A program made the translations under genes and the position numbers. DNA of 64,000 nucleotides from an uncultured Flavobacteriaceae bacterium (GTDB taxonomy: Bacteria > Bacteroidota > Bacteroidia > Flavobacteriales > Flavobacteriaceae): the NCBI GenBank assembly GCA_934675205.1, contig CAKUPQ010000001.1:686497-750496 (forward strand), written 5' to 3'. Below, piece by piece: positions 1-64,000 of this stretch. Below the pieces are notes generated by a model that did not search any database, was not told the DNA's origin, and worked only from the letters and a program-made list of their open reading frames with translations. Each line of letters opens with the position of its first letter. Within the stretch, counting starts at the first letter, position 1.

Positions 1-158
1 AGTTTGCTCCGCTTTTTGTAGGATTTTTAGCAGCTTTTATTTCGGGACTTTTTGCCTGTAAGTGGATGATTGGATTTGTCAAAAAAGCGAAACTTAAATA
101 TTTTTCTGTTTATTGTACGATTGTCGGGCTTTTTGTGATTGTTTATACTTTTGTTTGA
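1..158 (+). CDS. uppP: undecaprenyl-diphosphatase UppP (BacA), C-terminal fragment cut by window edge
   Basis: Only the last 51 codons are present; reading begins in frame at base 3 and ends at TGA 156-158. The peptide ([21 protein letters not shown], then [19 protein letters not shown]) matches the C-terminal membrane helices of UppP, with the hydrophobic [12 protein letters not shown] segment and a last helix ending at the stop. UppP dephosphorylates undecaprenyl diphosphate to recycle the lipid carrier for cell-wall precursors. Its position before truB is a common flavobacterial order, which supports the call. The catalytic region lies outside the window. Confidence 0.8.
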
Positions 159-160
159 TT

Positions 161-191
161 GAGAAAATAGAAAACAGAACATAGAGAATAG
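161..191 (+). repeat. dispersed intergenic repeat, AACAGAACATAGAGAATAGA family, copy 1
   Basis: The short gap after uppP is made of purine-rich words (GAAAATAG, AAAACAGAACATAGAGAATAG). The same words recur at 42321-42360 on this strand and at 11795-11826 on the other strand. It directly abuts the start codon at 192, so it supplies the leader of the next gene. Confidence 0.6.
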
Positions 192-593
192 ATGATAACA
201 ATAGCTCGATTTCAATATACTTCAGAAGCCATTATTATTCAAGGAAGATTAGAAGCTGAAGGAATAAGAACTTTTTTAGCTGATAGTCTGACTATTGATA
301 CAGACCCTTTAGTGAGTAATGCAATCGGAGGAGTAAAATTACAAGTTTGGGAAGAAGATGTTGAAAAAGCAAAAGCTGTTTTAAATGAGATTTCTCGCTA
401 TTCTGTTGATGATAATGGAAATGCTATTCAATGTCCGAAATGCGAAAACAACAAAGTTGAAATGGTTACTTCAATATTTGATATAAAATCATTTTTTGCT
501 TTTATGGTTGGACTGTTTTCTCTTTCACTTCCTTTATATATGAAACAAAAGTACAGATGTTCGAAATGTGGTTTTGAATTTACCAAATCGTAA
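192..593 (+). CDS. DUF2007-type protein with a split CxxC pair
   Basis: This 133-residue protein begins with a DUF2007-like (putative signal-transducing) domain over about residues 1-70: ITIARFQYTSEAIIIQGRLE, then a beta-alpha-beta core with IGGVKLQVWEEDVEKAKAVL. The C-terminal part has two cysteine pairs, CPKC near residue 80 and CSKC near residue 124, separated by a hydrophobic stretch (FFAFMVGLFSLSLPLY). The cysteines look like a zinc ribbon. Function is unknown. It sits between uppP and truB and is probably co-transcribed with them. The ATG at 192 fits the domain start exactly. Confidence 0.7.
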   Translation: MITIARFQYTSEAIIIQGRLEAEGIRTFLADSLTIDTDPLVSNAIGGVKLQVWEEDVEKAKAVLNEISRYSVDDNGNAIQCPKCENNKVEMVTSIFDIKSFFAFMVGLFSLSLPLYMKQKYRCSKCGFEFTKS

Positions 594-623
594 TTCGTAA
601 TTTTTAATTCGTAATTGAAACTG

Positions 624-1307
624 ATGGAAGAACAAAACCAGTACCAACTCGGAAAAATTTTACTCATTGACAAACCTTTGACTTGGAGTTCGTTTCAGGC
701 TGTCAATAAGATAAAATACACCTTAAAACGAAAATACAGTCTTCCGAAATCCTTTAAAATCGGACACGCAGGAACACTTGACCCTCTTGCTACGGGACTT
801 TTGATTATCTGTACCGGAAAATTCACTAAAAAAATTTCCGAATTACAGGGAATGATTAAAGAATATACCGGAACAATTACTCTTGGAGCAACCACTCCGT
901 CTTATGATTTGGAAACCGAAGTTGATAAAACCTATCCAACCGAGCATATTACAGAAGATTTAATCCGAGAAACCACAAAGCAATTCATCGGAGAAATTGA
1001 CCAAAAACCACCTGTTTTTTCGGCTATCAAAAAAGACGGAAAACGATTGTACGAACACGCACGAGCTGGAGAAGAAGTCGAAATTCAATCCCGAAAAGTT
1101 AGTATTTACGAATTTGAAATCACCCGAATTGCACCTCCCGAAATTGATTTTAGAGTAGTGTGTAGCAAAGGGACGTATATTCGTTCTCTCGCTTATGATT
1201 TCGGAAAAGCTCTCAATTCAGGAGCATATTTATCCGCTTTACGAAGAACCAAAATCGGAGATTTTTCGATTGAAGATGCTGTAAAGATTGAAGAGTTTGA
1301 GGGATAG
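624..1307 (+). CDS. truB: tRNA pseudouridine-55 synthase TruB
   Basis: TruB converts U55 in the tRNA T-loop to pseudouridine. The catalytic motif GHAGTLDPLATG is present with the nucleophilic aspartate at about residue 53, followed by the family motifs YTGTITLGATTPSYDLE and CSKGTYIRSLAYDFG. At about 227 residues it is the short form that lacks the C-terminal PUA domain of the enterobacterial enzyme, usual in Bacteroidota. I chose the ATG at 624; an in-frame TTG at 615 is also open. The gap before it is built of ATTCGTAATT repeats. Confidence 0.95.
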   Translation: MEEQNQYQLGKILLIDKPLTWSSFQAVNKIKYTLKRKYSLPKSFKIGHAGTLDPLATGLLIICTGKFTKKISELQGMIKEYTGTITLGATTPSYDLETEVDKTYPTEHITEDLIRETTKQFIGEIDQKPPVFSAIKKDGKRLYEHARAGEEVEIQSRKVSIYEFEITRIAPPEIDFRVVCSKGTYIRSLAYDFGKALNSGAYLSALRRTKIGDFSIEDAVKIEEFEG

Positions 1308-1342
1308 CACAATTTCGTTTCTAAAAAACCAAAAATTCTTTA

Positions 1343-1350
1343 TACTTTTG
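1343..1350 (+). promoter_or_regulatory. -7 promoter element TACTTTTG upstream of bifunctional nuclease
   Basis: TACTTTTG matches the Bacteroidota -7 consensus TAnnTTTG and lies 24 bases before the ATG at 1375. I see no clear TTG at the expected upstream spacing, so this is a half-site only. Confidence 0.45.
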
Positions 1351-1374
1351 TGAGATTGAAGATTTTGATTTAAA

Positions 1375-1986
1375 ATGAGTTTAGTAAAACTGTCTATAAA
1401 AGGGATTTCGTACAGCCAGACACAAAACGGAGCTTACGCTTTGATTCTGAATGAGGTTGATGGAGAGAGAAAGTTACCGATTGTGATTGGAGCTTTTGAG
1501 GCACAATCGATTGCTATTGCTTTGGAGAAAGAGATAAAACCTCCGAGACCACTTACACACGATTTGTTTAAAAATTTTGCGGATAGATTCGATATTGTCG
1601 TAAAACAGGTCATCATTCACAAGTTGGTTGACGGAATTTTCTATTCGAGTATTATTTGCGAACGGGACAGAATCGAGGAAATCATTGATGCTCGTACTTC
1701 TGATGCGATTGCGTTGGCTTTGCGTTTTGAAGCACCGATTTTTACGTACAAAAACATTTTGGACAAAGCGGGAATTTATCTTCAGGTAAATCCTTTTGAG
1801 CCTGAACAAAAAGAAGACGACCCTTTGGATTTGACAGAGGTACAGAGCAATCCTGTAAGTGCCGAAATGACCTATACCAACCATACGACAGAAGAATTAT
1901 ACGAGCTTTTGGAACTTGCTGTAAACAGTGAAGATTACGAAAAAGCAGTAAAAATCAGAGATGAAATATCTCGTAGAGAAAAATAA
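1375..1986 (+). CDS. bifunctional nuclease family protein (DUF151) with C-terminal UVR motif
   Basis: The N-terminal ~135 residues form a DUF151/bifunctional nuclease domain: KLSIKGISYSQTQNGAYALI, then RKLPIVIGAFEAQSIAIALE and RTSDAIALALRFEAPIFTY. The C-terminus (about 168-203: TTEELYELLELAVNSEDYEK, then AVKIRDEISRREK) is a UvrB/UvrC-type helical interaction motif. This DUF151+UVR architecture is the standard Bacteroidota form. The biochemical role here is inferred; family members have reported nuclease activity and stress roles. The stop TAA (1984-1986) overlaps the first base or two of the RNA element that follows. Confidence 0.85.
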   Translation: MSLVKLSIKGISYSQTQNGAYALILNEVDGERKLPIVIGAFEAQSIAIALEKEIKPPRPLTHDLFKNFADRFDIVVKQVIIHKLVDGIFYSSIICERDRIEEIIDARTSDAIALALRFEAPIFTYKNILDKAGIYLQVNPFEPEQKEDDPLDLTEVQSNPVSAEMTYTNHTTEELYELLELAVNSEDYEKAVKIRDEISRREK

Positions 1987-2080
1987 TGAAATGCCCAAAC
2001 ACAAAGGGTTTTTGAACTCGTGAGAGTATGGTTGCGGGCATTCCGTCTGACCGATAAAAGCAAATAAAGATAAACAGATG
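1985..2080 (+). promoter_or_regulatory. structured leader element, copy 1 (candidate start-codon-sequestering RNA)
   Basis: Directly visible: a 7-bp stem AATGCCC (1990-1996)/GGGCATT (2036-2042) encloses a hairpin ACTC-GTGA-GAGT (about 2016-2027). It is followed by CGTCTG (2044-2049) and ACCGATAAAA. CGTCTG is complementary, with one G-U pair, to CAGATG (2075-2080), which contains the start codon of the next gene, across a 25-base loop. A second copy with the same plan lies before meaB at 31635-31771. I do not recognise the class. A short reading frame through the element (M-V-A-G-I-P-S-D-R-stop from 2028) is an alternative explanation for part of the conservation. Confidence 0.6.
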
Positions 2081-2293
2081 AAACATCTTTTTCTTGGAAA
2101 TAATTGGATAAAAACAGGACTAAAATTCGGATTCCTGATGTTTCTGATAGTAGGAATTGCCTTTGCTGTTTTGCAGGGAAAAATGTTGTCGTGGCTTTAT
2201 CTTGGAATAAATTTCGTAATAATGATGCTCGGAGGTTTGGTTTACGGACTTCTGATGAAAATATATTTTACATTGACCAGCAAAAGAAAATAG
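2078..2293 (+). CDS. small two-helix membrane protein, unknown function
   Basis: 71 residues starting MKHLFLGNNW, with two hydrophobic segments at about residues 15-33 (KFGFLMFLIVGIAFAVL) and 38-63 (WLYLGINFVIMMLGGLVYGLL), then a short basic tail (TSKRK). I do not recognise a family. An overlapping frame (2104-2319) is open too, but its product is not hydrophobic or protein-like. The start codon is the last three bases of the CAGATG strand of the structured leader element, so its translation may be controlled by RNA folding. It precedes thyA by 32 bases. Confidence 0.6.
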   Translation: MKHLFLGNNWIKTGLKFGFLMFLIVGIAFAVLQGKMLSWLYLGINFVIMMLGGLVYGLLMKIYFTLTSKRK

Positions 2294-2325
2294 ACAGCCG
2301 ACAACTGACAACCAAATAACTGAAA

Positions 2326-3150
2326 ATGAAACAATATTTAGATTTAGTACAACACGTTTTAGACAACGGAACTCAAAAAGGCGACCGAACAGGACTTGGA
2401 ACAAAAAGTGTTTTTGGCTACCAAATGCGGTTTGATTTGAGTGAGGGGTTTCCTTTGGTTACGACCAAAAAAATACATTTTAAATCTGTCGTTCACGAGC
2501 TTTTATGGTTTTTGAAAGGAGATACGAATATTGCCTACCTAAAAGAAAACGGAGTCCGTATTTGGGATGAATGGGCTGACGAAAACGGAGATTTAGGACC
2601 TGTTTACGGACATCAATGGAGGAATTGGGATAGCCAAGAAATCGACCAGATTTCCGAACTTGTCGAAATGCTGAAAACCAATCCGAACAGCAGAAGAATG
2701 CTTATTTCGGCTTGGAATCCGTCTGTTTTACCTGATACTTCAAAGTCTTTTGCCGAAAATGTAGCAGACGGAAAAGTAGCACTTCCTCCGTGCCACGCAT
2801 TTTTTCAGTTTTATGTAGCAGACGGAAAATTGTCTTGTCAGCTGTACCAAAGAAGTGCAGATATTTTCTTGGGAGTGCCTTTTAATATTGCTTCGTATGC
2901 TTTATTGGTTTTGATGATTGCACAGGTAACAGGCTTAAAAGCAGGAGAATTTATCCATACATTTGGAGATGCTCACATTTACAACAACCATTTCGAGCAG
3001 TTGGAATTACAGCTTTCGAGAGAGCCGAAAAAACTTCCGAAAATGATACTCAACCCGCAAGTAAACAATATTTTTGATTTCAAATTTGAGGATTTTACTT
3101 TGGTTGATTATGACCCGCACCCTCTTATTAAAGGAGTTGTGGCGGTTTAA
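2326..3150 (+). CDS. thyA: thymidylate synthase ThyA
   Basis: ThyA methylates dUMP to dTMP using methylene-tetrahydrofolate. Motifs in order: [18 protein letters not shown] near residues 14-31, the [10 protein letters not shown] segment near 123-132, and the catalytic cysteine at about residue 156 in [13 protein letters not shown]. The folate/dUMP-binding [20 protein letters not shown] follows. The 274 residues include a short insertion before the catalytic cysteine relative to the 264-residue E. coli enzyme. The short leader contains ACAGCCGACAACTGACAACC-type low-complexity sequence. Confidence 0.97.
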
Positions 3151-3160
3151 TCCGTATTCT

Positions 3161-3197
3161 GTCATTGCGAACGAAACGAAGTGGAGTGTGGCAATCT
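3161..3197 (+). repeat. dispersed repeat of the GTCATTGCGA...GCAATCT family, forward copy
   Basis: GTCATTGCGAACGAAACGAA followed by GTGGAGTGTGGCAATCT, just after the thyA stop. A reverse-oriented relative (GATTGCTTCGTTTCTCGCAA, then TGAC) occupies 4351-4374, so the two copies bracket the DUF3592 gene. A third relative is at 58559-58584. Confidence 0.7.
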
Positions 3198-3229
3198 ATC
3201 TGAATATGAAAATTTAAAAATACTACAAA

Positions 3230-4351
3230 ATGGAAAAAAGGGAGAATTTAATCCAAGAGGCTCTAAAAAGATATAAAAGAGGAGGGTCGCTTGTAAGAAT
3301 AAAAGAATATTTTATTTCTGAAGAAATTGAGGAACCCGAAGTTGATAATTATGTTGAGGAAACGTACAAACTGTATTTTGAAGAAAAATATCCTGAATTT
3401 ACAAAGCGAAACAAGAGGCTGTTTATTCTGAATACCGCGTTAGCTGTACTGACTTTTATTGTGTTTTATTTTTTCCTTGATAAAACTTCGATGAGAAATT
3501 ACCCTGTAATGACTTCGTTATTAGGAACAGGAATTATGCTTTTCTTCAGTTATAATGCTTTTTTCTATTATAATTCGTGGGAAAAAGAAAAAATTTACGA
3601 ATCATTAAAATATAATCCCGAACAAAAACCGACTTATCATTTTATATTATTTTTTCTGATGGCAATACCTGCCTTAATTCCTTTTTTAATATTGATGTTC
3701 AGTTATGAAAACGCAATAGAAAAGCAGATACAATTAAACGGAATTCAGGTTCAGGCAGAAGTAGTAAATATGTATGAGCAATCTTTTTCGAGAAGAGGAA
3801 GAACCCATAAGTCATATTATGTAGTGGCTAAATTTTCTGATGAAAATGGAAAACCCTATCAGATACAAAAAGAAGTTACAAACATTCATCAGTTTTATAA
3901 CGGACAGAAAATCAATATTATTTACGATAAAAACAATCCGCAAAATGTAGAGTTTTTAACTGATGCATCCAAGCTTAAAAAATTTACCAAATCTATTAAA
4001 ATGGAACACCTCTTTGAGCTTATGCATTTAGAAAAGTCGGAACAATTACAAAAGCTAAACAGCATTAATGAGGGGTGGGCAGAAGAAAGTGGAGGAGCAT
4101 ATTATCATCAAATGTATGGACAGGTAATTGAAATAATAGACGGAACGATAGTTTTTGCAGGTAATAAGCAAACATTAAATTTACAGGATTTTGCAAAGGA
4201 CGTACAAAATATGGGATTCAAAAGAGTTAATAATGATGTTAAATCATATGCTTTAGGCACAATGTTTAAGTTTGAAAGTCAAAGTCAAGAAGTTGTTATG
4301 GACTCGAAACATAACGGAATTGTTGTGATAAAGGTTTCCAATAAAAATTAG
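3230..4351 (+). CDS. membrane protein with DUF3592-like domain
   Basis: 373 residues. The N-terminal ~60 residues are charged and helical. Two membrane pairs follow: about 63-80 (LFILNTALAVLTFIVFYFFL) with 92-112, and about 138-163 (FILFFLMAIPALIPFLILMF). A soluble region from about 172 to 235 (GIQVQAEVVNMYEQSFSRRG, then YYVVAKFSDENGKPYQIQKE, then IIYDKNNPQNVEF) resembles DUF3592. The remaining ~140 residues show no motif I recognise. The gene is bracketed by inverted repeat copies at 3161-3197 and 4351-4374, and the last base of its TAG stop is the first base of the second copy. Confidence 0.6.
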   Translation: MEKRENLIQEALKRYKRGGSLVRIKEYFISEEIEEPEVDNYVEETYKLYFEEKYPEFTKRNKRLFILNTALAVLTFIVFYFFLDKTSMRNYPVMTSLLGTGIMLFFSYNAFFYYNSWEKEKIYESLKYNPEQKPTYHFILFFLMAIPALIPFLILMFSYENAIEKQIQLNGIQVQAEVVNMYEQSFSRRGRTHKSYYVVAKFSDENGKPYQIQKEVTNIHQFYNGQKINIIYDKNNPQNVEFLTDASKLKKFTKSIKMEHLFELMHLEKSEQLQKLNSINEGWAEESGGAYYHQMYGQVIEIIDGTIVFAGNKQTLNLQDFAKDVQNMGFKRVNNDVKSYALGTMFKFESQSQEVVMDSKHNGIVVIKVSNKN

Positions 4352-4374
4352 ATTGCTTCGTTTCTCGCAATGAC
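4351..4374 (-). repeat. dispersed repeat of the GTCATTGCGA family, reverse copy
   Basis: Read on the minus strand it is GTCATTGCGAGAAACGAAGC followed by AATC, matching the ends of the copy at 3161-3197 in opposite orientation. It overlaps the stop codon of the upstream gene by one base. Confidence 0.7.
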
Positions 4375-4388
4375 AAATCCGAAATAAA

Positions 4389-4685
4389 ATGTTTATAAGA
4401 ATAGTAAAAATGAGTTTCCACCCCGAAAAAGTCGAAGCTTTTTTGGAGAATTTCCATAAGAACAAGGAGCATATCCGAAATTTTAAGGGGAATACTTTTT
4501 TGGAATTATATCAAGACAAAAGCAATAAATCGGTGTTTTTTACGTATAGCATTTGGGAAAGCGAACAAGATTTGGAAAACTACCGAAATTCGGAATTATT
4601 TAATGAGGTCTGGACATTTACCAAAGCCTTGTTTAATGACAAACCACAGGCTTGGAGTGTCGATAAATTAGAAAGTCTTCCGTAA
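4389..4685 (+). CDS. small antibiotic-biosynthesis-monooxygenase (ABM) fold protein
   Basis: 98 residues: MFIRIVKMSFHPEKVEAFLE, then KEHIRNFKGNTFLELYQDKS and SVFFTYSIWESEQDLENYRN. The pattern of strand, helix, strand-turn-strand and WESEQDLENYR is typical of the ferredoxin-like ABM domain found in small quinol or heme monooxygenases. No specific substrate can be inferred. It is 26 bases before gldF and may be co-transcribed, but has no known role in gliding. Confidence 0.7.
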   Translation: MFIRIVKMSFHPEKVEAFLENFHKNKEHIRNFKGNTFLELYQDKSNKSVFFTYSIWESEQDLENYRNSELFNEVWTFTKALFNDKPQAWSVDKLESLP

Positions 4686-4711
4686 ACACGATTAAACAAT
4701 TAAACAAGAAA

Positions 4712-5437
4712 ATGAAATCAATATTATTTAGGGAAATACAATCTTTTTTTGGTTCGCTTATCGGTTATTTGGTAATAGCTGTTTTTTTGCTGTTGAACGG
4801 GTTGTTTTTGTGGGTTTTTCAGGGAGATTTCAACATTTTGGACAACTCTTTTGCTGATTTAACCCCGTTTTTTACGTTAGCACCTTGGGTTTTGATTTTT
4901 CTGATTCCTGCTGTTACAATGCGAAGTTTTTCCGATGAAAAAAAACAGGGAACATTGGAGCTGTTGCTTACCAAACCACTTTCGGTTTGGCAGATTGTAA
5001 ACGGAAAATTCTTCGGAGCTTTTTTGCTGATTATCATTGCTTTACTTCCGACTTTGATTTATGTCTATGTGATTTACGGACTTACAAGCCCTCCGACTAT
5101 TATTGATTCAGGAAGTATTATTGGGTCGTATTTCGGGTTGCTTTTTCTGATTGCAGGATATACAGCTGTCGGAATTTTCACTTCTATCCTTACAGAAAAT
5201 CAGATTGTAGCCTTTATTCTGGCTGTTTTTTTGTGCTTTTTGCTGTATTTCGGAATGGAAGGATTAGCCTCACAATTTTCGCCTTATAACGATTTTGTTG
5301 CCTCATTAGGAATGGATTATCATTTCAAAAGTATCAATCGTGGAGTTTTGGACACTCGGGATATTATTTATTTTTTGAGTGTTGCGATTCTGTTTTTATC
5401 ATTAACCGTTTTTAAACTTAAATCCCTGAAAAATTAG
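4712..5437 (+). CDS. gldF: gliding motility ABC transporter permease GldF
   Basis: 241 residues with six predicted membrane helices and the ABC-2 type features MRSFSDEKKQGTLELLLTKP (about 70-89) and VNGKFFGAFLLIIIALLPTL. In Flavobacterium, GldF works with GldG and the ATPase GldA; the three genes are needed for gliding and normal T9SS function. gldG follows directly, and no gldA is in this window, as expected since gldA is usually unlinked. A palindromic repeat sits in the short gap before gldG. Confidence 0.93.
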   Translation: MKSILFREIQSFFGSLIGYLVIAVFLLLNGLFLWVFQGDFNILDNSFADLTPFFTLAPWVLIFLIPAVTMRSFSDEKKQGTLELLLTKPLSVWQIVNGKFFGAFLLIIIALLPTLIYVYVIYGLTSPPTIIDSGSIIGSYFGLLFLIAGYTAVGIFTSILTENQIVAFILAVFLCFLLYFGMEGLASQFSPYNDFVASLGMDYHFKSINRGVLDTRDIIYFLSVAILFLSLTVFKLKSLKN

Positions 5438-5438
5438 T

Positions 5439-5471
5439 AAACCTGACAGGTTTTTGAAACCTGTCAGGTTT
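5439..5471 (+). repeat. double palindrome AAACCTGACAGGTTT/AAACCTGTCAGGTTT between gldF and gldG
   Basis: Arms 5439-5453 and 5457-5471 are perfect 15-base inverted repeats with a 3-base loop, and each arm is itself palindromic around its centre base. It has no U-tract beyond the arm and lies inside the gldF-gldG operon. I therefore call it a dispersed palindromic repeat rather than a terminator; it could still stabilise mRNA ends. Confidence 0.65.
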
Positions 5472-5492
5472 GGACTTTAAAAATACAACTTG

Positions 5493-7169
5493 ATGAAAGC
5501 TCAAAATAAGAACAATATCAAACAGCTTGTTTATGTGATTTTAGGGATTATTGCCTTGAATTTTATCGGAGGTTTTGTGTATAAACGCTTTGATATGACT
5601 CACGATAAGCGATATACGTTGCAACAAACGACCAAAGATTTGCTGAAACAGGTAAACACCCCTTTGGAGTTTACGATTTTGTTACAGGGAGATGATTTTC
5701 CTTCGGAATTCAGACGTTTGCAACAGGAAACCAAACAGCTTTTGGAGGAATTTAGAGGTATAAACAGCAATATACGTTTTGCTTTTGAAAATCCTTTGGA
5801 GGGAGAACAGGACATAAGTCAGGCAATGTTTGAATTGGATAATTTAGGGCTTACTCCTACGAATATTCCGATTACAAAACAGGGAAATCAGTCGGTTGTA
5901 CGGATTTTTCCTTGGGCTATCGGGTATGATGATATGAATCAAAAATCTGTTCGTGTTCCGCTTTTGGTAAATAATGCGGGAACGTCTGCCTCGGATAACA
6001 TTCAGAAATCGGTTGAACAATTAGAATATGCTTTTGCAGATGCGATTGCAAAACTCACTATAAAAGAAAAGAAAAGCATTGCTATTCTCAAAGGAAACGG
6101 AGAAATTGACGACAAATACATAACCGATTTTATCCTTGGTTTGCAACCGTATTACCAAATAGGAGAATTTGATATAAAAAATCTTCAGGACGATAATGAG
6201 CAGGTCATCAGTAATTTAGACCGATTTGATTTAGCCGTTATTGCCAAACCGACTCAACCTTTTTCCGAAAGGGAAAAATATCTTCTTGACCAATACATAA
6301 TGAAAGGGAAAAAGACGATGTGGTTTATTGACCAAGTGCCTTTTCATTTGGACAGTTTGAGTAATTCTTCCCAAAGTAATGTAGCCTTGGTGGAAAAAGA
6401 TTTGAATCTTGACGATATGTTGTTCAGGTACGGAATACGGATAAATTATAATTTAATTCAGGATTATTATTCCGTTCCGATTACTGTAAAAGACCAAAGC
6501 GGGCAGGAATTGCCTTTGGATTGGTGGTATTCGTTTATGGTTCGTTCCAAAGAAAATCACATCATTAATAAAAGTGTAAATGCAATAAAGCACGAATTTG
6601 CCAACAGCATTGATACGTTAGCAAACGGAATCAAAAAAACGGTTTTGTTGGAAAGTTCAGAAATGTCCCGAACAGTTGGAGTTCCTCAACCGATTGAGCT
6701 TTTTCAGTTTCAAGATATAGAGCCATTTGCAGGAAAACCGAGTATAACGGGAGTTTTGTTGGAGGGAAATTTTACATCAGCTTACAAAAACCGAGTGAAG
6801 CCATTTCAGTATTCCAACCAGAAAGATGACGGAAAAAACGGAAAAATGATTGTCATTTCGGACGGAGATTTTGTGAATTATATGTATGCAAACAAGCGAT
6901 TTTTGGTTAATGGATACGACACGTGGACAAAACAAATCTACGGAAACCGAGATTTTTTGACTAATTCCGTTCATTATCTGCTTGATGAAGAAGGAGTTAT
7001 AAATATCAGAGCCAAAGAAGTAAAACTTGCCTTTTTCGACAAAGACAAAGTCAAAGCGAAATATACTCAATCACAAATCATCACAGTCGGACTTCCGATT
7101 GTTTTATTAGCTCTTTTCGGAGTGGTGTTTAATTATTTGAGGAAAAAGAGATATACTTCTCGTTTATGA
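5493..7169 (+). CDS. gldG: gliding motility ABC transporter substrate-binding subunit GldG
   Basis: 558 residues from the ATG at 5493 (an in-frame TTG precedes it). An N-terminal helix (LVYVILGIIALNFIGGFVYK, about 11-30) is followed by the family segment RFDMTHDKRYTLQQTTKDLL. A large periplasmic domain contains IAILKGNGEIDDKYITDFIL, YLLDQYIMKGKKTMWFIDQV and MIVISDGDFVNY. A C-terminal helix (TVGLPIVLLALFGVVFNYL) ends the protein. This is the complete GldG architecture: a GldF-type auxiliary periplasmic subunit anchored at both ends. It acts with GldF in the inner membrane. Confidence 0.93.
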   Translation: MKAQNKNNIKQLVYVILGIIALNFIGGFVYKRFDMTHDKRYTLQQTTKDLLKQVNTPLEFTILLQGDDFPSEFRRLQQETKQLLEEFRGINSNIRFAFENPLEGEQDISQAMFELDNLGLTPTNIPITKQGNQSVVRIFPWAIGYDDMNQKSVRVPLLVNNAGTSASDNIQKSVEQLEYAFADAIAKLTIKEKKSIAILKGNGEIDDKYITDFILGLQPYYQIGEFDIKNLQDDNEQVISNLDRFDLAVIAKPTQPFSEREKYLLDQYIMKGKKTMWFIDQVPFHLDSLSNSSQSNVALVEKDLNLDDMLFRYGIRINYNLIQDYYSVPITVKDQSGQELPLDWWYSFMVRSKENHIINKSVNAIKHEFANSIDTLANGIKKTVLLESSEMSRTVGVPQPIELFQFQDIEPFAGKPSITGVLLEGNFTSAYKNRVKPFQYSNQKDDGKNGKMIVISDGDFVNYMYANKRFLVNGYDTWTKQIYGNRDFLTNSVHYLLDEEGVINIRAKEVKLAFFDKDKVKAKYTQSQIITVGLPIVLLALFGVVFNYLRKKRYTSRL

Positions 7170-7190
7170 GATTAAACAAAGCTGATTTTT

Positions 7191-7784
7191 ATGTTTTTTT
7201 CAAAGAAAATAAGATTTGTAACCAAAAAAAACAATCCAAATCTTGGATTTGTTGAATCGGATATAAATTTTCTAATGGATTCCTTGAATATTAGTCTGCC
7301 AAAGGTTGTTATTGAATTTTTGAAAAAAGCAGGAAAAAAATCAAATGTTTTAAATACAAATTATACTGATATAATTGAGTTAGTTAACTTAAACATTAAC
7401 TTTAAAAGCAAACTAATTGAAGAGACCGAAGAAGACTTTTCTTTAATTGATTTTAATCATATTTTTTGTTTTTACAGCTATTTCAATAAAATAGATAACT
7501 ATGAAGTTTTTATGTTTGTCAAAACAGATGATAAAAACTTGAATGTTTATGGATATAGTAATGATTTTATTGTAGACAGAGGAGGTTGGTTTGAAAAATC
7601 TGAAAAGATAGGACTGTTTAAATATAAGGAAAAAACATCATTTGTAGATTATCTAAATGAAAAGACATTTCAAGTGTTTGGTGATAGAACGATTATAAAA
7701 ATAAGAGATTATGTTCTTCTAGTATTATTTTTTCCTATTGTTTTGATTTTTGTAATTATGATTTATTTAAGACCAAGAAATTAA
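7191..7784 (+). CDS. SUKH/SMI1-KNR4-like protein with C-terminal membrane helix
   Basis: 197 residues. The N-terminal part (NPNLGFVESDINFLMDSLNI, then SLPKVVIEFLKKAGKKSNVL) has the look of the SMI1/KNR4 (SUKH) fold, with the LPxxxxxFLKKxG motif. A middle segment (FCFYSYFNKIDNYEVFMFVK, then RGGWFEKSEKIGLFKYKEKT) is consistent with the same fold, and the C-terminus is a single hydrophobic helix (YVLLVLFFPIVLIFVIMIYL). SUKH proteins include toxin-immunity proteins, but no toxin gene adjoins it. The codon use looks more AT-rich than its neighbours. The assignment is tentative. Confidence 0.45.
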   Translation: MFFSKKIRFVTKKNNPNLGFVESDINFLMDSLNISLPKVVIEFLKKAGKKSNVLNTNYTDIIELVNLNINFKSKLIEETEEDFSLIDFNHIFCFYSYFNKIDNYEVFMFVKTDDKNLNVYGYSNDFIVDRGGWFEKSEKIGLFKYKEKTSFVDYLNEKTFQVFGDRTIIKIRDYVLLVLFFPIVLIFVIMIYLRPRN

Positions 7785-7871
7785 AGTCAAGTTTTCTTAA
7801 TTTTTTCCCTTTTCAACCGAAAATGCGATATATTTATAGTTTGAACATTTAAAACAAGTAGCATTTACAGA

Positions 7872-10181
7872 TTACCTAATTAATGAAAAATGTCCTTTGA
7901 CGTTTCTTTCAGGAAGTCTTACGACAAACCAATAATCTGTGGCAGGGAGTTTTTTGTTGTGGAAAGTTCCGTCCCAACCGTTATTTTGTGCGGAAAACAT
8001 ATAAATCAGCTTTCCGTATCGGTCATAAATTTCGATAACTGCAGTCGGATATTGAACAGCTAAAAACGGAATTTTCCAATAATCATTGATTCCGTCCCCG
8101 TTTGGAGTGAAAAATTTAGGATAATCCAACACAAAAATCGACTCTGTTGCCACACCACATTCGTTTCTTACAAAAACCGTATATCCTCCCGAAGCTACAT
8201 TTGTAAAAAAATTACTCTGCTGAAAATCGATTCCGTTAATGGAGTATTCGTAATTCCCTGTTTCCTGCACATTTACCAAAACCGAATTCCCTGAAGAATT
8301 CATATCATTTATACTGACAGAAGTAATAACCGGAGCAGAAGATGAGCTTACCACAAAAGTTTTGGAGGCAGTACAACCGTATTGATTTTCAAAAGTTACG
8401 GTATAATTCCCTGCCTGACTTATATTGATGTTTTGAGTGGTTTGTCCGTTATTCCAATAATAATTTAAAAATCCGCTTGGAGCTGAAATCGTAACAGGAT
8501 TTCCCTCACACAAAAAAGCCTCCTCATTGCTTACATCAATACCAAACGAACGGACAATCAGGTCAAACCAAACAATTCCGTAGCAGTTTCCATTTTCGGA
8601 AATTCGTACATAAATAGTTGTATTATTTCCTGCCTGAAAAGAGGTTACATTCGCAATCGGATTGTTCCCCGAAAGAGCATCATTATAATTCTGAAAATAC
8701 TGATAAACCGCATTTGCAGGGGATTGTATAGCAATCTCATTCTGATTTTCGGTCAAATCAAAAATTTCATCTCCCTCACATCGTTCCAAATCAGTAGGAT
8801 TCTGAACGGAATTATTGGAAACCGAAAGCGAAAGCTCCGCAATAGAATAACAACCAAACTGATTTTCAACCCGTACATAAATGATTTGATTCGGATTGTT
8901 TGTGGTATAATGCTGTGGATTTGGAATCGTATTCTGATTGTTATTTTGAGCATCTGATATATTCTGAAAATAACTAAAATCAAAATTTCCCGAATTCGGA
9001 ATAATCACATTCTCTGCCAAAGTCAGGTTAAAAATAGCATTTCCGTTATTGTCCTCACATTGCACAAGCGTTGTACTATTTACAGGTGGATTTTGAGAAA
9101 ATTCAACTGTAATTTCCCCTCTCAATACGCAGGTAGCACCCGTAAAACCAATTTCCACTTCATAACTTCCACTCTCAACAGCCGTATAAACAGAATTTAC
9201 AGCTCCGTTTATCAGCACTCCGTTTCTGTACCAAGTATAAGTATCTGCATTAGGAGTTGTAGCATCAATTTCAAAATTCGTTCCTTCACAAACAGGGTTT
9301 CCGTTAGCAATAAGTCGGTCTTGTCCTAAATCTTTTGTTCCGTTGGAAAAACTCCCCCCTCTCAAAAACACAGCCGAATCATACAAATTGTTTCCTTGGT
9401 CGGCTATAACGAGTTTGATATGATAGGTTTCCCCTGCAATAACATCGGTTTGAGCTGTGAGAATTTTGGTTTGTCCGTTGTAATTTGTGGGGTGTTCTTC
9501 GTCATTAAAGCTCTCAAAATACTGCTCGTTTACAGGAGGACACAAACCCCCCGAACCCCGTACGGTATTGACAGCAACAGGAGTGTCTGTTCCCGGAACA
9601 ACTGCAAGATTCGTATAAGGCTCACTCACATTAGCTCTTTTAATCAGAAAGGCAAAAGCATCGGTATAATTACATTGGCTTTGAGTTCCCGAAGTAAGAT
9701 ATTGCTCGGAAGCGAAAACATAATCAAAACTAATAGAAGTAGTATAAGGGATAAAATCAAATTCCAAAACGGTTGCGTTTATGGTGTTGTTTAGCCCGAC
9801 TGCCTGTTCCAAATCCGAATCTCCGGGCCACGCATTTCCGGCAGGACCTTCGCTTAAAAGAAAATCATTTGGGCCAATGGCAGAAATGGCTCTTCCTGTT
9901 GTCAGCAAAACACCTTCTGTTATCTGAAAATTACTGCTCCCCTGATTAAAATATCCGTAGCTCATTTGTCCTCCTCCGAAGTTGTAAGCATTGGTAAATT
10001 GTGCGTTGAAAATTTCTATACAACCCGAATTTTGTGTTCCTATAAAAATATCTTCCACCAATTGTTGAGCCGAATACGAATCATCAACTTCGATATATTG
10101 AGCTTTTGCAGAATAGTTAAAATTCAATACACCAAAAATTAACAAACAAAGAGGCTTTTTTGAAAACAAAATAAATTTCAT
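7872..10181 (-). CDS. secreted T9SS type B substrate with choice-of-anchor L domain
   Basis: About 769 residues. A signal peptide (MKFILFSKKPLCLLIFGVLN...SAKAQ) is followed by a choice-of-anchor L-type domain over roughly residues 25-270 (NFQITEGVLLTTGRAISAIG, FDFIPYTTSISFDYVFASEQ, FLIKRANVSEPYTNLAVVPG). Several Ig-like/SprB-type modules follow, then the C-terminal sorting domain FFTPNGDGINDYWKIPFL...YWFVVRLPERNVKGHF. Type B CTDs target proteins through the type IX system to the cell surface. I chose the ATG at 10181 because the -7 element at 10200-10207 would start transcription downstream of the upstream in-frame codon at 10202. Confidence 0.88.
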   Translation of the reverse strand: MKFILFSKKPLCLLIFGVLNFNYSAKAQYIEVDDSYSAQQLVEDIFIGTQNSGCIEIFNAQFTNAYNFGGGQMSYGYFNQGSSNFQITEGVLLTTGRAISAIGPNDFLLSEGPAGNAWPGDSDLEQAVGLNNTINATVLEFDFIPYTTSISFDYVFASEQYLTSGTQSQCNYTDAFAFLIKRANVSEPYTNLAVVPGTDTPVAVNTVRGSGGLCPPVNEQYFESFNDEEHPTNYNGQTKILTAQTDVIAGETYHIKLVIADQGNNLYDSAVFLRGGSFSNGTKDLGQDRLIANGNPVCEGTNFEIDATTPNADTYTWYRNGVLINGAVNSVYTAVESGSYEVEIGFTGATCVLRGEITVEFSQNPPVNSTTLVQCEDNNGNAIFNLTLAENVIIPNSGNFDFSYFQNISDAQNNNQNTIPNPQHYTTNNPNQIIYVRVENQFGCYSIAELSLSVSNNSVQNPTDLERCEGDEIFDLTENQNEIAIQSPANAVYQYFQNYNDALSGNNPIANVTSFQAGNNTTIYVRISENGNCYGIVWFDLIVRSFGIDVSNEEAFLCEGNPVTISAPSGFLNYYWNNGQTTQNINISQAGNYTVTFENQYGCTASKTFVVSSSSAPVITSVSINDMNSSGNSVLVNVQETGNYEYSINGIDFQQSNFFTNVASGGYTVFVRNECGVATESIFVLDYPKFFTPNGDGINDYWKIPFLAVQYPTAVIEIYDRYGKLIYMFSAQNNGWDGTFHNKKLPATDYWFVVRLPERNVKGHFSLIR

Positions 10182-10199
10182 CGTACAAATTTCTGACCA

Positions 10200-10207
10200 C
10201 AAAGGTA
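10200..10207 (-). promoter_or_regulatory. -7 element TACCTTTG for the T9SS substrate gene
   Basis: Minus-strand TACCTTTG matches TAnnTTTG and lies 18 bases before the chosen start at 10181. No clear -33 TTG is visible at standard spacing. Confidence 0.45.
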
Positions 10208-10268
10208 CAAAATGAAAAAAACCTATTTATTAAACTTTTGTGAATGAAACAAATTAAAACAAAATAAC

Positions 10269-10276
10269 TATTTTTG
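10269..10276 (+). promoter_or_regulatory. -7 element TATTTTTG for pyrR-pyrB
   Basis: TATTTTTG is followed by GCATAC and lies 18 bases before the pyrR ATG at 10295. The nearest upstream TTTG (10237-10240) is 28 bases away, farther than the usual 17-23, so the -33 half is uncertain. Confidence 0.5.
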
Positions 10277-10294
10277 CATACACAACTATTAATA

Positions 10295-10834
10295 ATGAGC
10301 CAAAAAGTTTTACTTACTTCCAAAGAAATCGACATTATCCTACATCGTTTGGCTTGTCAGCTTATCGAAAATCACTTGGATTTTGAAGATACGATTCTAA
10401 TCGGGATTCAACCAAGAGGAACGTTATTTGCCCAAAAAATAAAATCTATTCTTCAGGACGAATACAAAATCAAAAACATCAAACTCGGTTTTTTGGATAT
10501 TACGTTTTTCAGAGACGACTTCCGAAGAAACGAAAAACCTTTGGAAGCAAACCGAACCGAAATTGACTTTTTGGTAGAGGGTAAAAAAGTGGTTTTTATT
10601 GATGACGTACTTTATACCGGTAGAAGTATTAGATCGGCTCTGACTGCGATTCAGTCGTTCGGAAGACCATCGGAAATTGAGCTTTTGGTGCTGATTGACA
10701 GACGTTTTTCACGACATTTGCCTATCCAGCCCGATTACAGAGGTCGTCAGGTCGATGCTATCGGAGATGAAAAAGTAAAAGTTCACTGGAAAGAACAACA
10801 CGGAGAGGACGTCATTTATTTGGAAAAACAATAA
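10295..10834 (+). CDS. pyrR: bifunctional pyr operon regulator / uracil phosphoribosyltransferase PyrR
   Basis: 179 residues from MSQKVLLTSKEIDIILHRLA. The PRPP-binding loop VVFIDDVLYTGRSIRSA lies at about 97-113 and the flanking segments TILIGIQPRGTLFAQKI and DYRGRQVDAIGDEKVKVHWK fit PyrR. In other bacteria PyrR senses UMP/PRPP and binds pyr mRNA, and has weak UPRTase activity. Here it is 4 bases upstream of pyrB, so the pair forms an operon. I do not see a canonical PyrR-binding attenuator in the short leader, so RNA regulation here is unproven. Confidence 0.9.
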   Translation: MSQKVLLTSKEIDIILHRLACQLIENHLDFEDTILIGIQPRGTLFAQKIKSILQDEYKIKNIKLGFLDITFFRDDFRRNEKPLEANRTEIDFLVEGKKVVFIDDVLYTGRSIRSALTAIQSFGRPSEIELLVLIDRRFSRHLPIQPDYRGRQVDAIGDEKVKVHWKEQHGEDVIYLEKQ

Positions 10835-10838
10835 CATA

Positions 10839-11762
10839 ATGAAAACATTAAGCGTTAATCATCTTCTCGGAATAAAATACATAACCGCATCGGATATCGA
10901 ACTCATTTTCGAAACGGCTGACCATTTTAAGGAGGTTATCAACCGTCCGATCAAAAAAGTTCCCTCACTTCGGGATACTACCATTGCTAATATTTTCTTT
11001 GAAAATTCTACTCGAACAAAACTTTCGTTTGAACTCGCTCAAAAACGACTTTCGGCTGATGTAATCAGTTTTTCGGCTGCTCAATCATCGGTTAAAAAAG
11101 GAGAAACGCTTATTGATACGGTTAATAATATCCTTTCGATGAAAGTGGATATGGTTGTAATGCGACATTCGAGTGCAGGTGCAGCCGAATTTTTGTCGAA
11201 AAACGTAAAAGCAAGTATCATCAATGCAGGAGATGGAGCTCACGAACACCCGACACAAGCACTTTTGGATTCGTTTACCATTCGTGAAAAATTAGGAGAT
11301 GTCGGAGGTAAAAAAGTTGTGATTGTCGGAGATATTTTACACTCGAGAGTGGCTTTGTCAAATATTTTTGCTTTGCAAATGCAAGGAGCAGAAGTTCGGG
11401 TTTGTGGACCAAAATCGCTTATTCCGAAATACATCGAAAAATTAGGAGTAAAAGTCGAAAATAATCTTATCAAAGCATTGGAATGGTGTGATGTGGCAAA
11501 TATGCTCCGGGTTCAGAACGAAAGAATGGAAGTGAGTTATTTTCCGAATACCCGTGAATATTCCCAACAATTCGGGCTGACAAAAGAGATTTTGGATTCG
11601 TTAAACAAAGAAATTGTAGTAATGCATCCCGGGCCAATCAATAGGGGAGTGGAAATTACTTCTGATGTGGCAGATTCCAAACAATCGGTTATCTTGGAGC
11701 AGGTCGAAAACGGAGTAGCAATCCGAATGGCAGTGATTTATTTGTTAGCTTCAAAATTATAA
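10839..11762 (+). CDS. pyrB: aspartate carbamoyltransferase catalytic subunit PyrB
   Basis: 307 residues. Carbamoyl-phosphate motif FFENSTRTKLSFELAQKRL near residues 51-69 and HEHPTQALLDSFTIREKLG near 130-148 are intact; VMHPGPINRGVEI near 264-276 is the aspartate-loop motif. It condenses carbamoyl phosphate with aspartate, the first committed step of pyrimidine synthesis. No regulatory subunit PyrI is adjacent. A strong terminator follows the stop directly. Confidence 0.96.
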   Translation: MKTLSVNHLLGIKYITASDIELIFETADHFKEVINRPIKKVPSLRDTTIANIFFENSTRTKLSFELAQKRLSADVISFSAAQSSVKKGETLIDTVNNILSMKVDMVVMRHSSAGAAEFLSKNVKASIINAGDGAHEHPTQALLDSFTIREKLGDVGGKKVVIVGDILHSRVALSNIFALQMQGAEVRVCGPKSLIPKYIEKLGVKVENNLIKALEWCDVANMLRVQNERMEVSYFPNTREYSQQFGLTKEILDSLNKEIVVMHPGPINRGVEITSDVADSKQSVILEQVENGVAIRMAVIYLLASKL

Positions 11763-11763
11763 C

Positions 11764-11794
11764 AAAAATCCCGAAACTTTGTTTCGGGATTTTT
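11764..11794 (+). terminator. intrinsic terminator after pyrB
   Basis: AAAAATCCCGAAAC (11764-11777), loop TTT, GTTTCGGGATTTTT (11781-11794): a perfect 14-bp stem with a T tract on both strands. It can end pyrB transcription rightward, and possibly sodA transcription leftward. Confidence 0.9.
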
Positions 11795-11826
11795 CTATTC
11801 TCTATGTTCTATTCTCTATTTTCTAA
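11795..11826 (-). repeat. dispersed AACATAGAGAATAGA repeat, reverse copy
   Basis: The minus strand reads AGAAAATAGAGAATAGAACA followed by TAGAGAATAG, the same purine-rich words as at 161-191 and 42321-42360. It fills the gap between the pyrB terminator and the sodA stop. Confidence 0.6.
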
Positions 11827-11834
11827 AGAAAAGA

Positions 11835-12443
11835 TTACTTTTCAGTAACATATCTTCTCAAAACTTCTTCCCAATTAATTACATTAAAGAAAGCCTCAAT
11901 ATAATCAGGTCTTCTGTTTTGGTAGTTTAGGTAATAAGCGTGTTCCCAAACGTCAAGTCCTAAAATCGGAGTTCCTCCACAACCTGTGTCAGGCATAAGC
12001 GGATTGTCTTGGTTGGGAGTTCCACAAACCTCAACAGCTCCTCCTTTTTGTACACAAAGCCAAGCCCAACCCGACCCAAATTGAGTAGCTGCTGCTTTGG
12101 CAAATTGTACCTTGAACTCTGCAAACGAACCAAATGCTTTTTCGATAGCCTCAAGCAATTCTCCTTTTGGCTCTCCTCCTCCGTTTGGAGACATAACCTC
12201 CCAAAACAAATTGTGGTTATAATATCCTCCTCCGTTATTTCTAACAGCTTTGTTGCTCATATCCAAATTGATAAGAATATTTTCGATTGTTTTTCCTTCC
12301 AAATCTGTTCCTGCAATAGCATTATTCAAATTCGTAGTATATGCCTGATGATGCTTTGTGTGATGGATTTCCATTGTTCTTGCATCAATATTCGGTTCTA
12401 ATGCGTCATAAGCATACGGTAATTTTGGTAACTCAAAAGCCAT
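11835..12443 (-). CDS. sodA: superoxide dismutase, Mn-type (Fe/Mn family)
   Basis: 202 residues. Metal ligands are visible at H27 (HHTKHHQAY region), H77 ([11 protein letters not shown]), D164 and H168 ([16 protein letters not shown]). The GGGYYNH segment and the TPNQDNPLM motif near 142-150, carrying the active-site glutamine, favour the Mn or cambialistic type over the strict Fe type. It dismutates superoxide in the cytoplasm. No signal peptide is present. It is a single-gene unit on the minus strand. Confidence 0.93.
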
Positions 12444-12476
12444 AATTTTATCTTTTTAGGTTAAACTTCAATGTAC

Positions 12477-12484
12477 CAAAGTTA
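12477..12484 (-). promoter_or_regulatory. -7 element TAACTTTG for sodA
   Basis: Minus-strand TAACTTTG fits TAnnTTTG, 33 bases before the sodA start. The nearest TTG on this strand is about 29 bases upstream, outside the normal spacing. Confidence 0.4.
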
Positions 12485-12530
12485 ATCATTTAACTTTGAA
12501 ATACGGTTTAAAGCAACGTTAAAAATGTTT

Positions 12531-14057
12531 TTAATGTTTAAAATGTCTTGTTCCAGTAAAGACCATTTTCATTTGATTTTCGTTACAAAAATCAATACTC
12601 AATTGATCTTTGATAGAGCCTCCGGGCTGAATAACCGCTTTGATTCCAACATTATTTGCAATCTCCACACAATCAGGGAAAGGGAAAAACGCATCACTTG
12701 CCATTACCGCACCACTCAAATCAAATCCAAAACTTTGAGCTTTTTCGATAGCTTGTCGCAACGCATCAACTCTCGAAGTCTGTCCTGTTCCCGATGCGAT
12801 AAGCTGTCGGTTTTTAGCCAAAACAATCGTGTTCGATTTGGTGTTTTTACACAATTTAGAAGCGAATAATAAATCTTCTATTTCCTGTTCAGAAGGAGAA
12901 AGTTTCGTTACGGTTGTAAGCATTTCTTTATTATCCGTAATGTTATCTTTTCCTTGAACTAAAAACCCGTTTAAGGCAGTACGCACCTGATTTTCAGCAA
13001 GAGTAACCGGTTTTTGAACCAAAATAATTCTATTTTTCTTTTCTTTCAGAATTTCAACTGCTTCCGAATCATAACTCGGAGCGATTACCACTTCACAAAA
13101 CAATTTATTTACTTCTTCTGCTGTGGCTTTGTCAAGGTTTGTGTTGGCAATCAAAACTCCTCCAAAAGCCGAAGTAGGGTCTCCTGCTAAAGCATCTAAA
13201 TAAGCTTCTTTCAGAGAATTTCTTGTAGCCAATCCGCAAGCGTTGTTGTGTTTTAGGATAGCAAAAGTAGGCTTGTCGTTTTTAAATTCTGCAATCAGAT
13301 TTACAGACGCATCAACATCTAAAAGGTTGTTGTACGAAAGTTCTTTCCCGTTCAGAACTTCAAACATTTCATCGAAATCTCCGAAGAAAAATCCTTTTTG
13401 ATGCGGATTTTCTCCATAACGAAGCTGTTTTCCGTTTGTCTGACTTATTTTCAAAAACGAATCATCATCATTAAAATAATTGAAAATTGCGGTATCATAA
13501 TTGGAAGAAATATGAAAAGCATACGTTCCGTATTTTCTTCTGTCTTCCAAAGAAGTTTCTCCGTTTTTTTCGTTTAACAAATTCAGGAAATCGGCATATT
13601 GTTCAACCGAAGAAATGATAACCGTATCTTTAAAATTCTTTGCTCCAGCTCGGATAAGCGAGATTCCTCCGATGTCGATTTTTTCGATAATATCAGCTTC
13701 GGAAGCTCCTGAAGCAACAGTTTTTTCAAACGGATATAAATCAACAATTACCAAATCAATTTGAGGAATGTTGTATTCCTGCATTTGCTGAACATCAGAC
13801 GTATTATCTTGTCTGTTTAAGATTCCTCCAAAAATTTTCGGATGTAAGGTTTTTACTCGTCCTCCCAAAATCGAGGGATAATCGGTTACGTTTTCAACAG
13901 GAACAACGGGAATCCCGAGATTCTTGATAAAATCTTCTGTTCCTCCTGTGGAATAAAGCGTTACGTTAAGCTGGTGAAGTTTTTTTACAATCGGTTCTAA
14001 TCCGTCTTTTGAGAAAACCGAAATCAGTGCAGACTGAATTTTTTTAGTTGCATTCAT
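12531..14057 (-). CDS. purH: bifunctional AICAR formyltransferase/IMP cyclohydrolase PurH
   Basis: 508 residues. The N-terminal MGS-like IMP cyclohydrolase domain (about 1-150) has ALISVFSKDGLEPIVKKLHQ, TLYSTGGTEDFIKNLGI and VKTLHPKIFGGIL. The formyltransferase domain carries LRYGENPHQKGFFFG, the catalytic KHNNACGLA near residues 265-273 and a C-terminal DAFFPFPDCVEIANNVGIKA. It catalyses the last two steps to IMP. The start codon lies only 18 bases downstream (on the minus strand) of an intrinsic terminator that follows tRNA-Met, leaving no room for a standard promoter. Expression may therefore depend on read-through. Confidence 0.96.
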   Translation of the reverse strand: MNATKKIQSALISVFSKDGLEPIVKKLHQLNVTLYSTGGTEDFIKNLGIPVVPVENVTDYPSILGGRVKTLHPKIFGGILNRQDNTSDVQQMQEYNIPQIDLVIVDLYPFEKTVASGASEADIIEKIDIGGISLIRAGAKNFKDTVIISSVEQYADFLNLLNEKNGETSLEDRRKYGTYAFHISSNYDTAIFNYFNDDDSFLKISQTNGKQLRYGENPHQKGFFFGDFDEMFEVLNGKELSYNNLLDVDASVNLIAEFKNDKPTFAILKHNNACGLATRNSLKEAYLDALAGDPTSAFGGVLIANTNLDKATAEEVNKLFCEVVIAPSYDSEAVEILKEKKNRIILVQKPVTLAENQVRTALNGFLVQGKDNITDNKEMLTTVTKLSPSEQEIEDLLFASKLCKNTKSNTIVLAKNRQLIASGTGQTSRVDALRQAIEKAQSFGFDLSGAVMASDAFFPFPDCVEIANNVGIKAVIQPGGSIKDQLSIDFCNENQMKMVFTGTRHFKH

Positions 14058-14075
14058 AGTTGTTGTGTTGTTATT

Positions 14076-14114
14076 AAAAAAAGGCTCAAACCCCTGTGTG
14101 TTTAGGTTTGAGCC
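14076..14114 (-). terminator. intrinsic terminator/possible attenuator between tRNA-Met and purH
   Basis: On the minus strand GGCTCAAACC (14114-14105), a 12-base loop, GGTTTGAGCC (14092-14083) and seven T (14082-14076). The perfect 10-bp stem and U tract are a textbook rho-independent terminator. It ends tRNA-Met transcripts and sits 18 bases before the purH ATG. Confidence 0.85.
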
Positions 14115-14122
14115 GTTTGTAG

Positions 14123-14196
14123 TAGCGAAGACGGGAGTTGAACCCGTGACCTCAGGGTTATGAATCCTGCGCTCTAACCGACTGAGCTACCTCGCC
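14123..14196 (-). tRNA. tRNA-Met (anticodon CAT), elongator type
   Basis: 74 bases on the minus strand. The acceptor pairs GGCGAGG with CTTCGCT (two G-U pairs), the D-arm is GCTCAGTCGGTTAGAGC, and the anticodon loop is TTCATAA with anticodon CAT. The T-arm ACGGG-TTCAACT-CCCGT is followed by discriminator A, and CCA is not encoded. The first base pairs, so it is not initiator-like. A tRNA-Ile with a modified CAT anticodon cannot be fully excluded from sequence alone. Confidence 0.88.
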
Positions 14197-14226
14197 TTGT
14201 TGTGAATCGGTTATCGAATCGGGTTG

Positions 14227-14257
14227 CAAATTTAAAACGATTTTTCTTACTAAACAA
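14227..14257 (-). promoter_or_regulatory. promoter TTG-N20-TAAATTTG for tRNA-Met
   Basis: On the minus strand TTG (14257-14255), 20 bases, TAAATTTG (14234-14227), ending 30 bases before the tRNA 5' end. It is a full match to the Bacteroidota housekeeping promoter. Because of the layout downstream, it may also be the promoter for purH. Confidence 0.75.
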
Positions 14258-14343
14258 CATAAAAAATAAAAGTTTTTTCAATTATGATTTTTTTTTCTGA
14301 TTCTTATTCTATATATTTCGGAAATTATTTTTTTAGTTTAGAT

Positions 14344-14736
14344 ATGCCAGAAAAAATCAAATACGAAATAGAGTTCCCCATAACTGCATCTCCACAATTA
14401 TTATATCAGTATATATCAACGTCTTCGGGGCTTTCGGAGTGGTTTGCCGACAATGTAAATTCTCGTGGAGAAGTGTTCACTTTTATATGGGATTCAGAAA
14501 GTACGAAAGCGAAAATGTCAACCAAAAAATCATCAGAAAAGGTTCGTTTTCGTTGGTTGGACGATGATGATAACGAAACTGATTATTATTTTGAGTTCAA
14601 AATTCAGGAGGACGAACTTACGAAAGATGTGTCTTTGGTAGTGGTAGATTTTGCTGAAGAAGACGAAGTTGAGGAGGCAAAACAGCTTTGGGAAACACAA
14701 ATTGCAGATTTAAAACAAGTTTTAGGCTCTGCTTAA
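14344..14736 (+). CDS. START-like domain protein (Bacteroidota type)
   Basis: 130 residues from MPEKIKYEIEFPITASPQLL. The segments LYQYISTSSGLSEWFADNVN and FTFIWDSESTKAKMSTKKSS, with a C-terminal helix (VEEAKQLWETQIADLKQVLG), have the START/AHSA1-like helix-grip layout. The function is unknown; such domains bind hydrophobic ligands. I chose the internal ATG at 14344 because the preceding in-frame 20 residues are low-complexity and not part of the fold. An intrinsic terminator follows and abuts the next gene. Confidence 0.75.
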   Translation: MPEKIKYEIEFPITASPQLLYQYISTSSGLSEWFADNVNSRGEVFTFIWDSESTKAKMSTKKSSEKVRFRWLDDDDNETDYYFEFKIQEDELTKDVSLVVVDFAEEDEVEEAKQLWETQIADLKQVLGSA

Positions 14737-14766
14737 TTTTTTCTGAAATTATTATTCAATATCTTT

Positions 14767-14794
14767 ACACTCCAATAAAACGGAGTGTTTTTTT
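14767..14794 (+). terminator. intrinsic terminator abutting the aminotransferase start codon
   Basis: ACACTCC (14767-14773), loop AATAAAAC, GGAGTGT (14782-14788) and a T run to 14794; the next three bases are the ATG of the downstream gene. It would end transcription of the START-like gene. It could also attenuate the aminotransferase gene. Confidence 0.75.
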
Positions 14795-15634
14795 ATGATA
14801 AACTTTAACGGAAACATAATAGATTCCAAGCTGAATCAGCTGTATAACAATCGGGCTTTTTTGTTTGGAGATGCGGTTTTTGAAACCCTAAAAGTTTTAG
14901 ACAACAAAATTTTGTTTTTTGAAGACCATTATTTCAGGCTGATGTCTTCGATGCGTATTTTACGAATGGAAATTCCGATGAATTTCACAATGGAATTTTT
15001 TGAGCAACAAGTGTTAAATCTCATTGCTGAAAAAGAAAAAGCTCCGAGCTACAGGATTCGGATTACGGTTTACAGGGATTCTGACGGATTTTATCTGCCC
15101 AAAACCAACGATGTCGGTTTTTTGATAAATGCCCAACCTCTCGAAAATCCTCTTTATTCGATTTCCGAACAGCCTTATGAAGTGGATTTGTACAAAGATT
15201 TTTATGTTACCAAACAGCTTCTGTCTTCCGTAAAATCTACGAACAGAGCCATAAATATTACAGGAAGTATTTTTGCTGACGAAAACGGATTGCAGAATTG
15301 CCTACTTATTAATGATTCCAAAAATGTTATCGAGGCACTAAACGGAAATTTGTTTATGTTACTTGATAAAAAACTTATCACTCCTCCTGTTTCAGAGGGT
15401 TGTATCGGAGGAATTTTGCGAAAACAAATCCTTGCAATAGCCAAAAAAATAGAGGGAATCGAAGTGGTTGAAGAACCAATTTCGCCTTTTGACCTGCAAA
15501 AAGCTGATGAACTTTTTATCACAAATATCATTACGGGAATTCAACCGATAACAAAATATCGCAAAAAAGAATTTAAAAACGATTTTGCTAAAGAGTTGTT
15601 AGTCAAGCTAAATGCTTTGGTTAGACTTGGATAG
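14795..15634 (+). CDS. class IV aminotransferase / aminodeoxychorismate lyase-like protein
   Basis: 279 residues of the PLP fold-type IV family. The N-terminal FLFGDAVFETLKVLDNKILF is typical (FGDGxFET-like). The PLP lysine is probably in SSVKSTNRAINITGS near residue 148, and VIEALNGNLFML corresponds to the family motif with the PLP-contacting glutamate. The family covers branched-chain aminotransferases, D-amino acid aminotransferases and PabC; length and motifs fit PabC-like lyases as well as others, so I give no symbol. The start codon follows a terminator U-tract directly. Confidence 0.8.
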   Translation: MINFNGNIIDSKLNQLYNNRAFLFGDAVFETLKVLDNKILFFEDHYFRLMSSMRILRMEIPMNFTMEFFEQQVLNLIAEKEKAPSYRIRITVYRDSDGFYLPKTNDVGFLINAQPLENPLYSISEQPYEVDLYKDFYVTKQLLSSVKSTNRAINITGSIFADENGLQNCLLINDSKNVIEALNGNLFMLLDKKLITPPVSEGCIGGILRKQILAIAKKIEGIEVVEEPISPFDLQKADELFITNIITGIQPITKYRKKEFKNDFAKELLVKLNALVRLG

Positions 15635-15694
15635 AAATCAGAAAATGATTTATTATTCTCTAAAATTTCTTAACTTCGTACCTTAAAAAAAACG

Positions 15695-17614
15695 ATGTAT
15701 TTCAAATATCCGCAACTTCTTTACTTTCTTTTTCTGCTGATAATTCCTATCATCGTTCACTTATTTCAGTTACGGAAATTCCAAAAAGAATATTTTACAA
15801 ACGTAAAATTCCTCAAGGAATTAGACATCAAAACCCGAAAAAGTTCCCAACTCAAAAAGTGGTTGTTGCTTTTTACGAGGTTGTTTTTACTTGCTTTTAT
15901 CATTTTGGCTTTTGCTCAACCCTACTTTAAAGCCAAAGATACACAAGGGAAACACAACGAACTTTTTGTGGTTTTAGACAATTCGTATTCGATGCAAGCC
16001 AAAGGAAAACAAGGCGAAATCTTAACGCGTTCAGTTCAGGAATTGTTAGAGAATATTCCCGAAGAACAGACTTTTACGTTGCTTACTCCCGATAATTCTT
16101 TTTATGATACGGATATTCGTTCGATTCAGAAAGAGTTACAGAATTTAGGTTACAGCACAACGCCTTTTTCGATTGAAAATGAAATGGCTAAAATCAAAAC
16201 CCTGAAACCCAACAAAGGAAAAGACATCGTAATTATCACAGACGGAAAATCCTTAAAAGCACAGGATATTCAGGCTTTAGATAAGGATTACAACATTGTT
16301 TTTTCGATTCCGAAAGCGGAAAACACCTATAATGTTTCGGTTGATAGTGTGTCTATTCATCAGGTTTTGGACGAATTTTATGAACTGAAAGTCAAAATTT
16401 CGGAGTACGGAAAAAAGGCAGATGAAACTTCGGTTGCCTTGTATGACCAACGGGAATTAGTAGCCAAAACGCTACTTCCCGAAAACCAAAACGAAATTAT
16501 TTTTACCATTCCGAAAGAAGATTTTAACGGATATGTTTCGGTTGAGGATAATTCGTTAGAATATGATAATCACTATTTTTTCAGTATTTCAAAACCCGAA
16601 AAAATTAAAGTTATTGCGGTTGGAACAGCCACTAAAAACGAATTTTTATCCCGAATTTACACAGAGGAACATTTTGATTTTCAGACTTTTGAAATCAAAA
16701 CATTAGATTATAATCTAATCGAAAGCCAAAATACGGTTGTGCTGAACGAATTGGAGGAAATTCCGCAATCTTTGATTGTAACTCTGAAAGCCTTTGTCGA
16801 AAACGGAGGAAATGTGATTGTGATTCCGTCCGAAAAAGCGACTGCTCAAAATCTGACGAATTTTGCCTCACAATTCGGAAATGTGATTTTTGAACCCGTT
16901 CAAAACCATAAAAAAATGGTTACGAAAATCACGTTTGAACACCCTGTTTTCAGAAATGTATTCGAGAAAAAAACCGATAATTTTCAATATCCAAGTGTAA
17001 ATCAATCCTTTTCGGTTAAAGGAAATATCCCCTCTGTTTTGTCGTATGAAGACGGAACTGTTTTTCTGACGGAAATCAAAAAAGACATTAGTTCGGTTTA
17101 TCTATTTTCAGCTCCAATCAATAAAGAAAACAGCAATTTTCTGAATTCACCTTTGGTGGTTTTGAGTTTTTATAATATGGCTCAAAATCAGAATAATTCG
17201 GGAGTGGTAAGCCAATTTATTGCAGATGGAAATCCGTTTTTTGTAGAAGTGAATCTGTCAAAAGAACAAATCCTGAAAGTGAAAAACGAAACGGAAGAAT
17301 TTATCCCGTCTCAACAAATTTTCAACCGAAAAGTACAGCTGAATTTCAACGAATATCCGAAAAATGCAGGCAATTACGGAATCTATAAAAATGATGAATT
17401 ACTAACGAATATCGGATTCAATTATAACCGAACCGAATCGGATTTGACCCAAGATAATATTTCGGTATTGTCTGATTTTCCTCAAAAAAACATTTCGAAT
17501 ATATTCTCTGATTTACAATCCGAAAGAACCGATAACAACATTTGGAAATGGTTTGTATTGCTTGGTTTGTTATTTTTGATAATCGAAATATTGATACAGA
17601 AGTTTGTTAAGTAA
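15695..17614 (+). CDS. BatA-domain / von Willebrand factor A membrane protein
   Basis: 639 residues. The N-terminal BatA domain (FKYPQLLYFLFLLIIPIIVH, then LRKFQKEYFTNVKFLKELD) is followed by a second helix (LLLFTRLFLLAFIILAFAQP). A vWA domain starts near residue 88 with a MIDAS-like motif DNSYSM and IVIITDGKS near 178. A long middle region with VIPSEKAT-type segments resembles glutamine-amidotransferase-like folds, and a single helix (WFVLLGLLFLIIEILIQKF) ends the protein. Related proteins occur in aerotolerance (Bat) operons, but here it stands alone. The function is inferred as membrane-anchored protein-protein interaction. Confidence 0.8.
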   Translation: MYFKYPQLLYFLFLLIIPIIVHLFQLRKFQKEYFTNVKFLKELDIKTRKSSQLKKWLLLFTRLFLLAFIILAFAQPYFKAKDTQGKHNELFVVLDNSYSMQAKGKQGEILTRSVQELLENIPEEQTFTLLTPDNSFYDTDIRSIQKELQNLGYSTTPFSIENEMAKIKTLKPNKGKDIVIITDGKSLKAQDIQALDKDYNIVFSIPKAENTYNVSVDSVSIHQVLDEFYELKVKISEYGKKADETSVALYDQRELVAKTLLPENQNEIIFTIPKEDFNGYVSVEDNSLEYDNHYFFSISKPEKIKVIAVGTATKNEFLSRIYTEEHFDFQTFEIKTLDYNLIESQNTVVLNELEEIPQSLIVTLKAFVENGGNVIVIPSEKATAQNLTNFASQFGNVIFEPVQNHKKMVTKITFEHPVFRNVFEKKTDNFQYPSVNQSFSVKGNIPSVLSYEDGTVFLTEIKKDISSVYLFSAPINKENSNFLNSPLVVLSFYNMAQNQNNSGVVSQFIADGNPFFVEVNLSKEQILKVKNETEEFIPSQQIFNRKVQLNFNEYPKNAGNYGIYKNDELLTNIGFNYNRTESDLTQDNISVLSDFPQKNISNIFSDLQSERTDNNIWKWFVLLGLLFLIIEILIQKFVK

Positions 17615-17619
17615 ATTAG

Positions 17620-17682
17620 AGTCTGTTTAAAACTTGCCTTTCGGGAAAGTTTCACTATTTTTGCCTGAAAGACAAACAGACT
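17620..17682 (+). promoter_or_regulatory. promoter TTG-N19-TATTTTTG flanked by a 9-bp inverted repeat
   Basis: TTG (17634-17636), 19 bases, TATTTTTG (17656-17663): a full Bacteroidota promoter. AGTCTGTTT (17620-17628) and AAACAGACT (17674-17682) are perfect inverted repeats flanking it, the second ending three bases before the ATG at 17686. The dyad could be an operator or a chance repeat. Confidence 0.65.
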
Positions 17683-17685
17683 TTT

Positions 17686-18600
17686 ATGCTACAATTAAAC
17701 GTAAAAAACGAAACTTCAAGACTTCGTGCTGTGGTATTAGGAACGGCTCAAAGCAACGGACAGACTCCAACAGCAGATGAGGCTTACGACCCGAAATCAT
17801 TGGAACATATTTTGGCAGGAACATACCCTGTTGAACCCGATATGGTTCAGGAAATGGAAGCTTTTAATGAAGTTTTTAAAAAATATGACGTACAGGTTTA
17901 CCGTCCTGAAATCATTGAAAATTATAATCAGATTTTTTCCAGGGATATTGGTTTTGTGATTGATGATGTTTTTATCAAAGCCAACATTTTGGAAGACCGA
18001 AACCGGGAATTAGACGCAATTAATTATGTGATTGACCAGATGAATCCTGCAAAAGTTGTCCGTCCTCCCGAAGAAGTTCATATTGAGGGTGGAGATGTAA
18101 TGCTGTATAACGACCATATTTTTATCGGGACGTATAAAGGGAGTGATTACAAAAATTACATTACAGCCCGAACCAATATGGAGGGAGTTCAGTACATCGC
18201 AGCCCTTTTTCCGAATAAAATCGTAAAGGAATTTGATTTGGTAAAATCCAAAATCGAACCGAGAGATAATGCTTTGCATTTGGATTGTTGTTTTCAGCCT
18301 GTCGGGAAAAACAAAGGAATTATCTACAAATCAGGTTTCAGAGAAGAAGCCGATTATATGTATTTGGTCGATTTGTTCGGAAAAGAAAATTTATTTCATA
18401 TCACACGAGATGAAATGTATAATATGAACTCCAATATTTTTTCGATTGCTCCTGATGTAGTGGTTTCCGAAAAGAATTTTACTCGTTTAAATACTTGGTT
18501 ACGAGAAAATAACTTTATAGTTGAGGAAATTCCGTATGCAGAAATTTCAAAACAAGAGGGATTGTTGAGATGTTCGACTTTGCCTTTAATCAGAGATTAA
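17686..18600 (+). CDS. amidinotransferase-fold guanidino hydrolase (DDAH/arginine deiminase-like)
   Basis: 304 residues of the guanidino-group modifying superfamily. Visible catalytic elements are EEVHIEGGDVMLYNDHIFIG near 125-144 (acidic substrate-binding residues), the histidine in NALHLDCCFQPV near 199, and the terminal cysteine in LLRCSTLPL near 296. These are the Glu/His/Cys set of DDAH, arginine deiminase and amidinotransferases. The exact substrate is not determined, but with CtlX two genes downstream, arginine or citrulline metabolism is likely. It has its own promoter. Confidence 0.82.
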   Translation: MLQLNVKNETSRLRAVVLGTAQSNGQTPTADEAYDPKSLEHILAGTYPVEPDMVQEMEAFNEVFKKYDVQVYRPEIIENYNQIFSRDIGFVIDDVFIKANILEDRNRELDAINYVIDQMNPAKVVRPPEEVHIEGGDVMLYNDHIFIGTYKGSDYKNYITARTNMEGVQYIAALFPNKIVKEFDLVKSKIEPRDNALHLDCCFQPVGKNKGIIYKSGFREEADYMYLVDLFGKENLFHITRDEMYNMNSNIFSIAPDVVVSEKNFTRLNTWLRENNFIVEEIPYAEISKQEGLLRCSTLPLIRD

Positions 18601-18613
18601 AAACAAATATCTA

Positions 18614-19441
18614 ATGAAAACATATTTTAAAATAGCTTTTGTTTTTCTGTCTTTAATGGGCTATGCTCAAAAAGAAAACACGAAAACTGAAGAATTTTTT
18701 GAGTTGATAGAATGTGAAAATATTGTAACTAATGTGTTTTCTGCGATTGAATTGTCTATAAAAGAACAGACCAAAACCATTTTTGAAAACTATGGGTTAG
18801 ATTTCAATAAGAAAGAAGATGTTGAAATATTTGATGAATTTTTATCGAACGAAATACAGGCTTTCAGTAGCCAAACATATTATAATCTTTTAGATATTTA
18901 CTCAACAAAATATTCTACAAGTGATATTGAAAAGTTTATTAAACTACAAAAAAATAAAAACTATAAAGGCTCTGTATTAGAAGATTCTAAACTCAAAGCA
19001 GAGTTAAGTAAATTAGTAACAGATTACGAAAATATTCTGTATGAAGATATTATTCTTGTTTTAGAAAGAATAAAAGCAAAGTCTAAACCTCTTACAATAA
19101 GTGTTTTTATAGATAAAAAACCTGTTCAGGATAAAAACATTTCGTTGGATTTAATTCTTACTCTATTTGAGGGTAATTCATTTTCTATATTTGACAAAAA
19201 CAATTATGAGCTGTCATTACCTGAAAATTTTGACTATGACAAAATCAAATCTCTGACTATAATTTACAATAATAAAGAGTATGTTATTGAAAGATATAAT
19301 AAGTCGTTCCCAAGAGAAATACAAGACTTAACAAGCCCTCTTTCAATAAAAAGTTTTACCGAACATTCTTCTTGGATTTTAAAAATTGACACAGATAAGA
19401 TGATATTAGAAAACAACATAACAACAGAGATTCATTTGTAA
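18614..19441 (+). CDS. secreted or periplasmic protein of unknown function
   Basis: 275 residues with a signal peptide (MKTYFKIAFVFLSLMGYAQ, cleavage after AQ). The N-terminal half is helical, with alternating acidic and hydrophobic residues (about residues 25-155: ELIECENIVTNVFSAIELSI...FIKLQKNKNYKG), faintly like DUF2059. The C-terminal half has strand-like segments (LTISVFIDKKPVQDKNISLD). I do not recognise a family with confidence. It is 13 bases after the DDAH-like gene and 50 bases before ctlX, so it may be co-expressed with them. Its base composition is more AT-rich than both. Confidence 0.6.
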   Translation: MKTYFKIAFVFLSLMGYAQKENTKTEEFFELIECENIVTNVFSAIELSIKEQTKTIFENYGLDFNKKEDVEIFDEFLSNEIQAFSSQTYYNLLDIYSTKYSTSDIEKFIKLQKNKNYKGSVLEDSKLKAELSKLVTDYENILYEDIILVLERIKAKSKPLTISVFIDKKPVQDKNISLDLILTLFEGNSFSIFDKNNYELSLPENFDYDKIKSLTIIYNNKEYVIERYNKSFPREIQDLTSPLSIKSFTEHSSWILKIDTDKMILENNITTEIHL

Positions 19442-19491
19442 TTTTCCTTACAGAACAGACCATCTTATATAACTAAAACAAAAAAACAAAA

Positions 19492-20427
19492 ATGAAACAA
19501 ACCACAAACACCATATTAATGATTCGTCCTGTTGCATTCCGAATGAATGAGCAGACAGCTGTAAACAATTATTACCAAAAAGTTTTGGATAATCTTTCTC
19601 CGAAAGATGCCAACAAAAAAGCACAAGAAGAATTTGATGCTTTTGTGGAAAAGCTACGAGCAGTCGGAGTAAGCGTAATTGTTGTAGATGATACGCATAT
19701 TCCCGATACTCCCGATAGTATTTTTCCGAATAACTGGATTTCGTTTCACCAAAACGGAGATGTAATTCTGTATCCGATGTTTGCCGAAAACCGAAGACAG
19801 GAACGTAGGGAAGACATTTTGGACATCATCGAAGAAAACGGATTTTTAATCGAAAACGTAACCGATTATACCTTAGCTGAGGAGGCAAATATGTTTTTGG
19901 AAGGAACCGGAAGTATTTTGTTGGACAGAGCCAATGCAAAGGCTTATTGTGCTTTATCTCCGAGAGCTGACGAAGAATTATTCATCGAATTTTGTGAAGA
20001 CCAGGATTTAGCTCCTATTATTTTCCATTCCTATCAAACCGTAAACGGGAAAAGAGAATTGATTTACCATACCAACGTAATGATGTGTTTGGGAGAAAAA
20101 TTTGCTGTGATTTGTGCTGATACGATTGATGACAAACAAGAGCGGAAATTGGTTTTGGATTCGCTAAAATCAGACGGAAAAGAGGTAATTCTGATAACCG
20201 AAGACCAAGTGAATAATTTTGCCGGAAATATGCTCGAAGTAAAAGGAGCAAATGACAAAAGCTATTTGGTCATGAGCAAATCGGCTCACGAGAGCTTAAC
20301 CAAAGACCAAATTTCAAAAATCGAAAAGTATTCCGAGATTCTATCTTCTTCGCTTGATGTAATTGAGGCTTGTGGAGGAGGAAGTGCAAGATGTATGATG
20401 GCAGAAGTTTTTCTTCCGAAAGCATAA
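19492..20427 (+). CDS. ctlX: citrulline utilization hydrolase CtlX
   Basis: 311 residues, superfamily of guanidino-modifying enzymes. Motifs: IRPVAFRMNEQTAVNNYYQK near the N-terminus, DDTHIPDTPDSIFPNNWISF (about 64-83), FLEGTGSILLDRANAKAYCA near 134-153, the histidine in IYHTNVMMCLGEKFAVICAD near 189-208, and the nucleophilic cysteine in CGGGSARCMMAEVFLP near the end. This pattern is the CtlX family, linked to citrulline use. It lies in tandem with the DDAH-like gene, a pairing that suggests a shared pathway. Confidence 0.88.
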   Translation: MKQTTNTILMIRPVAFRMNEQTAVNNYYQKVLDNLSPKDANKKAQEEFDAFVEKLRAVGVSVIVVDDTHIPDTPDSIFPNNWISFHQNGDVILYPMFAENRRQERREDILDIIEENGFLIENVTDYTLAEEANMFLEGTGSILLDRANAKAYCALSPRADEELFIEFCEDQDLAPIIFHSYQTVNGKRELIYHTNVMMCLGEKFAVICADTIDDKQERKLVLDSLKSDGKEVILITEDQVNNFAGNMLEVKGANDKSYLVMSKSAHESLTKDQISKIEKYSEILSSSLDVIEACGGGSARCMMAEVFLPKA

Positions 20428-20515
20428 TTTCGAAAAAGAACAGAAAATTTTTAACAATTAACCGGTAGCAATTAATCAAAAAAGACCTACTTTTGAATTA
20501 CTAAATCTCTGAAAG

Positions 20516-21235
20516 ATGAAAAAATCAGGATATTTATTTTTGTTTGTTTTGTTTGTGGTTACAGCCTGTACGGAAAAACCCGAACCCCCGAAAGTTACGT
20601 ATCAGGAACCGACTTCGACTAAACCCGAAGTAAAAATTGATACTGCTCAAATCAAAGTAGCCGATTTGCCTGTGCTGATGGAGGGAACTAAATACCTGAT
20701 TCACGCAATCGGAGATGTTCGTTTGTATGATAACCGTTCTTCAAAATACGGTTCGAGCAAAACGAATTCCGTAAGTTACTCTATTTCAAACTACAACCGA
20801 TTTGAATTGACAGGATATTTGAGCAATCTGAAATTTCAGCATTTAGATTCCACAATTACAAAAACCCTGACAGACAAGGTTGTCGAAATCCATACCGTTA
20901 CTTATCTTGACGAAATTTCCAAAAAGCTAAACAAAGGAATTTTGGTTTATACTTTGGTTGATGATGATACCAACCGAGATAGAAAGATTGATGCCAACGA
21001 TATCAAAACACTTTATATAAGCCAAATAGACGGAGATAACTTTGTTAAACTTTCGGCTGATTTGGAAGAACTTATTGATTGGAATACGATTGAAATTCAG
21101 AATCGTTTGTATTTCCGAACGATTGAAGACATCAACAAAAACGGAAGTTTTGACAAAAATGATTTGATGCACTACTATTATGTGGACTTAAAAAATCCGA
21201 CTTGGGAAGCGGTTAAATATAACCCGTTTGAGTAA
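20516..21235 (+). CDS. lipoprotein with two EF-hand-like loops, unknown function
   Basis: 239 residues. A lipoprotein signal (YLFLFVLFVVTACTEKP, lipobox cysteine near residue 18) is followed by a proline-rich linker. The C-terminal half has two calcium-loop-like motifs: DDDTNRDRKIDANDIKTLYI (about 146-165) and IEDINKNGSFDKNDLMHYYY (about 204-223). Both have the D-x-[DN]-x-[DN]-G/R-x-[IF]-D pattern of EF-hand or dockerin loops. It likely sits on the periplasmic or outer-membrane face. No close family is recognised. Confidence 0.7.
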   Translation: MKKSGYLFLFVLFVVTACTEKPEPPKVTYQEPTSTKPEVKIDTAQIKVADLPVLMEGTKYLIHAIGDVRLYDNRSSKYGSSKTNSVSYSISNYNRFELTGYLSNLKFQHLDSTITKTLTDKVVEIHTVTYLDEISKKLNKGILVYTLVDDDTNRDRKIDANDIKTLYISQIDGDNFVKLSADLEELIDWNTIEIQNRLYFRTIEDINKNGSFDKNDLMHYYYVDLKNPTWEAVKYNPFE

Positions 21236-21260
21236 AGCAATCCATAAAGAGAAAGTTAAA

Positions 21261-21554
21261 ATGAAAACAATCAACATGCCACAAAACAGAGTTGTCCCAA
21301 AAATACTTTTTAGCTTTAATCTGTTCTTTTTGGTTGTCTGGCTATCTGTAAAAATCATTGGTAATGTTTATAATTATGCTTTTGTAGGAGTTTTATATGA
21401 ACTGCTTTGGTTTCCTGCTCTCGGGGCATTTTTTATTGCTGTTTTAGGGGCATTATTATTTTGGATAAATGATGCTTTTCGTTTAAATTCGATTTATTTC
21501 CGTTTACTCGGATTTTCCTTAATTTTATTGACACTTTTGTTTTGGTTGAACTAA
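21261..21554 (+). CDS. small three-helix membrane protein, unknown function
   Basis: 97 residues from MKTINMPQNRVVPKILFSFN, with helices at about 14-33 (ILFSFNLFFLVVWLSVKIIG), 44-65 (LLWFPALGAFFIAVLGALLFW) and 74-96 (FRLLGFSLILLTLLFWLN). I chose the ATG at 21261 instead of 21228 because the latter overlaps the upstream stop by 8 bases and adds a charged segment. I recognise no family. Confidence 0.55.
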   Translation: MKTINMPQNRVVPKILFSFNLFFLVVWLSVKIIGNVYNYAFVGVLYELLWFPALGAFFIAVLGALLFWINDAFRLNSIYFRLLGFSLILLTLLFWLN

Positions 21555-21595
21555 ATATTTATACTTTCCTTATGAAGTTTAATATTTAAAAACTT

Positions 21596-21603
21596 TACTT
21601 TTG
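21596..21603 (+). promoter_or_regulatory. -7 element TACTTTTG for the polyprenol glycosyltransferase gene
   Basis: TACTTTTG fits TAnnTTTG, 18 bases before the ATG at 21622. No TTG is seen at standard spacing upstream. Confidence 0.45.
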
Positions 21604-21621
21604 CTTGTTTACTTTTAATGA

Positions 21622-22347
21622 ATGAACAAAAAAGTTGTCATAATTCCGACTTATAACGAAATCGAAAACATCGAAATCATCATTCGGGCTGTCTTTACTT
21701 TGGATACGGATTTCGATGTTTTGATTGTTGATGATAATTCCCCTGACGGAACGTTTAAAAAAGTACAGGAACTTCAAAGCGAATTTTCCGAAAGACTTTT
21801 TTTGGAAATAAGACCAAAAAAATCAGGATTAGGCAGTGCTTACGTTCACGGATTTAAGTGGGCTTTAGCCCATAGCTACGATTATATTTTTGAAATGGAT
21901 GCAGATTTTTCGCACAATCCGAATGATTTGGAAAAATTATACTTGGCTTGTTCCGAAAAAAATGCAGATATGACAATTGGTTCGAGATATGTAACGGGAG
22001 TAAATGTTGTGAATTGGCCACTGTCAAGAGTACTTTTGTCTTATTTTGCATCGGTTTATGTGCGAATTATTACGGGAATGAAAATCCACGATACAACTGC
22101 GGGTTTTGTCTGCTACAAACGAAAGGTTCTCGAAAGCATTAACCTCGACAAAATCAAATTCGTAGGATATGCGTTCCAAATCGAAATGAAATACAGGGCT
22201 TTTGCAAAAGGCTTTTCTCTTGTTGAAGTTCCGATAATCTTTACCGACCGAACCAAAGGAGAGTCCAAGATGAGTTCGGGAATTATCAAAGAAGCTGTTT
22301 TCGGAGTGATTTCACTACGGATAAAAAAGTTGTTCGGAAAACTCTAA
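21622..22347 (+). CDS. polyprenol monophosphomannose synthase-like GT2 glycosyltransferase
   Basis: 241 residues, GT-A fold. VVIIPTYNEIENIEIIIRAV at the N-terminus, DVLIVDDNSPDGT (about 33-45), the DxD-type metal motif in EMDADFSHNP near 92-101, GSRYVTGVNVVNWPLSR and FTDRTKGESKMS are the DPM1 family signature. It probably transfers a sugar from NDP-sugar to a polyprenyl phosphate on the cytoplasmic face. There is no C-terminal membrane domain, so it is the short soluble or peripheral type. Its stop touches the stop of the convergent TPR gene with no gap. Confidence 0.9.
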   Translation: MNKKVVIIPTYNEIENIEIIIRAVFTLDTDFDVLIVDDNSPDGTFKKVQELQSEFSERLFLEIRPKKSGLGSAYVHGFKWALAHSYDYIFEMDADFSHNPNDLEKLYLACSEKNADMTIGSRYVTGVNVVNWPLSRVLLSYFASVYVRIITGMKIHDTTAGFVCYKRKVLESINLDKIKFVGYAFQIEMKYRAFAKGFSLVEVPIIFTDRTKGESKMSSGIIKEAVFGVISLRIKKLFGKL

Positions 22348-22863
22348 TCAGATTCTTTTCATTTGCTCTTTCATTTGAGCAATCTGTTCTTTAAGCATAT
22401 TTTGCTTGTCTAACTTTTTGGCTTCGTTCAGAAGTAATGTTGCCTCTTGCTTACGTCTTTTGGTCATTGCGATTCCGGCTAAATTCAATTTTGCCAAAGC
22501 CAAATCAGCATTCATATTAAGGCCTAATTCTACCGCTTTTCTGAAGTGTTTTTCAGCCTGATTCAAATTGGTCTGAACCACCATAAGTCCGTTCAGATAA
22601 TAATAATATCCTTGCTGTTTTTTGACCAAAGCCCCCTCGGGATTTTTGATTTTGTTCAGCCATTTTTGAGCTCCTGCAAAATCTTGTTTACGCAATTTTA
22701 GAAATGCGAGTATGATGATTTCGTTTTTGAAATACAGCAAAATCACAATCAGAGCAATCAGAATTAAAAAGATTCCGTTTCCGATGTTGTTTTCGGTAAA
22801 TTGCCAAATAGCAGTAGCAAACAGCAGAACAGCTAAAGCAAGTTTAATGTTTTTATGGAGCAT
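22348..22863 (-). CDS. TPR-like membrane protein
   Basis: 171 residues. Two N-terminal helices (ALAVLLFATAIWQF and GIFLILIALIVILLYFK, about 8-22 and 29-46) are followed by a tetratricopeptide-like helical array of about three repeats: KWLNKIKNPEGALVKKQQGY, then LNQAEKHFRKAVELGLNMNA and LAKLNLAGIAMTKRRKQEAT. It likely anchors a small TPR scaffold to the inner membrane, facing the cytoplasm. No specific partner can be inferred. Confidence 0.7.
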   Translation of the reverse strand: MLHKNIKLALAVLLFATAIWQFTENNIGNGIFLILIALIVILLYFKNEIIILAFLKLRKQDFAGAQKWLNKIKNPEGALVKKQQGYYYYLNGLMVVQTNLNQAEKHFRKAVELGLNMNADLALAKLNLAGIAMTKRRKQEATLLLNEAKKLDKQNMLKEQIAQMKEQMKRI

Positions 22864-22889
22864 TTTTTCGGTTTTTAAACTTCAAGGTG

Positions 22890-22897
22890 CAAAGATA
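22890..22897 (-). promoter_or_regulatory. -7 element TATCTTTG for the TPR membrane gene
   Basis: Minus-strand TATCTTTG followed by GCACC, 26 bases before the start at 22863. A -33 TTG is not evident. Confidence 0.45.
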
Positions 22898-22966
22898 CTA
22901 TATTATTGTTGAATCTCCGAAAGGTAAATCTTTAAAAAAACATATCTATACTTTCTCAAAAATATT

Positions 22967-22974
22967 TATCTTTG
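22967..22974 (+). promoter_or_regulatory. -7 element TATCTTTG for ricT-gldH-PBP1
   Basis: TATCTTTG lies 63 bases before the ricT ATG. The transcript leader would include a short perfect hairpin ATCCCA/TGGGAT near 22999-23015. Confidence 0.45.
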
Positions 22975-23037
22975 CTTGTTATAAACAAATGAATTTCTAT
23001 CCCATTTTTTGGGATTCTATATAAAGAAAGGTAAGAT

Positions 23038-24198
23038 ATGGCTTGTGCAAGTTGCTCGACAAAAGACGGCTCTGCCCCGAAAGGTTGTAATAACCACGGA
23101 AGTTGCGGAACGGACTCTTGTAATAAATTATCGGTTTTTGATTGGTTATCCAATATGTCATCTTCGATTCAGTCGCAGTTTGACGGAGTTGAGATACGAT
23201 TCAAAAACTCCCGAAAAGAATTTTTCAGAAATACCGAAAACCTCTCTTTGGCTATCGGAGACGTGGTAGCTACGGAGGCTTCTCCCGGACACGACATCGG
23301 AGTTGTTACACTCACAGGAGAACTAGTTAAGATTCAGATGAAGAAAAAGGGAATAAATCCTGATGATATACTCCCGAAAGTTTATCGTAAAGCAAATCAA
23401 AGAGATATTGACGTTTGGAGCGAATTCCGAAAAAAAGAAGAAAAAGTACAGATTCGTGCTCGTGAAATTGCCATTGCATTGAAATTGGAAATGAAAATTT
23501 CGGATATTGAATTTCAGGGAGATGGCTCGAAAGCTATTTTCTATTATACGGCAAACGAAAGAGTTGATTTTCGTCAGTTGATTAAGGAATTTGCAACGGA
23601 ATTCAGAACCCGAATCGAGATGAAACAAATCGGTTTTCGTCAGGAAGCATCAAGGCTTGGAGGAATTGGGTCGTGTGGTCGGGAACTTTGTTGTTCGACT
23701 TGGCTTACGGATTTCAGAAGTGTAAATACTTCTGCCGCACGTTATCAGCAGTTGAGCCTGAATCCTCAAAAGCTGGCAGGACAATGCGGAAAACTCAAAT
23801 GTTGTCTGAACTACGAATTAGACAGCTATATGGATGCTCTTAAAGATTTTCCGAGTGCCGATACGGTATTGAAAACCGAAAAAGGCGATGCGTATTGTCA
23901 GAAAATAGATATTTTCAAGGAACTGATGTGGTTTGTATATAAAGAAAATTCGGCTAATTGGTATGTATTGCCGGTTTCAAAAGTCAAAGAAATTTTGGAT
24001 TTGAACAAACAAGGAAAAAAGATTGAAACTGTGGAAGATTACACAGTTGAAACACAATCTTCCGAAGAAGTTGATTTCAAAGATACCATAGGGCAAGAAA
24101 GTATTACTCGTTTTGATACTCCGAAAAACAAGAATAAAAACCGAAATAAAAACAAAAACCGCAAACACAATCACAAGAAGAATGAGAAGAATACTTAA
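23038..24198 (+). CDS. ricT: PSP1-domain regulatory iron-sulfur protein RicT
   Basis: 386 residues. A cysteine-rich N-terminus (MACASCSTKDGSAPKGCNNH, then CGTDSCNKL) precedes the PSP1 domain core (about 60-270): VVATEASPGHDIGVVTLTGE, RQEASRLGGIGSCGRELCCS and LAGQCGKLKCCLNYELDSYM. A lysine/asparagine-rich basic tail (NKNRNKNKNRKHNHKKNEK) ends it. In Bacillus, RicT (YaaT) belongs to the Ric complex that affects RNA processing; its role in Bacteroidota is not established. The stop overlaps the gldH start region by 17 bases. Confidence 0.85.
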   Translation: MACASCSTKDGSAPKGCNNHGSCGTDSCNKLSVFDWLSNMSSSIQSQFDGVEIRFKNSRKEFFRNTENLSLAIGDVVATEASPGHDIGVVTLTGELVKIQMKKKGINPDDILPKVYRKANQRDIDVWSEFRKKEEKVQIRAREIAIALKLEMKISDIEFQGDGSKAIFYYTANERVDFRQLIKEFATEFRTRIEMKQIGFRQEASRLGGIGSCGRELCCSTWLTDFRSVNTSAARYQQLSLNPQKLAGQCGKLKCCLNYELDSYMDALKDFPSADTVLKTEKGDAYCQKIDIFKELMWFVYKENSANWYVLPVSKVKEILDLNKQGKKIETVEDYTVETQSSEEVDFKDTIGQESITRFDTPKNKNKNRNKNKNRKHNHKKNEKNT

Positions 24199-24670
24199 AA
24201 TTTCCGTTTTGTTTTCGTTTGTTTTTTTGCTTTTTTCGTGCGGAGAAAAACCTGTTTTTGATTCCTATCAATCGGTTGGAAAATCCTGGCACAGAGATAG
24301 CATTGTGAGTTTTGATTTTGAAATTCAGGATTCGGTTGTTCCGTACAATTTGTTTTTGAATATCAGAGCAAATAACAACTATCCGTTCAGCAATATTTTT
24401 CTGATAGTTTCCCACGAAAGCCCGAGTGAACAGATCAAAGTCGATACGTTGGAATATATAATGGCTTCGCCTGACGGAAAAATGTTAGGCAACGGTTTTT
24501 CGGATATTAAAGAAAGTAAATTGTGGTACAAAGAAAATTACCGTTTTTCCGAAACGGGAAAACATAGCATACGCATCGAACAGGCTTTGCGAAAACGCAA
24601 CGAAGTCGAAGGTCTTGAAAGGTTAGACGGAGTTTTTGATGTCGGATTAAGTATAGAAAAACACAAGTAG
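24182..24670 (+). CDS. gldH: gliding motility lipoprotein GldH
   Basis: 162 residues from MRRILKISVLFSFVFLLFSC; the lipobox cysteine is at about residue 20 (FLLFSCGEKPVFDSYQ). The conserved body includes WHRDSIVSFDFEIQDSVVPY, NLFLNIRANNNYPFSNIFLI and SETGKHSIRIEQALRKR. GldH is required for gliding in Flavobacterium; here it lies within a ricT-gldH-PBP1 operon. It overlaps ricT by 17 bases and the next gene starts 3 bases after its stop. I chose the ATG at 24182 because only this start gives the lipoprotein signal. Confidence 0.93.
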   Translation: MRRILKISVLFSFVFLLFSCGEKPVFDSYQSVGKSWHRDSIVSFDFEIQDSVVPYNLFLNIRANNNYPFSNIFLIVSHESPSEQIKVDTLEYIMASPDGKMLGNGFSDIKESKLWYKENYRFSETGKHSIRIEQALRKRNEVEGLERLDGVFDVGLSIEKHK

Positions 24671-24673
24671 ATT

Positions 24674-26968
24674 ATGGCTCAAAAACAAAAACAGTCCAAT
24701 AATTTCTCAAAATACATCAAATGGTTTTGGGGACTTTTTGCAGGAGGAATTGCTTTTGTAGTTCTTCTTTTCTTGTTGGCTTCGGTAGGAGCTTTCGGAG
24801 AAATGCCTACGTTTGAGGAGTTGGAAAATCCGTCTTCTAATTTAGCGTCTGAGATTATTTCGGCTGACGGAAAAACCATTGGGAAATTATATCTGAACGA
24901 AAACCGAACTCCCATAAAATACGAAGATTTATCACAAGATTTGATTGATGCTTTGGTAGCTACCGAAGACGAACGTTTTTACAAACACTCGGGAATTGAT
25001 GCCAGAGGAACACTTCGAGCTGCTGTTTTTATGGGAAGTCGAGGAGGAGCGAGTACCATTACGCAACAGTTGGCAAAATTGCTTTTTCACGAAGAAGGGT
25101 CAAAGAATATTGTAGAAAGGATGCTTCAAAAAATCAAAGAATGGATTATTGCCGTTCGTTTGGAAAGTCGATATACCAAACAGGAAATCCTCACAATGTA
25201 TCTGAATCAGGTGGATTTTGTGAATAATGCAGTCGGAATCCGTTCGGCTTCGAGGATTTATTTTTCCAAAGAACCGATAAAATTGAACAAAGAAGAAGCA
25301 GCTGTTTTGGTCGGAATGTTAAAAAATCCGTCTTTGTTTAATCCAAGACGTAGGGTAGAATTGGTAACAGACAGACGAAATACGGTTTTAGGGCAAATGG
25401 CTAAAAATGATTTTATTTCCAAAGCAGAAAAAGATTCGTTACAACAATTACCTTTGGAACTAAAGTATTCTCCCGAATCGCATAATGAGGGAATTGCCAC
25501 GTATTTCAGAGAATATTTACGGGAATATATGCGAAATTGGGCAAAAGAAAACCCCAAAGCAGACGGAACAAATTATAACATTTACAGAGACGGACTTAAA
25601 ATTTATACCACAATAGATTCTCGTATGCAGGCCTATGCAGAGGAGGCTGTTTCGGCTCACTTATCGAATTTACAGGAAGAATTTTTCATTCAGTTTAAAG
25701 ACAAAAAAAATGCCCCGTTTGTAAATTTAGATGACGAACAGACCGAACGTATTATGCTTCGTGCGATGAAGGATTCCGAGCGTTGGAGGTTGATGAAAGA
25801 GCAAGGAAAATCAGAAAGCGAAATCAAAAAATCGTTTGAAATTCCGACTGAAATGACCGTTTTTTCTTGGAAAGGAGGAGAAATAGATACGCTTATGACC
25901 CCAATGGATTCTATCCGATATTACAAGCATTTTTTGCGGACAGGAATGATTTCCGTAGAACCTCAAACGGGTTATGTCAAGGCTTGGGTGGGTGGAATCA
26001 ATCACAAATATTTTAAATATGACCACGCAAAACAAGGGGCAAGACAAGTCGGTTCGACTTTCAAGCCGTTTGTGTATGTAACAGCAATGGAACAGTTGCA
26101 CAAATCGCCTTGTGATACGATTATAGACGCTTCATTTACTATCCCAAAAGGGAAATGGGGAGTTTCCCAAGATTGGACACCTAAAAACTCTTCAAATAAT
26201 TTCGTGGGACAAACCACCTTAAACAAAGCTCTGGCAAGTTCAATCAATACGGTTTCTGCCAAACTGATGGATATGGTTGGTCCGAGAGCCGTAGTAGATA
26301 TGACCAAAAGATTAGGAGTAGATGCAGAAATTCCAGAGCAGGTTGCGATTTCGTTAGGTGCAGTTGATATTTCTGTTCACGATATGGTAGCCGCTTACAG
26401 TACGTTTGCCAATATGGGAGTGTATATTATGCCACAAACCGTTCTTCGCATTGAAGACAAAAACGGAAAAATACTGTACGAACATATTCCCGAACCGAAA
26501 GATGTGTTAAGCAAAGATGTTTCCTATGCTGCCATAAAGTTGTTGGAGGGAGTAACCCAATCAGGAAGTGGAGCAAGATTAAAGACAGGAAAATCTAATC
26601 GTGCAGATTATAAACGAGTAACAGGACATCCTTACGGATTTACCAATCCGATAGCAGGAAAAACAGGGACGACACAAAACCAGTCAGACGGTTGGTTTAT
26701 GGGAATGGTTCCGAATCTGGTAACGGGAGTTTGGGTCGGAAACGAAGACCGGGCAGCCCATTTCAGAACAATAACCTACGGACAGGGAGCAACTATGGCT
26801 CTCCCGATTTGGGGAATTTATATGAAGAAATGCTACGAAGACCAAACTCTTGATGTGTCTAAAGGAGAGTTTAAAAAACCCGAAAACCTTGCCCCTTGGG
26901 CTGAATGTAAATCGGTTGTAAACGATTCTTTGATAGACGATTCCGATATTAACGAATTTGGATTTTAA
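24674..26968 (+). CDS. penicillin-binding protein 1A-type bifunctional transglycosylase/transpeptidase
   Basis: 764 residues. One helix near 20-41 (GLFAGGIAFVVLLFLLASVG). The GT51 domain includes VATEDERFYKHSGIDARGTL near 95-114, GASTITQQLAKLLF near 131-144 and LESRYTKQEILTMYLNQVDF. The transpeptidase domain carries the SxxK serine in VGSTFKPFVYVTAM near 457, SSINTVSAKLMD (SxN) near 517 and AGKTGTTQNQSDGWFMG (KTG) near 657. It polymerises and cross-links peptidoglycan. It follows gldH by 3 bases. Confidence 0.95.
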   Translation: MAQKQKQSNNFSKYIKWFWGLFAGGIAFVVLLFLLASVGAFGEMPTFEELENPSSNLASEIISADGKTIGKLYLNENRTPIKYEDLSQDLIDALVATEDERFYKHSGIDARGTLRAAVFMGSRGGASTITQQLAKLLFHEEGSKNIVERMLQKIKEWIIAVRLESRYTKQEILTMYLNQVDFVNNAVGIRSASRIYFSKEPIKLNKEEAAVLVGMLKNPSLFNPRRRVELVTDRRNTVLGQMAKNDFISKAEKDSLQQLPLELKYSPESHNEGIATYFREYLREYMRNWAKENPKADGTNYNIYRDGLKIYTTIDSRMQAYAEEAVSAHLSNLQEEFFIQFKDKKNAPFVNLDDEQTERIMLRAMKDSERWRLMKEQGKSESEIKKSFEIPTEMTVFSWKGGEIDTLMTPMDSIRYYKHFLRTGMISVEPQTGYVKAWVGGINHKYFKYDHAKQGARQVGSTFKPFVYVTAMEQLHKSPCDTIIDASFTIPKGKWGVSQDWTPKNSSNNFVGQTTLNKALASSINTVSAKLMDMVGPRAVVDMTKRLGVDAEIPEQVAISLGAVDISVHDMVAAYSTFANMGVYIMPQTVLRIEDKNGKILYEHIPEPKDVLSKDVSYAAIKLLEGVTQSGSGARLKTGKSNRADYKRVTGHPYGFTNPIAGKTGTTQNQSDGWFMGMVPNLVTGVWVGNEDRAAHFRTITYGQGATMALPIWGIYMKKCYEDQTLDVSKGEFKKPENLAPWAECKSVVNDSLIDDSDINEFGF

Positions 26969-26981
26969 GATTTATAGAATG

Positions 26982-27002
26982 CACCTGTCTGCCGACAGGT
27001 AG
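26982..27002 (+). repeat. dispersed inverted repeat CACCTGTCTGCCGACAGGTA
   Basis: CCTGTC and GACAGG flank TGCC. A near-identical copy is at 42295-42316 (CACCTGTCTGCTGACAGGCA). Both lie just after stop codons in short gaps between genes. Confidence 0.65.
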
Positions 27003-27008
27003 AGATAC

Positions 27009-27074
27009 ATTGATTAAGCAGATTTTTACAGATAAATTATACTAATCATAAAAATCTGTGTCATCTGCGTTCCA
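27009..27074 (+). repeat. low-complexity 'AAATCTGTGTCATCTGCG' type intergenic repeat
   Basis: The mutS leader carries AAGCAGATTTTTACAGATAA and AAAAATCTGTGTCATCTGCG, words I know as a common intergenic repeat in diverse genomes. A relative (AAATTTGTGTAAATCTGTGT) occurs before gpmI near 46492-46515. Confidence 0.45.
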
Positions 27075-27088
27075 TTAAACAATAAAAT

Positions 27089-29668
27089 ATGAAAAAAGAA
27101 ACTCCGTTAATGAAACAATATAACAGCATCAAGGCAAAGTACCCTGATGCTTGTTTGCTTTTCAGAGTAGGGGATTTCTACGAAACTTTCGGAGAAGATG
27201 CTGTTCGAGCGTCTAAAATTCTCGGAATAACCCTTACCAAAAGAGGAAATGGAAGTGAATCCGAAACGGCTTTAGCAGGATTTCCGCATCATTCTTTGAA
27301 TACCTATTTGCCGAAATTGGTAAAAGCAGGACTTCGGGTTGCGATTTGCGACCAGCTCGAAGACCCGAAAATGACCAAAACCATCGTAAAACGTGGAGTT
27401 ACCGAACTCGTTACTCCCGGAGTAGCAATGAATGACGAAGTGTTGAGTGCCAAAACAAATAACTTTTTGGCATCGGTTTATTTCGGAAAAATAAGCATTG
27501 GAATTTCGTTTTTAGATGTTTCGACAGGAGAATTTCTGACTTCTGAAGGGAATCGGGATTATATTGATAAATTACTTCAGAACTTTAGTCCGAGTGAGGT
27601 TTTGGTTGCCAAACATTTTAAAAATCAGTTTAAAGAATCATTCGGAGAAAATTACAATACCTTTTATTTAGAAGATTGGATTTACAAATCCGATTACGCT
27701 TTTGAGAGTTTAACGAATCATTTTCAGACCAACTCCCTAAAAGGTTTTGGAGTAGAAGATTTGCAAAACGGAATTATCGCTTCGGGAGCGATTCTGTATT
27801 ATTTGTCCGAAACACAACACAATAAAATTTCACATATAACCTCCATTGCAAGAATTGTCGAAGATGCGTATGTTTGGTTAGACCGATTTACGATTCGCAA
27901 TTTAGAGTTGTATTCCAGTCCGAATCTGAATGCGGTTACGCTTTTGGACGTGATTGACAAAACGATTTCTCCAATGGGAGGACGACTTTTAAGACGTTGG
28001 TTGGCTTTTCCGCTAAAGGATAAAATAAAAATCGAAGAACGTCTTGATGTAGTGGATTACTTAAAATCAAATCAGGAAGTTCTGCAATCTATTCAATATC
28101 AGATTAAACAAATTTCGGATTTGGAACGTTTGATTTCAAAAATCGCAACCGGAAAGGCTTCCCCGAAAGAAGTTGTAATTTTAAAAGATTCGCTTAAAGC
28201 AATTCAACCTATCAAAAAAACAGCTTCAGAAAGTTCGGATAAATCCTTACAAAAAATCGGAAAAAACCTTGATGATTGCCAGCTTGTTATCCAAAAAATT
28301 TCTGAAACCTTAAATGAAGAAGCTCCTGTTTCGATAAACAAAGGAAATGCCATTGCAAGTGGAGTGAACTCTCAACTGGACGAGCTTCGCAATATTTCCA
28401 ATTCAGGAAAAGGATACCTCGAAAATTTAGAAAAAAGAGAGTCCGAAAATACGGGGATTCCGTCTTTGAAAGTGGCTTTTAACAATGTTTTCGGCTATTA
28501 TATTGAAGTCAGAAATACGCATAAAGACAAAGTTCCGAGTGAGTGGATTCGTAAGCAAACTTTGGTTAATGCAGAACGCTATATTACGGAAGAACTCAAA
28601 GAATACGAAGCTAAAATTTTGGGTGCGGAAGAGAAAATTGCTCAACTTGAATCCGAGATTTTTGAAAAGCTGATTATGTGGCTTTCGGGCTATATCAAAC
28701 CGATTCAGACCAATGCAAATCTGATTGCACAACTCGATTGCTTGTCCGGATTTGCAACCTTGGCTATCGAAAATAAGTATTCAAAACCCGAAATTTCAGA
28801 AGATTTTTCGTTGGAAATAAAAGGAGGAAGGCACCCTGTTATCGAAAAACGACTTCCAATCGGAACACCGTATATTGCTAATGATTTGTATTTGGACAGA
28901 CATTCGCAACAAATCATTATGATTACAGGTCCGAATATGTCCGGAAAATCAGCTATTTTGAGGCAAACAGCACTGATTGTTTTGTTGGCTCAAATCGGGA
29001 GCTTTGTACCTGCAGATTCCCTGAAATCGGGAATTGTAGATAAGATTTTTACAAGGGTTGGAGCTTCGGATAACATCTCGATGGGAGAATCTACTTTTAT
29101 GGTCGAAATGAACGAAACCGCTTCGATTCTGAACAATTTATCCGAAAGAAGTTTGATTTTGCTGGACGAAATCGGGAGAGGAACAAGTACGTATGACGGA
29201 GTTTCGATTGCGTGGGCTATTGCAGAATATTTACATCAACACCCGACTCAATCCAAAACGCTTTTTGCAACGCATTATCACGAGCTGAATCAGATGACCG
29301 AAATTTGCGAACGTATCAAAAACTTCAATGTTTCGGTCAAAGAAACCAAAGATTCGGTTTTGTTTTTACGGAAATTACAAGAGGGAGGTTCGGCTCACAG
29401 CTTCGGAATTCACGTAGCCAAAATGGCGGGAATGCCTCAAACCGTAGTTCAGAAAGCACAGAAAATGCTCAAACAATTAGAAAAAGACCATTCATCCGAA
29501 AAGATAAGTCCGACAAAAGATGATTTACAACTTTCGTTTTTTAACCTTGACGACCCAATTTTAGAAGATATAAAATCCGAAATCCTAAATTTGGATATCA
29601 ATACTTTAACTCCTGTTGAAGCTCTGATGAAACTCAACAATATTAAGGGAATGTTGGGGAAAAAGTAG
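27089..29668 (+). CDS. mutS: DNA mismatch repair protein MutS
   Basis: 859 residues. The mismatch-recognition motif [14 protein letters not shown] (Phe-x-Glu) is near 24-37. The ATPase domain has Walker [14 protein letters not shown] at about 612, the SFMVE-like [15 protein letters not shown] and Walker [17 protein letters not shown]. MutS binds mismatches and recruits MutL; only MutS is here. The length and motif order are standard. Confidence 0.97.
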
Positions 29669-29689
29669 AGTTTTTCGATTAAACAGTTT

Positions 29690-30064
29690 CTAAAGCAATT
29701 CCGTAAAATACGGAACATAAATTATCAGCCCTGTTACAAGAGCCGAAAGAACCACAAAAGTTACCGCTCCTGCAGAAATATCTTTGATAAAACCAATTTT
29801 TTCGTGGTAATCAGGATGTATAAAATCGGCTGTTTTTTCAACAGCTGTATTCAATCCTTCAACAGCCAAAACCATTCCGATAGCAAGGGTTTGCAGTATC
29901 CACTCCATTTTAGAAATATCAAAAACAAAGCCTAAAATAGTAACCAAAATCCCACAAAAAACCTGAACCATAATGCTGTGTTCGGTTGTGATGAGTTTGT
30001 AAGCTCCCAAAAGAGCATATTTAAAACTTTTGAGTCTTCCGATAAAAAATGAGTTGTGTTTCAT
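29690..30064 (-). CDS. diacylglycerol kinase family protein (DgkA/undecaprenol kinase-like)
   Basis: 124 residues with three membrane helices. The family core VLAVEGLNTAVEKTADFIHP near 66-85, followed by DYHEKIGFIKDISAGAV, matches DgkA (ExxNxAxE... and KDxxxAAV-like motif). It probably phosphorylates a lipid, diacylglycerol or undecaprenol. The ATG overlaps the last base of the tpx stop, so the two are translationally linked on the minus strand. Confidence 0.88.
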   Translation of the reverse strand: MKHNSFFIGRLKSFKYALLGAYKLITTEHSIMVQVFCGILVTILGFVFDISKMEWILQTLAIGMVLAVEGLNTAVEKTADFIHPDYHEKIGFIKDISAGAVTFVVLSALVTGLIIYVPYFTELL

Positions 30065-30564
30065 TATTTAAGCACTTCCAAAACTTTTTGATAATTTGGT
30101 TCGTCTGCAATTTCGCTTATCTGTTCCGTGTAAATTACTTTTCCGTTTTCATCAACCACAACAATTGCTCTGGAATGTAATCCTTTTAAAGCTCCGTCTG
30201 TAATGGTCAATCCGTAATCCTGTCCGAATTTTCCGTTTTCAAAATCAGAAAGTGAAATCACATTTTCGATTCCCTCTGCTCCGCAAAAACGAGCTTGTGC
30301 AAAAGGTAAATCTTTTGAAATACACAAAACTTTGGTGTTTTTTAAATCCGAAGCATTTTTATTGAATGTCCTTACAGATGTTGCACAAGTCGGAGTATCA
30401 ATACTTGGAAAAATATTTAAAACTAACCGACTTCCTTTAAAATCCCCTAAAGAAACTCTTGACAAATCTGTTTTTGCCAATTCAAAATCAAATGCTTGAG
30501 AACCTATTTCGGGTAAATTTCCTGTTGTATGAACAGGATTTCCTTTTAATGTTATTGTTGCCAT
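30064..30564 (-). CDS. tpx: thiol peroxidase Tpx
   Basis: 166 residues of the atypical 2-Cys peroxiredoxin family. Peroxidatic Cys60 in SIDTPTCATSVRTF and resolving Cys94 in FAQARFCGAEGIENVISLSD are both present at the family spacing. It reduces peroxides using thioredoxin. It is divergently arranged with lgt across 130 bases, where I see no full promoter on either strand. Confidence 0.95.
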   Translation of the reverse strand: MATITLKGNPVHTTGNLPEIGSQAFDFELAKTDLSRVSLGDFKGSRLVLNIFPSIDTPTCATSVRTFNKNASDLKNTKVLCISKDLPFAQARFCGAEGIENVISLSDFENGKFGQDYGLTITDGALKGLHSRAIVVVDENGKVIYTEQISEIADEPNYQKVLEVLK

Positions 30565-30694
30565 ATCTATTTTGTTTAAAGATTAAAAAATTCAAGGTTT
30601 AAAGTTACACCTTTTTTACGAAAGGGTAAAAATTTCCTCAAAAGATATTTAAAACCAAAGCAAATTTTTACCTTTACCTTTTTAAAACACAGTT

Positions 30695-31621
30695 ATGATA
30701 CACGCTTTGAATATGGTTTGGAATCCGTCCGAGGGGATAGATTTAGGGTTTTTTACGATACGATTTTATGCTGTAATGTGGATTTTGGCATTCGCATTAG
30801 GATATTATGTAATGAAAAAAATCTACATTCGTGAAAACGAATCAATGGAAAATTTAGATTCGCTTTTCTTTTACACATTTATTGCTACAATTTTTGGTGC
30901 AAGATTAGGACACGTAATTTTCTACCAACCCGAACTGTTCAAAGAAGATTTTTTAAGTGTTTTTCTTCCGATACGAACCAATCCGAGTTTTGAATTTACA
31001 GGTTTTGCGGGATTGGCTTCTCACGGAGCCGCTATCGGAATCATTATTGCAATGATTTATTACAGCCGAAAAGTCATCAAAAAACCGATTCTTTGGGTGT
31101 TGGACAGAGTGGTAATTCCCATTTCGTTAGGAGCAATTTTTGTTCGTTTCGGAAATTTTATGAACTCGGAAATTCTCGGAAAAGCTACTGATTCGTCAAT
31201 AGGGATAAAGTTCGTTCAGGACGAATACAACAAATACGAAATAACAAGGTTAACGGGAATTGAAAACTACAAAGAGGCTTACAAAGAGGTAATCGTAAAC
31301 CCTGAATTTGCTCCTCTTATCGAAAATATTACTCCCAAACATCCAACCCAGCTTTATGAGGCTTTCGGTTATGTGATTGTTTTTTCGATACTGCTCTTTT
31401 TGTATTGGAAAACCAATGCACGATTAAAGCAAGGATTTTTGTTCGGAATGTTTTTGGTTTTGCTTTGGTCGGTTCGTTTTTTTGCCGAATTCATCAAAGA
31501 AAGTCAGGGAGGTTTTGAGGGTGCAAATCCGATTCTTTCCACAGGGCAATGGTTGAGTATTCCGTTTATTCTTATAGGTGTTTATCTGATTTACAGGAGT
31601 AGAAATGCTGTTGTTGCTTAA
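30695..31621 (+). CDS. lgt: prolipoprotein diacylglyceryl transferase Lgt
   Basis: 308 residues, seven predicted membrane helices. Family motifs: GARLGHVIFYQPELF near 70-84, the Lgt signature region IFVRFGNFMNSEILGKATDS near 148-167 and HPTQLYEAFGYVIVF near 214-228. It transfers the diacylglyceryl group to lipobox cysteines, the first lipoprotein step; gldH and the OmpA-like protein here are likely substrates. The stop is 13 bases before the second structured leader element. Confidence 0.95.
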   Translation: MIHALNMVWNPSEGIDLGFFTIRFYAVMWILAFALGYYVMKKIYIRENESMENLDSLFFYTFIATIFGARLGHVIFYQPELFKEDFLSVFLPIRTNPSFEFTGFAGLASHGAAIGIIIAMIYYSRKVIKKPILWVLDRVVIPISLGAIFVRFGNFMNSEILGKATDSSIGIKFVQDEYNKYEITRLTGIENYKEAYKEVIVNPEFAPLIENITPKHPTQLYEAFGYVIVFSILLFLYWKTNARLKQGFLFGMFLVLLWSVRFFAEFIKESQGGFEGANPILSTGQWLSIPFILIGVYLIYRSRNAVVA

Positions 31622-31634
31622 AAAAGTTTCTTAT

Positions 31635-31771
31635 GAAATGAGCCGTAACAATAAAGTCGATACCAATCGAAACCGAAGGTTAAACGACTCCATAAAAAAT
31701 AAAAAATGGAGTTAAATGTTGAGTGGCTCATTGCATCTGACCGCTAAAAATCAATGAAAAAAGAACAGATG
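31635..31771 (+). promoter_or_regulatory. structured leader element, copy 2, upstream of meaB
   Basis: AATGAGCC (31637-31644) pairs perfectly with GGCTCATT (31725-31732). Inside are hairpins CGAT-ACCA-ATCG, AACC-GAA-GGTT and ACTCCAT/ATGGAGT, plus AGTCG/CGACT, which overlaps the last and is therefore an alternative fold. CATCTG (31734-31739) is exactly complementary to CAGATG (31766-31771), which contains a meaB start codon, across a 26-base loop. The GCATCTGACCGCTAAAA block and the sequence up to GATGAAAC match copy 1 at 1985-2080. No cobalamin-riboswitch B12 box is visible, although meaB is cobalamin-linked. Confidence 0.6.
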
Positions 31772-32851
31772 AAACGGACAAACAAAAAATCTGCATTAAG
31801 TGAAGTTGACGGAATTTCGGATATTGAAATTGTCAGCAAATCTTCTGTGGAGCGAGTGAATCGTTTCAGGCAAAAGCAACCTACTCCAAAAGAGCTTATC
31901 AGCTCGATTATCAAAGGAGATAAAATTGCTTTGAGTCGGGCTATTACCCTTGTCGAAAGCACCAATCCCGAACATTCCGAAAAAGCAACCGAAGTGATAA
32001 ATGGTTGTTTGCCTTATGCGAATAAATCTATCCGAATCGGAATTACCGGAGTTCCGGGAGTCGGGAAAAGTACGTTTATTGAGGCTTTCGGAAAACATCT
32101 GACCTCAATCGGAAAAAAAGTGGCTGTTTTGGCTATTGACCCGAGCAGTACGATTTCGCACGGAAGTATTTTGGGAGATAAAACCCGAATGGAAGAGCTT
32201 GTAAAAGATGAAAATGCGTATATCAGACCCTCTGCATCGGGAGAGACTTTGGGTGGGGTAGCAAGGAAAACGAGGGAATCCATTATTCTGTGTGAGGCTT
32301 GTGGTTTTGATGTGGTTATTATCGAAACCGTTGGAGTCGGACAAAGTGAAACGGCTGTTCACTCAATGGTCGATTTCTTTTTACTGTTGAAAATTTCGGG
32401 AGCAGGAGATGAATTGCAAGGAATCAAAAGGGGAATTATGGAAATGGCAGATGCCATTGTCATCAACAAAGCAGACGGAGATAATATCAAAAAAGCTAAA
32501 TCAGCCAAAGTAGAGTTTAATCGGGCTTTGCATTTGTTCCCTCCCAAAAAATCGGGCTGGAATCCGAAAGTAACCACTTGTAGCAGTTATACCAAAGACG
32601 GAATTCCTGAAGTTTGGGATATTATCAATAACTATTTTATTTTAACTCAAGAAAACGGATATTTCCAAAACAAACGAAAACAGCAAAATCAATATTGGTT
32701 TCTAGAAACCATCGAATCGCAACTCAAAATGTGGTTTTATCAAAATGAAAAGATAAAAAACACTCTTGAAGATTTCAAAAAACAGGTCGAATCAAACGAA
32801 ATTTCGCCTTTTACGGCAGCACAAGAACTACTTAAACTATTTAAAATCTGA
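31769..32851 (+). CDS. meaB: methylmalonyl-CoA mutase-associated GTPase MeaB
   Basis: About 360 residues. G1/Walker A GVPGVGKSTFIEAFGKHL is near residue 97, followed by AVLAIDPSSTISHGSILGDK, the ETVGVGQSE switch region and the base-specificity motif VINKADGDN near 230. MeaB/ArgK GTPases protect and reload adenosylcobalamin-dependent methylmalonyl-CoA mutase; the mutase genes are not in the window. Two ATGs are possible, 31754 and 31769. I prefer 31769 because it is the one aligned with the start codon in the homologous leader element at 2078. The 31754 codon would fall in the loop. Confidence 0.9.
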   Translation: MKRTNKKSALSEVDGISDIEIVSKSSVERVNRFRQKQPTPKELISSIIKGDKIALSRAITLVESTNPEHSEKATEVINGCLPYANKSIRIGITGVPGVGKSTFIEAFGKHLTSIGKKVAVLAIDPSSTISHGSILGDKTRMEELVKDENAYIRPSASGETLGGVARKTRESIILCEACGFDVVIIETVGVGQSETAVHSMVDFFLLLKISGAGDELQGIKRGIMEMADAIVINKADGDNIKKAKSAKVEFNRALHLFPPKKSGWNPKVTTCSSYTKDGIPEVWDIINNYFILTQENGYFQNKRKQQNQYWFLETIESQLKMWFYQNEKIKNTLEDFKKQVESNEISPFTAAQELLKLFKI

Positions 32852-32875
32852 CAACAAAACGATTGGACGTAGTCG

Positions 32876-32908
32876 AACTTTAAACCTTAAACTTTGAACT
32901 TTAAACAA
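32876..32908 (+). repeat. AACTTTAAAC-type low-complexity repeat holding the GT2 start
   Basis: The gap after meaB contains AACTTTAAACCTTAAACTTT, then GAACTTTAAAC. Similar words occur at 42364-42392 and, on the minus strand, at 58484-58507. The TTG used as start of the next gene (32894) is part of this repeat. Confidence 0.5.
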
Positions 32909-33901
32909 AAAAAATTAGCAGTTGTAATTCTGAATTGGAACGGAAAAACTTTGTTAGAAAAGTTTTTGCCCTCAGTTATCCGGTATTCAGATTCAGCTAA
33001 AATTTATGTAGCAGATAACGCATCGACTGATGATTCAGTTTGGTTTTTGAAAGAGAATTATCCGAATGTGGGAATCATCAGAAATTCGGAAAATTTCGGT
33101 TATGCAAAAGGGTATAACGAAGCTCTGAAACAGGTTAGTGAGTCCTATTTGGTTTTGTTGAATTCTGATGTAGAAGTAACCGAAAACTGGCTCAATCCGA
33201 TGCTTGAAATTTTTGAAAATGAGCCTCAAACAGTTGCTCTTCAACCGAAAATATTAGACTACAAAAACAAGGAATACTTTGAATATGCAGGTGCTGCGGG
33301 AGGTTTTATCGACAAATATGCTTTTCCGTTTTGCAGAGGAAGAATTTTTTCGACAGTCGAAAAAGACGAAAACCAATACCACAAAGTAAGCGAAATATTT
33401 TGGGCTTCGGGAGCTTGTTTGTTTATCCGAAAAGAAACTTTTGACAGATTCGGAGGTTTTGACGAAGATTTTTTTGCACATCAGGAAGAAATCGATTTGT
33501 GCTGGAGGATTCAAAACGAGAATCTGAACATAAAATACGTTCCTAATGCTGTGGTTTTTCACGTAGGAGGAGCAACCCTCAAAGAAAATTCCCCACAAAA
33601 AACCTTTTTGAATTTCAGAAATTCACTTTATACCTTGCTCAAAAACCACCCGAAAAAAGACTTGTTTTCAACTCTTTTCATTCGTTTATCTCTGGACGGA
33701 ATCGCAGGAATTCATTTCCTGTTACAAGGGAAACCCAAGCACACTTGGGCTGTTTTAAAGTCGCATTTTTCGTTTTATACAGCCTTGCAAAAAAACCTCA
33801 AAAAACGAAGTTTTAATCAAAAAAATAATTATTACTACACAAATAGCATAGTTTTTGATTACTTTGTCAAGAAGAAAGCACATTTTTCTAACATTAAATA
33901 A
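32894..33901 (+). CDS. glycosyltransferase family 2 (rhamnosyltransferase-like)
   Basis: 335 residues. GT2 motifs: LAVVILNWNGKTLLEKFLPS, IYVADNASTDDSVWFLKENY, the YLVLLNSDVEVTENWLNPML metal-binding region (about 84-103), and FDEDFFAHQEEIDLCWRIQN near 190-209. It probably adds a deoxyhexose or similar sugar to a surface glycan. No ATG is available: the frame is closed by TAA at 32888-32890, and the first possible start is TTG at 32894 within a low-complexity repeat. Confidence 0.85.
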   Translation: MNFKQKKLAVVILNWNGKTLLEKFLPSVIRYSDSAKIYVADNASTDDSVWFLKENYPNVGIIRNSENFGYAKGYNEALKQVSESYLVLLNSDVEVTENWLNPMLEIFENEPQTVALQPKILDYKNKEYFEYAGAAGGFIDKYAFPFCRGRIFSTVEKDENQYHKVSEIFWASGACLFIRKETFDRFGGFDEDFFAHQEEIDLCWRIQNENLNIKYVPNAVVFHVGGATLKENSPQKTFLNFRNSLYTLLKNHPKKDLFSTLFIRLSLDGIAGIHFLLQGKPKHTWAVLKSHFSFYTALQKNLKKRSFNQKNNYYYTNSIVFDYFVKKKAHFSNIK

Positions 33902-33934
33902 CAAGTTATTAAGAAATTTGGTGTTTTTAATTTA

Positions 33935-33942
33935 TACATTTG
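33935..33942 (+). promoter_or_regulatory. -7 element TACATTTG for the OmpA-family gene
   Basis: TACATTTG fits TAnnTTTG, 30 bases before the ATG at 33973. The nearest TTTG (33917-33920) is only 14 bases upstream, so the -33 assignment is weak. Confidence 0.5.
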
Positions 33943-33972
33943 CAAAAAAATAGACTCAAACAAAATTATCTT

Positions 33973-34809
33973 ATGAAAAGAATTGTTTTATTATGCACGA
34001 TTGCAGGAGCTTTAATGCTTACTTCGTGCGGCTCAAAAAAGAAAATAGCTGAATTAGAAGGAAAAAACAAAGAGATTCAGGATTTGCTGAACACAGCAAC
34101 AGTAAAGTTAAACACTTGTTTGACAGAAAAAAACGGAATGCAATCGCAAATTGATTTGTTGAAAGAATCTAATGCAGAATTGAGAAAAGACAAAGACAAT
34201 GTAACACATCTTTCTTCTCAAGGAGCTGCAAACCTTGAAAAATCATTAGAAAGCCTGAAAGAAAAAGATTTGAAAATCTCTCGTCTCCAAGATGCTTTAA
34301 CCAAAAAAGATTCGGTTACTTTGGCTTTGGTTACTTCACTGAAAAGAGAAGTAGGAATTAACGACCCTGACATTGAAGTAAATGTTGAAAAAGGAGTGGT
34401 TTTCATTTCGATTGCAGACAAAATGCTTTTCAAATCAGGAAGTTACGAAGTTAGTGACAAAGCAAAAGACGTTTTGGCTAAAGTAGCTAAAGTGGTAAAC
34501 TCAAAACCTGATTTTGAGTGTATGGTTGAAGGACACACAGATAATGTTCCGTATCGTTCGGGAGTTCTTTTGGACAACTGGGATTTGAGTGTTAAGCGTT
34601 CGACTTCGGTTGTGAGAGTACTTCAAAGTATGGGAGTAAATCCGGCACAGCTTATTGCAGCAGGTAGAGCAGAATATGTGCCATTAGTGAGCAACACTAC
34701 TTCTGAAAATCGTTCGACTAACCGTAGAACAAGAGTGGTTGTACTTCCGAAAATTGACCAGTTCTACAATATGATTGAGAACGAAATGAAAAATTTAAGC
34801 GGAAAATAA
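33973..34809 (+). CDS. OmpA-family lipoprotein with coiled-coil stem
   Basis: 278 residues. The lipoprotein signal (LLCTIAGALMLTSCGSKKK, cysteine near 19) is followed by a heptad-like coiled coil from about 25 to 125 (IAELEGKNKEIQDLLNTATV...LESLKEKDLKISRLQDALT). An OmpA-like peptidoglycan-binding domain from about 145 includes VEGHTDNVPYRSG and the arginine-rich RSTNRRTRVVVLP. It probably links the outer membrane to peptidoglycan. A terminator follows. Confidence 0.88.
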   Translation: MKRIVLLCTIAGALMLTSCGSKKKIAELEGKNKEIQDLLNTATVKLNTCLTEKNGMQSQIDLLKESNAELRKDKDNVTHLSSQGAANLEKSLESLKEKDLKISRLQDALTKKDSVTLALVTSLKREVGINDPDIEVNVEKGVVFISIADKMLFKSGSYEVSDKAKDVLAKVAKVVNSKPDFECMVEGHTDNVPYRSGVLLDNWDLSVKRSTSVVRVLQSMGVNPAQLIAAGRAEYVPLVSNTTSENRSTNRRTRVVVLPKIDQFYNMIENEMKNLSGK

Positions 34810-34831
34810 GAATTTAGAATTGTCATCTAAT

Positions 34832-34866
34832 AAAAACCGTCTCGTTTTTTAACAAGGCGGTTTTTT
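34832..34866 (+). terminator. intrinsic terminator after the OmpA-family gene
   Basis: ACCGTCTCGT and ACAAGGCGGT form an imperfect stem around a T-rich loop, followed by TTTTTT. It lies 23 bases after the stop codon. Confidence 0.75.
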
Positions 34867-34963
34867 GTTTCTACAACGTTTTCGTTAAATTTATTTTAAG
34901 TTTTTCACTTCAAAAGCAACTATTTTGCCTGATTTGATTACCTTTACACTATAATTCACAAGA

Positions 34964-35437
34964 ATGAAAGTCCACAAACTCGATATTGATGATTTTAGCG
35001 AAATTGACTACGACCTGATTGCCATAAACACTACTATCGAAGATTATTTATTGGCATTCAACATCAATCAGATGCTTAAACTGACTCTTTCGAGACACAA
35101 AAACGACATTATTTCGACAAATAATGCGAAGGAAGTTAGGTTTTCGAGATACGGATTTGAAGACGAAAATCAGGATTTGTACTGGAGTTTGGTGCAAAAC
35201 CAAAAATGGATAGACACAGCCGAAAATAATTTTTCGCTTTTTGAACAGGTACAGCAAAAAGTGTATTTACTCCCTGAATTCAAAAATGTGGATTATTTTC
35301 TGAAAATCGAAGGCTCGGAATTTGACAACAACGAAATTCAGGATATTTTGTTCAGGATAAAGAAAATAAATAATGTGTCTGCTGTTTTTACGGTAGATAC
35401 CGACAATTTAAAATCAAAAAATAATTTAATATTTTAA
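34964..35437 (+). CDS. IPExxxVDY family protein
   Basis: 157 residues. The family-defining segment appears as LLPEFKNVDYFLKIEG near 100-115. The N-terminus VHKLDIDDFSEIDYDLIAIN and the RFSRYGFEDENQDLYWSLVQ region are also typical. Function is unknown, but in Bacteroidota it is repeatedly found directly before pyruvate kinase, as here (1 base between stop and start). Confidence 0.88.
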   Translation: MKVHKLDIDDFSEIDYDLIAINTTIEDYLLAFNINQMLKLTLSRHKNDIISTNNAKEVRFSRYGFEDENQDLYWSLVQNQKWIDTAENNFSLFEQVQQKVYLLPEFKNVDYFLKIEGSEFDNNEIQDILFRIKKINNVSAVFTVDTDNLKSKNNLIF

Positions 35438-35438
35438 T

Positions 35439-36869
35439 ATGTTAAACCACAAGAAAACGAAAATTGTAGCCACTTTAGGGCCGTCTTGCAGTACGGAAAA
35501 TGTTATTCACGAAATGGTAAAAGCAGGTGTGAATGTTTTCAGAATCAACTTTTCACACGCAGATTATGATGATGTAAAGTCGAAAATCGACATCATCAGA
35601 GGATTGAACGAAAAACACGGATACCATACCGCTATTTTGGCTGACTTGCAAGGACCAAAATTGAGAGTTGGAATAATGAAAGAGGACGTAGTGGTAAGCA
35701 AAGGTGATGTAATCACGTTTACTACTAAAGAAGCCATAGACGGAACAGCTGAAAGGGTTTATATGAACTACAAAAACTTCCCGAAAGATGTAAAAAAAGG
35801 TGAAAGAATCCTGCTTGATGACGGGAAACTGATTTTTGAAGTATTGGATACAGATGGAAAAAGCGAAGTGAAAGCCAAAGTAATTCAAGGAGGGCCATTG
35901 CGTTCCAAAAAAGGAGTTAACCTTCCCAATACAAACGTTTCGCTGCCTGCTCTTACGGAAAAAGACAAAAGAGATGCTGTTTTTGCTATTGAAAATCAGG
36001 TAGATTGGATTGCTCTTTCGTTTGTGCGAACTCCTAAAGATTTAGAGGAATTACAGGATTTGATCAACGAACATTCTGACTATAAAATTCCGATTATTGC
36101 TAAAATAGAAAAACCCGAAGCAGTCGAAAACATAGACAAAATCGTAGCTTTTTGCGATGGATTGATGGTGGCTCGTGGAGATTTGGGAGTAGAAATTCCC
36201 GCTCACGAAGTGCCTCTTATTCAGAAAAAATTAGTTCATCGTGCCAAAACAGCTCGTATTCCGGTAATCATCGCAACCCAAATGATGGAAACGATGATTA
36301 CAAGCCTTACTCCTACAAGAGCAGAAGTGAATGACGTAGCCAATTCGGTTATGGACGGAGCAGATGCAGTAATGCTTTCGGGAGAAACTTCGGTTGGGAA
36401 TTATCCCGTTCAGGTTATCGAAAAAATGTCTGAAATTATTTCGGCTGTTGAAGAATCACCACTTATTCAGGTTCCGAAAAATATTCCTCAAACCCGAACA
36501 AAAAGGTATATTACAAAACTTGTTTGTTACCACGCAGCTATAATGGCAAACGAAATCAAAGCAAGTGCTGTCTGTACGCTTACCAATAGTGGCTATACCG
36601 CTTTTCAGATTTCGGCTTGGAGACCACAATCACATATCTTGGTGTTTACTTCCAACAAGAGAATTCTGACCCAAATGAGTTTGTTGTGGGGAGTTGAATC
36701 GCTTTATTACGACAAATTTGTAAGTACAGATGACACTATTGGAGATGTAAACAAAATGGCTGAACAATCAGGATATGTATCCAAAGGAGATATGGTTATC
36801 AACTTGGCTGCAATGCCTGTTCACGAAAAAGGAATGGTCAATACACTTCGTGTTTCGGAGATAAAATGA
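35439..36869 (+). CDS. pyk: pyruvate kinase
   Basis: 476 residues. Motifs: KTKIVATLGPSC (N-terminus), VNVFRINFSHADYDDVKSKI, the active-site signature IPIIAKIEKPEAVENIDKIV with GLMVARGDLGVEIPAHEVPL near 240-259, and ANSVMDGADAVMLSGETSVG. The C-terminal domain is complete. It makes ATP and pyruvate from phosphoenolpyruvate. It is tightly coupled to the IPExxxVDY gene upstream. Confidence 0.97.
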   Translation: MLNHKKTKIVATLGPSCSTENVIHEMVKAGVNVFRINFSHADYDDVKSKIDIIRGLNEKHGYHTAILADLQGPKLRVGIMKEDVVVSKGDVITFTTKEAIDGTAERVYMNYKNFPKDVKKGERILLDDGKLIFEVLDTDGKSEVKAKVIQGGPLRSKKGVNLPNTNVSLPALTEKDKRDAVFAIENQVDWIALSFVRTPKDLEELQDLINEHSDYKIPIIAKIEKPEAVENIDKIVAFCDGLMVARGDLGVEIPAHEVPLIQKKLVHRAKTARIPVIIATQMMETMITSLTPTRAEVNDVANSVMDGADAVMLSGETSVGNYPVQVIEKMSEIISAVEESPLIQVPKNIPQTRTKRYITKLVCYHAAIMANEIKASAVCTLTNSGYTAFQISAWRPQSHILVFTSNKRILTQMSLLWGVESLYYDKFVSTDDTIGDVNKMAEQSGYVSKGDMVINLAAMPVHEKGMVNTLRVSEIK

Positions 36870-36957
36870 TGGGTTAAAAGAGACAAGTTGTATTGGTTTG
36901 GATATATTTTTTCTGAAAAATATAACGCCATATATTATCCGAAAACAAAAAGTCGTT

Positions 36958-36965
36958 TACCTTTG
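36958..36965 (+). promoter_or_regulatory. -7 element TACCTTTG for the dihydroorotase gene
   Basis: TACCTTTG fits TAnnTTTG, 18 bases before the ATG at 36984. I see no TTG at the normal spacing. Confidence 0.45.
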
Positions 36966-36983
36966 TAGAAATTTAATTTCAGT

Positions 36984-38327
36984 ATGTCTGTTATACTTAT
37001 CAAAAACGCCAAAATTGTAAACGAAGGAGTAATTTTTGAAGGAGATGTCTTAATCGAAAACGAATTCATCTCTGAAATAGCCGAGCAAATAAGCGTTAAA
37101 TCTTCTGATTGGAAAATCGTAGATGCAGAAGGAAACTACCTTATCCCGGGAATGATAGACGACCAAGTGCATTTCAGAGAACCCGGTCTTACTCACAAAG
37201 GCGATATAGAATCCGAGAGCAGAAGTGCTGTTGCCGGAGGAATTACCTCGTTTATCGAACAACCCAATACGGTTCCGAATGCGGTTACTCAAGAACTTTT
37301 GGAAGAAAAATACCGGATTGCTTCCGAAAAATCTTATGCGAATTATTCGTTTATGATGGGAGCAACCAACGACAACCTCGAAGAAGTGTTGAAAACCAAT
37401 CCGGAAAATGTAGCGGGAATCAAGATGTTTTTGGGGTCTTCAACAGGAAATATGTTGGTTGATAATCCTGAAATCATCGAAAATATTTTCTCGAAAACCA
37501 AAATGCTGATTGCTGTTCATTGTGAAGATGAAACCACCATTAAAAACAATTTAGCTCAATACAAAGAAGAATTCGGAGAAGAGATTCCTGTAGAATATCA
37601 CCCGAAAATCAGAAGTGCAGAGGCTTGTTATCTGTCGTCTTCTCAAGCTATCGAATTAGCCAAAAAAACAGGAGCAAGACTGCATATTTTCCACGTTTCT
37701 ACAGCAAGAGAAACGGAACTTTTCACCAATAAAATTCCGTTGGAAGAAAAACAGATTACAGCCGAAGTTTGTGTGCATCACTTGTGGTTTACCGATGAGG
37801 ATTATGCCAAAAAAGGGAACTTTATCAAATGGAATCCTGCCATAAAATCAGAACAGGACAAAACCGAACTCTGGAAAGCCCTTTTGGACGGAAGAATTGA
37901 CAATATTGCAACCGACCACGCACCGCATACGTTAGAAGAAAAAGCAAAAAAATATATAGATGCTCCATCGGGAGGACCATTGGTTCAACACGCTTTGGTC
38001 GCTCTTTTTGAGGCTCATTTGCAAGGGAGAATTTCCGTTGAAAAAATCGTAGAAAAAACGGCTCACAACCCTGCCAAAATCTTTAAAATCGAAAAAAGAG
38101 GATTTATAAAAGAGGGTTATTATGCAGATTTGACCGTTGTAAACCCTCATCAACCTTGGAATGTAACCAAAGAAAACATTTTGTACAAATGCGGTTGGTC
38201 GCCTTTTGAGGGAACAAATTTTAAATCAAAAATTACCCATACCTTTGTAAACGGAAAGCTCGTTTATCAGAACGGGAAAGTAAAAGAAGAAAAAGTTGGG
38301 AAACGGTTATTGTTTAATAGAGAATAG
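36984..38327 (+). CDS. pyrC: dihydroorotase (Bacteroidota-type PyrC)
   Basis: 447 residues of the amidohydrolase superfamily. GMIDDQVHFREPGLTHKGDI near 56-75 is the metal-site strand; the usual HxH is QxH here. The bridging lysine is in GIKMFLGSSTGNM. Later histidines are in AVHCEDE, LHIFHVS and IATDHAPHT, and the substrate loop is SGGPLVQHALVALFEAH. Interconverts carbamoyl-aspartate and dihydroorotate. The Gln substitution is, as I recall, normal in Bacteroidota dihydroorotases, so the enzyme is probably active. It is followed closely by a DUF4296 lipoprotein gene. Confidence 0.9.
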   Translation: MSVILIKNAKIVNEGVIFEGDVLIENEFISEIAEQISVKSSDWKIVDAEGNYLIPGMIDDQVHFREPGLTHKGDIESESRSAVAGGITSFIEQPNTVPNAVTQELLEEKYRIASEKSYANYSFMMGATNDNLEEVLKTNPENVAGIKMFLGSSTGNMLVDNPEIIENIFSKTKMLIAVHCEDETTIKNNLAQYKEEFGEEIPVEYHPKIRSAEACYLSSSQAIELAKKTGARLHIFHVSTARETELFTNKIPLEEKQITAEVCVHHLWFTDEDYAKKGNFIKWNPAIKSEQDKTELWKALLDGRIDNIATDHAPHTLEEKAKKYIDAPSGGPLVQHALVALFEAHLQGRISVEKIVEKTAHNPAKIFKIEKRGFIKEGYYADLTVVNPHQPWNVTKENILYKCGWSPFEGTNFKSKITHTFVNGKLVYQNGKVKEEKVGKRLLFNRE

Positions 38328-38348
38328 ATCAATCTCGGGGCTAAAAAA

Positions 38349-38756
38349 ATGAAACGATTATTTACATATTTCACTATTGGTTTATTCGTTTTGGGTTGTA
38401 CTGAAACAAAACCTAAACTCAATGACCTGATTTCTGAAAAAAAAATGGAGGACATTCTCTATGACCTTACTTTGTTTCAGTCCATAAAAAGTACTAACTA
38501 TATGCTGTATGAACAAAACAACATTCAGCCTGATGTTTATATTTACGAAAAATACGAAATTGACAGTCTTCAGTTTAGCAACAGCCACAAATATTATATT
38601 TCCGATTCTGAAAACTACGAAAAAATGTTAGTCCGTATCATTGACAGAGTAAACGAAAACAAAAAAACAACCGACAGCCTAAAAGTAAAAGAAGAAGAAA
38701 AACCTGTTGTTAAAGATTCGCTTTCTCCAAAAGTAAAAATCTTACGAAAATCGTAA
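38349..38756 (+). CDS. DUF4296 lipoprotein
   Basis: 135 residues. The lipobox (FTIGLFVLGCTETKP, cysteine near 17) is followed by the DUF4296 body: LISEKKMEDILYDLTLFQSI, YEKYEIDSLQFSNSHKYYIS and YEKMLVRIIDRVNENKK. A charged tail of KEEEKPVVKDSLSPKVK ends it. Function is unknown. Its position after dihydroorotase is a conserved flavobacterial neighbourhood in my memory. Confidence 0.8.
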   Translation: MKRLFTYFTIGLFVLGCTETKPKLNDLISEKKMEDILYDLTLFQSIKSTNYMLYEQNNIQPDVYIYEKYEIDSLQFSNSHKYYISDSENYEKMLVRIIDRVNENKKTTDSLKVKEEEKPVVKDSLSPKVKILRKS

Positions 38757-38786
38757 CCGGCTTAAAGCATACTGCCTATTGCCAAA

Positions 38787-39974
38787 TTAAACCAATGCTT
38801 CTTTTATTCTTCGCAATGCTTCAATAAGCACATCTTCACTTGTAGCATACGAAAGTCGGATACAGTTTGCATCTCCGAAAGCCGAACCTGTAACGGTTGC
38901 TACATTGGCCTCTTCCAAAAGATACATTGCCAAATCTTCACTGTTGTTGATTTTTCTTTCTTTTAATGTTTTTCCGAAATACCACGAAATATCAGGAAAA
39001 GCATAAAAAGCTCCTTCGGGAATGGTGGTTTTTACATTCGGAATATCTTGTAATAATCCGATAACCAAATCCCTGCGTTTGTGGAATTCTTTAACCATAT
39101 AATCAAGTACGCTTGGGTCTGCCAAAACAGCCGAAATCGTGGCTCTTTGAGCAATGGAATTTGTTCCGCTTGTTACTTGTCCTTGCATTTTTGTACAGGC
39201 TTTTGCAATAAATTCGGGAGCTCCGATATATCCGACTCTCCAACCTGTCATAGCAAAGGCTTTGGACACTCCGTTTACAGTTATGGTTCTGTCATACATT
39301 CCGTCTATTGAGGCAATCGAACAGAAATTTCCTGTAAAATTGATATGCTCGTAGATTTCGTCTGACACCACAAAGATATTCGGGTGCTTTTTGATTACTT
39401 CCGAAAGTGCGGTCAATTCTTCTCTGTTATAAACCGATCCACTCGGATTACAAGGAGAACTGAACATTATCATTTTGGTTTTTGGGGTAATGGCTTTTTC
39501 TAATTGTTCGGGGGTAATCTTAAAATTCGTTTCAACCGAAGTCGGAACAATAACAGGATTTCCCTCTGCCATCTTTACGATTTCTGCATAGCTTACCCAA
39601 TACGGAGCAGGTAAAATACATTCATCTCCAGGGTTTAACAAAACCTGAGCTACATTGTACAAAGATTGTTTTGCTCCTGTCGAAACCACAATTTGCGAGG
39701 GTTTGTAGTCTAAATCATTGTCTCTTTTGAATTTTTTGGAGATTGCCTCACGAAGTTCCAAATAACCATCAACAGGAGTATAAGTGCTGTAATTTTCGTC
39801 AATTGCTTTTTTTGCAGCTTCTTTGACAAAATCAGGGGTGTTAAAGTCTGGCTCTCCCAAACTCAAACTGATAACATCTTTTCCTTCGGCTTTGAGTTCT
39901 CTTACTTTTGCAGCCATTGCCAAAGTTTGAGAAACTTCAAGATTATTAATTCGGGTTGATAATAAATGATTCAT
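38787..39974 (-). CDS. class I aspartate/aromatic aminotransferase (aspartate aminotransferase)
   Basis: 395 residues of PLP fold type I. KDVISLSLGEPDFNTPDFVK near 34-53, the FSSPCNPSGSVYNREELTAL segment and VSDEIYEHINF (PLP aspartate/tyrosine) are present, as is the Schiff-base lysine in VNGVSKAFAMTGWRVGYIG near 236. The motif set fits bacterial aspartate aminotransferase class Ib. The start is the ATG at 39974, 10 bases after the desaturase stop on the minus strand, so the two form an operon. Confidence 0.9.
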   Translation of the reverse strand: MNHLLSTRINNLEVSQTLAMAAKVRELKAEGKDVISLSLGEPDFNTPDFVKEAAKKAIDENYSTYTPVDGYLELREAISKKFKRDNDLDYKPSQIVVSTGAKQSLYNVAQVLLNPGDECILPAPYWVSYAEIVKMAEGNPVIVPTSVETNFKITPEQLEKAITPKTKMIMFSSPCNPSGSVYNREELTALSEVIKKHPNIFVVSDEIYEHINFTGNFCSIASIDGMYDRTITVNGVSKAFAMTGWRVGYIGAPEFIAKACTKMQGQVTSGTNSIAQRATISAVLADPSVLDYMVKEFHKRRDLVIGLLQDIPNVKTTIPEGAFYAFPDISWYFGKTLKERKINNSEDLAMYLLEEANVATVTGSAFGDANCIRLSYATSEDVLIEALRRIKEALV

Positions 39975-39984
39975 AATCAAATAA

Positions 39985-41073
39985 TTATGCGGTTACGGGT
40001 TCTACACCCAACTCTTTCAAATGTCTGAAATGTGAAGCAATTGCCTCTCTTGTTGTTTTAAATTCGTAGTAAGGTAAATTAAATTCCTGTGCGGTTTCCT
40101 TCACTATTTTTGCAATTTTTCCGTAATGAATATGACTGATATTCGGGAAAATATGGTGTTCAATCTGATGGTTTAATCCTCCTGTGTACCAGTTCATCAA
40201 ACGGTTTTTTGGAGCGAAATTAGCCGTAGTATAAAGCTGATGAATAGCCCAAGTATTTTCCATTTCTCCGTTTTCGTTCGGAACAGGATTGTGCGTGTCT
40301 TCCACTACGTGAGCCAATTGGAACACAACACTCAAAATCAGTCCTGCTACATAGTGCATCACAAAAAATCCGATTAGCACTTTCCACCACACAATTCCTA
40401 AAAGCATCGGAATAACCAGCCAAATTGAAAAGTAAATCAATTTAGTAACAAACAACATTGTCCAATGAAAAGTCGGGCTTTTTGGTTCTCCATACGAAAG
40501 CTTTCTTTTCAGATAGCGTTTCATTTGCAAGAAATCGGTTGTAATAGCCCAGTTGAAAGTCAATAATCCGTAGAGGAAAATCGAATAATAATGCTGAAAT
40601 TTATGAAAACGATGCCATTTTGCCTCTTTGGTAAAACGGATAATTTTTCCTGCATCTAAATCTTCGTCGTGTCCGTGAATGTTTGTATAGGTATGATGCA
40701 GAACATTGTGTTGCACTTGCCAGTTATATACATTTCCTGCCAAAACATAAATGCTTCCTCCCATTATTTTATTAATCCAGTTTTTGGAAGAATACGAACC
40801 GTGATTTCCATCGTGCATTACGTTCATTCCTACTCCTGCCATTCCGATTCCGATAATAACTGTAAACAACAATTTCCACCAATCAGAAATGTTTAGGGTT
40901 AAAATCAAAAAATAAGGACCTAAAAAAAGAAGAAACATTATAACGGTTTTCAGGTGCAGTTTCCAGTTTCCTGATTTTTTGATGTTGTTTTCTTTGAAAT
41001 AATTATTCACTCGAGTATTAAGGGTTCGGAAAAACTTGAGTGAATCTTGTCTTGAAAAAGTAGGTGCTTTCAT
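39985..41073 (-). CDS. membrane fatty acid desaturase (acyl-CoA/linoleoyl-CoA type)
   Basis: 362 residues with several membrane helices. Three histidine boxes coordinate the di-iron site: HDGNHGS near 89-95, HNVLHH near 121-126 and HQIEHHIFPNISHIHYGK near 303-320. It introduces a double bond into membrane lipid acyl chains. No N-terminal cytochrome b5 domain is seen, so an external electron donor is needed. It lies upstream of the aminotransferase gene. Confidence 0.93.
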   Translation of the reverse strand: MKAPTFSRQDSLKFFRTLNTRVNNYFKENNIKKSGNWKLHLKTVIMFLLFLGPYFLILTLNISDWWKLLFTVIIGIGMAGVGMNVMHDGNHGSYSSKNWINKIMGGSIYVLAGNVYNWQVQHNVLHHTYTNIHGHDEDLDAGKIIRFTKEAKWHRFHKFQHYYSIFLYGLLTFNWAITTDFLQMKRYLKRKLSYGEPKSPTFHWTMLFVTKLIYFSIWLVIPMLLGIVWWKVLIGFFVMHYVAGLILSVVFQLAHVVEDTHNPVPNENGEMENTWAIHQLYTTANFAPKNRLMNWYTGGLNHQIEHHIFPNISHIHYGKIAKIVKETAQEFNLPYYEFKTTREAIASHFRHLKELGVEPVTA

Positions 41074-41108
41074 TAAATATTTGTTATTCTGTATGATAAA
41101 TTAAGTGC

Positions 41109-41135
41109 CAAAGATAATAAATATACACTTACCAA
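41109..41135 (-). promoter_or_regulatory. promoter TTG-N16-TATCTTTG for the desaturase gene
   Basis: Minus-strand TTG (41135-41133) and TATCTTTG (41116-41109) with a 16-base spacer, ending 36 bases before the start. The spacer is one base below the common range. Confidence 0.55.
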
Positions 41136-41175
41136 AACCTGATAAATATCTTAAAAAAAATATTTTAAAAAAAAC

Positions 41176-41207
41176 TTGCTTAAAACAAACAATATATCAT
41201 ATATTTG
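41176..41207 (+). promoter_or_regulatory. promoter TTG-N21-TATATTTG for tRNA-Leu
   Basis: TTG (41176-41178), 21 bases, TATATTTG (41200-41207), ending 29 bases before the tRNA. A full match to the Bacteroidota promoter. Confidence 0.8.
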
Positions 41208-41236
41208 CACTCTCTAAAAATGAGAAGTCTATCATT

Positions 41237-41318
41237 GCGGGTGTGGTGAAATTGGTAGACACGCCAGACTTAGGATCTGGTGCCGCAAGGTGTGTAGGTT
41301 CGAGTCCTATCACCCGCA
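41237..41318 (+). tRNA. tRNA-Leu (anticodon TAG)
   Basis: 82 bases. Acceptor GCGGGTG/CACCCGC with discriminator A, D-arm TGGTGAAATTGGTAGACACG, anticodon stem CCAGA/TCTGG with loop CTTAGGA and anticodon TAG. The class II variable arm is TGCCGCAAGGTGT, and the T-arm is TAGG-TTCGAGT-CCTA with flanking bases. CCA is not encoded. It reads CUA/CUN leucine codons. Confidence 0.97.
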
Positions 41319-41321
41319 CTT

Positions 41322-41356
41322 AAACCCTTAACTTTCTGAAAGTTGAGGGTTTTTTA
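41322..41356 (+). terminator. intrinsic terminator after tRNA-Leu
   Basis: ACCCTTAACTTT pairs with AAAGTTGAGGGT (one T-G pair) around CTG, followed by TTTTTT. Confidence 0.85.
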
Positions 41357-41461
41357 TGTTTGTTTTTGCCGACATTTTGGCAACAAAAATAGAATAACAA
41401 TAAACTAAAAGCAGGGGCTTTTCTTTCTTAATAAGTTTTTTTTGTTAGCTCCCAATCCTAA
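41357..41461 (+). other. unexplained gap between two terminators; possible small RNA
   Basis: Between the tRNA-Leu terminator and a second terminator lie about 105 bases with no gene. TATGTTTG (41355-41362) resembles a -7 element, a small hairpin GCCGACATTTTGGC is near 41367, and AAAAGCAGGGGCTTTT is near 41407. There is no -33 element, so an independent small RNA is only a possibility. Confidence 0.25.
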
Positions 41462-41462
41462 T

Positions 41463-41503
41463 AAAATCCGTTTTTATCCAAATGAATGAAAGCGGATTTT
41501 TTA
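41463..41503 (+). terminator. second intrinsic terminator before pyrH
   Basis: ATCCGTTTTTA pairs with TGAAAGCGGAT (G-T pairs included), followed by TTTTTT. It has no annotated gene directly upstream. Confidence 0.65.
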
Positions 41504-41527
41504 TTATTTCTCTTAAACATTAATTTC

Positions 41528-41556
41528 TTTGCTTTTCGCAATAATCCTTATATTTG
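41528..41556 (+). promoter_or_regulatory. promoter TTTG-N17-TATATTTG for pyrH-frr
   Basis: TTTG (41528-41531), exactly 17 bases, TATATTTG (41549-41556), then GCAC. This is the cleanest Bacteroidota promoter in the window; it lies 26 bases before the pyrH ATG. Confidence 0.85.
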
Positions 41557-41582
41557 CACAATTTCAAACAACAGAACTAAAA

Positions 41583-42290
41583 ATGAAATATAAAAGAATC
41601 CTTCTGAAATTAAGCGGAGAAGCTCTTATGGGAGAGCAACAATACGGAATCGACCCAAAAAGGCTTTCCGAATATGCGGACGAAATCAAAAAAATTCACG
41701 ATAAAGGAATAGAAATTGCAATTGTTATCGGAGGAGGAAACATTTTTAGAGGTGTAGCAGGAGCGAGCAATGGAATGGACAGAGTGCAGGGAGATTATAT
41801 GGGAATGCTGGCAACCATCATCAACGGAATGGCACTTCAGGGAGCTTTAGAAGACAAAGGAATGCTTACTCGTTTGCAAACCGCTCTCAAAATTGAAGCC
41901 ATTGCAGAGCCTTACATCAAACGTAGAGCTGTTCGCCATTTGGAAAAAGGAAGAATCGTGATTTTCGGAGCAGGAACGGGAAATCCGTATTTCACAACCG
42001 ATACGGCTGCTGTTTTGAGAGGAATTGAAGTTGGAGCAGATGTGATTCTGAAAGGAACACGAGTGGACGGAATTTATACGGCCGACCCCGAAAAAGACCC
42101 AAATGCAATTAAGTTCGAAACCGTTACTTTTGAGGAAGTTCTCGAAAAAGGACTCAATGTAATGGATACAACCGCTTTCACTTTAAGTCAGGAAAATAAA
42201 CTTCCAATCGTGGTTTTTGATATGAATAAAGAAAATTCGTTACTCGAAATTTGCCAAGGGAAAAACATCGGAACGGTTGTAACTATTTAG
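41583..42290 (+). CDS. pyrH: UMP kinase PyrH
   Basis: 235 residues from [40 protein letters not shown] near 53-72, [20 protein letters not shown] and [20 protein letters not shown] are the family motifs. It phosphorylates UMP to UDP. I chose the ATG at 41583; an upstream in-frame codon at 41529 lies inside the promoter. frr follows after a repeat-filled gap of 111 bases. Confidence 0.97.
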
Positions 42291-42294
42291 AAAA

Positions 42295-42392
42295 CACCTG
42301 TCTGCTGACAGGCAGGGGAAACAGAGAACATAGAAAACAGAACATAGAGAATAGAGAACAGATTTAAAACTTTAAAACTGAAACTTTAAACA
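42295..42392 (+). repeat. composite of three dispersed repeats between pyrH and frr
   Basis: CACCTGTCTGCTGACAGGCA (42295 on; relative at 26982) is followed by ACAGAGAACATAGAAAACAG and AACATAGAGAATAGAGAACA (42321-42360; relatives at 161 and 11795), then AAAACTTTAAAACTGAAACT and TTAAAC (relatives at 32876 and 58484). No other function is seen in this gap. Confidence 0.65.
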
Positions 42393-42401
42393 AAGACAGA
42401 A

Positions 42402-42956
42402 ATGGAAGAATTAGAATTTATATTAGATAGTGCTAAAGAATCAATGGAAAATTCTTTGATGCATTTGGACAAAAGTTTTTTGAACATCAGAGCAGGAAAA
42501 GCTTCTCCGGCTATGCTTGGAAGTGTAAAAGTAGATTATTACGGTTCTCAAACTCCGCTTTCGCAGGTTGCTAATATCAATGTTCCTGATGCGAGAACGC
42601 TTACGGTTACTCCCTGGGAAAAAAATATGTTACAACCTATCGAAAAGGCAATTATGATTGCTAATCTTGGTTTCAACCCAATGAATAACGGAGATAACAT
42701 CATTATTAATATTCCTGTTTTGACAGAAGACAGAAGACGTGATTTGGTAAAACAGGCAAAAGCAGAAGCAGAAGATGCTAAAATCGGAATCCGAAATGCA
42801 CGTAAAGATGCCAATACAGACATCAAAAAATTGGACGGACTTTCGGAAGATACCGTAAAATCAGCTGAACAAGACGTTCAGAATTTAACCGATAATTATA
42901 TCAAAAAAGCAGATGAATTATTAAGCGTTAAAGAAGCTGAAATTATGAAAGTGTAA
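42402..42956 (+). CDS. frr: ribosome recycling factor Frr
   Basis: 184 residues. LNIRAGKASPAMLGSVKVDY near 27-46, VPDARTLTVTPWEKNMLQPI near 64-83, NIPVLTEDRRRDLVKQAKAE and VRNARKDAN-like IGIRNARKDANTDIKKL are the family motifs. It splits post-termination ribosomes with EF-G. The pyrH-frr order is widely conserved. xrtF begins 32 bases after it. Confidence 0.97.
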   Translation: MEELEFILDSAKESMENSLMHLDKSFLNIRAGKASPAMLGSVKVDYYGSQTPLSQVANINVPDARTLTVTPWEKNMLQPIEKAIMIANLGFNPMNNGDNIIINIPVLTEDRRRDLVKQAKAEAEDAKIGIRNARKDANTDIKKLDGLSEDTVKSAEQDVQNLTDNYIKKADELLSVKEAEIMKV

Positions 42957-42988
42957 CCCTTGGATTACATTTTTCGTTTTAATATACT

Positions 42989-43552
42989 GTGAAAAATTAT
43001 CTTGTTACATACCGTCCGTTTCTGAAATTTTTATTTCTGTTTTTCGTAACCTACGGTTTTCTTTCGTTGTTGTACAATTTGTATTTATCCCAATACAAAG
43101 ACCTCGAATATCCGATAGACCCTTTCACGGAAAGCGTTTCGTATCAGGTAAAATACGTTTCTAACTTGTTTGGAGGTGCTATGGAAATTTATAAATTTCC
43201 GGCAGAACAATGGACAAGAATATTTTATATTGACCGCTACGTAGCCCGAATTGTTGAGGGTTGTAATGCGGTTAGTGTGATGATTTTGTTTGCATCGTTT
43301 GTGATGGCTTTTGCAGGAAAATTCAAAAGAACTTTGGCTTTTATCTTAATCGGAATTATCCTGATTCACATTCTGAATCTTTTCAGAATTGCTTTTTTGG
43401 CAACACTTCTGTATCATTATCCACAACATTCGCACCTGACCCACGGAGTTTTGTTTCCACTGATAATCTATGGATTTGTCTTTTTGCTTTGGGTTGTTTG
43501 GGTCAAAAAATACTCGGGTTTTATTTCGGATAAAAAAGATGAAAGCAATTAG
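42989..43552 (+). CDS. xrtF: exosortase family protein XrtF
   Basis: 187 residues, multi-spanning, from a GTG start (MKNYLVTYRPFLKFLFLFFV). Catalytic triad residues of exosortases are visible: Cys92 in VEGCNAVSVMILFASF, Arg133 in ILNLFRIAFLATL and His152 in HLTHGVLFPLIIYG. Exosortases process C-terminally anchored surface proteins; the XrtF substrate set is not well defined. The 3' end overlaps the next gene by 14 bases. No PEP-CTERM-like substrate is seen in the window. Confidence 0.9.
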   Translation: MKNYLVTYRPFLKFLFLFFVTYGFLSLLYNLYLSQYKDLEYPIDPFTESVSYQVKYVSNLFGGAMEIYKFPAEQWTRIFYIDRYVARIVEGCNAVSVMILFASFVMAFAGKFKRTLAFILIGIILIHILNLFRIAFLATLLYHYPQHSHLTHGVLFPLIIYGFVFLLWVVWVKKYSGFISDKKDESN

Positions 43553-43964
43553 AACTATACTTTTACTACTACCGTTTCTAATCGGTTTTGTCTTAATCCG
43601 ATTCTACGAAAACACTTGGTTTTACGATCCTTTTTTGGACTATTTCAAAGGGAGTTATCAAGAAAATCCCTTTCCCGAATTTGAAAATTTCAAATTATTT
43701 CTGAATTATTTTTTTCGTTATGCTTTGAATACTTTACTTTCGCTCGGAATTATTTATGTCATTTTCAGGAATAAAGAGTTTATAAAAGTAAGTTCTGTCT
43801 TGTATCTGATATTTTTCGCAGTATTGATTTCGGTTTTGTTTGTGATTATTAACTATACGGGAAGTGCTTTTTCTTTGTTTTATGTAAGAAAGTTTTTAGT
43901 ACAACCTTTGTTTTTGTTGCTTTTTCTGCCCGGATTTTATTTTCAACAGAAAACACAAAAATAA
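43539..43964 (+). CDS. exosortase F system-associated membrane protein
   Basis: 141 residues from MKAIRTILLLLPFLIGFVLI with four hydrophobic helices (about 5-20, 54-75, 85-102, 114-135). The segments FYENTWFYDPFLDYFKGSYQ and FRYALNTLLSLGIIYVIFRN are typical of the small protein that always follows XrtF in Flavobacteriia. Its role is presumed to be partner or chaperone of XrtF. I chose the ATG at 43539, inside the xrtF 3' end, because the family starts there. Confidence 0.85.
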   Translation: MKAIRTILLLLPFLIGFVLIRFYENTWFYDPFLDYFKGSYQENPFPEFENFKLFLNYFFRYALNTLLSLGIIYVIFRNKEFIKVSSVLYLIFFAVLISVLFVIINYTGSAFSLFYVRKFLVQPLFLLLFLPGFYFQQKTQK

Positions 43965-44034
43965 TTTAAAAAATAACGCAACCATTTCTGTTTTTTTGCA
44001 TCTTATTAAAGCATAGTTAATGTGAAAAAAACAT

Positions 44035-44042
44035 TATTTTTG
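44035..44042 (+). promoter_or_regulatory. -7 element TATTTTTG for the UXS-sugar transferase pair
   Basis: TATTTTTG fits TAnnTTTG, 91 bases before the ATG at 44134. The region 43965-44133 holds no gene; no -33 TTG is seen at standard spacing. Confidence 0.45.
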
Positions 44043-44133
44043 TGTAGCATACAATAAAACGCAATAGTTGCGTTTTAACAAAACAATAACAATTATTTTT
44101 GAAGACTTTTTTATTGTTTTTACGGAAAAGAAT

Positions 44134-45120
44134 ATGAAAAAAAGAATACTTATAACGGGAGCTGCAGGTTTTTTAGGCTCTCATTTGTGTGACAGATTTA
44201 TAAAAGAGGGGTATTGTGTTGTCGGAATGGATAACTTAATAACCGGAGATTTAAAAAATATAGAGCATCTTTTCAAACTTGAAAACTTTGAATTTTATCA
44301 TCACGATGTAACCAAGTTTGTCCACGTTTCGGGTAAATTAGATTACATCTTGCACTTTGCTTCACCTGCTTCTCCGATTGATTACCTTAAAATTCCTATT
44401 CAGACCCTAAAAGTTGGTTCGTTAGGAACGCATAATCTTTTGGGATTGGCAAGAGTTAAAAAAGCGAGAATCCTTATTGCTTCGACTTCCGAAATTTATG
44501 GAGATCCGCTTATACACCCACAAACAGAGGATTATTACGGAAACGTAAATACCATAGGTCCAAGAGGAGTTTATGATGAGGCAAAGCGTTTTCAGGAATC
44601 CATAACTATGGCTTACCACACTTTCCACGGATTGGAAACCAGAATCGTACGTATTTTCAATACCTACGGACCAAGAATGAGACTGAATGACGGGAGAGTT
44701 ATTCCGGCTTTTATCGGTCAGGCTTTAAGGGGAGAGGATTTGACTATTTTCGGAGATGGTTCTCAAACCCGTTCGTTTTGTTATGTTGATGACCAAGTGG
44801 AGGGAATTTTCAGATTGCTACATTCGGATTATCATCTTCCGGTAAACATCGGAAATCCTGACGAAATTACCATAAAAGACTTTGCGGAAGAAATCATTAA
44901 ACTCACAGGAACAAACCAAAAAGTGGTTTATAAACCATTGCCTGTAAACGACCCTTTACAAAGGCAACCTAATATTTCTAAAGCTAAAGAAATTCTGGGT
45001 TGGGAACCAAAAGTTTCTCGTTCGGAGGGAATGAAAATAACATACGACTATTTCAAATCGTTGTCTTCCGAAGAATTACTCAAAGAAGAACACAAAGACT
45101 TTAAACAATACATCAAATAG
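44134..45120 (+). CDS. UDP-glucuronate decarboxylase (UXS-type) / NAD-dependent epimerase-dehydratase
   Basis: 328 residues, extended SDR fold. NAD-binding [14 protein letters not shown] near 8-21, [20 protein letters not shown] near 71-90, catalytic Tyr-Lys in [13 protein letters not shown] near 147-159 and [20 protein letters not shown]. The [11 protein letters not shown] and [10 protein letters not shown] motifs are typical of UDP-glucuronate decarboxylases making UDP-xylose. It probably provides a sugar nucleotide for the priming transferase gene that overlaps its stop by one base. I chose the ATG at 44134; an upstream in-frame start gives a non-conserved extension. Confidence 0.88.
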
Positions 45121-46472
45121 TGAAAAGAAAAGCAGGCAGATATTCGGGATATATACGTCCGTTTTCGTATGCGTTGGATTTGCTTACGATAAACGTGCTT
45201 GCTTATTTGATGCTGCCGGAGGAACTCAATACGGTTTGGTATCATCTTTTTGTTTCTGCCTCATGGATTTTTATTGCTTGGAATATTGATTTTTATGAAG
45301 TATATCGCTATACAAAAGTCCTTCGGATAATCGGAAACCTTTTTAAACAATATATTGCCTTTTTGGTTTTGAATTTTGCTTATATCGGATTTTTCTGGAA
45401 ATTTTCAAAACCTTCGGATATTGTTTGGTATGTTACTACTGCACTTTGTGTAATTGCCTTTTTTAAATTTTCGATATATTATTTCTTACGAAGATTTCGT
45501 GTGGTTTTCGGAGGGAATTTCCGTAGAGTGGTTATAGTCGGAAACGGAAAATCAGCCGAACAATTAGCAGAGTTTTTTAATGACAATCCCGATTACGGAT
45601 ATAAATTAGAGGGAATTTTTGATTTAAAAACAAACAAAGTCGAACAACTGAAAGAATGTTATGATTTTGTTTTGGCAAACGGAATAGACGAAGTGTATTC
45701 TTCGCTGTCGAACATCAATAATGACGACATCAATGATTTGATTGATTTTACGGATAACAATCTGAAAACACTCAAATTTCTTCCCGACAACAAACAACCT
45801 TTGGCACGAAATCTTATTTATGATTACTACGATTATATTCCGATTTTGTCTTTGCGGAATGTGCCTTTAGACAAAAGAGCCAATAAAATCGTAAAAAGAG
45901 CTTTCGACATCGTGTTTTCGTTGTTGGTAATCCTCGGAATTTTGTCTTGGCTTATTCCTTTTTTGGCAATTTTAATCAAGTTAGAATCCAAAGGAAATGT
46001 GTTTTTTAAGCAAAAGCGAAACGGGCTGAATTACAGCGAGTTTTACTGCTATAAATTCCGTTCGATGAAACCCAATGCAGAAGCGGACACAGAACAGGTT
46101 ACGAAAAACGACCCGAGAATTACCAAAGTTGGAGCTTTTATGCGAAAAACAAGCATTGATGAACTTCCACAATTTTGGAATGTGCTTAAAGGTGATATGT
46201 CTGTCGTTGGACCAAGACCACATATGATAGCAGAAACCGAACGCTTTGTGCAAAAAGTAGATAAATTTATGGTCAGACACCTGATTAAACCCGGAATTAC
46301 GGGACTTGCCCAAATCAACGGATACAGAGGAGAAGTCGAAACCGACCAGGATATTATCCATAGAGTAAAATACGATATTTTTTATGTGGAAAATTGGTCG
46401 TTCTTATTAGACTTGAAAATTATCGTAACAACCGTCTTTAATGCTTTAAAAGGAGAGAAAAAAGCCTACTAA
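45120..46472 (+). CDS. undecaprenyl-phosphate sugar phosphotransferase (WbaP/WcaJ type)
   Basis: 450 residues from a GTG that overlaps the UXS stop (TAGTG). Four N-terminal helices are followed by a central Rossmann-like region (RVVIVGNGKSAEQLAEFFND near 137-156). The C-terminal PHPT domain has KRAFDIVFSLLVILGILSWL, FFKQKRNGLNYSEFYCYKFR, RKTSIDELPQFWNVLKGDMS and VGPRPHMIAE. It transfers a sugar phosphate to undecaprenyl phosphate to start exopolysaccharide or O-antigen synthesis. The one-base overlap implies translational coupling. Confidence 0.9.
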   Translation: MKRKAGRYSGYIRPFSYALDLLTINVLAYLMLPEELNTVWYHLFVSASWIFIAWNIDFYEVYRYTKVLRIIGNLFKQYIAFLVLNFAYIGFFWKFSKPSDIVWYVTTALCVIAFFKFSIYYFLRRFRVVFGGNFRRVVIVGNGKSAEQLAEFFNDNPDYGYKLEGIFDLKTNKVEQLKECYDFVLANGIDEVYSSLSNINNDDINDLIDFTDNNLKTLKFLPDNKQPLARNLIYDYYDYIPILSLRNVPLDKRANKIVKRAFDIVFSLLVILGILSWLIPFLAILIKLESKGNVFFKQKRNGLNYSEFYCYKFRSMKPNAEADTEQVTKNDPRITKVGAFMRKTSIDELPQFWNVLKGDMSVVGPRPHMIAETERFVQKVDKFMVRHLIKPGITGLAQINGYRGEVETDQDIIHRVKYDIFYVENWSFLLDLKIIVTTVFNALKGEKKAY

Positions 46473-46496
46473 TTTTTACATTCAAATTTGTGTAAA

Positions 46497-46530
46497 TTTG
46501 TGTAAATCTGTGTTTAAATCCATAAATTTG
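46497..46530 (+). promoter_or_regulatory. promoter TTTG-N22-TAAATTTG for gpmI
   Basis: TTTG (46497-46500), 22 bases, TAAATTTG (46523-46530), ending 18 bases before the ATG. It sits in an array of TTTGTGTAAA-like repeats from about 46480 to 46515, so the match could be partly due to low complexity. Confidence 0.5.
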
Positions 46531-46548
46531 TAAGATATTCCTTACAAA

Positions 46549-48075
46549 ATGAAAAAAGTAATTTTAATGATTTTAGACGGTTGGGGAAAATCACCTGACC
46601 CGAAAGTTTCTGCAATCGACAATGCAAACACGCCTTTTATAGACAGCCTTTATACGAAATACCCGAATGCTTCCCTGCGAACAGACGGATTAAACGTAGG
46701 ACTTCCCGAAGGACAAATGGGAAATTCCGAAGTCGGGCATATGAATCTCGGAGCCGGAAGGATTGTCTATCAGGATTTGGCAAAAATAAATGTCGCTGTC
46801 CAAAACAAAACTTTGCAACAGCAAAAAGTACTTTTAGATGCTTTTGAATATGCCAAAAACAACAATAAAAACGTACATTTTTTGGGGTTGCTTTCAGATG
46901 GAGGAGTACACTCGCACATCAATCATCTCAAAGGACTTATTGATGTTTCGGAAGAATTCGGACTGAAAAATGTTTTTATCCACGCTTTTACGGACGGACG
47001 TGATGTGGACCCGAAATCAGGAATCGGATTTGTGCAGGATATTTCGGATTATACCGAAAATACAAACGTAAAACTTGCCTCGGTTATCGGAAGATATTAT
47101 GCAATGGATAGGGACAAACGTTGGGAAAGAGTAAAATTGGCTTATGATTTGCTCGTAAACGGACTCGGAGAACATTCGCAAGATGTGATACAATCCATTC
47201 AAAACAGTTATGATAACGACATAACGGACGAATTTATCAAACCGATTGTCATTACTGATGAACAGCTAATACCTGTTGCTACGATTTTGGAAGGTGACGT
47301 GGTTATTTTCTTTAATTTCAGAACGGACAGAGGTCGGGAACTTACGGAAGTACTAACCCAATTTGACCTGCACGAGTACAATATGCATAAGATGAATCTG
47401 TATTACGTAACGATGACTAATTATGACGATACGTATAAAAATATTCACGTTATTTATGACAAAGACAACCTGAATAATACCTTGGGAGAAGTTTTGCAAA
47501 ACAACGGAAAAACTCAAATCCGAATTGCCGAAACCGAAAAATATCCTCACGTTACGTTCTTTTTTTCGGGAGGAAGGGAGGAAGTTTTTGAGGGAGAAAA
47601 ACGCATTTTGTGTCCTTCTCCAAAAGTGGCTACTTACGATTTACAACCCGAGATGAGTGCTTTTGATTTAAAAGATGCTCTTATTCCCGAATTGCAGTTA
47701 CAAGCAACCGATTTTGTCTGTCTGAACTTTGCCAACGGAGATATGGTAGGACATACGGGAGATATGGAGGCAGCCATAAAAGCCTGTGAGGCAGTGGATA
47801 AATGCGTAAAAGAAGTGGTCGAAACTGCTTTAGAACACAATTATACTACGATTATCATAGCCGACCACGGAAACTGCGAAACAATGATAAACCCTGACGG
47901 AAGTCCGAATACAGCTCATACGACCAATCCTGTTCCGATTATTTTGGTTGGAAATGATGAAAAAATCGGAATCACAAACGGAATTTTAGCGGATTTAGCT
48001 CCGACAATTCTCGATTTAATGCAAGTCGAAAAACCCGAAATAATGACAGGTAAATCGTTGTTGTTTAATCGCTAA
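46549..48075 (+). CDS. gpmI: 2,3-bisphosphoglycerate-independent phosphoglycerate mutase
   Basis: 508 residues of the alkaline phosphatase superfamily. VILMILDGWGKSPDPKVSAI carries the first metal aspartate, and Ser60 in EGQMGNSEVGHMNLGAGRIV is the phosphorylated nucleophile. IHAFTDGRDVDPKSG, FFNFRTDRGRELTEVL and IIADHGNCETMINPDGSPNT complete the family set. It interconverts 3- and 2-phosphoglycerate with two Mn ions. The DUF255 gene follows 9 bases later. Confidence 0.96.
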   Translation: MKKVILMILDGWGKSPDPKVSAIDNANTPFIDSLYTKYPNASLRTDGLNVGLPEGQMGNSEVGHMNLGAGRIVYQDLAKINVAVQNKTLQQQKVLLDAFEYAKNNNKNVHFLGLLSDGGVHSHINHLKGLIDVSEEFGLKNVFIHAFTDGRDVDPKSGIGFVQDISDYTENTNVKLASVIGRYYAMDRDKRWERVKLAYDLLVNGLGEHSQDVIQSIQNSYDNDITDEFIKPIVITDEQLIPVATILEGDVVIFFNFRTDRGRELTEVLTQFDLHEYNMHKMNLYYVTMTNYDDTYKNIHVIYDKDNLNNTLGEVLQNNGKTQIRIAETEKYPHVTFFFSGGREEVFEGEKRILCPSPKVATYDLQPEMSAFDLKDALIPELQLQATDFVCLNFANGDMVGHTGDMEAAIKACEAVDKCVKEVVETALEHNYTTIIIADHGNCETMINPDGSPNTAHTTNPVPIILVGNDEKIGITNGILADLAPTILDLMQVEKPEIMTGKSLLFNR

Positions 48076-48084
48076 ACAAAAAAA

Positions 48085-50100
48085 ATGAACGAACTCCATA
48101 AAGAAACAAGCCCGTATTTGTTGCAACACAAAGACAATCCGATTTTTTGGAAAAGTTGGAACGATATTTCTTTGGAACAAGCTCAAAAACAGAACAAACT
48201 TATTGTGATTTCTGTCGGATATTCGGCTTGTCACTGGTGCCACGTTATGGAACACGAATCGTTTGAAGACTTGGAAGTGGCTGAACTGATGAACAAACAT
48301 TTTGTGAGCATCAAAGTCGATAGGGAAGAACGTCCAGATGTTGATGCGATTTATATGAAAGCCGTTCAGCTGATGACCCAACAAGGAGGTTGGCCTCTGA
48401 ATGTTGTGGCACTTCCTGACGGAAAACCCGTTTGGGGAGGAACCTATTTCCGAAAAGAACAATGGCTAAGCGTTTTGGAGCAATTGGCAGAAATGTGGCA
48501 GGAAGAACCTCAAAAAATGCTGGATTATGCAGAGAATTTGGAAAATGCTTTAGGCAGCTTAACTCAAATTATAGAACAGCCCATTGCAGAAAATAATCAG
48601 GAAGTTTTAAACGGATTCCTCGAAAAATGGAGCAAAAGTTTTGATTTGGAAATGGGAGGGTATGCAAGAGCACCAAAATTTATGATGCCCTCCAATTCTC
48701 GTTTTTTGATGCGATATGCCTATCAGAACAAGCACGAACCACTTTTGGATTATGTAAATCTTACGCTTACCAAAATGGCTTATGGAGGAATTTTTGATGT
48801 GATTGACGGAGGTTTTTCGAGATATTCGGTAGATATGAAATGGCACGTTCCTCATTTTGAAAAAATGCTTTATGATAACGGACAGTTGGTGAGTTTGTAT
48901 AGTGATGCTTATAAACTGACCCAAAATCCGTTGTATGAAGAAATTGTTGAAAAAACCCTGAATTTCGTTGAAAGAGAATGGTTTACAAACGAAGGAGGAT
49001 TTTATTCCGCTTATGATGCAGACAGCCTGAACGAAAACCAAAAAAAAGAAGAAGGAGCTTTTTACGTTTGGAAAAAAGAGGAATTACAAAATATTTTTAA
49101 AGACGATTTTGAATTGTTTTCTGCCATTTTCAGTATTAATGATTTCGGATATTGGGAGCATAATAATTATGTTTTGATTCAGGAAAAACCGCTTGAAATT
49201 ATTGCTACTGATTTCGGAATTTCGGTTGATGAGTTACAATCCAAAAAGAAATCGTTTGAAAAAGCATTGTTTGAAATCAGAGAAAAACGAGAAAGACCAA
49301 GTCTTGACGATAAGATTCTCACTTCGTGGAATGCGATAATGAATAGAGGTTTTACAAATGCTTACAAGGCTTTTGGGAATCCGAAATATTTAGAAATTGC
49401 ACAAAAAAACATTGAATTCATCAAACAAAATCTTTGGAGCGAAGACGGAAATCTCTACCGAACGTACAAAAACAAAACAGCCAAAATAAACGGATTTCTC
49501 GAAGATTATGCCTTTGTGATTGATGCCCTTATCGGACTTTACGAAGTAACTTCTGACGAAAAATATTTAACCGATGCCAAACAACTAACCGATTATACAT
49601 TAGATAATTTCTACGATTCCGAAAAGGGATTATTTCGTTTTAAATCCGTAGAAGACAAGTTGTTAGTTTCGGAAAATTACGAAATCGAAGATAATGTAAT
49701 GGATAGTTCTAATTCGGTTATGGCTCAAAATCTGTACTTGCTTTCGGTTTATTTCGGGCTTTCGCATTATGAAGAAATTTGTCAAAGAATGTTGCGGATT
49801 GTGGTTTCCAATATTGATTATCCGAGTGCTTTTTCGAATTGGCTGAATGTATTTATGAATTTCGATTCGTCTCAAAAAGAATTAGCCATTTGTGGAGAAA
49901 ATGCTCTCGAAAATTTGACCATCATCAACCGAAATTATCTCCCGAATCTTACCGTTTCTGCAACCGAAAAACCGAGTAATCTTCCACTTCTAAAAGGCAG
50001 GTTTACAGAGAATATTTTACACTTTTTTGTATGTCAAAATAGAGTTTGTGGCTTACCTTTGCAGGATATTAATGAAGTTTTACATCAACTAAAAGTTTGA
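48085..50100 (+). CDS. DUF255 thioredoxin-domain protein (YyaL/SSP411 family)
   Basis: 671 residues. The N-terminal thioredoxin-like domain carries the CxxC motif in YSACHWCHVMEHESFEDLEV near 49-68 and QQGGWPLNVVALPDGKPVWG near 93-112. A long (alpha/alpha)6 barrel-like region follows: VIDGGFSRYSVDMKWHVPHF, NEGGFYSAYDADSLNENQKK and LTSWNAIMNRGFTNAYKAFG. The function is unresolved. The gene ends one base before the mscS leader. Confidence 0.92.
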   Translation: MNELHKETSPYLLQHKDNPIFWKSWNDISLEQAQKQNKLIVISVGYSACHWCHVMEHESFEDLEVAELMNKHFVSIKVDREERPDVDAIYMKAVQLMTQQGGWPLNVVALPDGKPVWGGTYFRKEQWLSVLEQLAEMWQEEPQKMLDYAENLENALGSLTQIIEQPIAENNQEVLNGFLEKWSKSFDLEMGGYARAPKFMMPSNSRFLMRYAYQNKHEPLLDYVNLTLTKMAYGGIFDVIDGGFSRYSVDMKWHVPHFEKMLYDNGQLVSLYSDAYKLTQNPLYEEIVEKTLNFVEREWFTNEGGFYSAYDADSLNENQKKEEGAFYVWKKEELQNIFKDDFELFSAIFSINDFGYWEHNNYVLIQEKPLEIIATDFGISVDELQSKKKSFEKALFEIREKRERPSLDDKILTSWNAIMNRGFTNAYKAFGNPKYLEIAQKNIEFIKQNLWSEDGNLYRTYKNKTAKINGFLEDYAFVIDALIGLYEVTSDEKYLTDAKQLTDYTLDNFYDSEKGLFRFKSVEDKLLVSENYEIEDNVMDSSNSVMAQNLYLLSVYFGLSHYEEICQRMLRIVVSNIDYPSAFSNWLNVFMNFDSSQKELAICGENALENLTIINRNYLPNLTVSATEKPSNLPLLKGRFTENILHFFVCQNRVCGLPLQDINEVLHQLKV

Positions 50101-50103
50101 TTT

Positions 50104-50925
50104 ATGGAAGAAGAATTGACAAAAATAGAACAAGCTTTAGAGCGTTTATTGGAAAATGCGTTTAATTTTTCGCTTAAAATAGTTTCTGCCTTAATTGTAC
50201 TGGTAGTCGGAATGTTAATTATCCGGATATTGATGTACTTTATCAAAAGAATCATCGAAAAACGCAATGTTGACACTACGGTTTCGGGCTTTTTGCTCAA
50301 TATGATTTCGTGGCTTTTCAGACTATTGCTTTTTATTGCGGTTGTATCAAAATTAGGAGTAGAAACTACATCATTCGTAGCTGTTTTAGGAGCATTAGGA
50401 TTGGCAATCGGACTTTCGCTTCAAGGTTCGTTATCGAATTTTACGGGAGGACTTTTAATCATAATGTTCAAACCTTTCAGGGTTGGCGATTACATTCAGG
50501 CACAAGGTGTTGAGGGAACGGTAAAACAAATTCAGGTATTCAATACCCAAATAAACAGCGACAATAATCAGGCTATTTTTATCCCAAACGGAATTCTCTC
50601 AAACGGAACGATTGTCAATTTTTCGAAAGAAAAAAACCGTAGAGCTAACTTGCGAATTGTTGTTTCGACTGCTAATGATTTGGTTAAAGTAAATCAGATT
50701 TTTCTTGATATTCTGAAAAATAAAGACAAGATTCTTAAAAATCCTGCTCCTACTGTTGTACTTACAGAATTGACGGGAGATACAGCTGCTTTCAACATCA
50801 GACCTTGGGCTGTACGTCCGGACTTTTTAGCGATGACTTCCGAAGTTTTACTCGAATTAAAAAATACTATCGAAAAAGAAAATATTATACTTCCGACACA
50901 AAGCATTCAGATAATAAACACATAA
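50104..50925 (+). CDS. small-conductance mechanosensitive channel (MscS family)
   Basis: 273 residues. Three N-terminal helices (about 21-43, 64-82 and 89-113) are followed by the pore-lining glycine/alanine-rich TM3 (LGALGLAIGLSLQGSLSNFT near 97-116) and the beta domain FKPFRVGDYIQAQGVEGTVK, then NDLVKVNQIFLDILKNK. The length matches the short MscS type. It releases osmolytes on hypo-osmotic shock. It is 4 bases after the DUF255 stop, so probably co-transcribed. Confidence 0.9.
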   Translation: MEEELTKIEQALERLLENAFNFSLKIVSALIVLVVGMLIIRILMYFIKRIIEKRNVDTTVSGFLLNMISWLFRLLLFIAVVSKLGVETTSFVAVLGALGLAIGLSLQGSLSNFTGGLLIIMFKPFRVGDYIQAQGVEGTVKQIQVFNTQINSDNNQAIFIPNGILSNGTIVNFSKEKNRRANLRIVVSTANDLVKVNQIFLDILKNKDKILKNPAPTVVLTELTGDTAAFNIRPWAVRPDFLAMTSEVLLELKNTIEKENIILPTQSIQIINT

Positions 50926-50960
50926 AAAAAGAGGCTGTTTCAAAAACAGCCTCTTTTTTT
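50924..50960. terminator. bidirectional terminator between mscS and ompH
   Basis: AAAAAAAGAGGCTGTTT, loop CAAA, then AACAGCCTCTTTTTTT: a long perfect stem with A and T tracts on the two sides. It can stop mscS transcription on the plus strand and the bam operon on the minus strand. Confidence 0.9.
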
Positions 50961-50974
50961 GGATTCAGAAAGTT

Positions 50975-51481
50975 TTAAATTCCTAATTCTTTTTTAACAT
51001 CATTAATCAAATCCGGACCTTCAGAGAGTATAACTCCAGAACCTAAAGAAGAGTCCAAAACATACTCATATCCTTTGGCACGTCCTACTTTTTGAATGGT
51101 AGCTGTAACTTTTTCTCCGATAGGTTTTTTAAGTTCTAATTCTTTTTCAGAAAGTGTTTTTTGAGCATTAGCAGCAAATTCCTGAATGCTTTTTTGCATA
51201 TTCTGAAGTTCTTCTCCTCTGTCTCTGTTTACCGCTTCAGAAACAGATTCTTCTTCAGAGATATACTTCTGTAATTTGGTTTGATACTCATTAACAGACT
51301 CTCTGTAATCTTTGTCGTATCTCTCTGCCATCTCCTCTAACATTTTGTTAGCCTTTGCCATTTCGGGGTGATTTTCTATGAGCTCCTGAACATTGATGTG
51401 AGCAACTTTTTGAGCATTAGCGAATTGCGATACCCCAAGCATTAAAGCTACTGCAATAAATAGTGATTTCATTTGTTTCAT
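50975..51481 (-). CDS. OmpH/Skp family periplasmic chaperone (first of two)
   Basis: 168 residues with a signal peptide (LFIAVALMLGVSQFANAQ) and the family motif AHINVQELIENHPEMAKANK near 27-46. A helical, charged arm is followed by AKGYEYVLDSSLGSGVILSE. Skp-like proteins hold outer membrane proteins in the periplasm before BAM insertion. An ATG three codons downstream (51472) is an equal alternative start. It is the last gene of the DUF6089-uppS-bamA-ompH-ompH operon. Confidence 0.88.
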   Translation of the reverse strand: MKQMKSLFIAVALMLGVSQFANAQKVAHINVQELIENHPEMAKANKMLEEMAERYDKDYRESVNEYQTKLQKYISEEESVSEAVNRDRGEELQNMQKSIQEFAANAQKTLSEKELELKKPIGEKVTATIQKVGRAKGYEYVLDSSLGSGVILSEGPDLINDVKKELGI

Positions 51482-51519
51482 TTGTTTTTAATTTTATCTT
51501 TTTGAGTTTTTAATTTTGT

Positions 51520-52500
51520 TTATTCCGTTACTTCTTCTGATTCTTCTTGCCCAGCAGGTTTGTTATTTCCTTGTTTGCGTTCTTCTATCTCTTTTTTTCG
51601 CTGTTCTATTTTGTCTTCTCTCTCTTTTTGTTTTTGTTCTCTTTGCTCCTGAATTTGTTTTTTACGGGCTTCTATTTGAGCTTCTCTTTCTTCTTTGGTC
51701 AACCTTTTAGGTTTGCCATCTTCATCATTCTCTTCGTTTTCAGAGTCATCAGCCTTTTTATTGTTTTTTTCGTCCAACTGTTTTTGACGTTCGTCTAATT
51801 TTTCCTGTCTTTTCTTGTCTTGTTCAGCCTTACGGTCGTCAATTTTTTGTTGTCTTTCGTCAATTTTTGCCTGACGCTCTTCTTCTTTTTGTCTTAAATC
51901 AGGGTCGTATTTTTTGTCGTCTTCTGCCTGTTCTTCCTCTTTGCTCATTTTCTTTTTCTGTCCTTGCTCTCGTTTTGCAGTTCTTGTCAAAGCATTGATG
52001 ATTTCGTCATTCATATCAAAACGTCTGTTTGCAAAAACCAAACCATTTGAGGCAGACGACATATCATACACAAAGTCATAATTTCTTCTGTCTGCGATTT
52101 CGTTCACAATAACAAAAACTTGGTCTTGTATAGGTTTAATCAAAACCGTTTTTTGAGTGTATAAATCTCCTGTCGGGCCAAAACGCTTTTGCTGATAATC
52201 TGACAATTCTTTTTGCAGAAAATCAATTTCTTCTTCTTTTTCCTCAATAAGTTCTTTTGTAAGCAAAACCCTTTCGGATTTCAGCTCTTCTATCATCAGA
52301 TTGATTTGAGCTTGTCTGTCGTCAATTTCTTTTTTCCAATTTTGTGCTTTAAGCTCCAACTGATTGTTTGCTTCCGCAAATTCAGGAACGCTTTTCAGAA
52401 TAAGCATCATATCGAAATATCCGATTTTAGGTCCTTTCGCACTTTGCGAACTAACAAAGGAAAAAACTCCTAATGCTAAAATTAATAAATACTTTTTCAT
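51520..52500 (-). CDS. OmpH/Skp family protein with a long charged C-terminal tail (second of two)
   Basis: 326 residues from MKKYLLILALGVFSFVSSQS (the in-frame GTG at 52509 is less likely). A Skp-like body over about 20-170 (KIGYFDMMLILKSVPEFAEA, QRFGPTGDLYTQKTVLIKPI, RRNYDFVYDMSSASNGLVFA) is followed by a ~150-residue tail extremely rich in K, E, Q, R and D (RQEKLDERQKQLDEKNNKKA, ERKQGNNKPAGQEESEEVTE). The tail is predicted coiled-coil or disordered. Such tails vary among flavobacterial OmpH proteins. It lies between bamA and ompH. Confidence 0.85.
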   Translation of the reverse strand: MKKYLLILALGVFSFVSSQSAKGPKIGYFDMMLILKSVPEFAEANNQLELKAQNWKKEIDDRQAQINLMIEELKSERVLLTKELIEEKEEEIDFLQKELSDYQQKRFGPTGDLYTQKTVLIKPIQDQVFVIVNEIADRRNYDFVYDMSSASNGLVFANRRFDMNDEIINALTRTAKREQGQKKKMSKEEEQAEDDKKYDPDLRQKEEERQAKIDERQQKIDDRKAEQDKKRQEKLDERQKQLDEKNNKKADDSENEENDEDGKPKRLTKEEREAQIEARKKQIQEQREQKQKEREDKIEQRKKEIEERKQGNNKPAGQEESEEVTE

Positions 52501-52543
52501 AACCTTCACGTTTTATACGTTAGAAAATATCGTGCCAAATTTT

Positions 52544-55312
52544 TTAGAACTGCTGTCCGATAATAAAGTGGGTTTCCCAGCCGTTTGCTTTGGTTTGTCC
52601 GGGTAGCGGGTCAAATCCGTTTGCAAAATCTATTCCTAATAATCCAAAGGCAGGCATAAACACTCTTATACCAAGACCTGCCGACCTTTTCAGCTGAAAC
52701 GGATTATAGACCTTAAAGGTTTCGTAACCTGCTCCTGCTTCTAAAAATGCCAATCCGTAAATAGATGCCATAGGTTTCATTGTTATCGGATAACGTAATT
52801 CTAACGAGAATTTGTTATAAATAGTACCTCCGTCATTAGAATTTTGCACCATTGTTGTCGATAACGAGTTGTTCGGATACCCTCTCAACTGAATTACTTC
52901 CCGTCCGTCCAAAGAGAAATTAGCCAATCCGTCTCCTCCTACAAAGAATCTTTCAAACGGAACTAACCCTCGGTCTTTATTATATGCTCCCAAATATCCG
53001 AATTCTGCAGCAGAACGCAAAACAAATTTACCACGAAGTTGCGTATAAGCATCAATGTTGAACTTAATTTTGTAATATTCCAACCAGTCAAACTTCTTTT
53101 GATCAACTTTTGCTACATCGGTACTCGCATCTTGATAGTTATATACTTTTTCGTAATACGGTCTTCCGTTTATATCGTAATTTCCCGTAGCTCTAATCCA
53201 ATCTCCCTCTAAAGGAATCAGCATATCGTCATTAGCAATGATTGCCATACTCGTATTATTCGGGTTATATTTCATTTTATAATCTTCCATATTCCCCAAA
53301 TTGGCATAATCCACACCATTTACCAAAGAATAAGGGAAAGTGAATTTACCCGTAACACCTATTTCTGCTCCCGAAGTCGGGAAAATCGGGTTGTGTCCTT
53401 TGTTGTTTCTGCTGAATCCGATTGTATAAGACAGATTTCGGGCAGAACCGTCTCCAAAGGTAAACAATCCTGTGTTGTAATTGTTCAGGTCATAGTATTG
53501 GAAACCAATTCCCTGACGTAAATAAAAATCGTTATCAGGCTCGGTAAGACGTTTTCCGATTCCCAAATAAGCCGAAATAATATTAAAGCTCTGACTTCTG
53601 TTTACATCTCGGGTACTCCAGTTATACAAATACTGCTTACTATACGACAAAGACCCTGAAAACTGAATCGGTTTTTTACCTCCAAGCCAAGGTTCCATAA
53701 ACGATAAGCTGTATGTTTGGAAATACGAACTTCCCTGCAATCTCAATGACAAACTCTGTCCGTCTCCCATAGGCAAGGGGTCGTAAGCCTCTTTGTCAAA
53801 CAAACTTCCGATAGAAAAGTTATTGAACGAAAGAGCCAAAGTTCCGATGAAACCTCCTCCTCCGTAACCTCCTTGCAGTTGCACCTGACTTGCTCCTTTT
53901 TCAACTACCTGCCATTCTACATCAACTGTTCCTGCAGCAGGGTCTGCATTCTTTACATCAGGACGGATAGTTTCAGCATCAAAAATATTAAGCTGTCCAA
54001 GCTCTCTGATTGTTCGCATAACCAATTCCTTGTTCCATTTTTGTCCGGGTCTGGTGCGAAGTTCTCTGTAAATTACCTTATCGTTGGTTTTGTCATTACC
54101 TACAACCGTAATGTTGTTAAAATAAGCAATCGGTCCTTCGATAATTCTGATATCAAAGTCTATGGTGTCGTTATACGTTCTTGTTTCAACCGCATTGATT
54201 CTTGAGAATAAATATCCGTTGTTGTGATACAAACTCGTTAAATCCTGTGCGTCCGGAACATTGTCTTCGATTCTTTTCTGCAATAAAATCCCGTTGTAAT
54301 CATCGCCTTTATTTAGACCTAATGCTCTGCGTAATTGTTCGTCCGTATAAATGGAATTTCCTAAAAACTTAATATTTCCGAAATAATATTTATTTCCCTC
54401 TTCTAACTTAATGTTAAAAGAAAGTCGGTCTTTCTCTTTGTCATACATAACCGTGTCCGAAACAATTCGGGCATCTCTGTATCCGTTTTCTTTATATTTA
54501 TCAACGATTGAAACCAAATCGTTTTTGTACTCATCTTTGATGTATTTTGAGGCACGTAAATCCAAGCGGAACATACGTAAGAAATTTCTCTCTTTGGTTT
54601 TTTTCATCGTTCTACGAAGCTGTCCGTCAGAAAACACTTCATTCCCTTCAAAATCTATAGAGCTGATTCGGGTTTTTGTGCCTTTATCAATATTGATAAG
54701 CATTTTCACCTGATTTTCAACCGTATCAGGGTGAGTGCTAACAATGACTTTGGTCCTGTAAAATCCGTCTTTGCGGTATTTGTTTTCGATGTAATTTTTG
54801 GTGGTCGTAATGAGATTTTCGTTAACAATCTTTCCTTTGGTAAGACTTGCCTCTTTGATGATTCCGTCTGATTTGCTTTTTTTGATTCCGTCAATTCTGA
54901 CATCAGCTAATTTTGGGAGTTCGTTCAGGTTTAAACGCAAAAAAACACTGTCTCCACGGATTTCGTTTATATAAAAATTGATGTCCGCAAACATACCCAA
55001 TCCCCATAGCTTTTTAATAGCATTAGCCACTTCTTCTCCCGGAACTTGCAACTTCTGTCCTTTTTCTAATCCCGAAAAAGTAACAACCGTTTGCTCCTGA
55101 AAGGAGAGTTTTCCTGTTACCTCAACTCCTCCTAATATATAATATTTTCCCGAAGCAAAATCTTCGTTAGGCTGGGCATAGGAAGCCATTGTTCCTAAAA
55201 ATAAAACTCCTATAACAATAAACTTCTTTTGTAAGGCAGTAAGTTTATTTAATCTGTTCGCTTGTTTTTCCAAATCTGCGTTCTCTGTTTTGGTAACTGA
55301 TGATAGCTTCAT
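52544..55312 (-). CDS. bamA: outer membrane protein assembly factor BamA
   Basis: 922 residues. The signal peptide (KKFIVIGVLFLGTMASYAQ) is followed by POTRA repeats from about residue 45 to 420 (YYILGGVEVTGKLSFQEQTV, SSIDFEGNEVFSDGQLRRTM, KFLGNSIYTDEQLRRALGLN) and a C-terminal barrel. The barrel has the loop-6 signature LRGYPNNS and ends GLGIRVFMPAFGLLGIDFAN...ETHFIIGQQF with the terminal phenylalanine. It is the core of the BAM machine. I use the ATG at 55312, which overlaps the uppS end by 68 bases, since no ATG nearer the signal peptide exists. Confidence 0.9.
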   Translation of the reverse strand: MKLSSVTKTENADLEKQANRLNKLTALQKKFIVIGVLFLGTMASYAQPNEDFASGKYYILGGVEVTGKLSFQEQTVVTFSGLEKGQKLQVPGEEVANAIKKLWGLGMFADINFYINEIRGDSVFLRLNLNELPKLADVRIDGIKKSKSDGIIKEASLTKGKIVNENLITTTKNYIENKYRKDGFYRTKVIVSTHPDTVENQVKMLINIDKGTKTRISSIDFEGNEVFSDGQLRRTMKKTKERNFLRMFRLDLRASKYIKDEYKNDLVSIVDKYKENGYRDARIVSDTVMYDKEKDRLSFNIKLEEGNKYYFGNIKFLGNSIYTDEQLRRALGLNKGDDYNGILLQKRIEDNVPDAQDLTSLYHNNGYLFSRINAVETRTYNDTIDFDIRIIEGPIAYFNNITVVGNDKTNDKVIYRELRTRPGQKWNKELVMRTIRELGQLNIFDAETIRPDVKNADPAAGTVDVEWQVVEKGASQVQLQGGYGGGGFIGTLALSFNNFSIGSLFDKEAYDPLPMGDGQSLSLRLQGSSYFQTYSLSFMEPWLGGKKPIQFSGSLSYSKQYLYNWSTRDVNRSQSFNIISAYLGIGKRLTEPDNDFYLRQGIGFQYYDLNNYNTGLFTFGDGSARNLSYTIGFSRNNKGHNPIFPTSGAEIGVTGKFTFPYSLVNGVDYANLGNMEDYKMKYNPNNTSMAIIANDDMLIPLEGDWIRATGNYDINGRPYYEKVYNYQDASTDVAKVDQKKFDWLEYYKIKFNIDAYTQLRGKFVLRSAAEFGYLGAYNKDRGLVPFERFFVGGDGLANFSLDGREVIQLRGYPNNSLSTTMVQNSNDGGTIYNKFSLELRYPITMKPMASIYGLAFLEAGAGYETFKVYNPFQLKRSAGLGIRVFMPAFGLLGIDFANGFDPLPGQTKANGWETHFIIGQQF

Positions 55313-55985
55313 ATAAATCGTTATCTTGAAAATCAGGCCATAGCACTTCTGTAAAGTACAGTTCTGCGTATGCAATTTGCCATAATAAGAAGTTACTTAT
55401 CCTTTGTTCTCCACTGGTTCGGATAAGCAAATCTACATCGGGCAAATCGTGTGTGTAAAGGTGCTGATTTATAACCGATTCATCAATACTCTCAATCGAA
55501 ATTATGTTATTTTTAACTTTATCACAAATATTTTTAAAAACATTTGTTAATTCTTCTCTCGAACCATAACTCAAGGCTATGGTCAAGGTCATTCCCGTAT
55601 TATTTTTGGTTTTTTCAATAGCTGATGAAAGCTGTTTTTTGACCGAATCAGGGAGTAAATCGGTATTTCCGATGGTTTTCAGTCGGATATTGTTTTCTGA
55701 AAGTTTTCTTAATTCGCTTTTGATAGCTCCTACCAAAAGTTTCATAAGCATTTCTACTTCTGCTTGAGGGCGATTCCAATTTTCTGTAGAAAAAGCATAC
55801 AAAGTCAGGTTCTGAATCTGCAACCTTGCACAATTTTCAACTACTTTCTGAACCGCTTTTTTCCCGTTTTGATGTCCGAAAACACGTAACTTCCCTCTTT
55901 GTTTTGCCCATCTGCCGTTACCATCCATAATAATGGCAATGTGCTTTGGCAGCCTTTCCTTGTCTATTTTTTCAAGCAAATTCAT
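55245..55985 (-). CDS. uppS: (di)trans,poly-cis-undecaprenyl-diphosphate synthase UppS
   Basis: 246 residues. HIAIIMDGNGRWAKQRGKLR near 15-34 holds the catalytic aspartate; NLTLYAFSTENWNRPQAEVE near 61-80 and DLLIRTSGEQRISNFLLWQI near 186-205 are the substrate motifs, and NRERRFGKTSEQ ends the protein. It makes the lipid carrier for peptidoglycan and polysaccharide. It starts 3 bases after the DUF6089 stop, and its end overlaps the bamA start by 68 bases. Confidence 0.96.
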   Translation of the reverse strand: MNLLEKIDKERLPKHIAIIMDGNGRWAKQRGKLRVFGHQNGKKAVQKVVENCARLQIQNLTLYAFSTENWNRPQAEVEMLMKLLVGAIKSELRKLSENNIRLKTIGNTDLLPDSVKKQLSSAIEKTKNNTGMTLTIALSYGSREELTNVFKNICDKVKNNIISIESIDESVINQHLYTHDLPDVDLLIRTSGEQRISNFLLWQIAYAELYFTEVLWPDFQDNDLYEAIISYQNRERRFGKTSEQIK

Positions 55986-55988
55986 TTC

Positions 55989-56675
55989 TTACAAAGGGCA
56001 ATAACAAGGGTTTTTTCCAAAAGTATAAGTAAGTGTAAACCCTGTAAACACATACCAATCGTTACTATTTATATTTCCGAATTGCAAATGTTCGTATTTG
56101 CTGTTTTGCGGGTTGCTTCCGTCAATATCATCGGCAAAGGTGTATCTTGCTCCCGATTCTAAACCGAGAATCCAATTCTGACTGAGGTTAAACTTGATCC
56201 CTACAGTCATCGGAATTGAAATATTACTCCCTTTTTTTGCCTCTTTTTCTGCTACTCCACTATTGAAATACATCTTGTCGTACCAAAAATAATTCAGTCC
56301 TGTATATACATAAGGGGTTATTTTAAATCCTAAATCGTGCAGGTTAAATTCAAAAAAATTAAATTCCAATCCTGCCGAAAGTTCTGTAATCGTATTTTCC
56401 AAAGCATAACCTCTTTGTTGCCTTGCTGTTGATTCTGCCTTTGCATCATCTATTTTCAGGTTGGAGTGCATAGCCGAAAACCTCCAAGCGTGTCGGGTGC
56501 TTCTGTTCCATTTGTATATCAATCCGAAAGCAGGACTATCGGGAGAAATGTGCGTTTCCTTACCCACATCTCCCACAAAATTGCTTCCACCTGCAAAAAT
56601 ACCGATTTCGTGAATCTGACCGAAAACAGTATTTCCTATGAAAAAACAACAAAAAACAACAAAAACCTTCTTCAC
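55989..56675 (-). CDS. DUF6089 outer-membrane beta-barrel protein
   Basis: About 228 residues starting at GTG 56675, giving the signal peptide VKKVFVVFCCFFIGNTVFGQ. The mature part has alternating strands typical of a small barrel: IHEIGIFAGGSNFVGDVGKE, LKIDDAKAESTARQQRGYAL, YVYTGLNYFWYDKMYFNSGV and GFTLTYTFGKNPCYCPL. It sits directly before uppS-bamA, as in many Flavobacteriia. Start choice: a TATATTTG promoter element at 56696-56703 lies within the longer ATG version (56714), so only the GTG start is on the transcript. Confidence 0.8.
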   Translation of the reverse strand: MKKVFVVFCCFFIGNTVFGQIHEIGIFAGGSNFVGDVGKETHISPDSPAFGLIYKWNRSTRHAWRFSAMHSNLKIDDAKAESTARQQRGYALENTITELSAGLEFNFFEFNLHDLGFKITPYVYTGLNYFWYDKMYFNSGVAEKEAKKGSNISIPMTVGIKFNLSQNWILGLESGARYTFADDIDGSNPQNSKYEHLQFGNINSNDWYVFTGFTLTYTFGKNPCYCPL

Positions 56676-56695
56676 TTTTGTACAAAAATCGGGTG

Positions 56696-56703
56696 CAAAT
56701 ATA
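56696..56703 (-). promoter_or_regulatory. -7 element TATATTTG for the DUF6089-uppS-bamA-ompH operon
   Basis: Minus-strand TATATTTG followed by GCAC, 20 bases before the GTG at 56675. No -33 TTG is seen at standard spacing. This is the only candidate I found before this five-gene operon. Confidence 0.55.
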
Positions 56704-56794
56704 CTAATATTCATAACGAATAAACATTATTTTTTATACAATAAACAAAAACAGTTTAACCAAAACGAAAGAAGATACGATTTAGTATAGTTTT

Positions 56795-56853
56795 TAGCCC
56801 GAAGTCCGAAAAAGTCCGAAGTCCGAAGAAAAACATACTTCGGACTTCGGACT
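56795..56853 (-). terminator. hairpin terminator built of AGTCCGAA units after the DUF4139 gene
   Basis: AGTCCGAAGTCCGAAG (56813-56828) and CTTCGGACTTCGGACT (56838-56853) are a perfect 16-bp inverted repeat with a 9-base loop, 7 bases after the DUF4139 stop. The minus strand then has a short T run and further AGTCCGAA units. The stem arms are themselves tandem 8-base repeats. Confidence 0.65.
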
Positions 56854-56860
56854 AAAAAAA

Positions 56861-58465
56861 TTAAAGATTCCCGATAACCTTATCTTTCGGATATTTTACT
56901 TTGTAGCTCACACGGAATTTTTGGGTTTCGTTGGGTTTTAGTTTAATGTCCCAAGTCAAAATTCCTGTTTCTTCATTGACCTCTGCTTTGCTTTTATCTA
57001 ATAACTCGATGGTTACATCTTTGTCTGTGCTTAACGGATATTGGTCTTTTAGGAGCATTTCGACAGTTTCTTTTTTGTTGTTTCTGACAGTAATATCATA
57101 GGTAAAAGTCTGTTCTTTATAGCTTGAAAGGAATTTTGTCCCTGATTTGTCTGCTATTTTTTCACGTTTTACGGAAACACGTTTATCCCGTCCCATACTC
57201 AGTTTGAGTTCCTCTGTAATTTGATTCGGGTCAATGTATGTTTTTCCGACATACATTCCCTCAAAGATAATATTGGCTTCTCCCGGAAGTAAATTAAACT
57301 GCGAATAATCATTGATTTCAGCTATCAAAAAGGCTTCACTTTCCACTCTTGGAGCCGAATAATATTTGTAATTGGCAGGAAGTTTCAGCTCTTTCAGAGA
57401 AACACTGTGCTGTTTTCCGTTCGATAAAATATCGTAAGGAATATCAATATCAAACGAAACATTTAATTGGTTTTCGGTTACAGTTGTATAATCGGAAACA
57501 GATGAAACAGAAGACTTTGCTCTTGGACTATAGCTTGTCACGACAACTTCGTTCAGTTGAGCGTCTGAATTGTTATATCCATAATGTGTTACAGGTTGAG
57601 CATACCTCAAAAACCACGATTGTAAAGTTGGAAATTGATTGTTTTGATTTGGAGAACCGCTCGAAAGGGTAAGTTTGACCTTTTTCCAATCAATTCCCGT
57701 ATTTTGCGTAACCTGTGCTTTGTACATCAAATCAATCGGAGCTGTTATGTTTTCTGCTCTTAAATCGTAAAACGGTTTCCACGAGGCATATTGGGTAAGA
57801 TAGCTCACTTCAAAATCTGCTTTTTGGGCAATATCACTCATTACCTGTAAAATCAATTTTCCATTTGAGGATTTTTCTTCTTTGGAAGTGTTGATTTGCA
57901 GGTTTGCATTCAGCCTTTTTAAAGTTTCGTTCAGCTTTTGTTCTTTTTCGTTGATGATGTCGATATTATCCAAAATGGTATTTCGTTTGGCTGAATAATA
58001 ATCGACCATTTTTGTAAGTTCAGCTACGCTTAATCCTATATTTTGCCCTGAAACCTGTTGGTTTTTGTCCAAAAGCTCAATGGTTTTGCTTTCGGAAGTG
58101 CGTTTGTTTTGCAATTTTTTGATTTCTTTTTGAACAAGCTGAATACTATCCCTAACCCTTTTGATAACAGGAGAAGTTTCGTCAATTTCGTATTCCGAAA
58201 TATAGCTCGTGGTAAACTGAACCGACATCACCGTTACGTTTTTTGGAGCTGTAATTCTGACCGTACTTTCGTTTAAGTAATTTGCCACATTTTTGATGAC
58301 AATTTCGCTCGTTCCTTTCGGAAGTGTAGCACTTGTAGTATGTGTAAGCTCTGCCGAATTAAAATAAACCGTTGCGTTTTGGACTTTAGCATCAGTAAAA
58401 ATCGGTTTTTGAGCTGTCAAAAAGCACGAAAATCCGATTGCAAATAAATAGATTAGTTTTTTCAT
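56861..58465 (-). CDS. DUF4139 (mucoidy inhibitor MuiA-like) periplasmic protein
   Basis: 534 residues with a signal peptide (LIYLFAIGFSCFLTAQ). An N-terminal DUF4140-type domain (KVQNATVYFNSAELTHTTSA near 27-46) and a coiled-coil middle (VQKEIKKLQNKRTSESKTIE, KRNTILDNIDIINEKEQKLN) are followed by the DUF4139 domain from about 230 (YLTQYASWKPFYDLRAENIT) to the end (LKLPANYKYYSAPRVESEAF, NNKKETVEMLLKDQYPLSTD). The molecular role is unknown. Confidence 0.85.
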   Translation of the reverse strand: MKKLIYLFAIGFSCFLTAQKPIFTDAKVQNATVYFNSAELTHTTSATLPKGTSEIVIKNVANYLNESTVRITAPKNVTVMSVQFTTSYISEYEIDETSPVIKRVRDSIQLVQKEIKKLQNKRTSESKTIELLDKNQQVSGQNIGLSVAELTKMVDYYSAKRNTILDNIDIINEKEQKLNETLKRLNANLQINTSKEEKSSNGKLILQVMSDIAQKADFEVSYLTQYASWKPFYDLRAENITAPIDLMYKAQVTQNTGIDWKKVKLTLSSGSPNQNNQFPTLQSWFLRYAQPVTHYGYNNSDAQLNEVVVTSYSPRAKSSVSSVSDYTTVTENQLNVSFDIDIPYDILSNGKQHSVSLKELKLPANYKYYSAPRVESEAFLIAEINDYSQFNLLPGEANIIFEGMYVGKTYIDPNQITEELKLSMGRDKRVSVKREKIADKSGTKFLSSYKEQTFTYDITVRNNKKETVEMLLKDQYPLSTDKDVTIELLDKSKAEVNEETGILTWDIKLKPNETQKFRVSYKVKYPKDKVIGNL

Positions 58466-58483
58466 CTTCTTTTTTGTTTAAGG

Positions 58484-58627
58484 TTTAACGTTCAAAGTTT
58501 AAAGTTATTATACCTGTATAGATGTCATTTCTTGTAAAAAGGTTGGGAAATGTTATTTAGATAGCTTCGTTCCTCGCTATGACAGCATCAAACTCCCCTC
58601 TCCTTTGGAGAGGGGTTGGGGGTGAGG
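58484..58627. repeat. mosaic of dispersed repeats between murF-alr and DUF4139 genes
   Basis: Three units: AAGGTTTAACGTTCAAAGTT and TAAAG (58484-58507, AACTTTAAAC family, minus), AGATAGCTTCGTTCCTCGCT followed by ATGAC (58559-58582, GTCATTGCGAGG family, minus), and CTCCCCTCTCCTTTGGAGAG followed by GGGTTGGGGGTGAGG (58593-58627). The last abuts the murF-alr stop codon. It contains the inverted repeat CCCCTCTCC/GGAGAGGGG and may also act as a transcript end. Confidence 0.7.
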
Positions 58628-61069
58628 CTACTCTCTGTAAAAAACCCTTTTTACCCGATGTGAAATCCCTGCCAAAATCTCGTAAGGAATGGTATTTATG
58701 TTTTTTGCGATTTCGGTTACGTTTGGATTTTCCCCAAAAATAATAACCGAATCTCCTTCATTACAATTTATTTCGGTAACATCAACCATCAGCATATCCA
58801 TACAGATATTTCCGATAATCGGAGCTTTTTGATTGTTGATGAGAACATAACCTTTGTTGCTCAAGGCTCTCGGAATTCCGTCTGCATATCCGATTGGAAT
58901 CGTAGCTGTTTTGGTTGGTTTTTCAGCAATGAAACCTCGTGAATATCCGACACTTTCGCCTTTTTCGATTTCTTTTATCTGAAGAATAACGGATTTTAAT
59001 GTTCCTACATTTTCAAGGAATTTGATTTCGCTTTCGTCATTGGAAATTCCGTATAATCCGATTCCCAAACGTACCATATCCATTTGTAGCTGGGGATAAT
59101 TGGAAATTCCCGAAGTGTTGGAAATATGACAAATCGGATTGATTTTCAGTTCTTTTTTTATAAAATCGGATATTTTTTTGAAAATCTCAAACTGATGTAA
59201 GGTAAAATCCCGAAACTTTTCCGAATCACTTCCCGAAAGATGTGAGAAAATACTTTTTATCTCGAAAAATTCCCGATTATCTGAAAGAAAATCGGTTAAT
59301 TCGTGAATGTCTTTTTCTTCAAATCCCAAGCGGTGCATTCCTGTATCGAGTTTGATGTGAATCGGATAATTTTTTCGTCCAAGCTTTTCAAGATTCGATT
59401 TAAAGCTTTTCAACTCTTTTATGGAATAAATTTCAGGCTCTAAACCATTTGCAATCAAAGCTGAAAAGCTATTTGGCTCGGGATTCATTACCATTATCGG
59501 AACGAAAATATCAGCATTTCTGAGGGCAATTCCCTCGTCCGTAAAAGCTACTCCGAGATAATCAACTTTGTGATATTCCAATAGTTTTGCAATTTCAAAA
59601 CTTCCACTTCCGTACCCGAAAGCCTTAATCATTACCATAATTTTGGTAGTCGGATTGACTTTCGATTTGTAATAATTCAGGTTGTGGGTTATGGCATTCA
59701 GGTTGATTTCCAAAACGGTTTGGTGGGTTTTTTCTTCCAAAAGCGAAACAACTTTTTCCAAATGAAAGCTCCTCGCTCCTTTAACCAAAATAGTTTCGGT
59801 AGAAAAATCGGAACTGTTGTAAGTTGAAAGAAATTCATCAGTAGTTTGGTACACTTCGATGCTGTCGAAAAATGTTTTATGCTCGGAAATGCTTTTCCCG
59901 ATTCCGATAATTTTCGAGATATTGTTTTGTCTGAAAAGCTCGGCTATTTTTTTGTAAAGTTCGTTTTCGTTTTCTCCACTTTGAAGAATATCCGAAAAGA
60001 TAACCGATTTTTTGGAATGTTGCTTTTGCTGTTCCAAAAAGTCTAAAGCAATTTTTATCGACTGAAAATCAGAAATATAACTGTCGTCAATGATTGTCGT
60101 ATTGTTGATTCCGTTTTTTACTTTCAGACGCATTTCGATAGGGTAGAGCATCTTCATTCGGCTTTCGATAGTCGGTTTGTCGTAATTCAGATACAGCAAA
60201 ACCATCATCGAATTAACCGCATTTTCAACCGAGGCATAATCCGAAAACGGAATTTCCACCTCAAAATCTTGGCTGTTATAGCTGAACTGAAGCCGAGTAA
60301 CATTTCCCGAAAGGGATTTTTTAATAAATAAAGCATCAGTTTCATTGGAAAAGCTCCAGACAAATTGCTTTACGAAATATTTTTCCAAAGCATTTTCGAT
60401 TTCGTTATTTTTTTGATAAATAACGACTTCGCAGTTGTTGAAGAGTTTTACTTTTTCGGATATTTTTTGATTTTTGGACGAGAATCCCTCGTTGTGAGCA
60501 TCTCCGATATTGGTCAGGATTCCGATTGTGGGCTTGATGATTTCTTCGAGATTCTGCATTTCATCAGGTTCGGAAATTCCTGCCTCGAAAATCCCAAAAT
60601 TGTGGTTTTCGTTGATTCCCAAAACAGAAAGCGGAACTCCAACCTGCGAATTATAGCTTTTTGGGTTTCGTGCAATGTTGAAATCGGGAGAAAGCAGGAA
60701 ATTCAGCCATTCTTTGACAATGGTTTTTCCGTTGCTTCCGGTAATTCCGACAATCGGAAAATCGAAATTACCTCTGTAATTCGAGGCGAAATCCTGTAAG
60801 GCTTTCAGAGTGTCATCAACTAAAATGTAATTTCCCCTCGAAGTGTCTTTCGGAAGCTCCGAAACCACAAAATTTTCGATTCCTTTTTCGAGCAACACAT
60901 TAATATATATATGTGCATCGTTGTTTTTTCCTTTCAGAGCAAAAAACAAGGTGTTTTTATCGTTCTGCAACGAACGGCTGTCAATCGAAATATTATTAAT
61001 TGATGTGTTTTCGTTTCCGATAATTCGGAAAGGAATGTTTTTGAGGATATTTTTCAGTTGAATGTTCAA
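58628..61069 (-). CDS. fused MurF ligase and alanine racemase
   Basis: 813 residues. The N-terminal MurF half (to about residue 450) has the ATP loop in GITGSNGKTIVKEWLNFLLS near 108-127, YNSQVGVPLSVLGI and the Mur ligase middle-domain IGILTNIGDAHNEGFSSKNQ. The C-terminal alanine racemase carries the PLP lysine in IMVMIKAFGYGSGSFEIAKL, IKLDTGMHRLGFEE and the catalytic tyrosine region VGYSRGF, ending IPIGYADGIPRALSNKGYVL...NICMDMLMVDVT. MurF adds D-Ala-D-Ala to the UDP-MurNAc-tripeptide, and the racemase makes D-Ala. This fusion is established in Bacteroidota. Confidence 0.95.
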   Translation of the reverse strand: MNIQLKNILKNIPFRIIGNENTSINNISIDSRSLQNDKNTLFFALKGKNNDAHIYINVLLEKGIENFVVSELPKDTSRGNYILVDDTLKALQDFASNYRGNFDFPIVGITGSNGKTIVKEWLNFLLSPDFNIARNPKSYNSQVGVPLSVLGINENHNFGIFEAGISEPDEMQNLEEIIKPTIGILTNIGDAHNEGFSSKNQKISEKVKLFNNCEVVIYQKNNEIENALEKYFVKQFVWSFSNETDALFIKKSLSGNVTRLQFSYNSQDFEVEIPFSDYASVENAVNSMMVLLYLNYDKPTIESRMKMLYPIEMRLKVKNGINNTTIIDDSYISDFQSIKIALDFLEQQKQHSKKSVIFSDILQSGENENELYKKIAELFRQNNISKIIGIGKSISEHKTFFDSIEVYQTTDEFLSTYNSSDFSTETILVKGARSFHLEKVVSLLEEKTHQTVLEINLNAITHNLNYYKSKVNPTTKIMVMIKAFGYGSGSFEIAKLLEYHKVDYLGVAFTDEGIALRNADIFVPIMVMNPEPNSFSALIANGLEPEIYSIKELKSFKSNLEKLGRKNYPIHIKLDTGMHRLGFEEKDIHELTDFLSDNREFFEIKSIFSHLSGSDSEKFRDFTLHQFEIFKKISDFIKKELKINPICHISNTSGISNYPQLQMDMVRLGIGLYGISNDESEIKFLENVGTLKSVILQIKEIEKGESVGYSRGFIAEKPTKTATIPIGYADGIPRALSNKGYVLINNQKAPIIGNICMDMLMVDVTEINCNEGDSVIIFGENPNVTEIAKNINTIPYEILAGISHRVKRVFYRE

Positions 61070-61088
61070 AACGATTTTTTTACTTTCA

Positions 61089-61096
61089 CAAATGTA
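61089..61096 (-). promoter_or_regulatory. -7 element TACATTTG for murF-alr
   Basis: Minus-strand TACATTTG followed by TGAAAG, 19 bases before the start at 61069. No TTG is seen at the standard -33 distance. Confidence 0.45.
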
Positions 61097-61192
61097 AAGA
61101 AATCCTTTTTAATCTGTGGTTATGTTTGTAGAAAAGCGGATACTCTATAAGAGATAGAATTTGTAGGATTTGAATCAAAAAAAATTAAGAAA

Positions 61193-61873
61193 TTATTTTT
61201 TGGAATTCTTTGCTGTAAAAATCTCGAACAGAATAAAAGGGAAAACTAAACGAGCTAATGTCTTTACGTTTAAATGTTGCATAAAAACTTGCCTTATCAT
61301 TGAAATATTTGTTTTATGATAATGTCCTGTAAAATCACGTCCTGCTATTTTTCGTCCGATTTTATAAAGAATATTTTCAGTCGGTCCTGAAATAATAATG
61401 TATCCGTTAGGTTTTAGTAAGGTTTTAAACTTTTCAATAAATTTTGGCAATTCCCCAATAGAAATATGCTCAAGTACATCTAAAGCAACAATAAAATCAT
61501 ATTTTAAGGTAAAATCAACAGTAAATAAATCACCTTCGATAAAATGAATCGCATCAGGATACTCTATGTGATTTTTTAATATTTCAACCGGTTTTAAATT
61601 CAAATCAATAGCTGTTACAGAATGATTTTTAGAAGCTAATTCATAAGATAAAACGCCTGTTCCACAACCAAAATCCAAAATAGAAGAATTAGCAGTTGAT
61701 TTTTCTTTGATAAATTTTGAAACTATACTTACTCTTTTCCAAAATATATAATCAATCAGGAAATTTTTATGAGCATAAGCAGGGAGTGCAGCTTCTGATA
61801 AAATTTCATCAGTGCCTTGTTTGTTTAATATATTCAGGATAGTATTTTTAAAAATATATTTAGTTTGTTTCAT
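61193..61873 (-). CDS. class I SAM-dependent methyltransferase
   Basis: 226 residues. The SAM-binding Motif I ILDFGCGTGVLSYELASKNH lies near 68-87, AIDLNLKPVEIL near 91-102, the DALDVLEHISIGELPKF-like VALDVLEHISIGELPKFIEK near 129-148 and LLKPNGYIIISGPTENI near 152-168. It could methylate a small molecule, lipid or sugar; the substrate is unknown. It is the last gene of a TPR-GT2-methyltransferase group on the minus strand, 11 bases after the GT2 stop. Confidence 0.85.
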   Translation of the reverse strand: MKQTKYIFKNTILNILNKQGTDEILSEAALPAYAHKNFLIDYIFWKRVSIVSKFIKEKSTANSSILDFGCGTGVLSYELASKNHSVTAIDLNLKPVEILKNHIEYPDAIHFIEGDLFTVDFTLKYDFIVALDVLEHISIGELPKFIEKFKTLLKPNGYIIISGPTENILYKIGRKIAGRDFTGHYHKTNISMIRQVFMQHLNVKTLARLVFPFILFEIFTAKNSKK

Positions 61874-61884
61874 AAGAATAGTTT

Positions 61885-62850
61885 TTATCTTTTAACATTT
61901 GGAGCATTTATTATATCGTATTGAATTGCCTGTAAAATCAGTTGAAAACCTAAAATTATAGATAATACAATAATCATAATTGTTCCTGTGGGTGCTAAAG
62001 TATTTAACGATGCGTAATGCAACCATTGAAAAAGTCCAAAAATTACTCCGAATAAAAATAACGGAATTCCGAACAATATATAAATTGTTCCGACATTAAA
62101 ATCATACAGAAAGTATTCTTTTATAATTCGTTTGAAAAAAGTTTTGGTCAGCTTACGTCCGAAAAGAAAAGGCATTTTCCATACTTTCATACTTGATTTT
62201 TCATCACCATATATAGCAGGCATCGGTATATCTTTGATTTTTGCTTTTTGAAAATACAATTCGGCTAACAAAGAAGTTTCAAAGTAATATCTGTCAGATA
62301 AATTGGAAAAGTCAAGTTCTTTCAGAACGCTTGTTTTTATAGCTAAAAAACCATTAGTCGGGTCGAAATTATTCCAATATCCTGTGGCAACTTTAATCAT
62401 AAACGAAAGAACAAGATTTCCTATTTTTCTGGTAACAGGCATTTTTTGCAAGGCTTTAAAATCTTTAAAGCGGTTTCCTTTTGCCATTTCTATTTTTTCG
62501 TCTAACAAAGAATCAAGCAAATTCGGAATATAGCTTAAATCCATTTGGTTGTCTGCATCTACTTTTATAACAATATCAATATCGTTATGCATAGCATACA
62601 TAAACCCTTTTTTGGTTGCTCCTCCAACTCCTAAATTTATTTTGTTTTCGAGAAAAACACAATTAATTTGTGGGTTTATGGCTGATTTGATTTCTTCTTT
62701 CGGCAGAGGTTGCGGACTTTTGTCGTCTATAATAATTACAGCATACAGATAATCAGGTAATTTTGAAATTACATTAATGATATGCTTTTCCGCATTATAG
62801 TAAGGAATTACAACAGCTACTTTCTGTTTTCTGTATTTATTTGTGTTCAT
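61885..62850 (-). CDS. GT2 glycosyltransferase with C-terminal membrane helices (DPM1/GtrB-like)
   Basis: 321 residues from MNTNKYRKQKVAVVIPYYNA. The GT-A domain has VIIIDDKSPQPL near 37-48, IKVDADNQMDLSYIPNLLDS near 94-113 (DxD), and DPTNGFLAIKTSVLKELDFS near 165-184. Two helices at about 240-262 and 276-301 (ILFGIPLFLFGVIFGLFQWL, GTIMIIVLSIILGFQLILQ) resemble GtrB-type polyprenyl-phosphate glycosyltransferases. An upstream ATG at 62886 would overlap the TPR gene; the ATG at 62850 follows its stop by 10 bases and is preferred. Confidence 0.85.
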   Translation of the reverse strand: MNTNKYRKQKVAVVIPYYNAEKHIINVISKLPDYLYAVIIIDDKSPQPLPKEEIKSAINPQINCVFLENKINLGVGGATKKGFMYAMHNDIDIVIKVDADNQMDLSYIPNLLDSLLDEKIEMAKGNRFKDFKALQKMPVTRKIGNLVLSFMIKVATGYWNNFDPTNGFLAIKTSVLKELDFSNLSDRYYFETSLLAELYFQKAKIKDIPMPAIYGDEKSSMKVWKMPFLFGRKLTKTFFKRIIKEYFLYDFNVGTIYILFGIPLFLFGVIFGLFQWLHYASLNTLAPTGTIMIIVLSIILGFQLILQAIQYDIINAPNVKR

Positions 62851-62860
62851 TTTTTGTAAT

Positions 62861-63961
62861 TCATTTATTTTTTTGACTGACAGCAAAAGCTAAATTACCT
62901 TTTGCGAGTTTGTGATTAGCATCTAATTTCAGAGCTTCATTACAAGCCTGAATTGCTTTGTCGTATTCTTTCAGTTGATTATAGGCAGTACAAATGTTGT
63001 TGTAAGCTGCTGCTGTTGGTTGTATTTCAATGGATTTTTTTGCCATTTCGATACATTCTCTGTATTTACCATTATTATACAGATGTAAACTTATATTGAT
63101 GTAATCATTTGCGGTGAGATTTGTTTTGTTTTTTAAAGATAAAGCGTGATTCAGATTGTTTTTTGACAATTCATAATCGGGTTTTAATTCCAATGCTTTT
63201 TTATAAGCCTCAATGCCTTTATCGATTTCGTTCAGATTGATGTATGCTATTCCGATATTGTTGTAAGCCTCGGGATAATCGGGTTTTAATTCTAATGCTC
63301 TCTTGGCATTTTCAATACATTTTTTGTATTCCTGTGCTTGAAAAAACAACAAGCTCAAATTTAAGAATTTTTCGGGAGTCGGATTTTTTATGGTTTCTTC
63401 TTCCGTCAAATCAAGAACGGTTGTTTTGTTTAGAGCAATGTCTAAATAGGTTTGAGCATTTTTGTCGTTCGGATTCTGTTGCAGGATATTTTCTGTAACC
63501 GATTTCAGCTTTTCCCAATCTTGTTGTTTATGGAATATAGTAAACAATAATGATTGTGATTCTTTGTGTTCGGAATAGGACTGTAAGGCTTTTTCAAGGT
63601 ATTCTACTGCTTCGGAATTCCTGTTGTTATTAGACAAAAAAGAGGCATAATAATAATCCGAAATATGGTTGCTTGTCGGGAGTGATACGGATTTTTTAAA
63701 AAATTCCTCTGCTTCAGATTTGTTTCCCATAGCATTATTGAGAATCCCTAAATTAGTATAAAGAGTAGGGTAATTAGGAGTTAATTCAAGAGCTTTTTTA
63801 TAGTTGATTTCGGCATTTTGATAATCGCCTTTTGCCATAAGAGCTAATCCGTAATTCATAAATCCTCGTCCGTTTTTCGGGCTTTTTCGGGTAACATCTT
63901 CCCAAAGACTCAATTCGGTTTTCTGTATCGTCCTAAAATAGGTTGACCAAAAATTAAACAA
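62861..63961 (-). CDS. TPR protein, 5' end doubtful (possible frameshift or truncation at window edge)
   Basis: 366 residues of tetratricopeptide repeats, for example GDYQNAEINYKKALELTPNY, YKKCIENAKRALELKPDYPE and YKKALELKPDYELSKNNLNH; about eight units are visible. The N-terminal WSTYFRTIQKTELSLWEDVT resembles the linker after the membrane part of long TMTC/DUF1736-type TPR glycosyltransferases. The only start is TTG at 63961, with an in-frame TGA three codons upstream (63968-63970). Another frame there encodes a hydrophobic VVCFVFPLLTVFV, so the real gene may begin beyond the window and be broken. It is co-oriented with the GT2 gene. Confidence 0.6.
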   Translation of the reverse strand: MFNFWSTYFRTIQKTELSLWEDVTRKSPKNGRGFMNYGLALMAKGDYQNAEINYKKALELTPNYPTLYTNLGILNNAMGNKSEAEEFFKKSVSLPTSNHISDYYYASFLSNNNRNSEAVEYLEKALQSYSEHKESQSLLFTIFHKQQDWEKLKSVTENILQQNPNDKNAQTYLDIALNKTTVLDLTEEETIKNPTPEKFLNLSLLFFQAQEYKKCIENAKRALELKPDYPEAYNNIGIAYINLNEIDKGIEAYKKALELKPDYELSKNNLNHALSLKNKTNLTANDYINISLHLYNNGKYRECIEMAKKSIEIQPTAAAYNNICTAYNQLKEYDKAIQACNEALKLDANHKLAKGNLAFAVSQKNK

Positions 63962-64000
63962 ATACGGTCAACAATGGAAACACAAAACACACCACCCTGC

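Follow-up and report, generated by a model that had tools for sequence, protein, structure and literature searches.

A short structured repeat ending at ATGAAA start codons in Flavobacteriaceae, probably a small non-autonomous mobile element

Small dispersed repeats as such are already known. In IS200/IS605 elements, as described in excerpted text of PMC6006769, a guide sequence situated immediately 5′ of the foot of the hairpin interacts at the left end with the flanking target and, in a similar way, at the right end with the terminal bases. According to the same excerpt, the REP transposases of Bacteroidetes include a subclass 2.6 that is characterized by atypical flanking structures, copies of which are found elsewhere in the genome. 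Among structured motifs, Flavo-1 RNA (RF01705) is widespread in Flavobacteriaceae with an unclear role (PMC9723704, as excerpted), and for translation in F. johnsoniae secondary structure has a tuning role and an A at position −3 is a positive determinant (PMC6847099, as excerpted).

The element considered here occurs twice in the window (the whole 64-kb stretch of DNA that was analysed), and the pair probably represents copies of a small non-autonomous mobile repeat of about 90 nt, with ATGAAA as the target, which becomes the 5′ leader of the gene that it precedes. With REP/RAYT (TnpAREP) systems it shares the short length, the many copies per genome, the location mostly outside genes and a hairpin the foot of which bears a guide-like sequence (a putative guide), and it would presumably be moved in trans as they are. 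Unlike canonical REPs, it has no GT[AG]G (GTAG-type) guide at the hairpin foot, a guide that is lacking also from subclass 2.6 as described in the excerpt of PMC6006769, and, unlike REP/RAYT, it shows a 6-nt pairing across its border, is inserted at ATGAAA start codons and does not flank RAYT or the other Y1 genes looked at. Read on the antisense strand, it resembles the IS200/IS605 ends in the one-sided target, the putative guide 5′ of the hairpin foot, the target-like end after the hairpin and the insertion beside a fixed short target (ATGAAA at 111 of 114 right borders), but one hairpin would serve both ends of the element. It is small, non-autonomous and multi-copy as MITEs are, although its ends (ATGAAA... 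and ...CAG) are not mutual inverted repeats as in TIR MITEs. In common with riboswitches and other 5′ cis-regulatory RNAs, it is located in 5′ leaders and has two alternative predicted pairings in the region of the start codon; unlike riboswitches, it is precisely present or absent between sister genomes, and the downstream genes have no common function.

Other known systems were considered. The IS982-derived MITE of Cardinium (PMC9769881) and Rfp18 (PMC9723704) are, as far as the excerpted texts describe them, something else. The resemblance to Flavo-1 is that of another structured motif widespread in the family; identity was rejected, with no Flavo-1 match over the element and one beside a single copy (at locus L144, positions 1657-1744, 69.7 bits, about 60 nt from the element copy). 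At gathering score, no Rfam family was found over the element in the whole window, where the sole matches are two tRNA genes (14123-14196 on the minus strand and 41237-41318 on the plus strand); at E ≤ 10 the best matches of both copies were far below gathering, and at E ≤ 1 the search of 20 further loci returned two matches, both outside the element. The sequence-only reading, which matched the pair to no riboswitch class and proposed a comparison with Rfam, is borne out in this respect. In the open-licence PMC papers searched, no description was found of a repeat that inserts at a translation start and pairs with the start codon of its host gene, so that the element appears to be a variant of the small non-autonomous mobile repeats for which no earlier description was found.

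Copy 1 (92 nt, 1986..2077, plus strand, as are all the features of the two copies) extends from a left ATGAAA (1986..1991) to the base preceding the start codon of a 71-aa ORF (2078..2293, plus strand), which in turn precedes thymidylate synthase. The gene upstream (1375..1986, plus strand) encodes a bifunctional nuclease (BFN) domain and a UVR motif, and the left ATGAAA overlaps its TAA stop (1984-1986): in the resulting TAATG, the left ATG shares its A with the stop codon. The two strands of hairpin 1, recognized from the sequence and from covariation in other copies, are AATGCCC (1990..1996) and GGGCATT (2036..2042). They are followed by the guide-like hexamer CGTCTG (2044..2049), the 5′ strand of hairpin 2, the 3′ strand of which, CAGATG (2075..2080), includes the start codon (2078-2080). 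Copy 2 (136 nt, 31633..31768) has a longer interior with an additional predicted hairpin. Its left ATGAAA (31633..31638) lies 11 nt past the stop of lgt (30695..31621, plus strand), hairpin 1 is formed by AATGAGCC (31637..31644) and GGCTCATT (31725..31732), again from the sequence and covariation in other copies, and hairpin 2 by the guide-like CATCTG (31734..31739) and CAGATG (31766..31771), which includes the start codon (31769-31771) of meaB (31769..32851, plus strand; an additional in-frame ATG is at 31754).

Both sequences are as first read by eye, with spacers of 39 and 80 nt between the stem strands, an ACTC/GAGT hairpin in copy 1 (2016-2019/2024-2027) and the shared 3′ part TCTGACCG.TAAAA...AACAGATGAAAC, and the element does lie in 5′ leaders. 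Two details had to be revised. The position directly after a stop codon holds for copy 1, which overlaps it, but not for copy 2, which starts 11 nt after the lgt stop. As to the extent, the closing stem corresponds to hairpin 1, but the unit continues as far as the start codon and has another covarying helix, missed earlier: both copies fold a second hairpin, of CGTCTG or CATCTG with CAGATG, that encloses the start codon and, because this CAGATG contains the ATG, the conserved unit ends at the start codon of the gene and not at the A-rich run. The interpretation of the left ATG as the start of an upstream ORF was rejected since, by eye, the frames of the two window copies differ greatly (M-K-stop in copy 2, nine codons in copy 1).

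With a covariance model made from 19 copies, the window copies score 58.3 and 56.0 bits, values that are high by construction because both are among the 19. No third copy was found in the 64-kb window with this model, the next best place scoring 14.5 bits (E 0.39). The folding of copy 1 is unremarkable (z −0.99; 32 of 200 shuffles equally good) and that of copy 2 is strong (z −5.35; 0 of 200). Chance similarity of two leaders might find some comfort in a window with only two copies, one of which folds no better than its shuffles; against it, a three-copy model gave 13 matches in the genome G138, including one from which the model had been built, and four in its sister G307 (the only other member of the G138 genus in the sample), and the left ends and stems outside the model are also present there. 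Since further copies exist elsewhere, the likeness of the two window copies is beyond chance, and a reading by coincidence, with a practically negligible probability, is refuted.

Indeed, the element is common in what is a large family of bacteria from the sea and from fresh water. The exact pattern derived from the shared 3′ part matched 1 of the 299 genomes of one family-level group, at a locus (L081) that has the same architecture and precedes a TPR gene. The 19-copy model gave 25 matches at E ≤ 0.05 (the weakest with E 0.03) as compared with 17 for the three-copy model in the two sister genomes, and it detected the element in 198 of 397 sampled genomes of probable Flavobacteriaceae (E ≤ 1e-3), for which copy numbers are lower bounds because stricter filters were applied and 16 candidates per genome were considered. 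At the phylum level, 30 of 296 genomes carry it (E ≤ 1e-4), 8 of which are also in the family sample, and the other 22 may lie inside or outside the family. Matches per genome reach 35 in G133, 28 in G228 and 54 in G069, the E-values of the covariance model being rough. Thus, what had been presented as a two-copy leader RNA family, with homologs to be sought in other genomes, is indeed a family, but its copy number per genome ranges from one to tens. The sampled family is probably Flavobacteriaceae, because the best named relatives of a G138 protein are from Subsaxibacter, Aquaticitalea, Gelidibacter, Psychroserpens and Winogradskyella, genera of that family. The window DNA is, to judge from one protein, of the same kind: the product of the 71-aa ORF has no match in Pfam or NCBIfam and 27 database matches, including the window's own protein, and a relative that is 89% identical is named from a Flavobacteriaceae MAG. 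Partial matches of 27-32 nt were all that phages and plasmids yielded with one copy as the query. Among 80 loci with meaB orthologs (1.57 Mb around meaB, mostly from Flavobacterium) none carries the element, and for copy 2 they thus yielded no empty counterpart whose flanks could be aligned.

The anatomy of the element was determined from 114 copies, namely 112 of 114 fetched loci (L120 and L133, which gave no pattern match, were left out) and the two window copies. After correction of left ends and guides, 113 distinct copies were kept, among which L251 has a mis-parsed right end and L138 a mis-assigned left end, and 103 (score ≥ 4.5) entered the stem table. The 5′ part consists of ATGAAA, a variable 5′ strand of hairpin 1, a loop region and a 3′ strand that mostly ends in TT. 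The 3′ part comprises one free base, mostly CATCTG or CATGTG, usually ACC, an A-rich linker and mostly CAG or CAC, followed by the ATGAAA of the gene. The conserved pattern can be written as the near-palindromic hairpin 1 (ATG-A-AA...TT-N), a CATnTG hexamer, the A-rich linker, CAn and then ATG. The median length is 90 nt and the range 71-220 nt by the automatic left end, which leaves no room for a Y1 gene. At the right border, ATGAAA is present in nearly all copies, as given above, and at the left border in 103 of 114 when the end is chosen automatically (103 of 113 once corrected). Although the left end lay outside the covariance model, it scores ≥ 7 in 83 of 113 copies versus 0 of 339 control placements and ≥ 5 in 103 of 113 versus 20 of 339.

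Hairpin 1 exists in several versions (TGCCC/GGGCA, CGCCC/GGGCG, CATCC/GGATG and, with tandem G.A in about 19 of 103 copies, GAGCC/GGCGA), and hairpin 2 is CATCTG/CAGATG or CATGTG/CACATG in 101 of the 113 distinct copies. Covariation was evaluated on 56 of the 113, which were chosen for their length, an exact ATGAAA at the left, a score ≥ 4.5 and a similarity to one another of ≤ 0.88, the window copies being excluded; these criteria favour well-preserved copies. For the two helices together, 93.2% of the cells are paired (80.2% in shuffles), and 111 cells show a double change versus 32.5 ± 7.4 in shuffles, none of 500 shuffles being as high, in a control that ignores relatedness among the copies. 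The number of pairs with any double change is not in excess (7 versus 6.4 in shuffles, 255 of 500 as high). Sliding the partners by one to three columns leaves 22-37% paired, and RNAalifold predicts the same two helices. Covariation of the closing stem, deduced at the outset from two sequences and put forward as a check, is thus found across the other copies. Hairpin 2 is paired in 99.7% of the cells, with base exchange at one pair, that of the variable guide base with its partner (C-G 38, G-C 16 and A-U 1 of 56); CATATG/CATATG and CATTTG/CAAATG pairs were seen by eye in phylum copies. The CATnTG hexamer is able to pair with the start (CAnATG) or, through its CAT, with the left ATG.

Some copies depart from this scheme. 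Five loci of G170 (L140, L195, L198, L199 and L214) have longer elements with an additional internal segment, and copy 2 of the window also has one, of a different sequence. In two of them (L195 and L214), the element precedes a nearly identical 17-aa ORF (MKR.L.NFKN.FTK.NV), possibly a leader peptide or a further repeat. At L273, in the phylum sample, guide and site are, by eye, apparently swapped (CACATG and CATGTG), with GTGAAA as the start context.

Ten element-bearing genes of G138 without a G307 match with the first model were sought in G307 and nine were found, the exception being that of L088. In six of the nine pairs (L082, L091, L094, L096, L097 and L098), the sequences align without a break on either side of the element, which exactly makes up the difference, as a clean insertion directly before the start ATG; in the other three (L084, L092 and L095), the upstream region is too diverged or the start region ambiguous. 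These filled-versus-empty differences, all of them from G138/G307 pairs and none from the two window copies, are compatible with gain or loss alike. Ten of the G138 downstream genes are unrelated (TPR, aldo/keto reductase, glyoxalase, DUF1684, two M23 peptidases, Ribonuc_L-PSP, cytidylyltransferase, FdtA-type and DnaJ), and no association with genes of one pathway was found among them and the two window genes. Tandem copies joined at ATGAAA are present in G207 and G588, and G207 also contains near-identical copies. Location before unrelated genes, tandem arrays and precise empty sites argue for a dispersed mobile repeat, and mobility would account for the empty sites. A riboswitch type, to which the leaders were first compared, is rejected as the sole account because of the empty sites (six of nine pairs) and of the unrelated genes downstream. 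In the proposed mechanism, the element would insert precisely at ATGAAA, its left end being ATGAAA and its right border the gene's own ATGAAA. With ATGAAA at both borders, the gene retains a start codon, while the element becomes its 5′ leader and would be co-transcribed with it.

The preference for gene starts is strong. In 2.28 Mb from six genomes, crude ORF calls assign 401 ATGAAA sites to ORF starts, 561 to intergenic DNA and 2681 to the inside of genes, so that 42% of the copies would be expected at starts if start and intergenic sites were hit equally. Instead, 96 of the 114 copies adjoin the start of an ORF of ≥ 60 aa (binomial p about 1e-20, the copies being non-independent), and copies in this position lie in sense orientation to the gene. 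Of the other 18, two were called before another element, five have an ORF start 7-91 nt further on (including L215, which is by eye followed by another copy, and L139, 19 nt ahead of an ORF taken by eye for rpoN) and 11 have neither. As copies are also found off ORF starts, the target looks like ATGAA(A), and the preference for starts would reflect either insertion or retention, or the enrichment may instead stem from decay of the copies elsewhere or from short genes missed by the crude ORF calls.

Effects on translation can be predicted from folding. The mean unpaired probability of the start AUG is predicted to be 0.19 in 94 copies versus 0.43 in 110 native ATGAAA starts. For the alternative pairings of CAU, the median predicted probabilities at 37 C are 0.58 with the start and 0.30 with the left AUG, and at 20 C 0.35 and 0.38, respectively. 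The base at −3 is C, with T in 3 and G in 1 of the 113 distinct copies. Since this position holds C instead of A, the conserved CAn seems to serve pairing rather than strong initiation. On these predictions, the insert should lower or condition translation of the gene, and the start-codon hairpin may have a regulatory role.

The same data could be taken to indicate a vertically inherited cis-regulatory RNA, in which the start codon is sequestered in hairpin 2 or freed by pairing of CAT with the left ATG in response to a sensed signal. The sense-strand orientation of the copies at ORF starts and their concentration there, the lower predicted accessibility of the start AUG with two alternative pairings, the covarying helix that contains the start codon and a weak asymmetry of G.T over A.C mismatches (see below) would suit it. 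However, it is hard to reconcile with downstream genes that share no function, with the precise empty sites between sister species, with the near-identical copies and tandem arrays of G207, and with the 16 of 114 copies for which neither an adjoining ORF start (≥ 60 aa) nor another element directly downstream was called, so that it is considered very unlikely. A combined scheme is easier to accommodate and, if still on the unlikely side, is to be taken seriously: the insertion would be selfish and the element mobile, but retention would be selected because the start hairpin would tune expression, making of it a portable translation regulator. The 96 copies at ORF starts, well above expectation, and the lower predicted accessibility of the start are in its favour; the C at −3, where A favours initiation in F. 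johnsoniae (PMC6847099, as excerpted), and the possibility that decay elsewhere or missed short genes generate the enrichment weigh against it.

For a mobile repeat, as preferred here, the most likely route is that a folded single strand would be mobilised in trans by a tyrosine HUH (Y1) transposase of the IS200/IS605 or REP type, with the hexamer or its complement as a guide that would locate both cleavage sites. The antisense strand reads TTTCAT, CTG, the T-rich linker, CAGATG, one base, the hairpin and TTTCAT, a layout that fits, by analogy, the IS200/IS605 guide scheme provided that a single hairpin and a single guide act at both ends. Y1_Tnp (PF01797, E ≤ 1e-3) was found in 14 of 20 element-rich versus 6 of 20 element-free genomes (Fisher p 0.026). 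Six element-rich genomes (G138, G118, G141, G149, G296 and G317) are without it at this threshold, and at E ≤ 1 five of them still are, G317 having sub-cutoff matches only. With a REP-type Y1 protein as the query (E ≤ 0.01), matches were obtained in 13 of 24 genomes with the element, among them the genome of the query itself, versus 3 of 20 without it; minus the query's genome, the values are 12 of 23 versus 3 of 20 (p 0.023). No Y1 gene was found flanked by the element among 34 fetched loci, which are a part of the Y1 matches: one has a strong copy within about 3 kb, which precedes a trpF-like gene rather than flanking the transposase, and the palindromes beside that RAYT differ, and two others have chance-level matches (E 0.06-0.08). 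Y1 genes are loosely associated with the element, and no enzyme was tied to it by these searches.

The strand that would be mobilised was approached in two ways. The orientation bias relative to the replication fork that insertion into the lagging-strand template, as in IS200/IS605-type elements, would leave was sought among 33 of the 35 matches of G133, 22 of 28 of G228, 38 of 54 of G069, 8 of 9 of G323, 14 of 18 of G381 and 8 of 9 of G029. It was observed in G133 and G228, was absent in G069, G323 and G029, and for G381 appears when the replichores are set from gene strand (p 0.016) and not from GC skew (0.50). Being mixed, this result is not counted as support. Mismatches at stem pairs 3-6 are G.T in 12 versus A.C in 4 genome events (p 0.08), of which L138 adds one on each side; without it, they are 11 versus 3, and p is 0.06-0.08 across both counts. 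For pairs 3-7, the values are 13 versus 8 (p 0.38). The prevalence of G.T points, if anywhere, to the sense strand or to RNA rather than to the antisense strand. Another alternative is that a site-specific recombinase moves the element as a cassette whose shared core is ATGAAA, or that the element is a retroposed RNA of the SINE type. Both borders and the tandem joints at ATGAAA would be as expected, and the sense-strand asymmetry would suit an RNA intermediate; for retroposition, however, no association was found with RVT_1 (reverse transcriptase), which is present in 8 of 23 element-bearing and 6 of 20 free genomes. This alternative is regarded as unlikely.

A bolder proposal, which is advanced tentatively and is open to doubt, is that the element represents a new class of mobile elements that would move from start codon to start codon, with the hexamer pairing with ATGAAA and the two-state hairpin, of which the host start codon would form one arm, acting as a portable translational switch. 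If the element is indeed an insert, from one to tens of genes would have an insert as their 5′ leader in about half of the sampled genomes of the family, which would bear on gene regulation, on the annotation of start sites and on where single-strand transposases may place their cargo.

Two of the transposase loci have features of their own. At L402 (genome G580), a 222-aa REP-type tyrosine transposase (1078-1746, minus strand; NF047646 below cut-off) is encoded between ORFs that, by eye, resemble the C-terminal part of Cas9 and Cas1, all on one strand. At L179 (G207), a REP-type transposase (1474-2025) lies between sequences that are, by eye, trpF-like and trpB-like, and adjoins its own palindromic GACCTCACAGGTTTT repeats.
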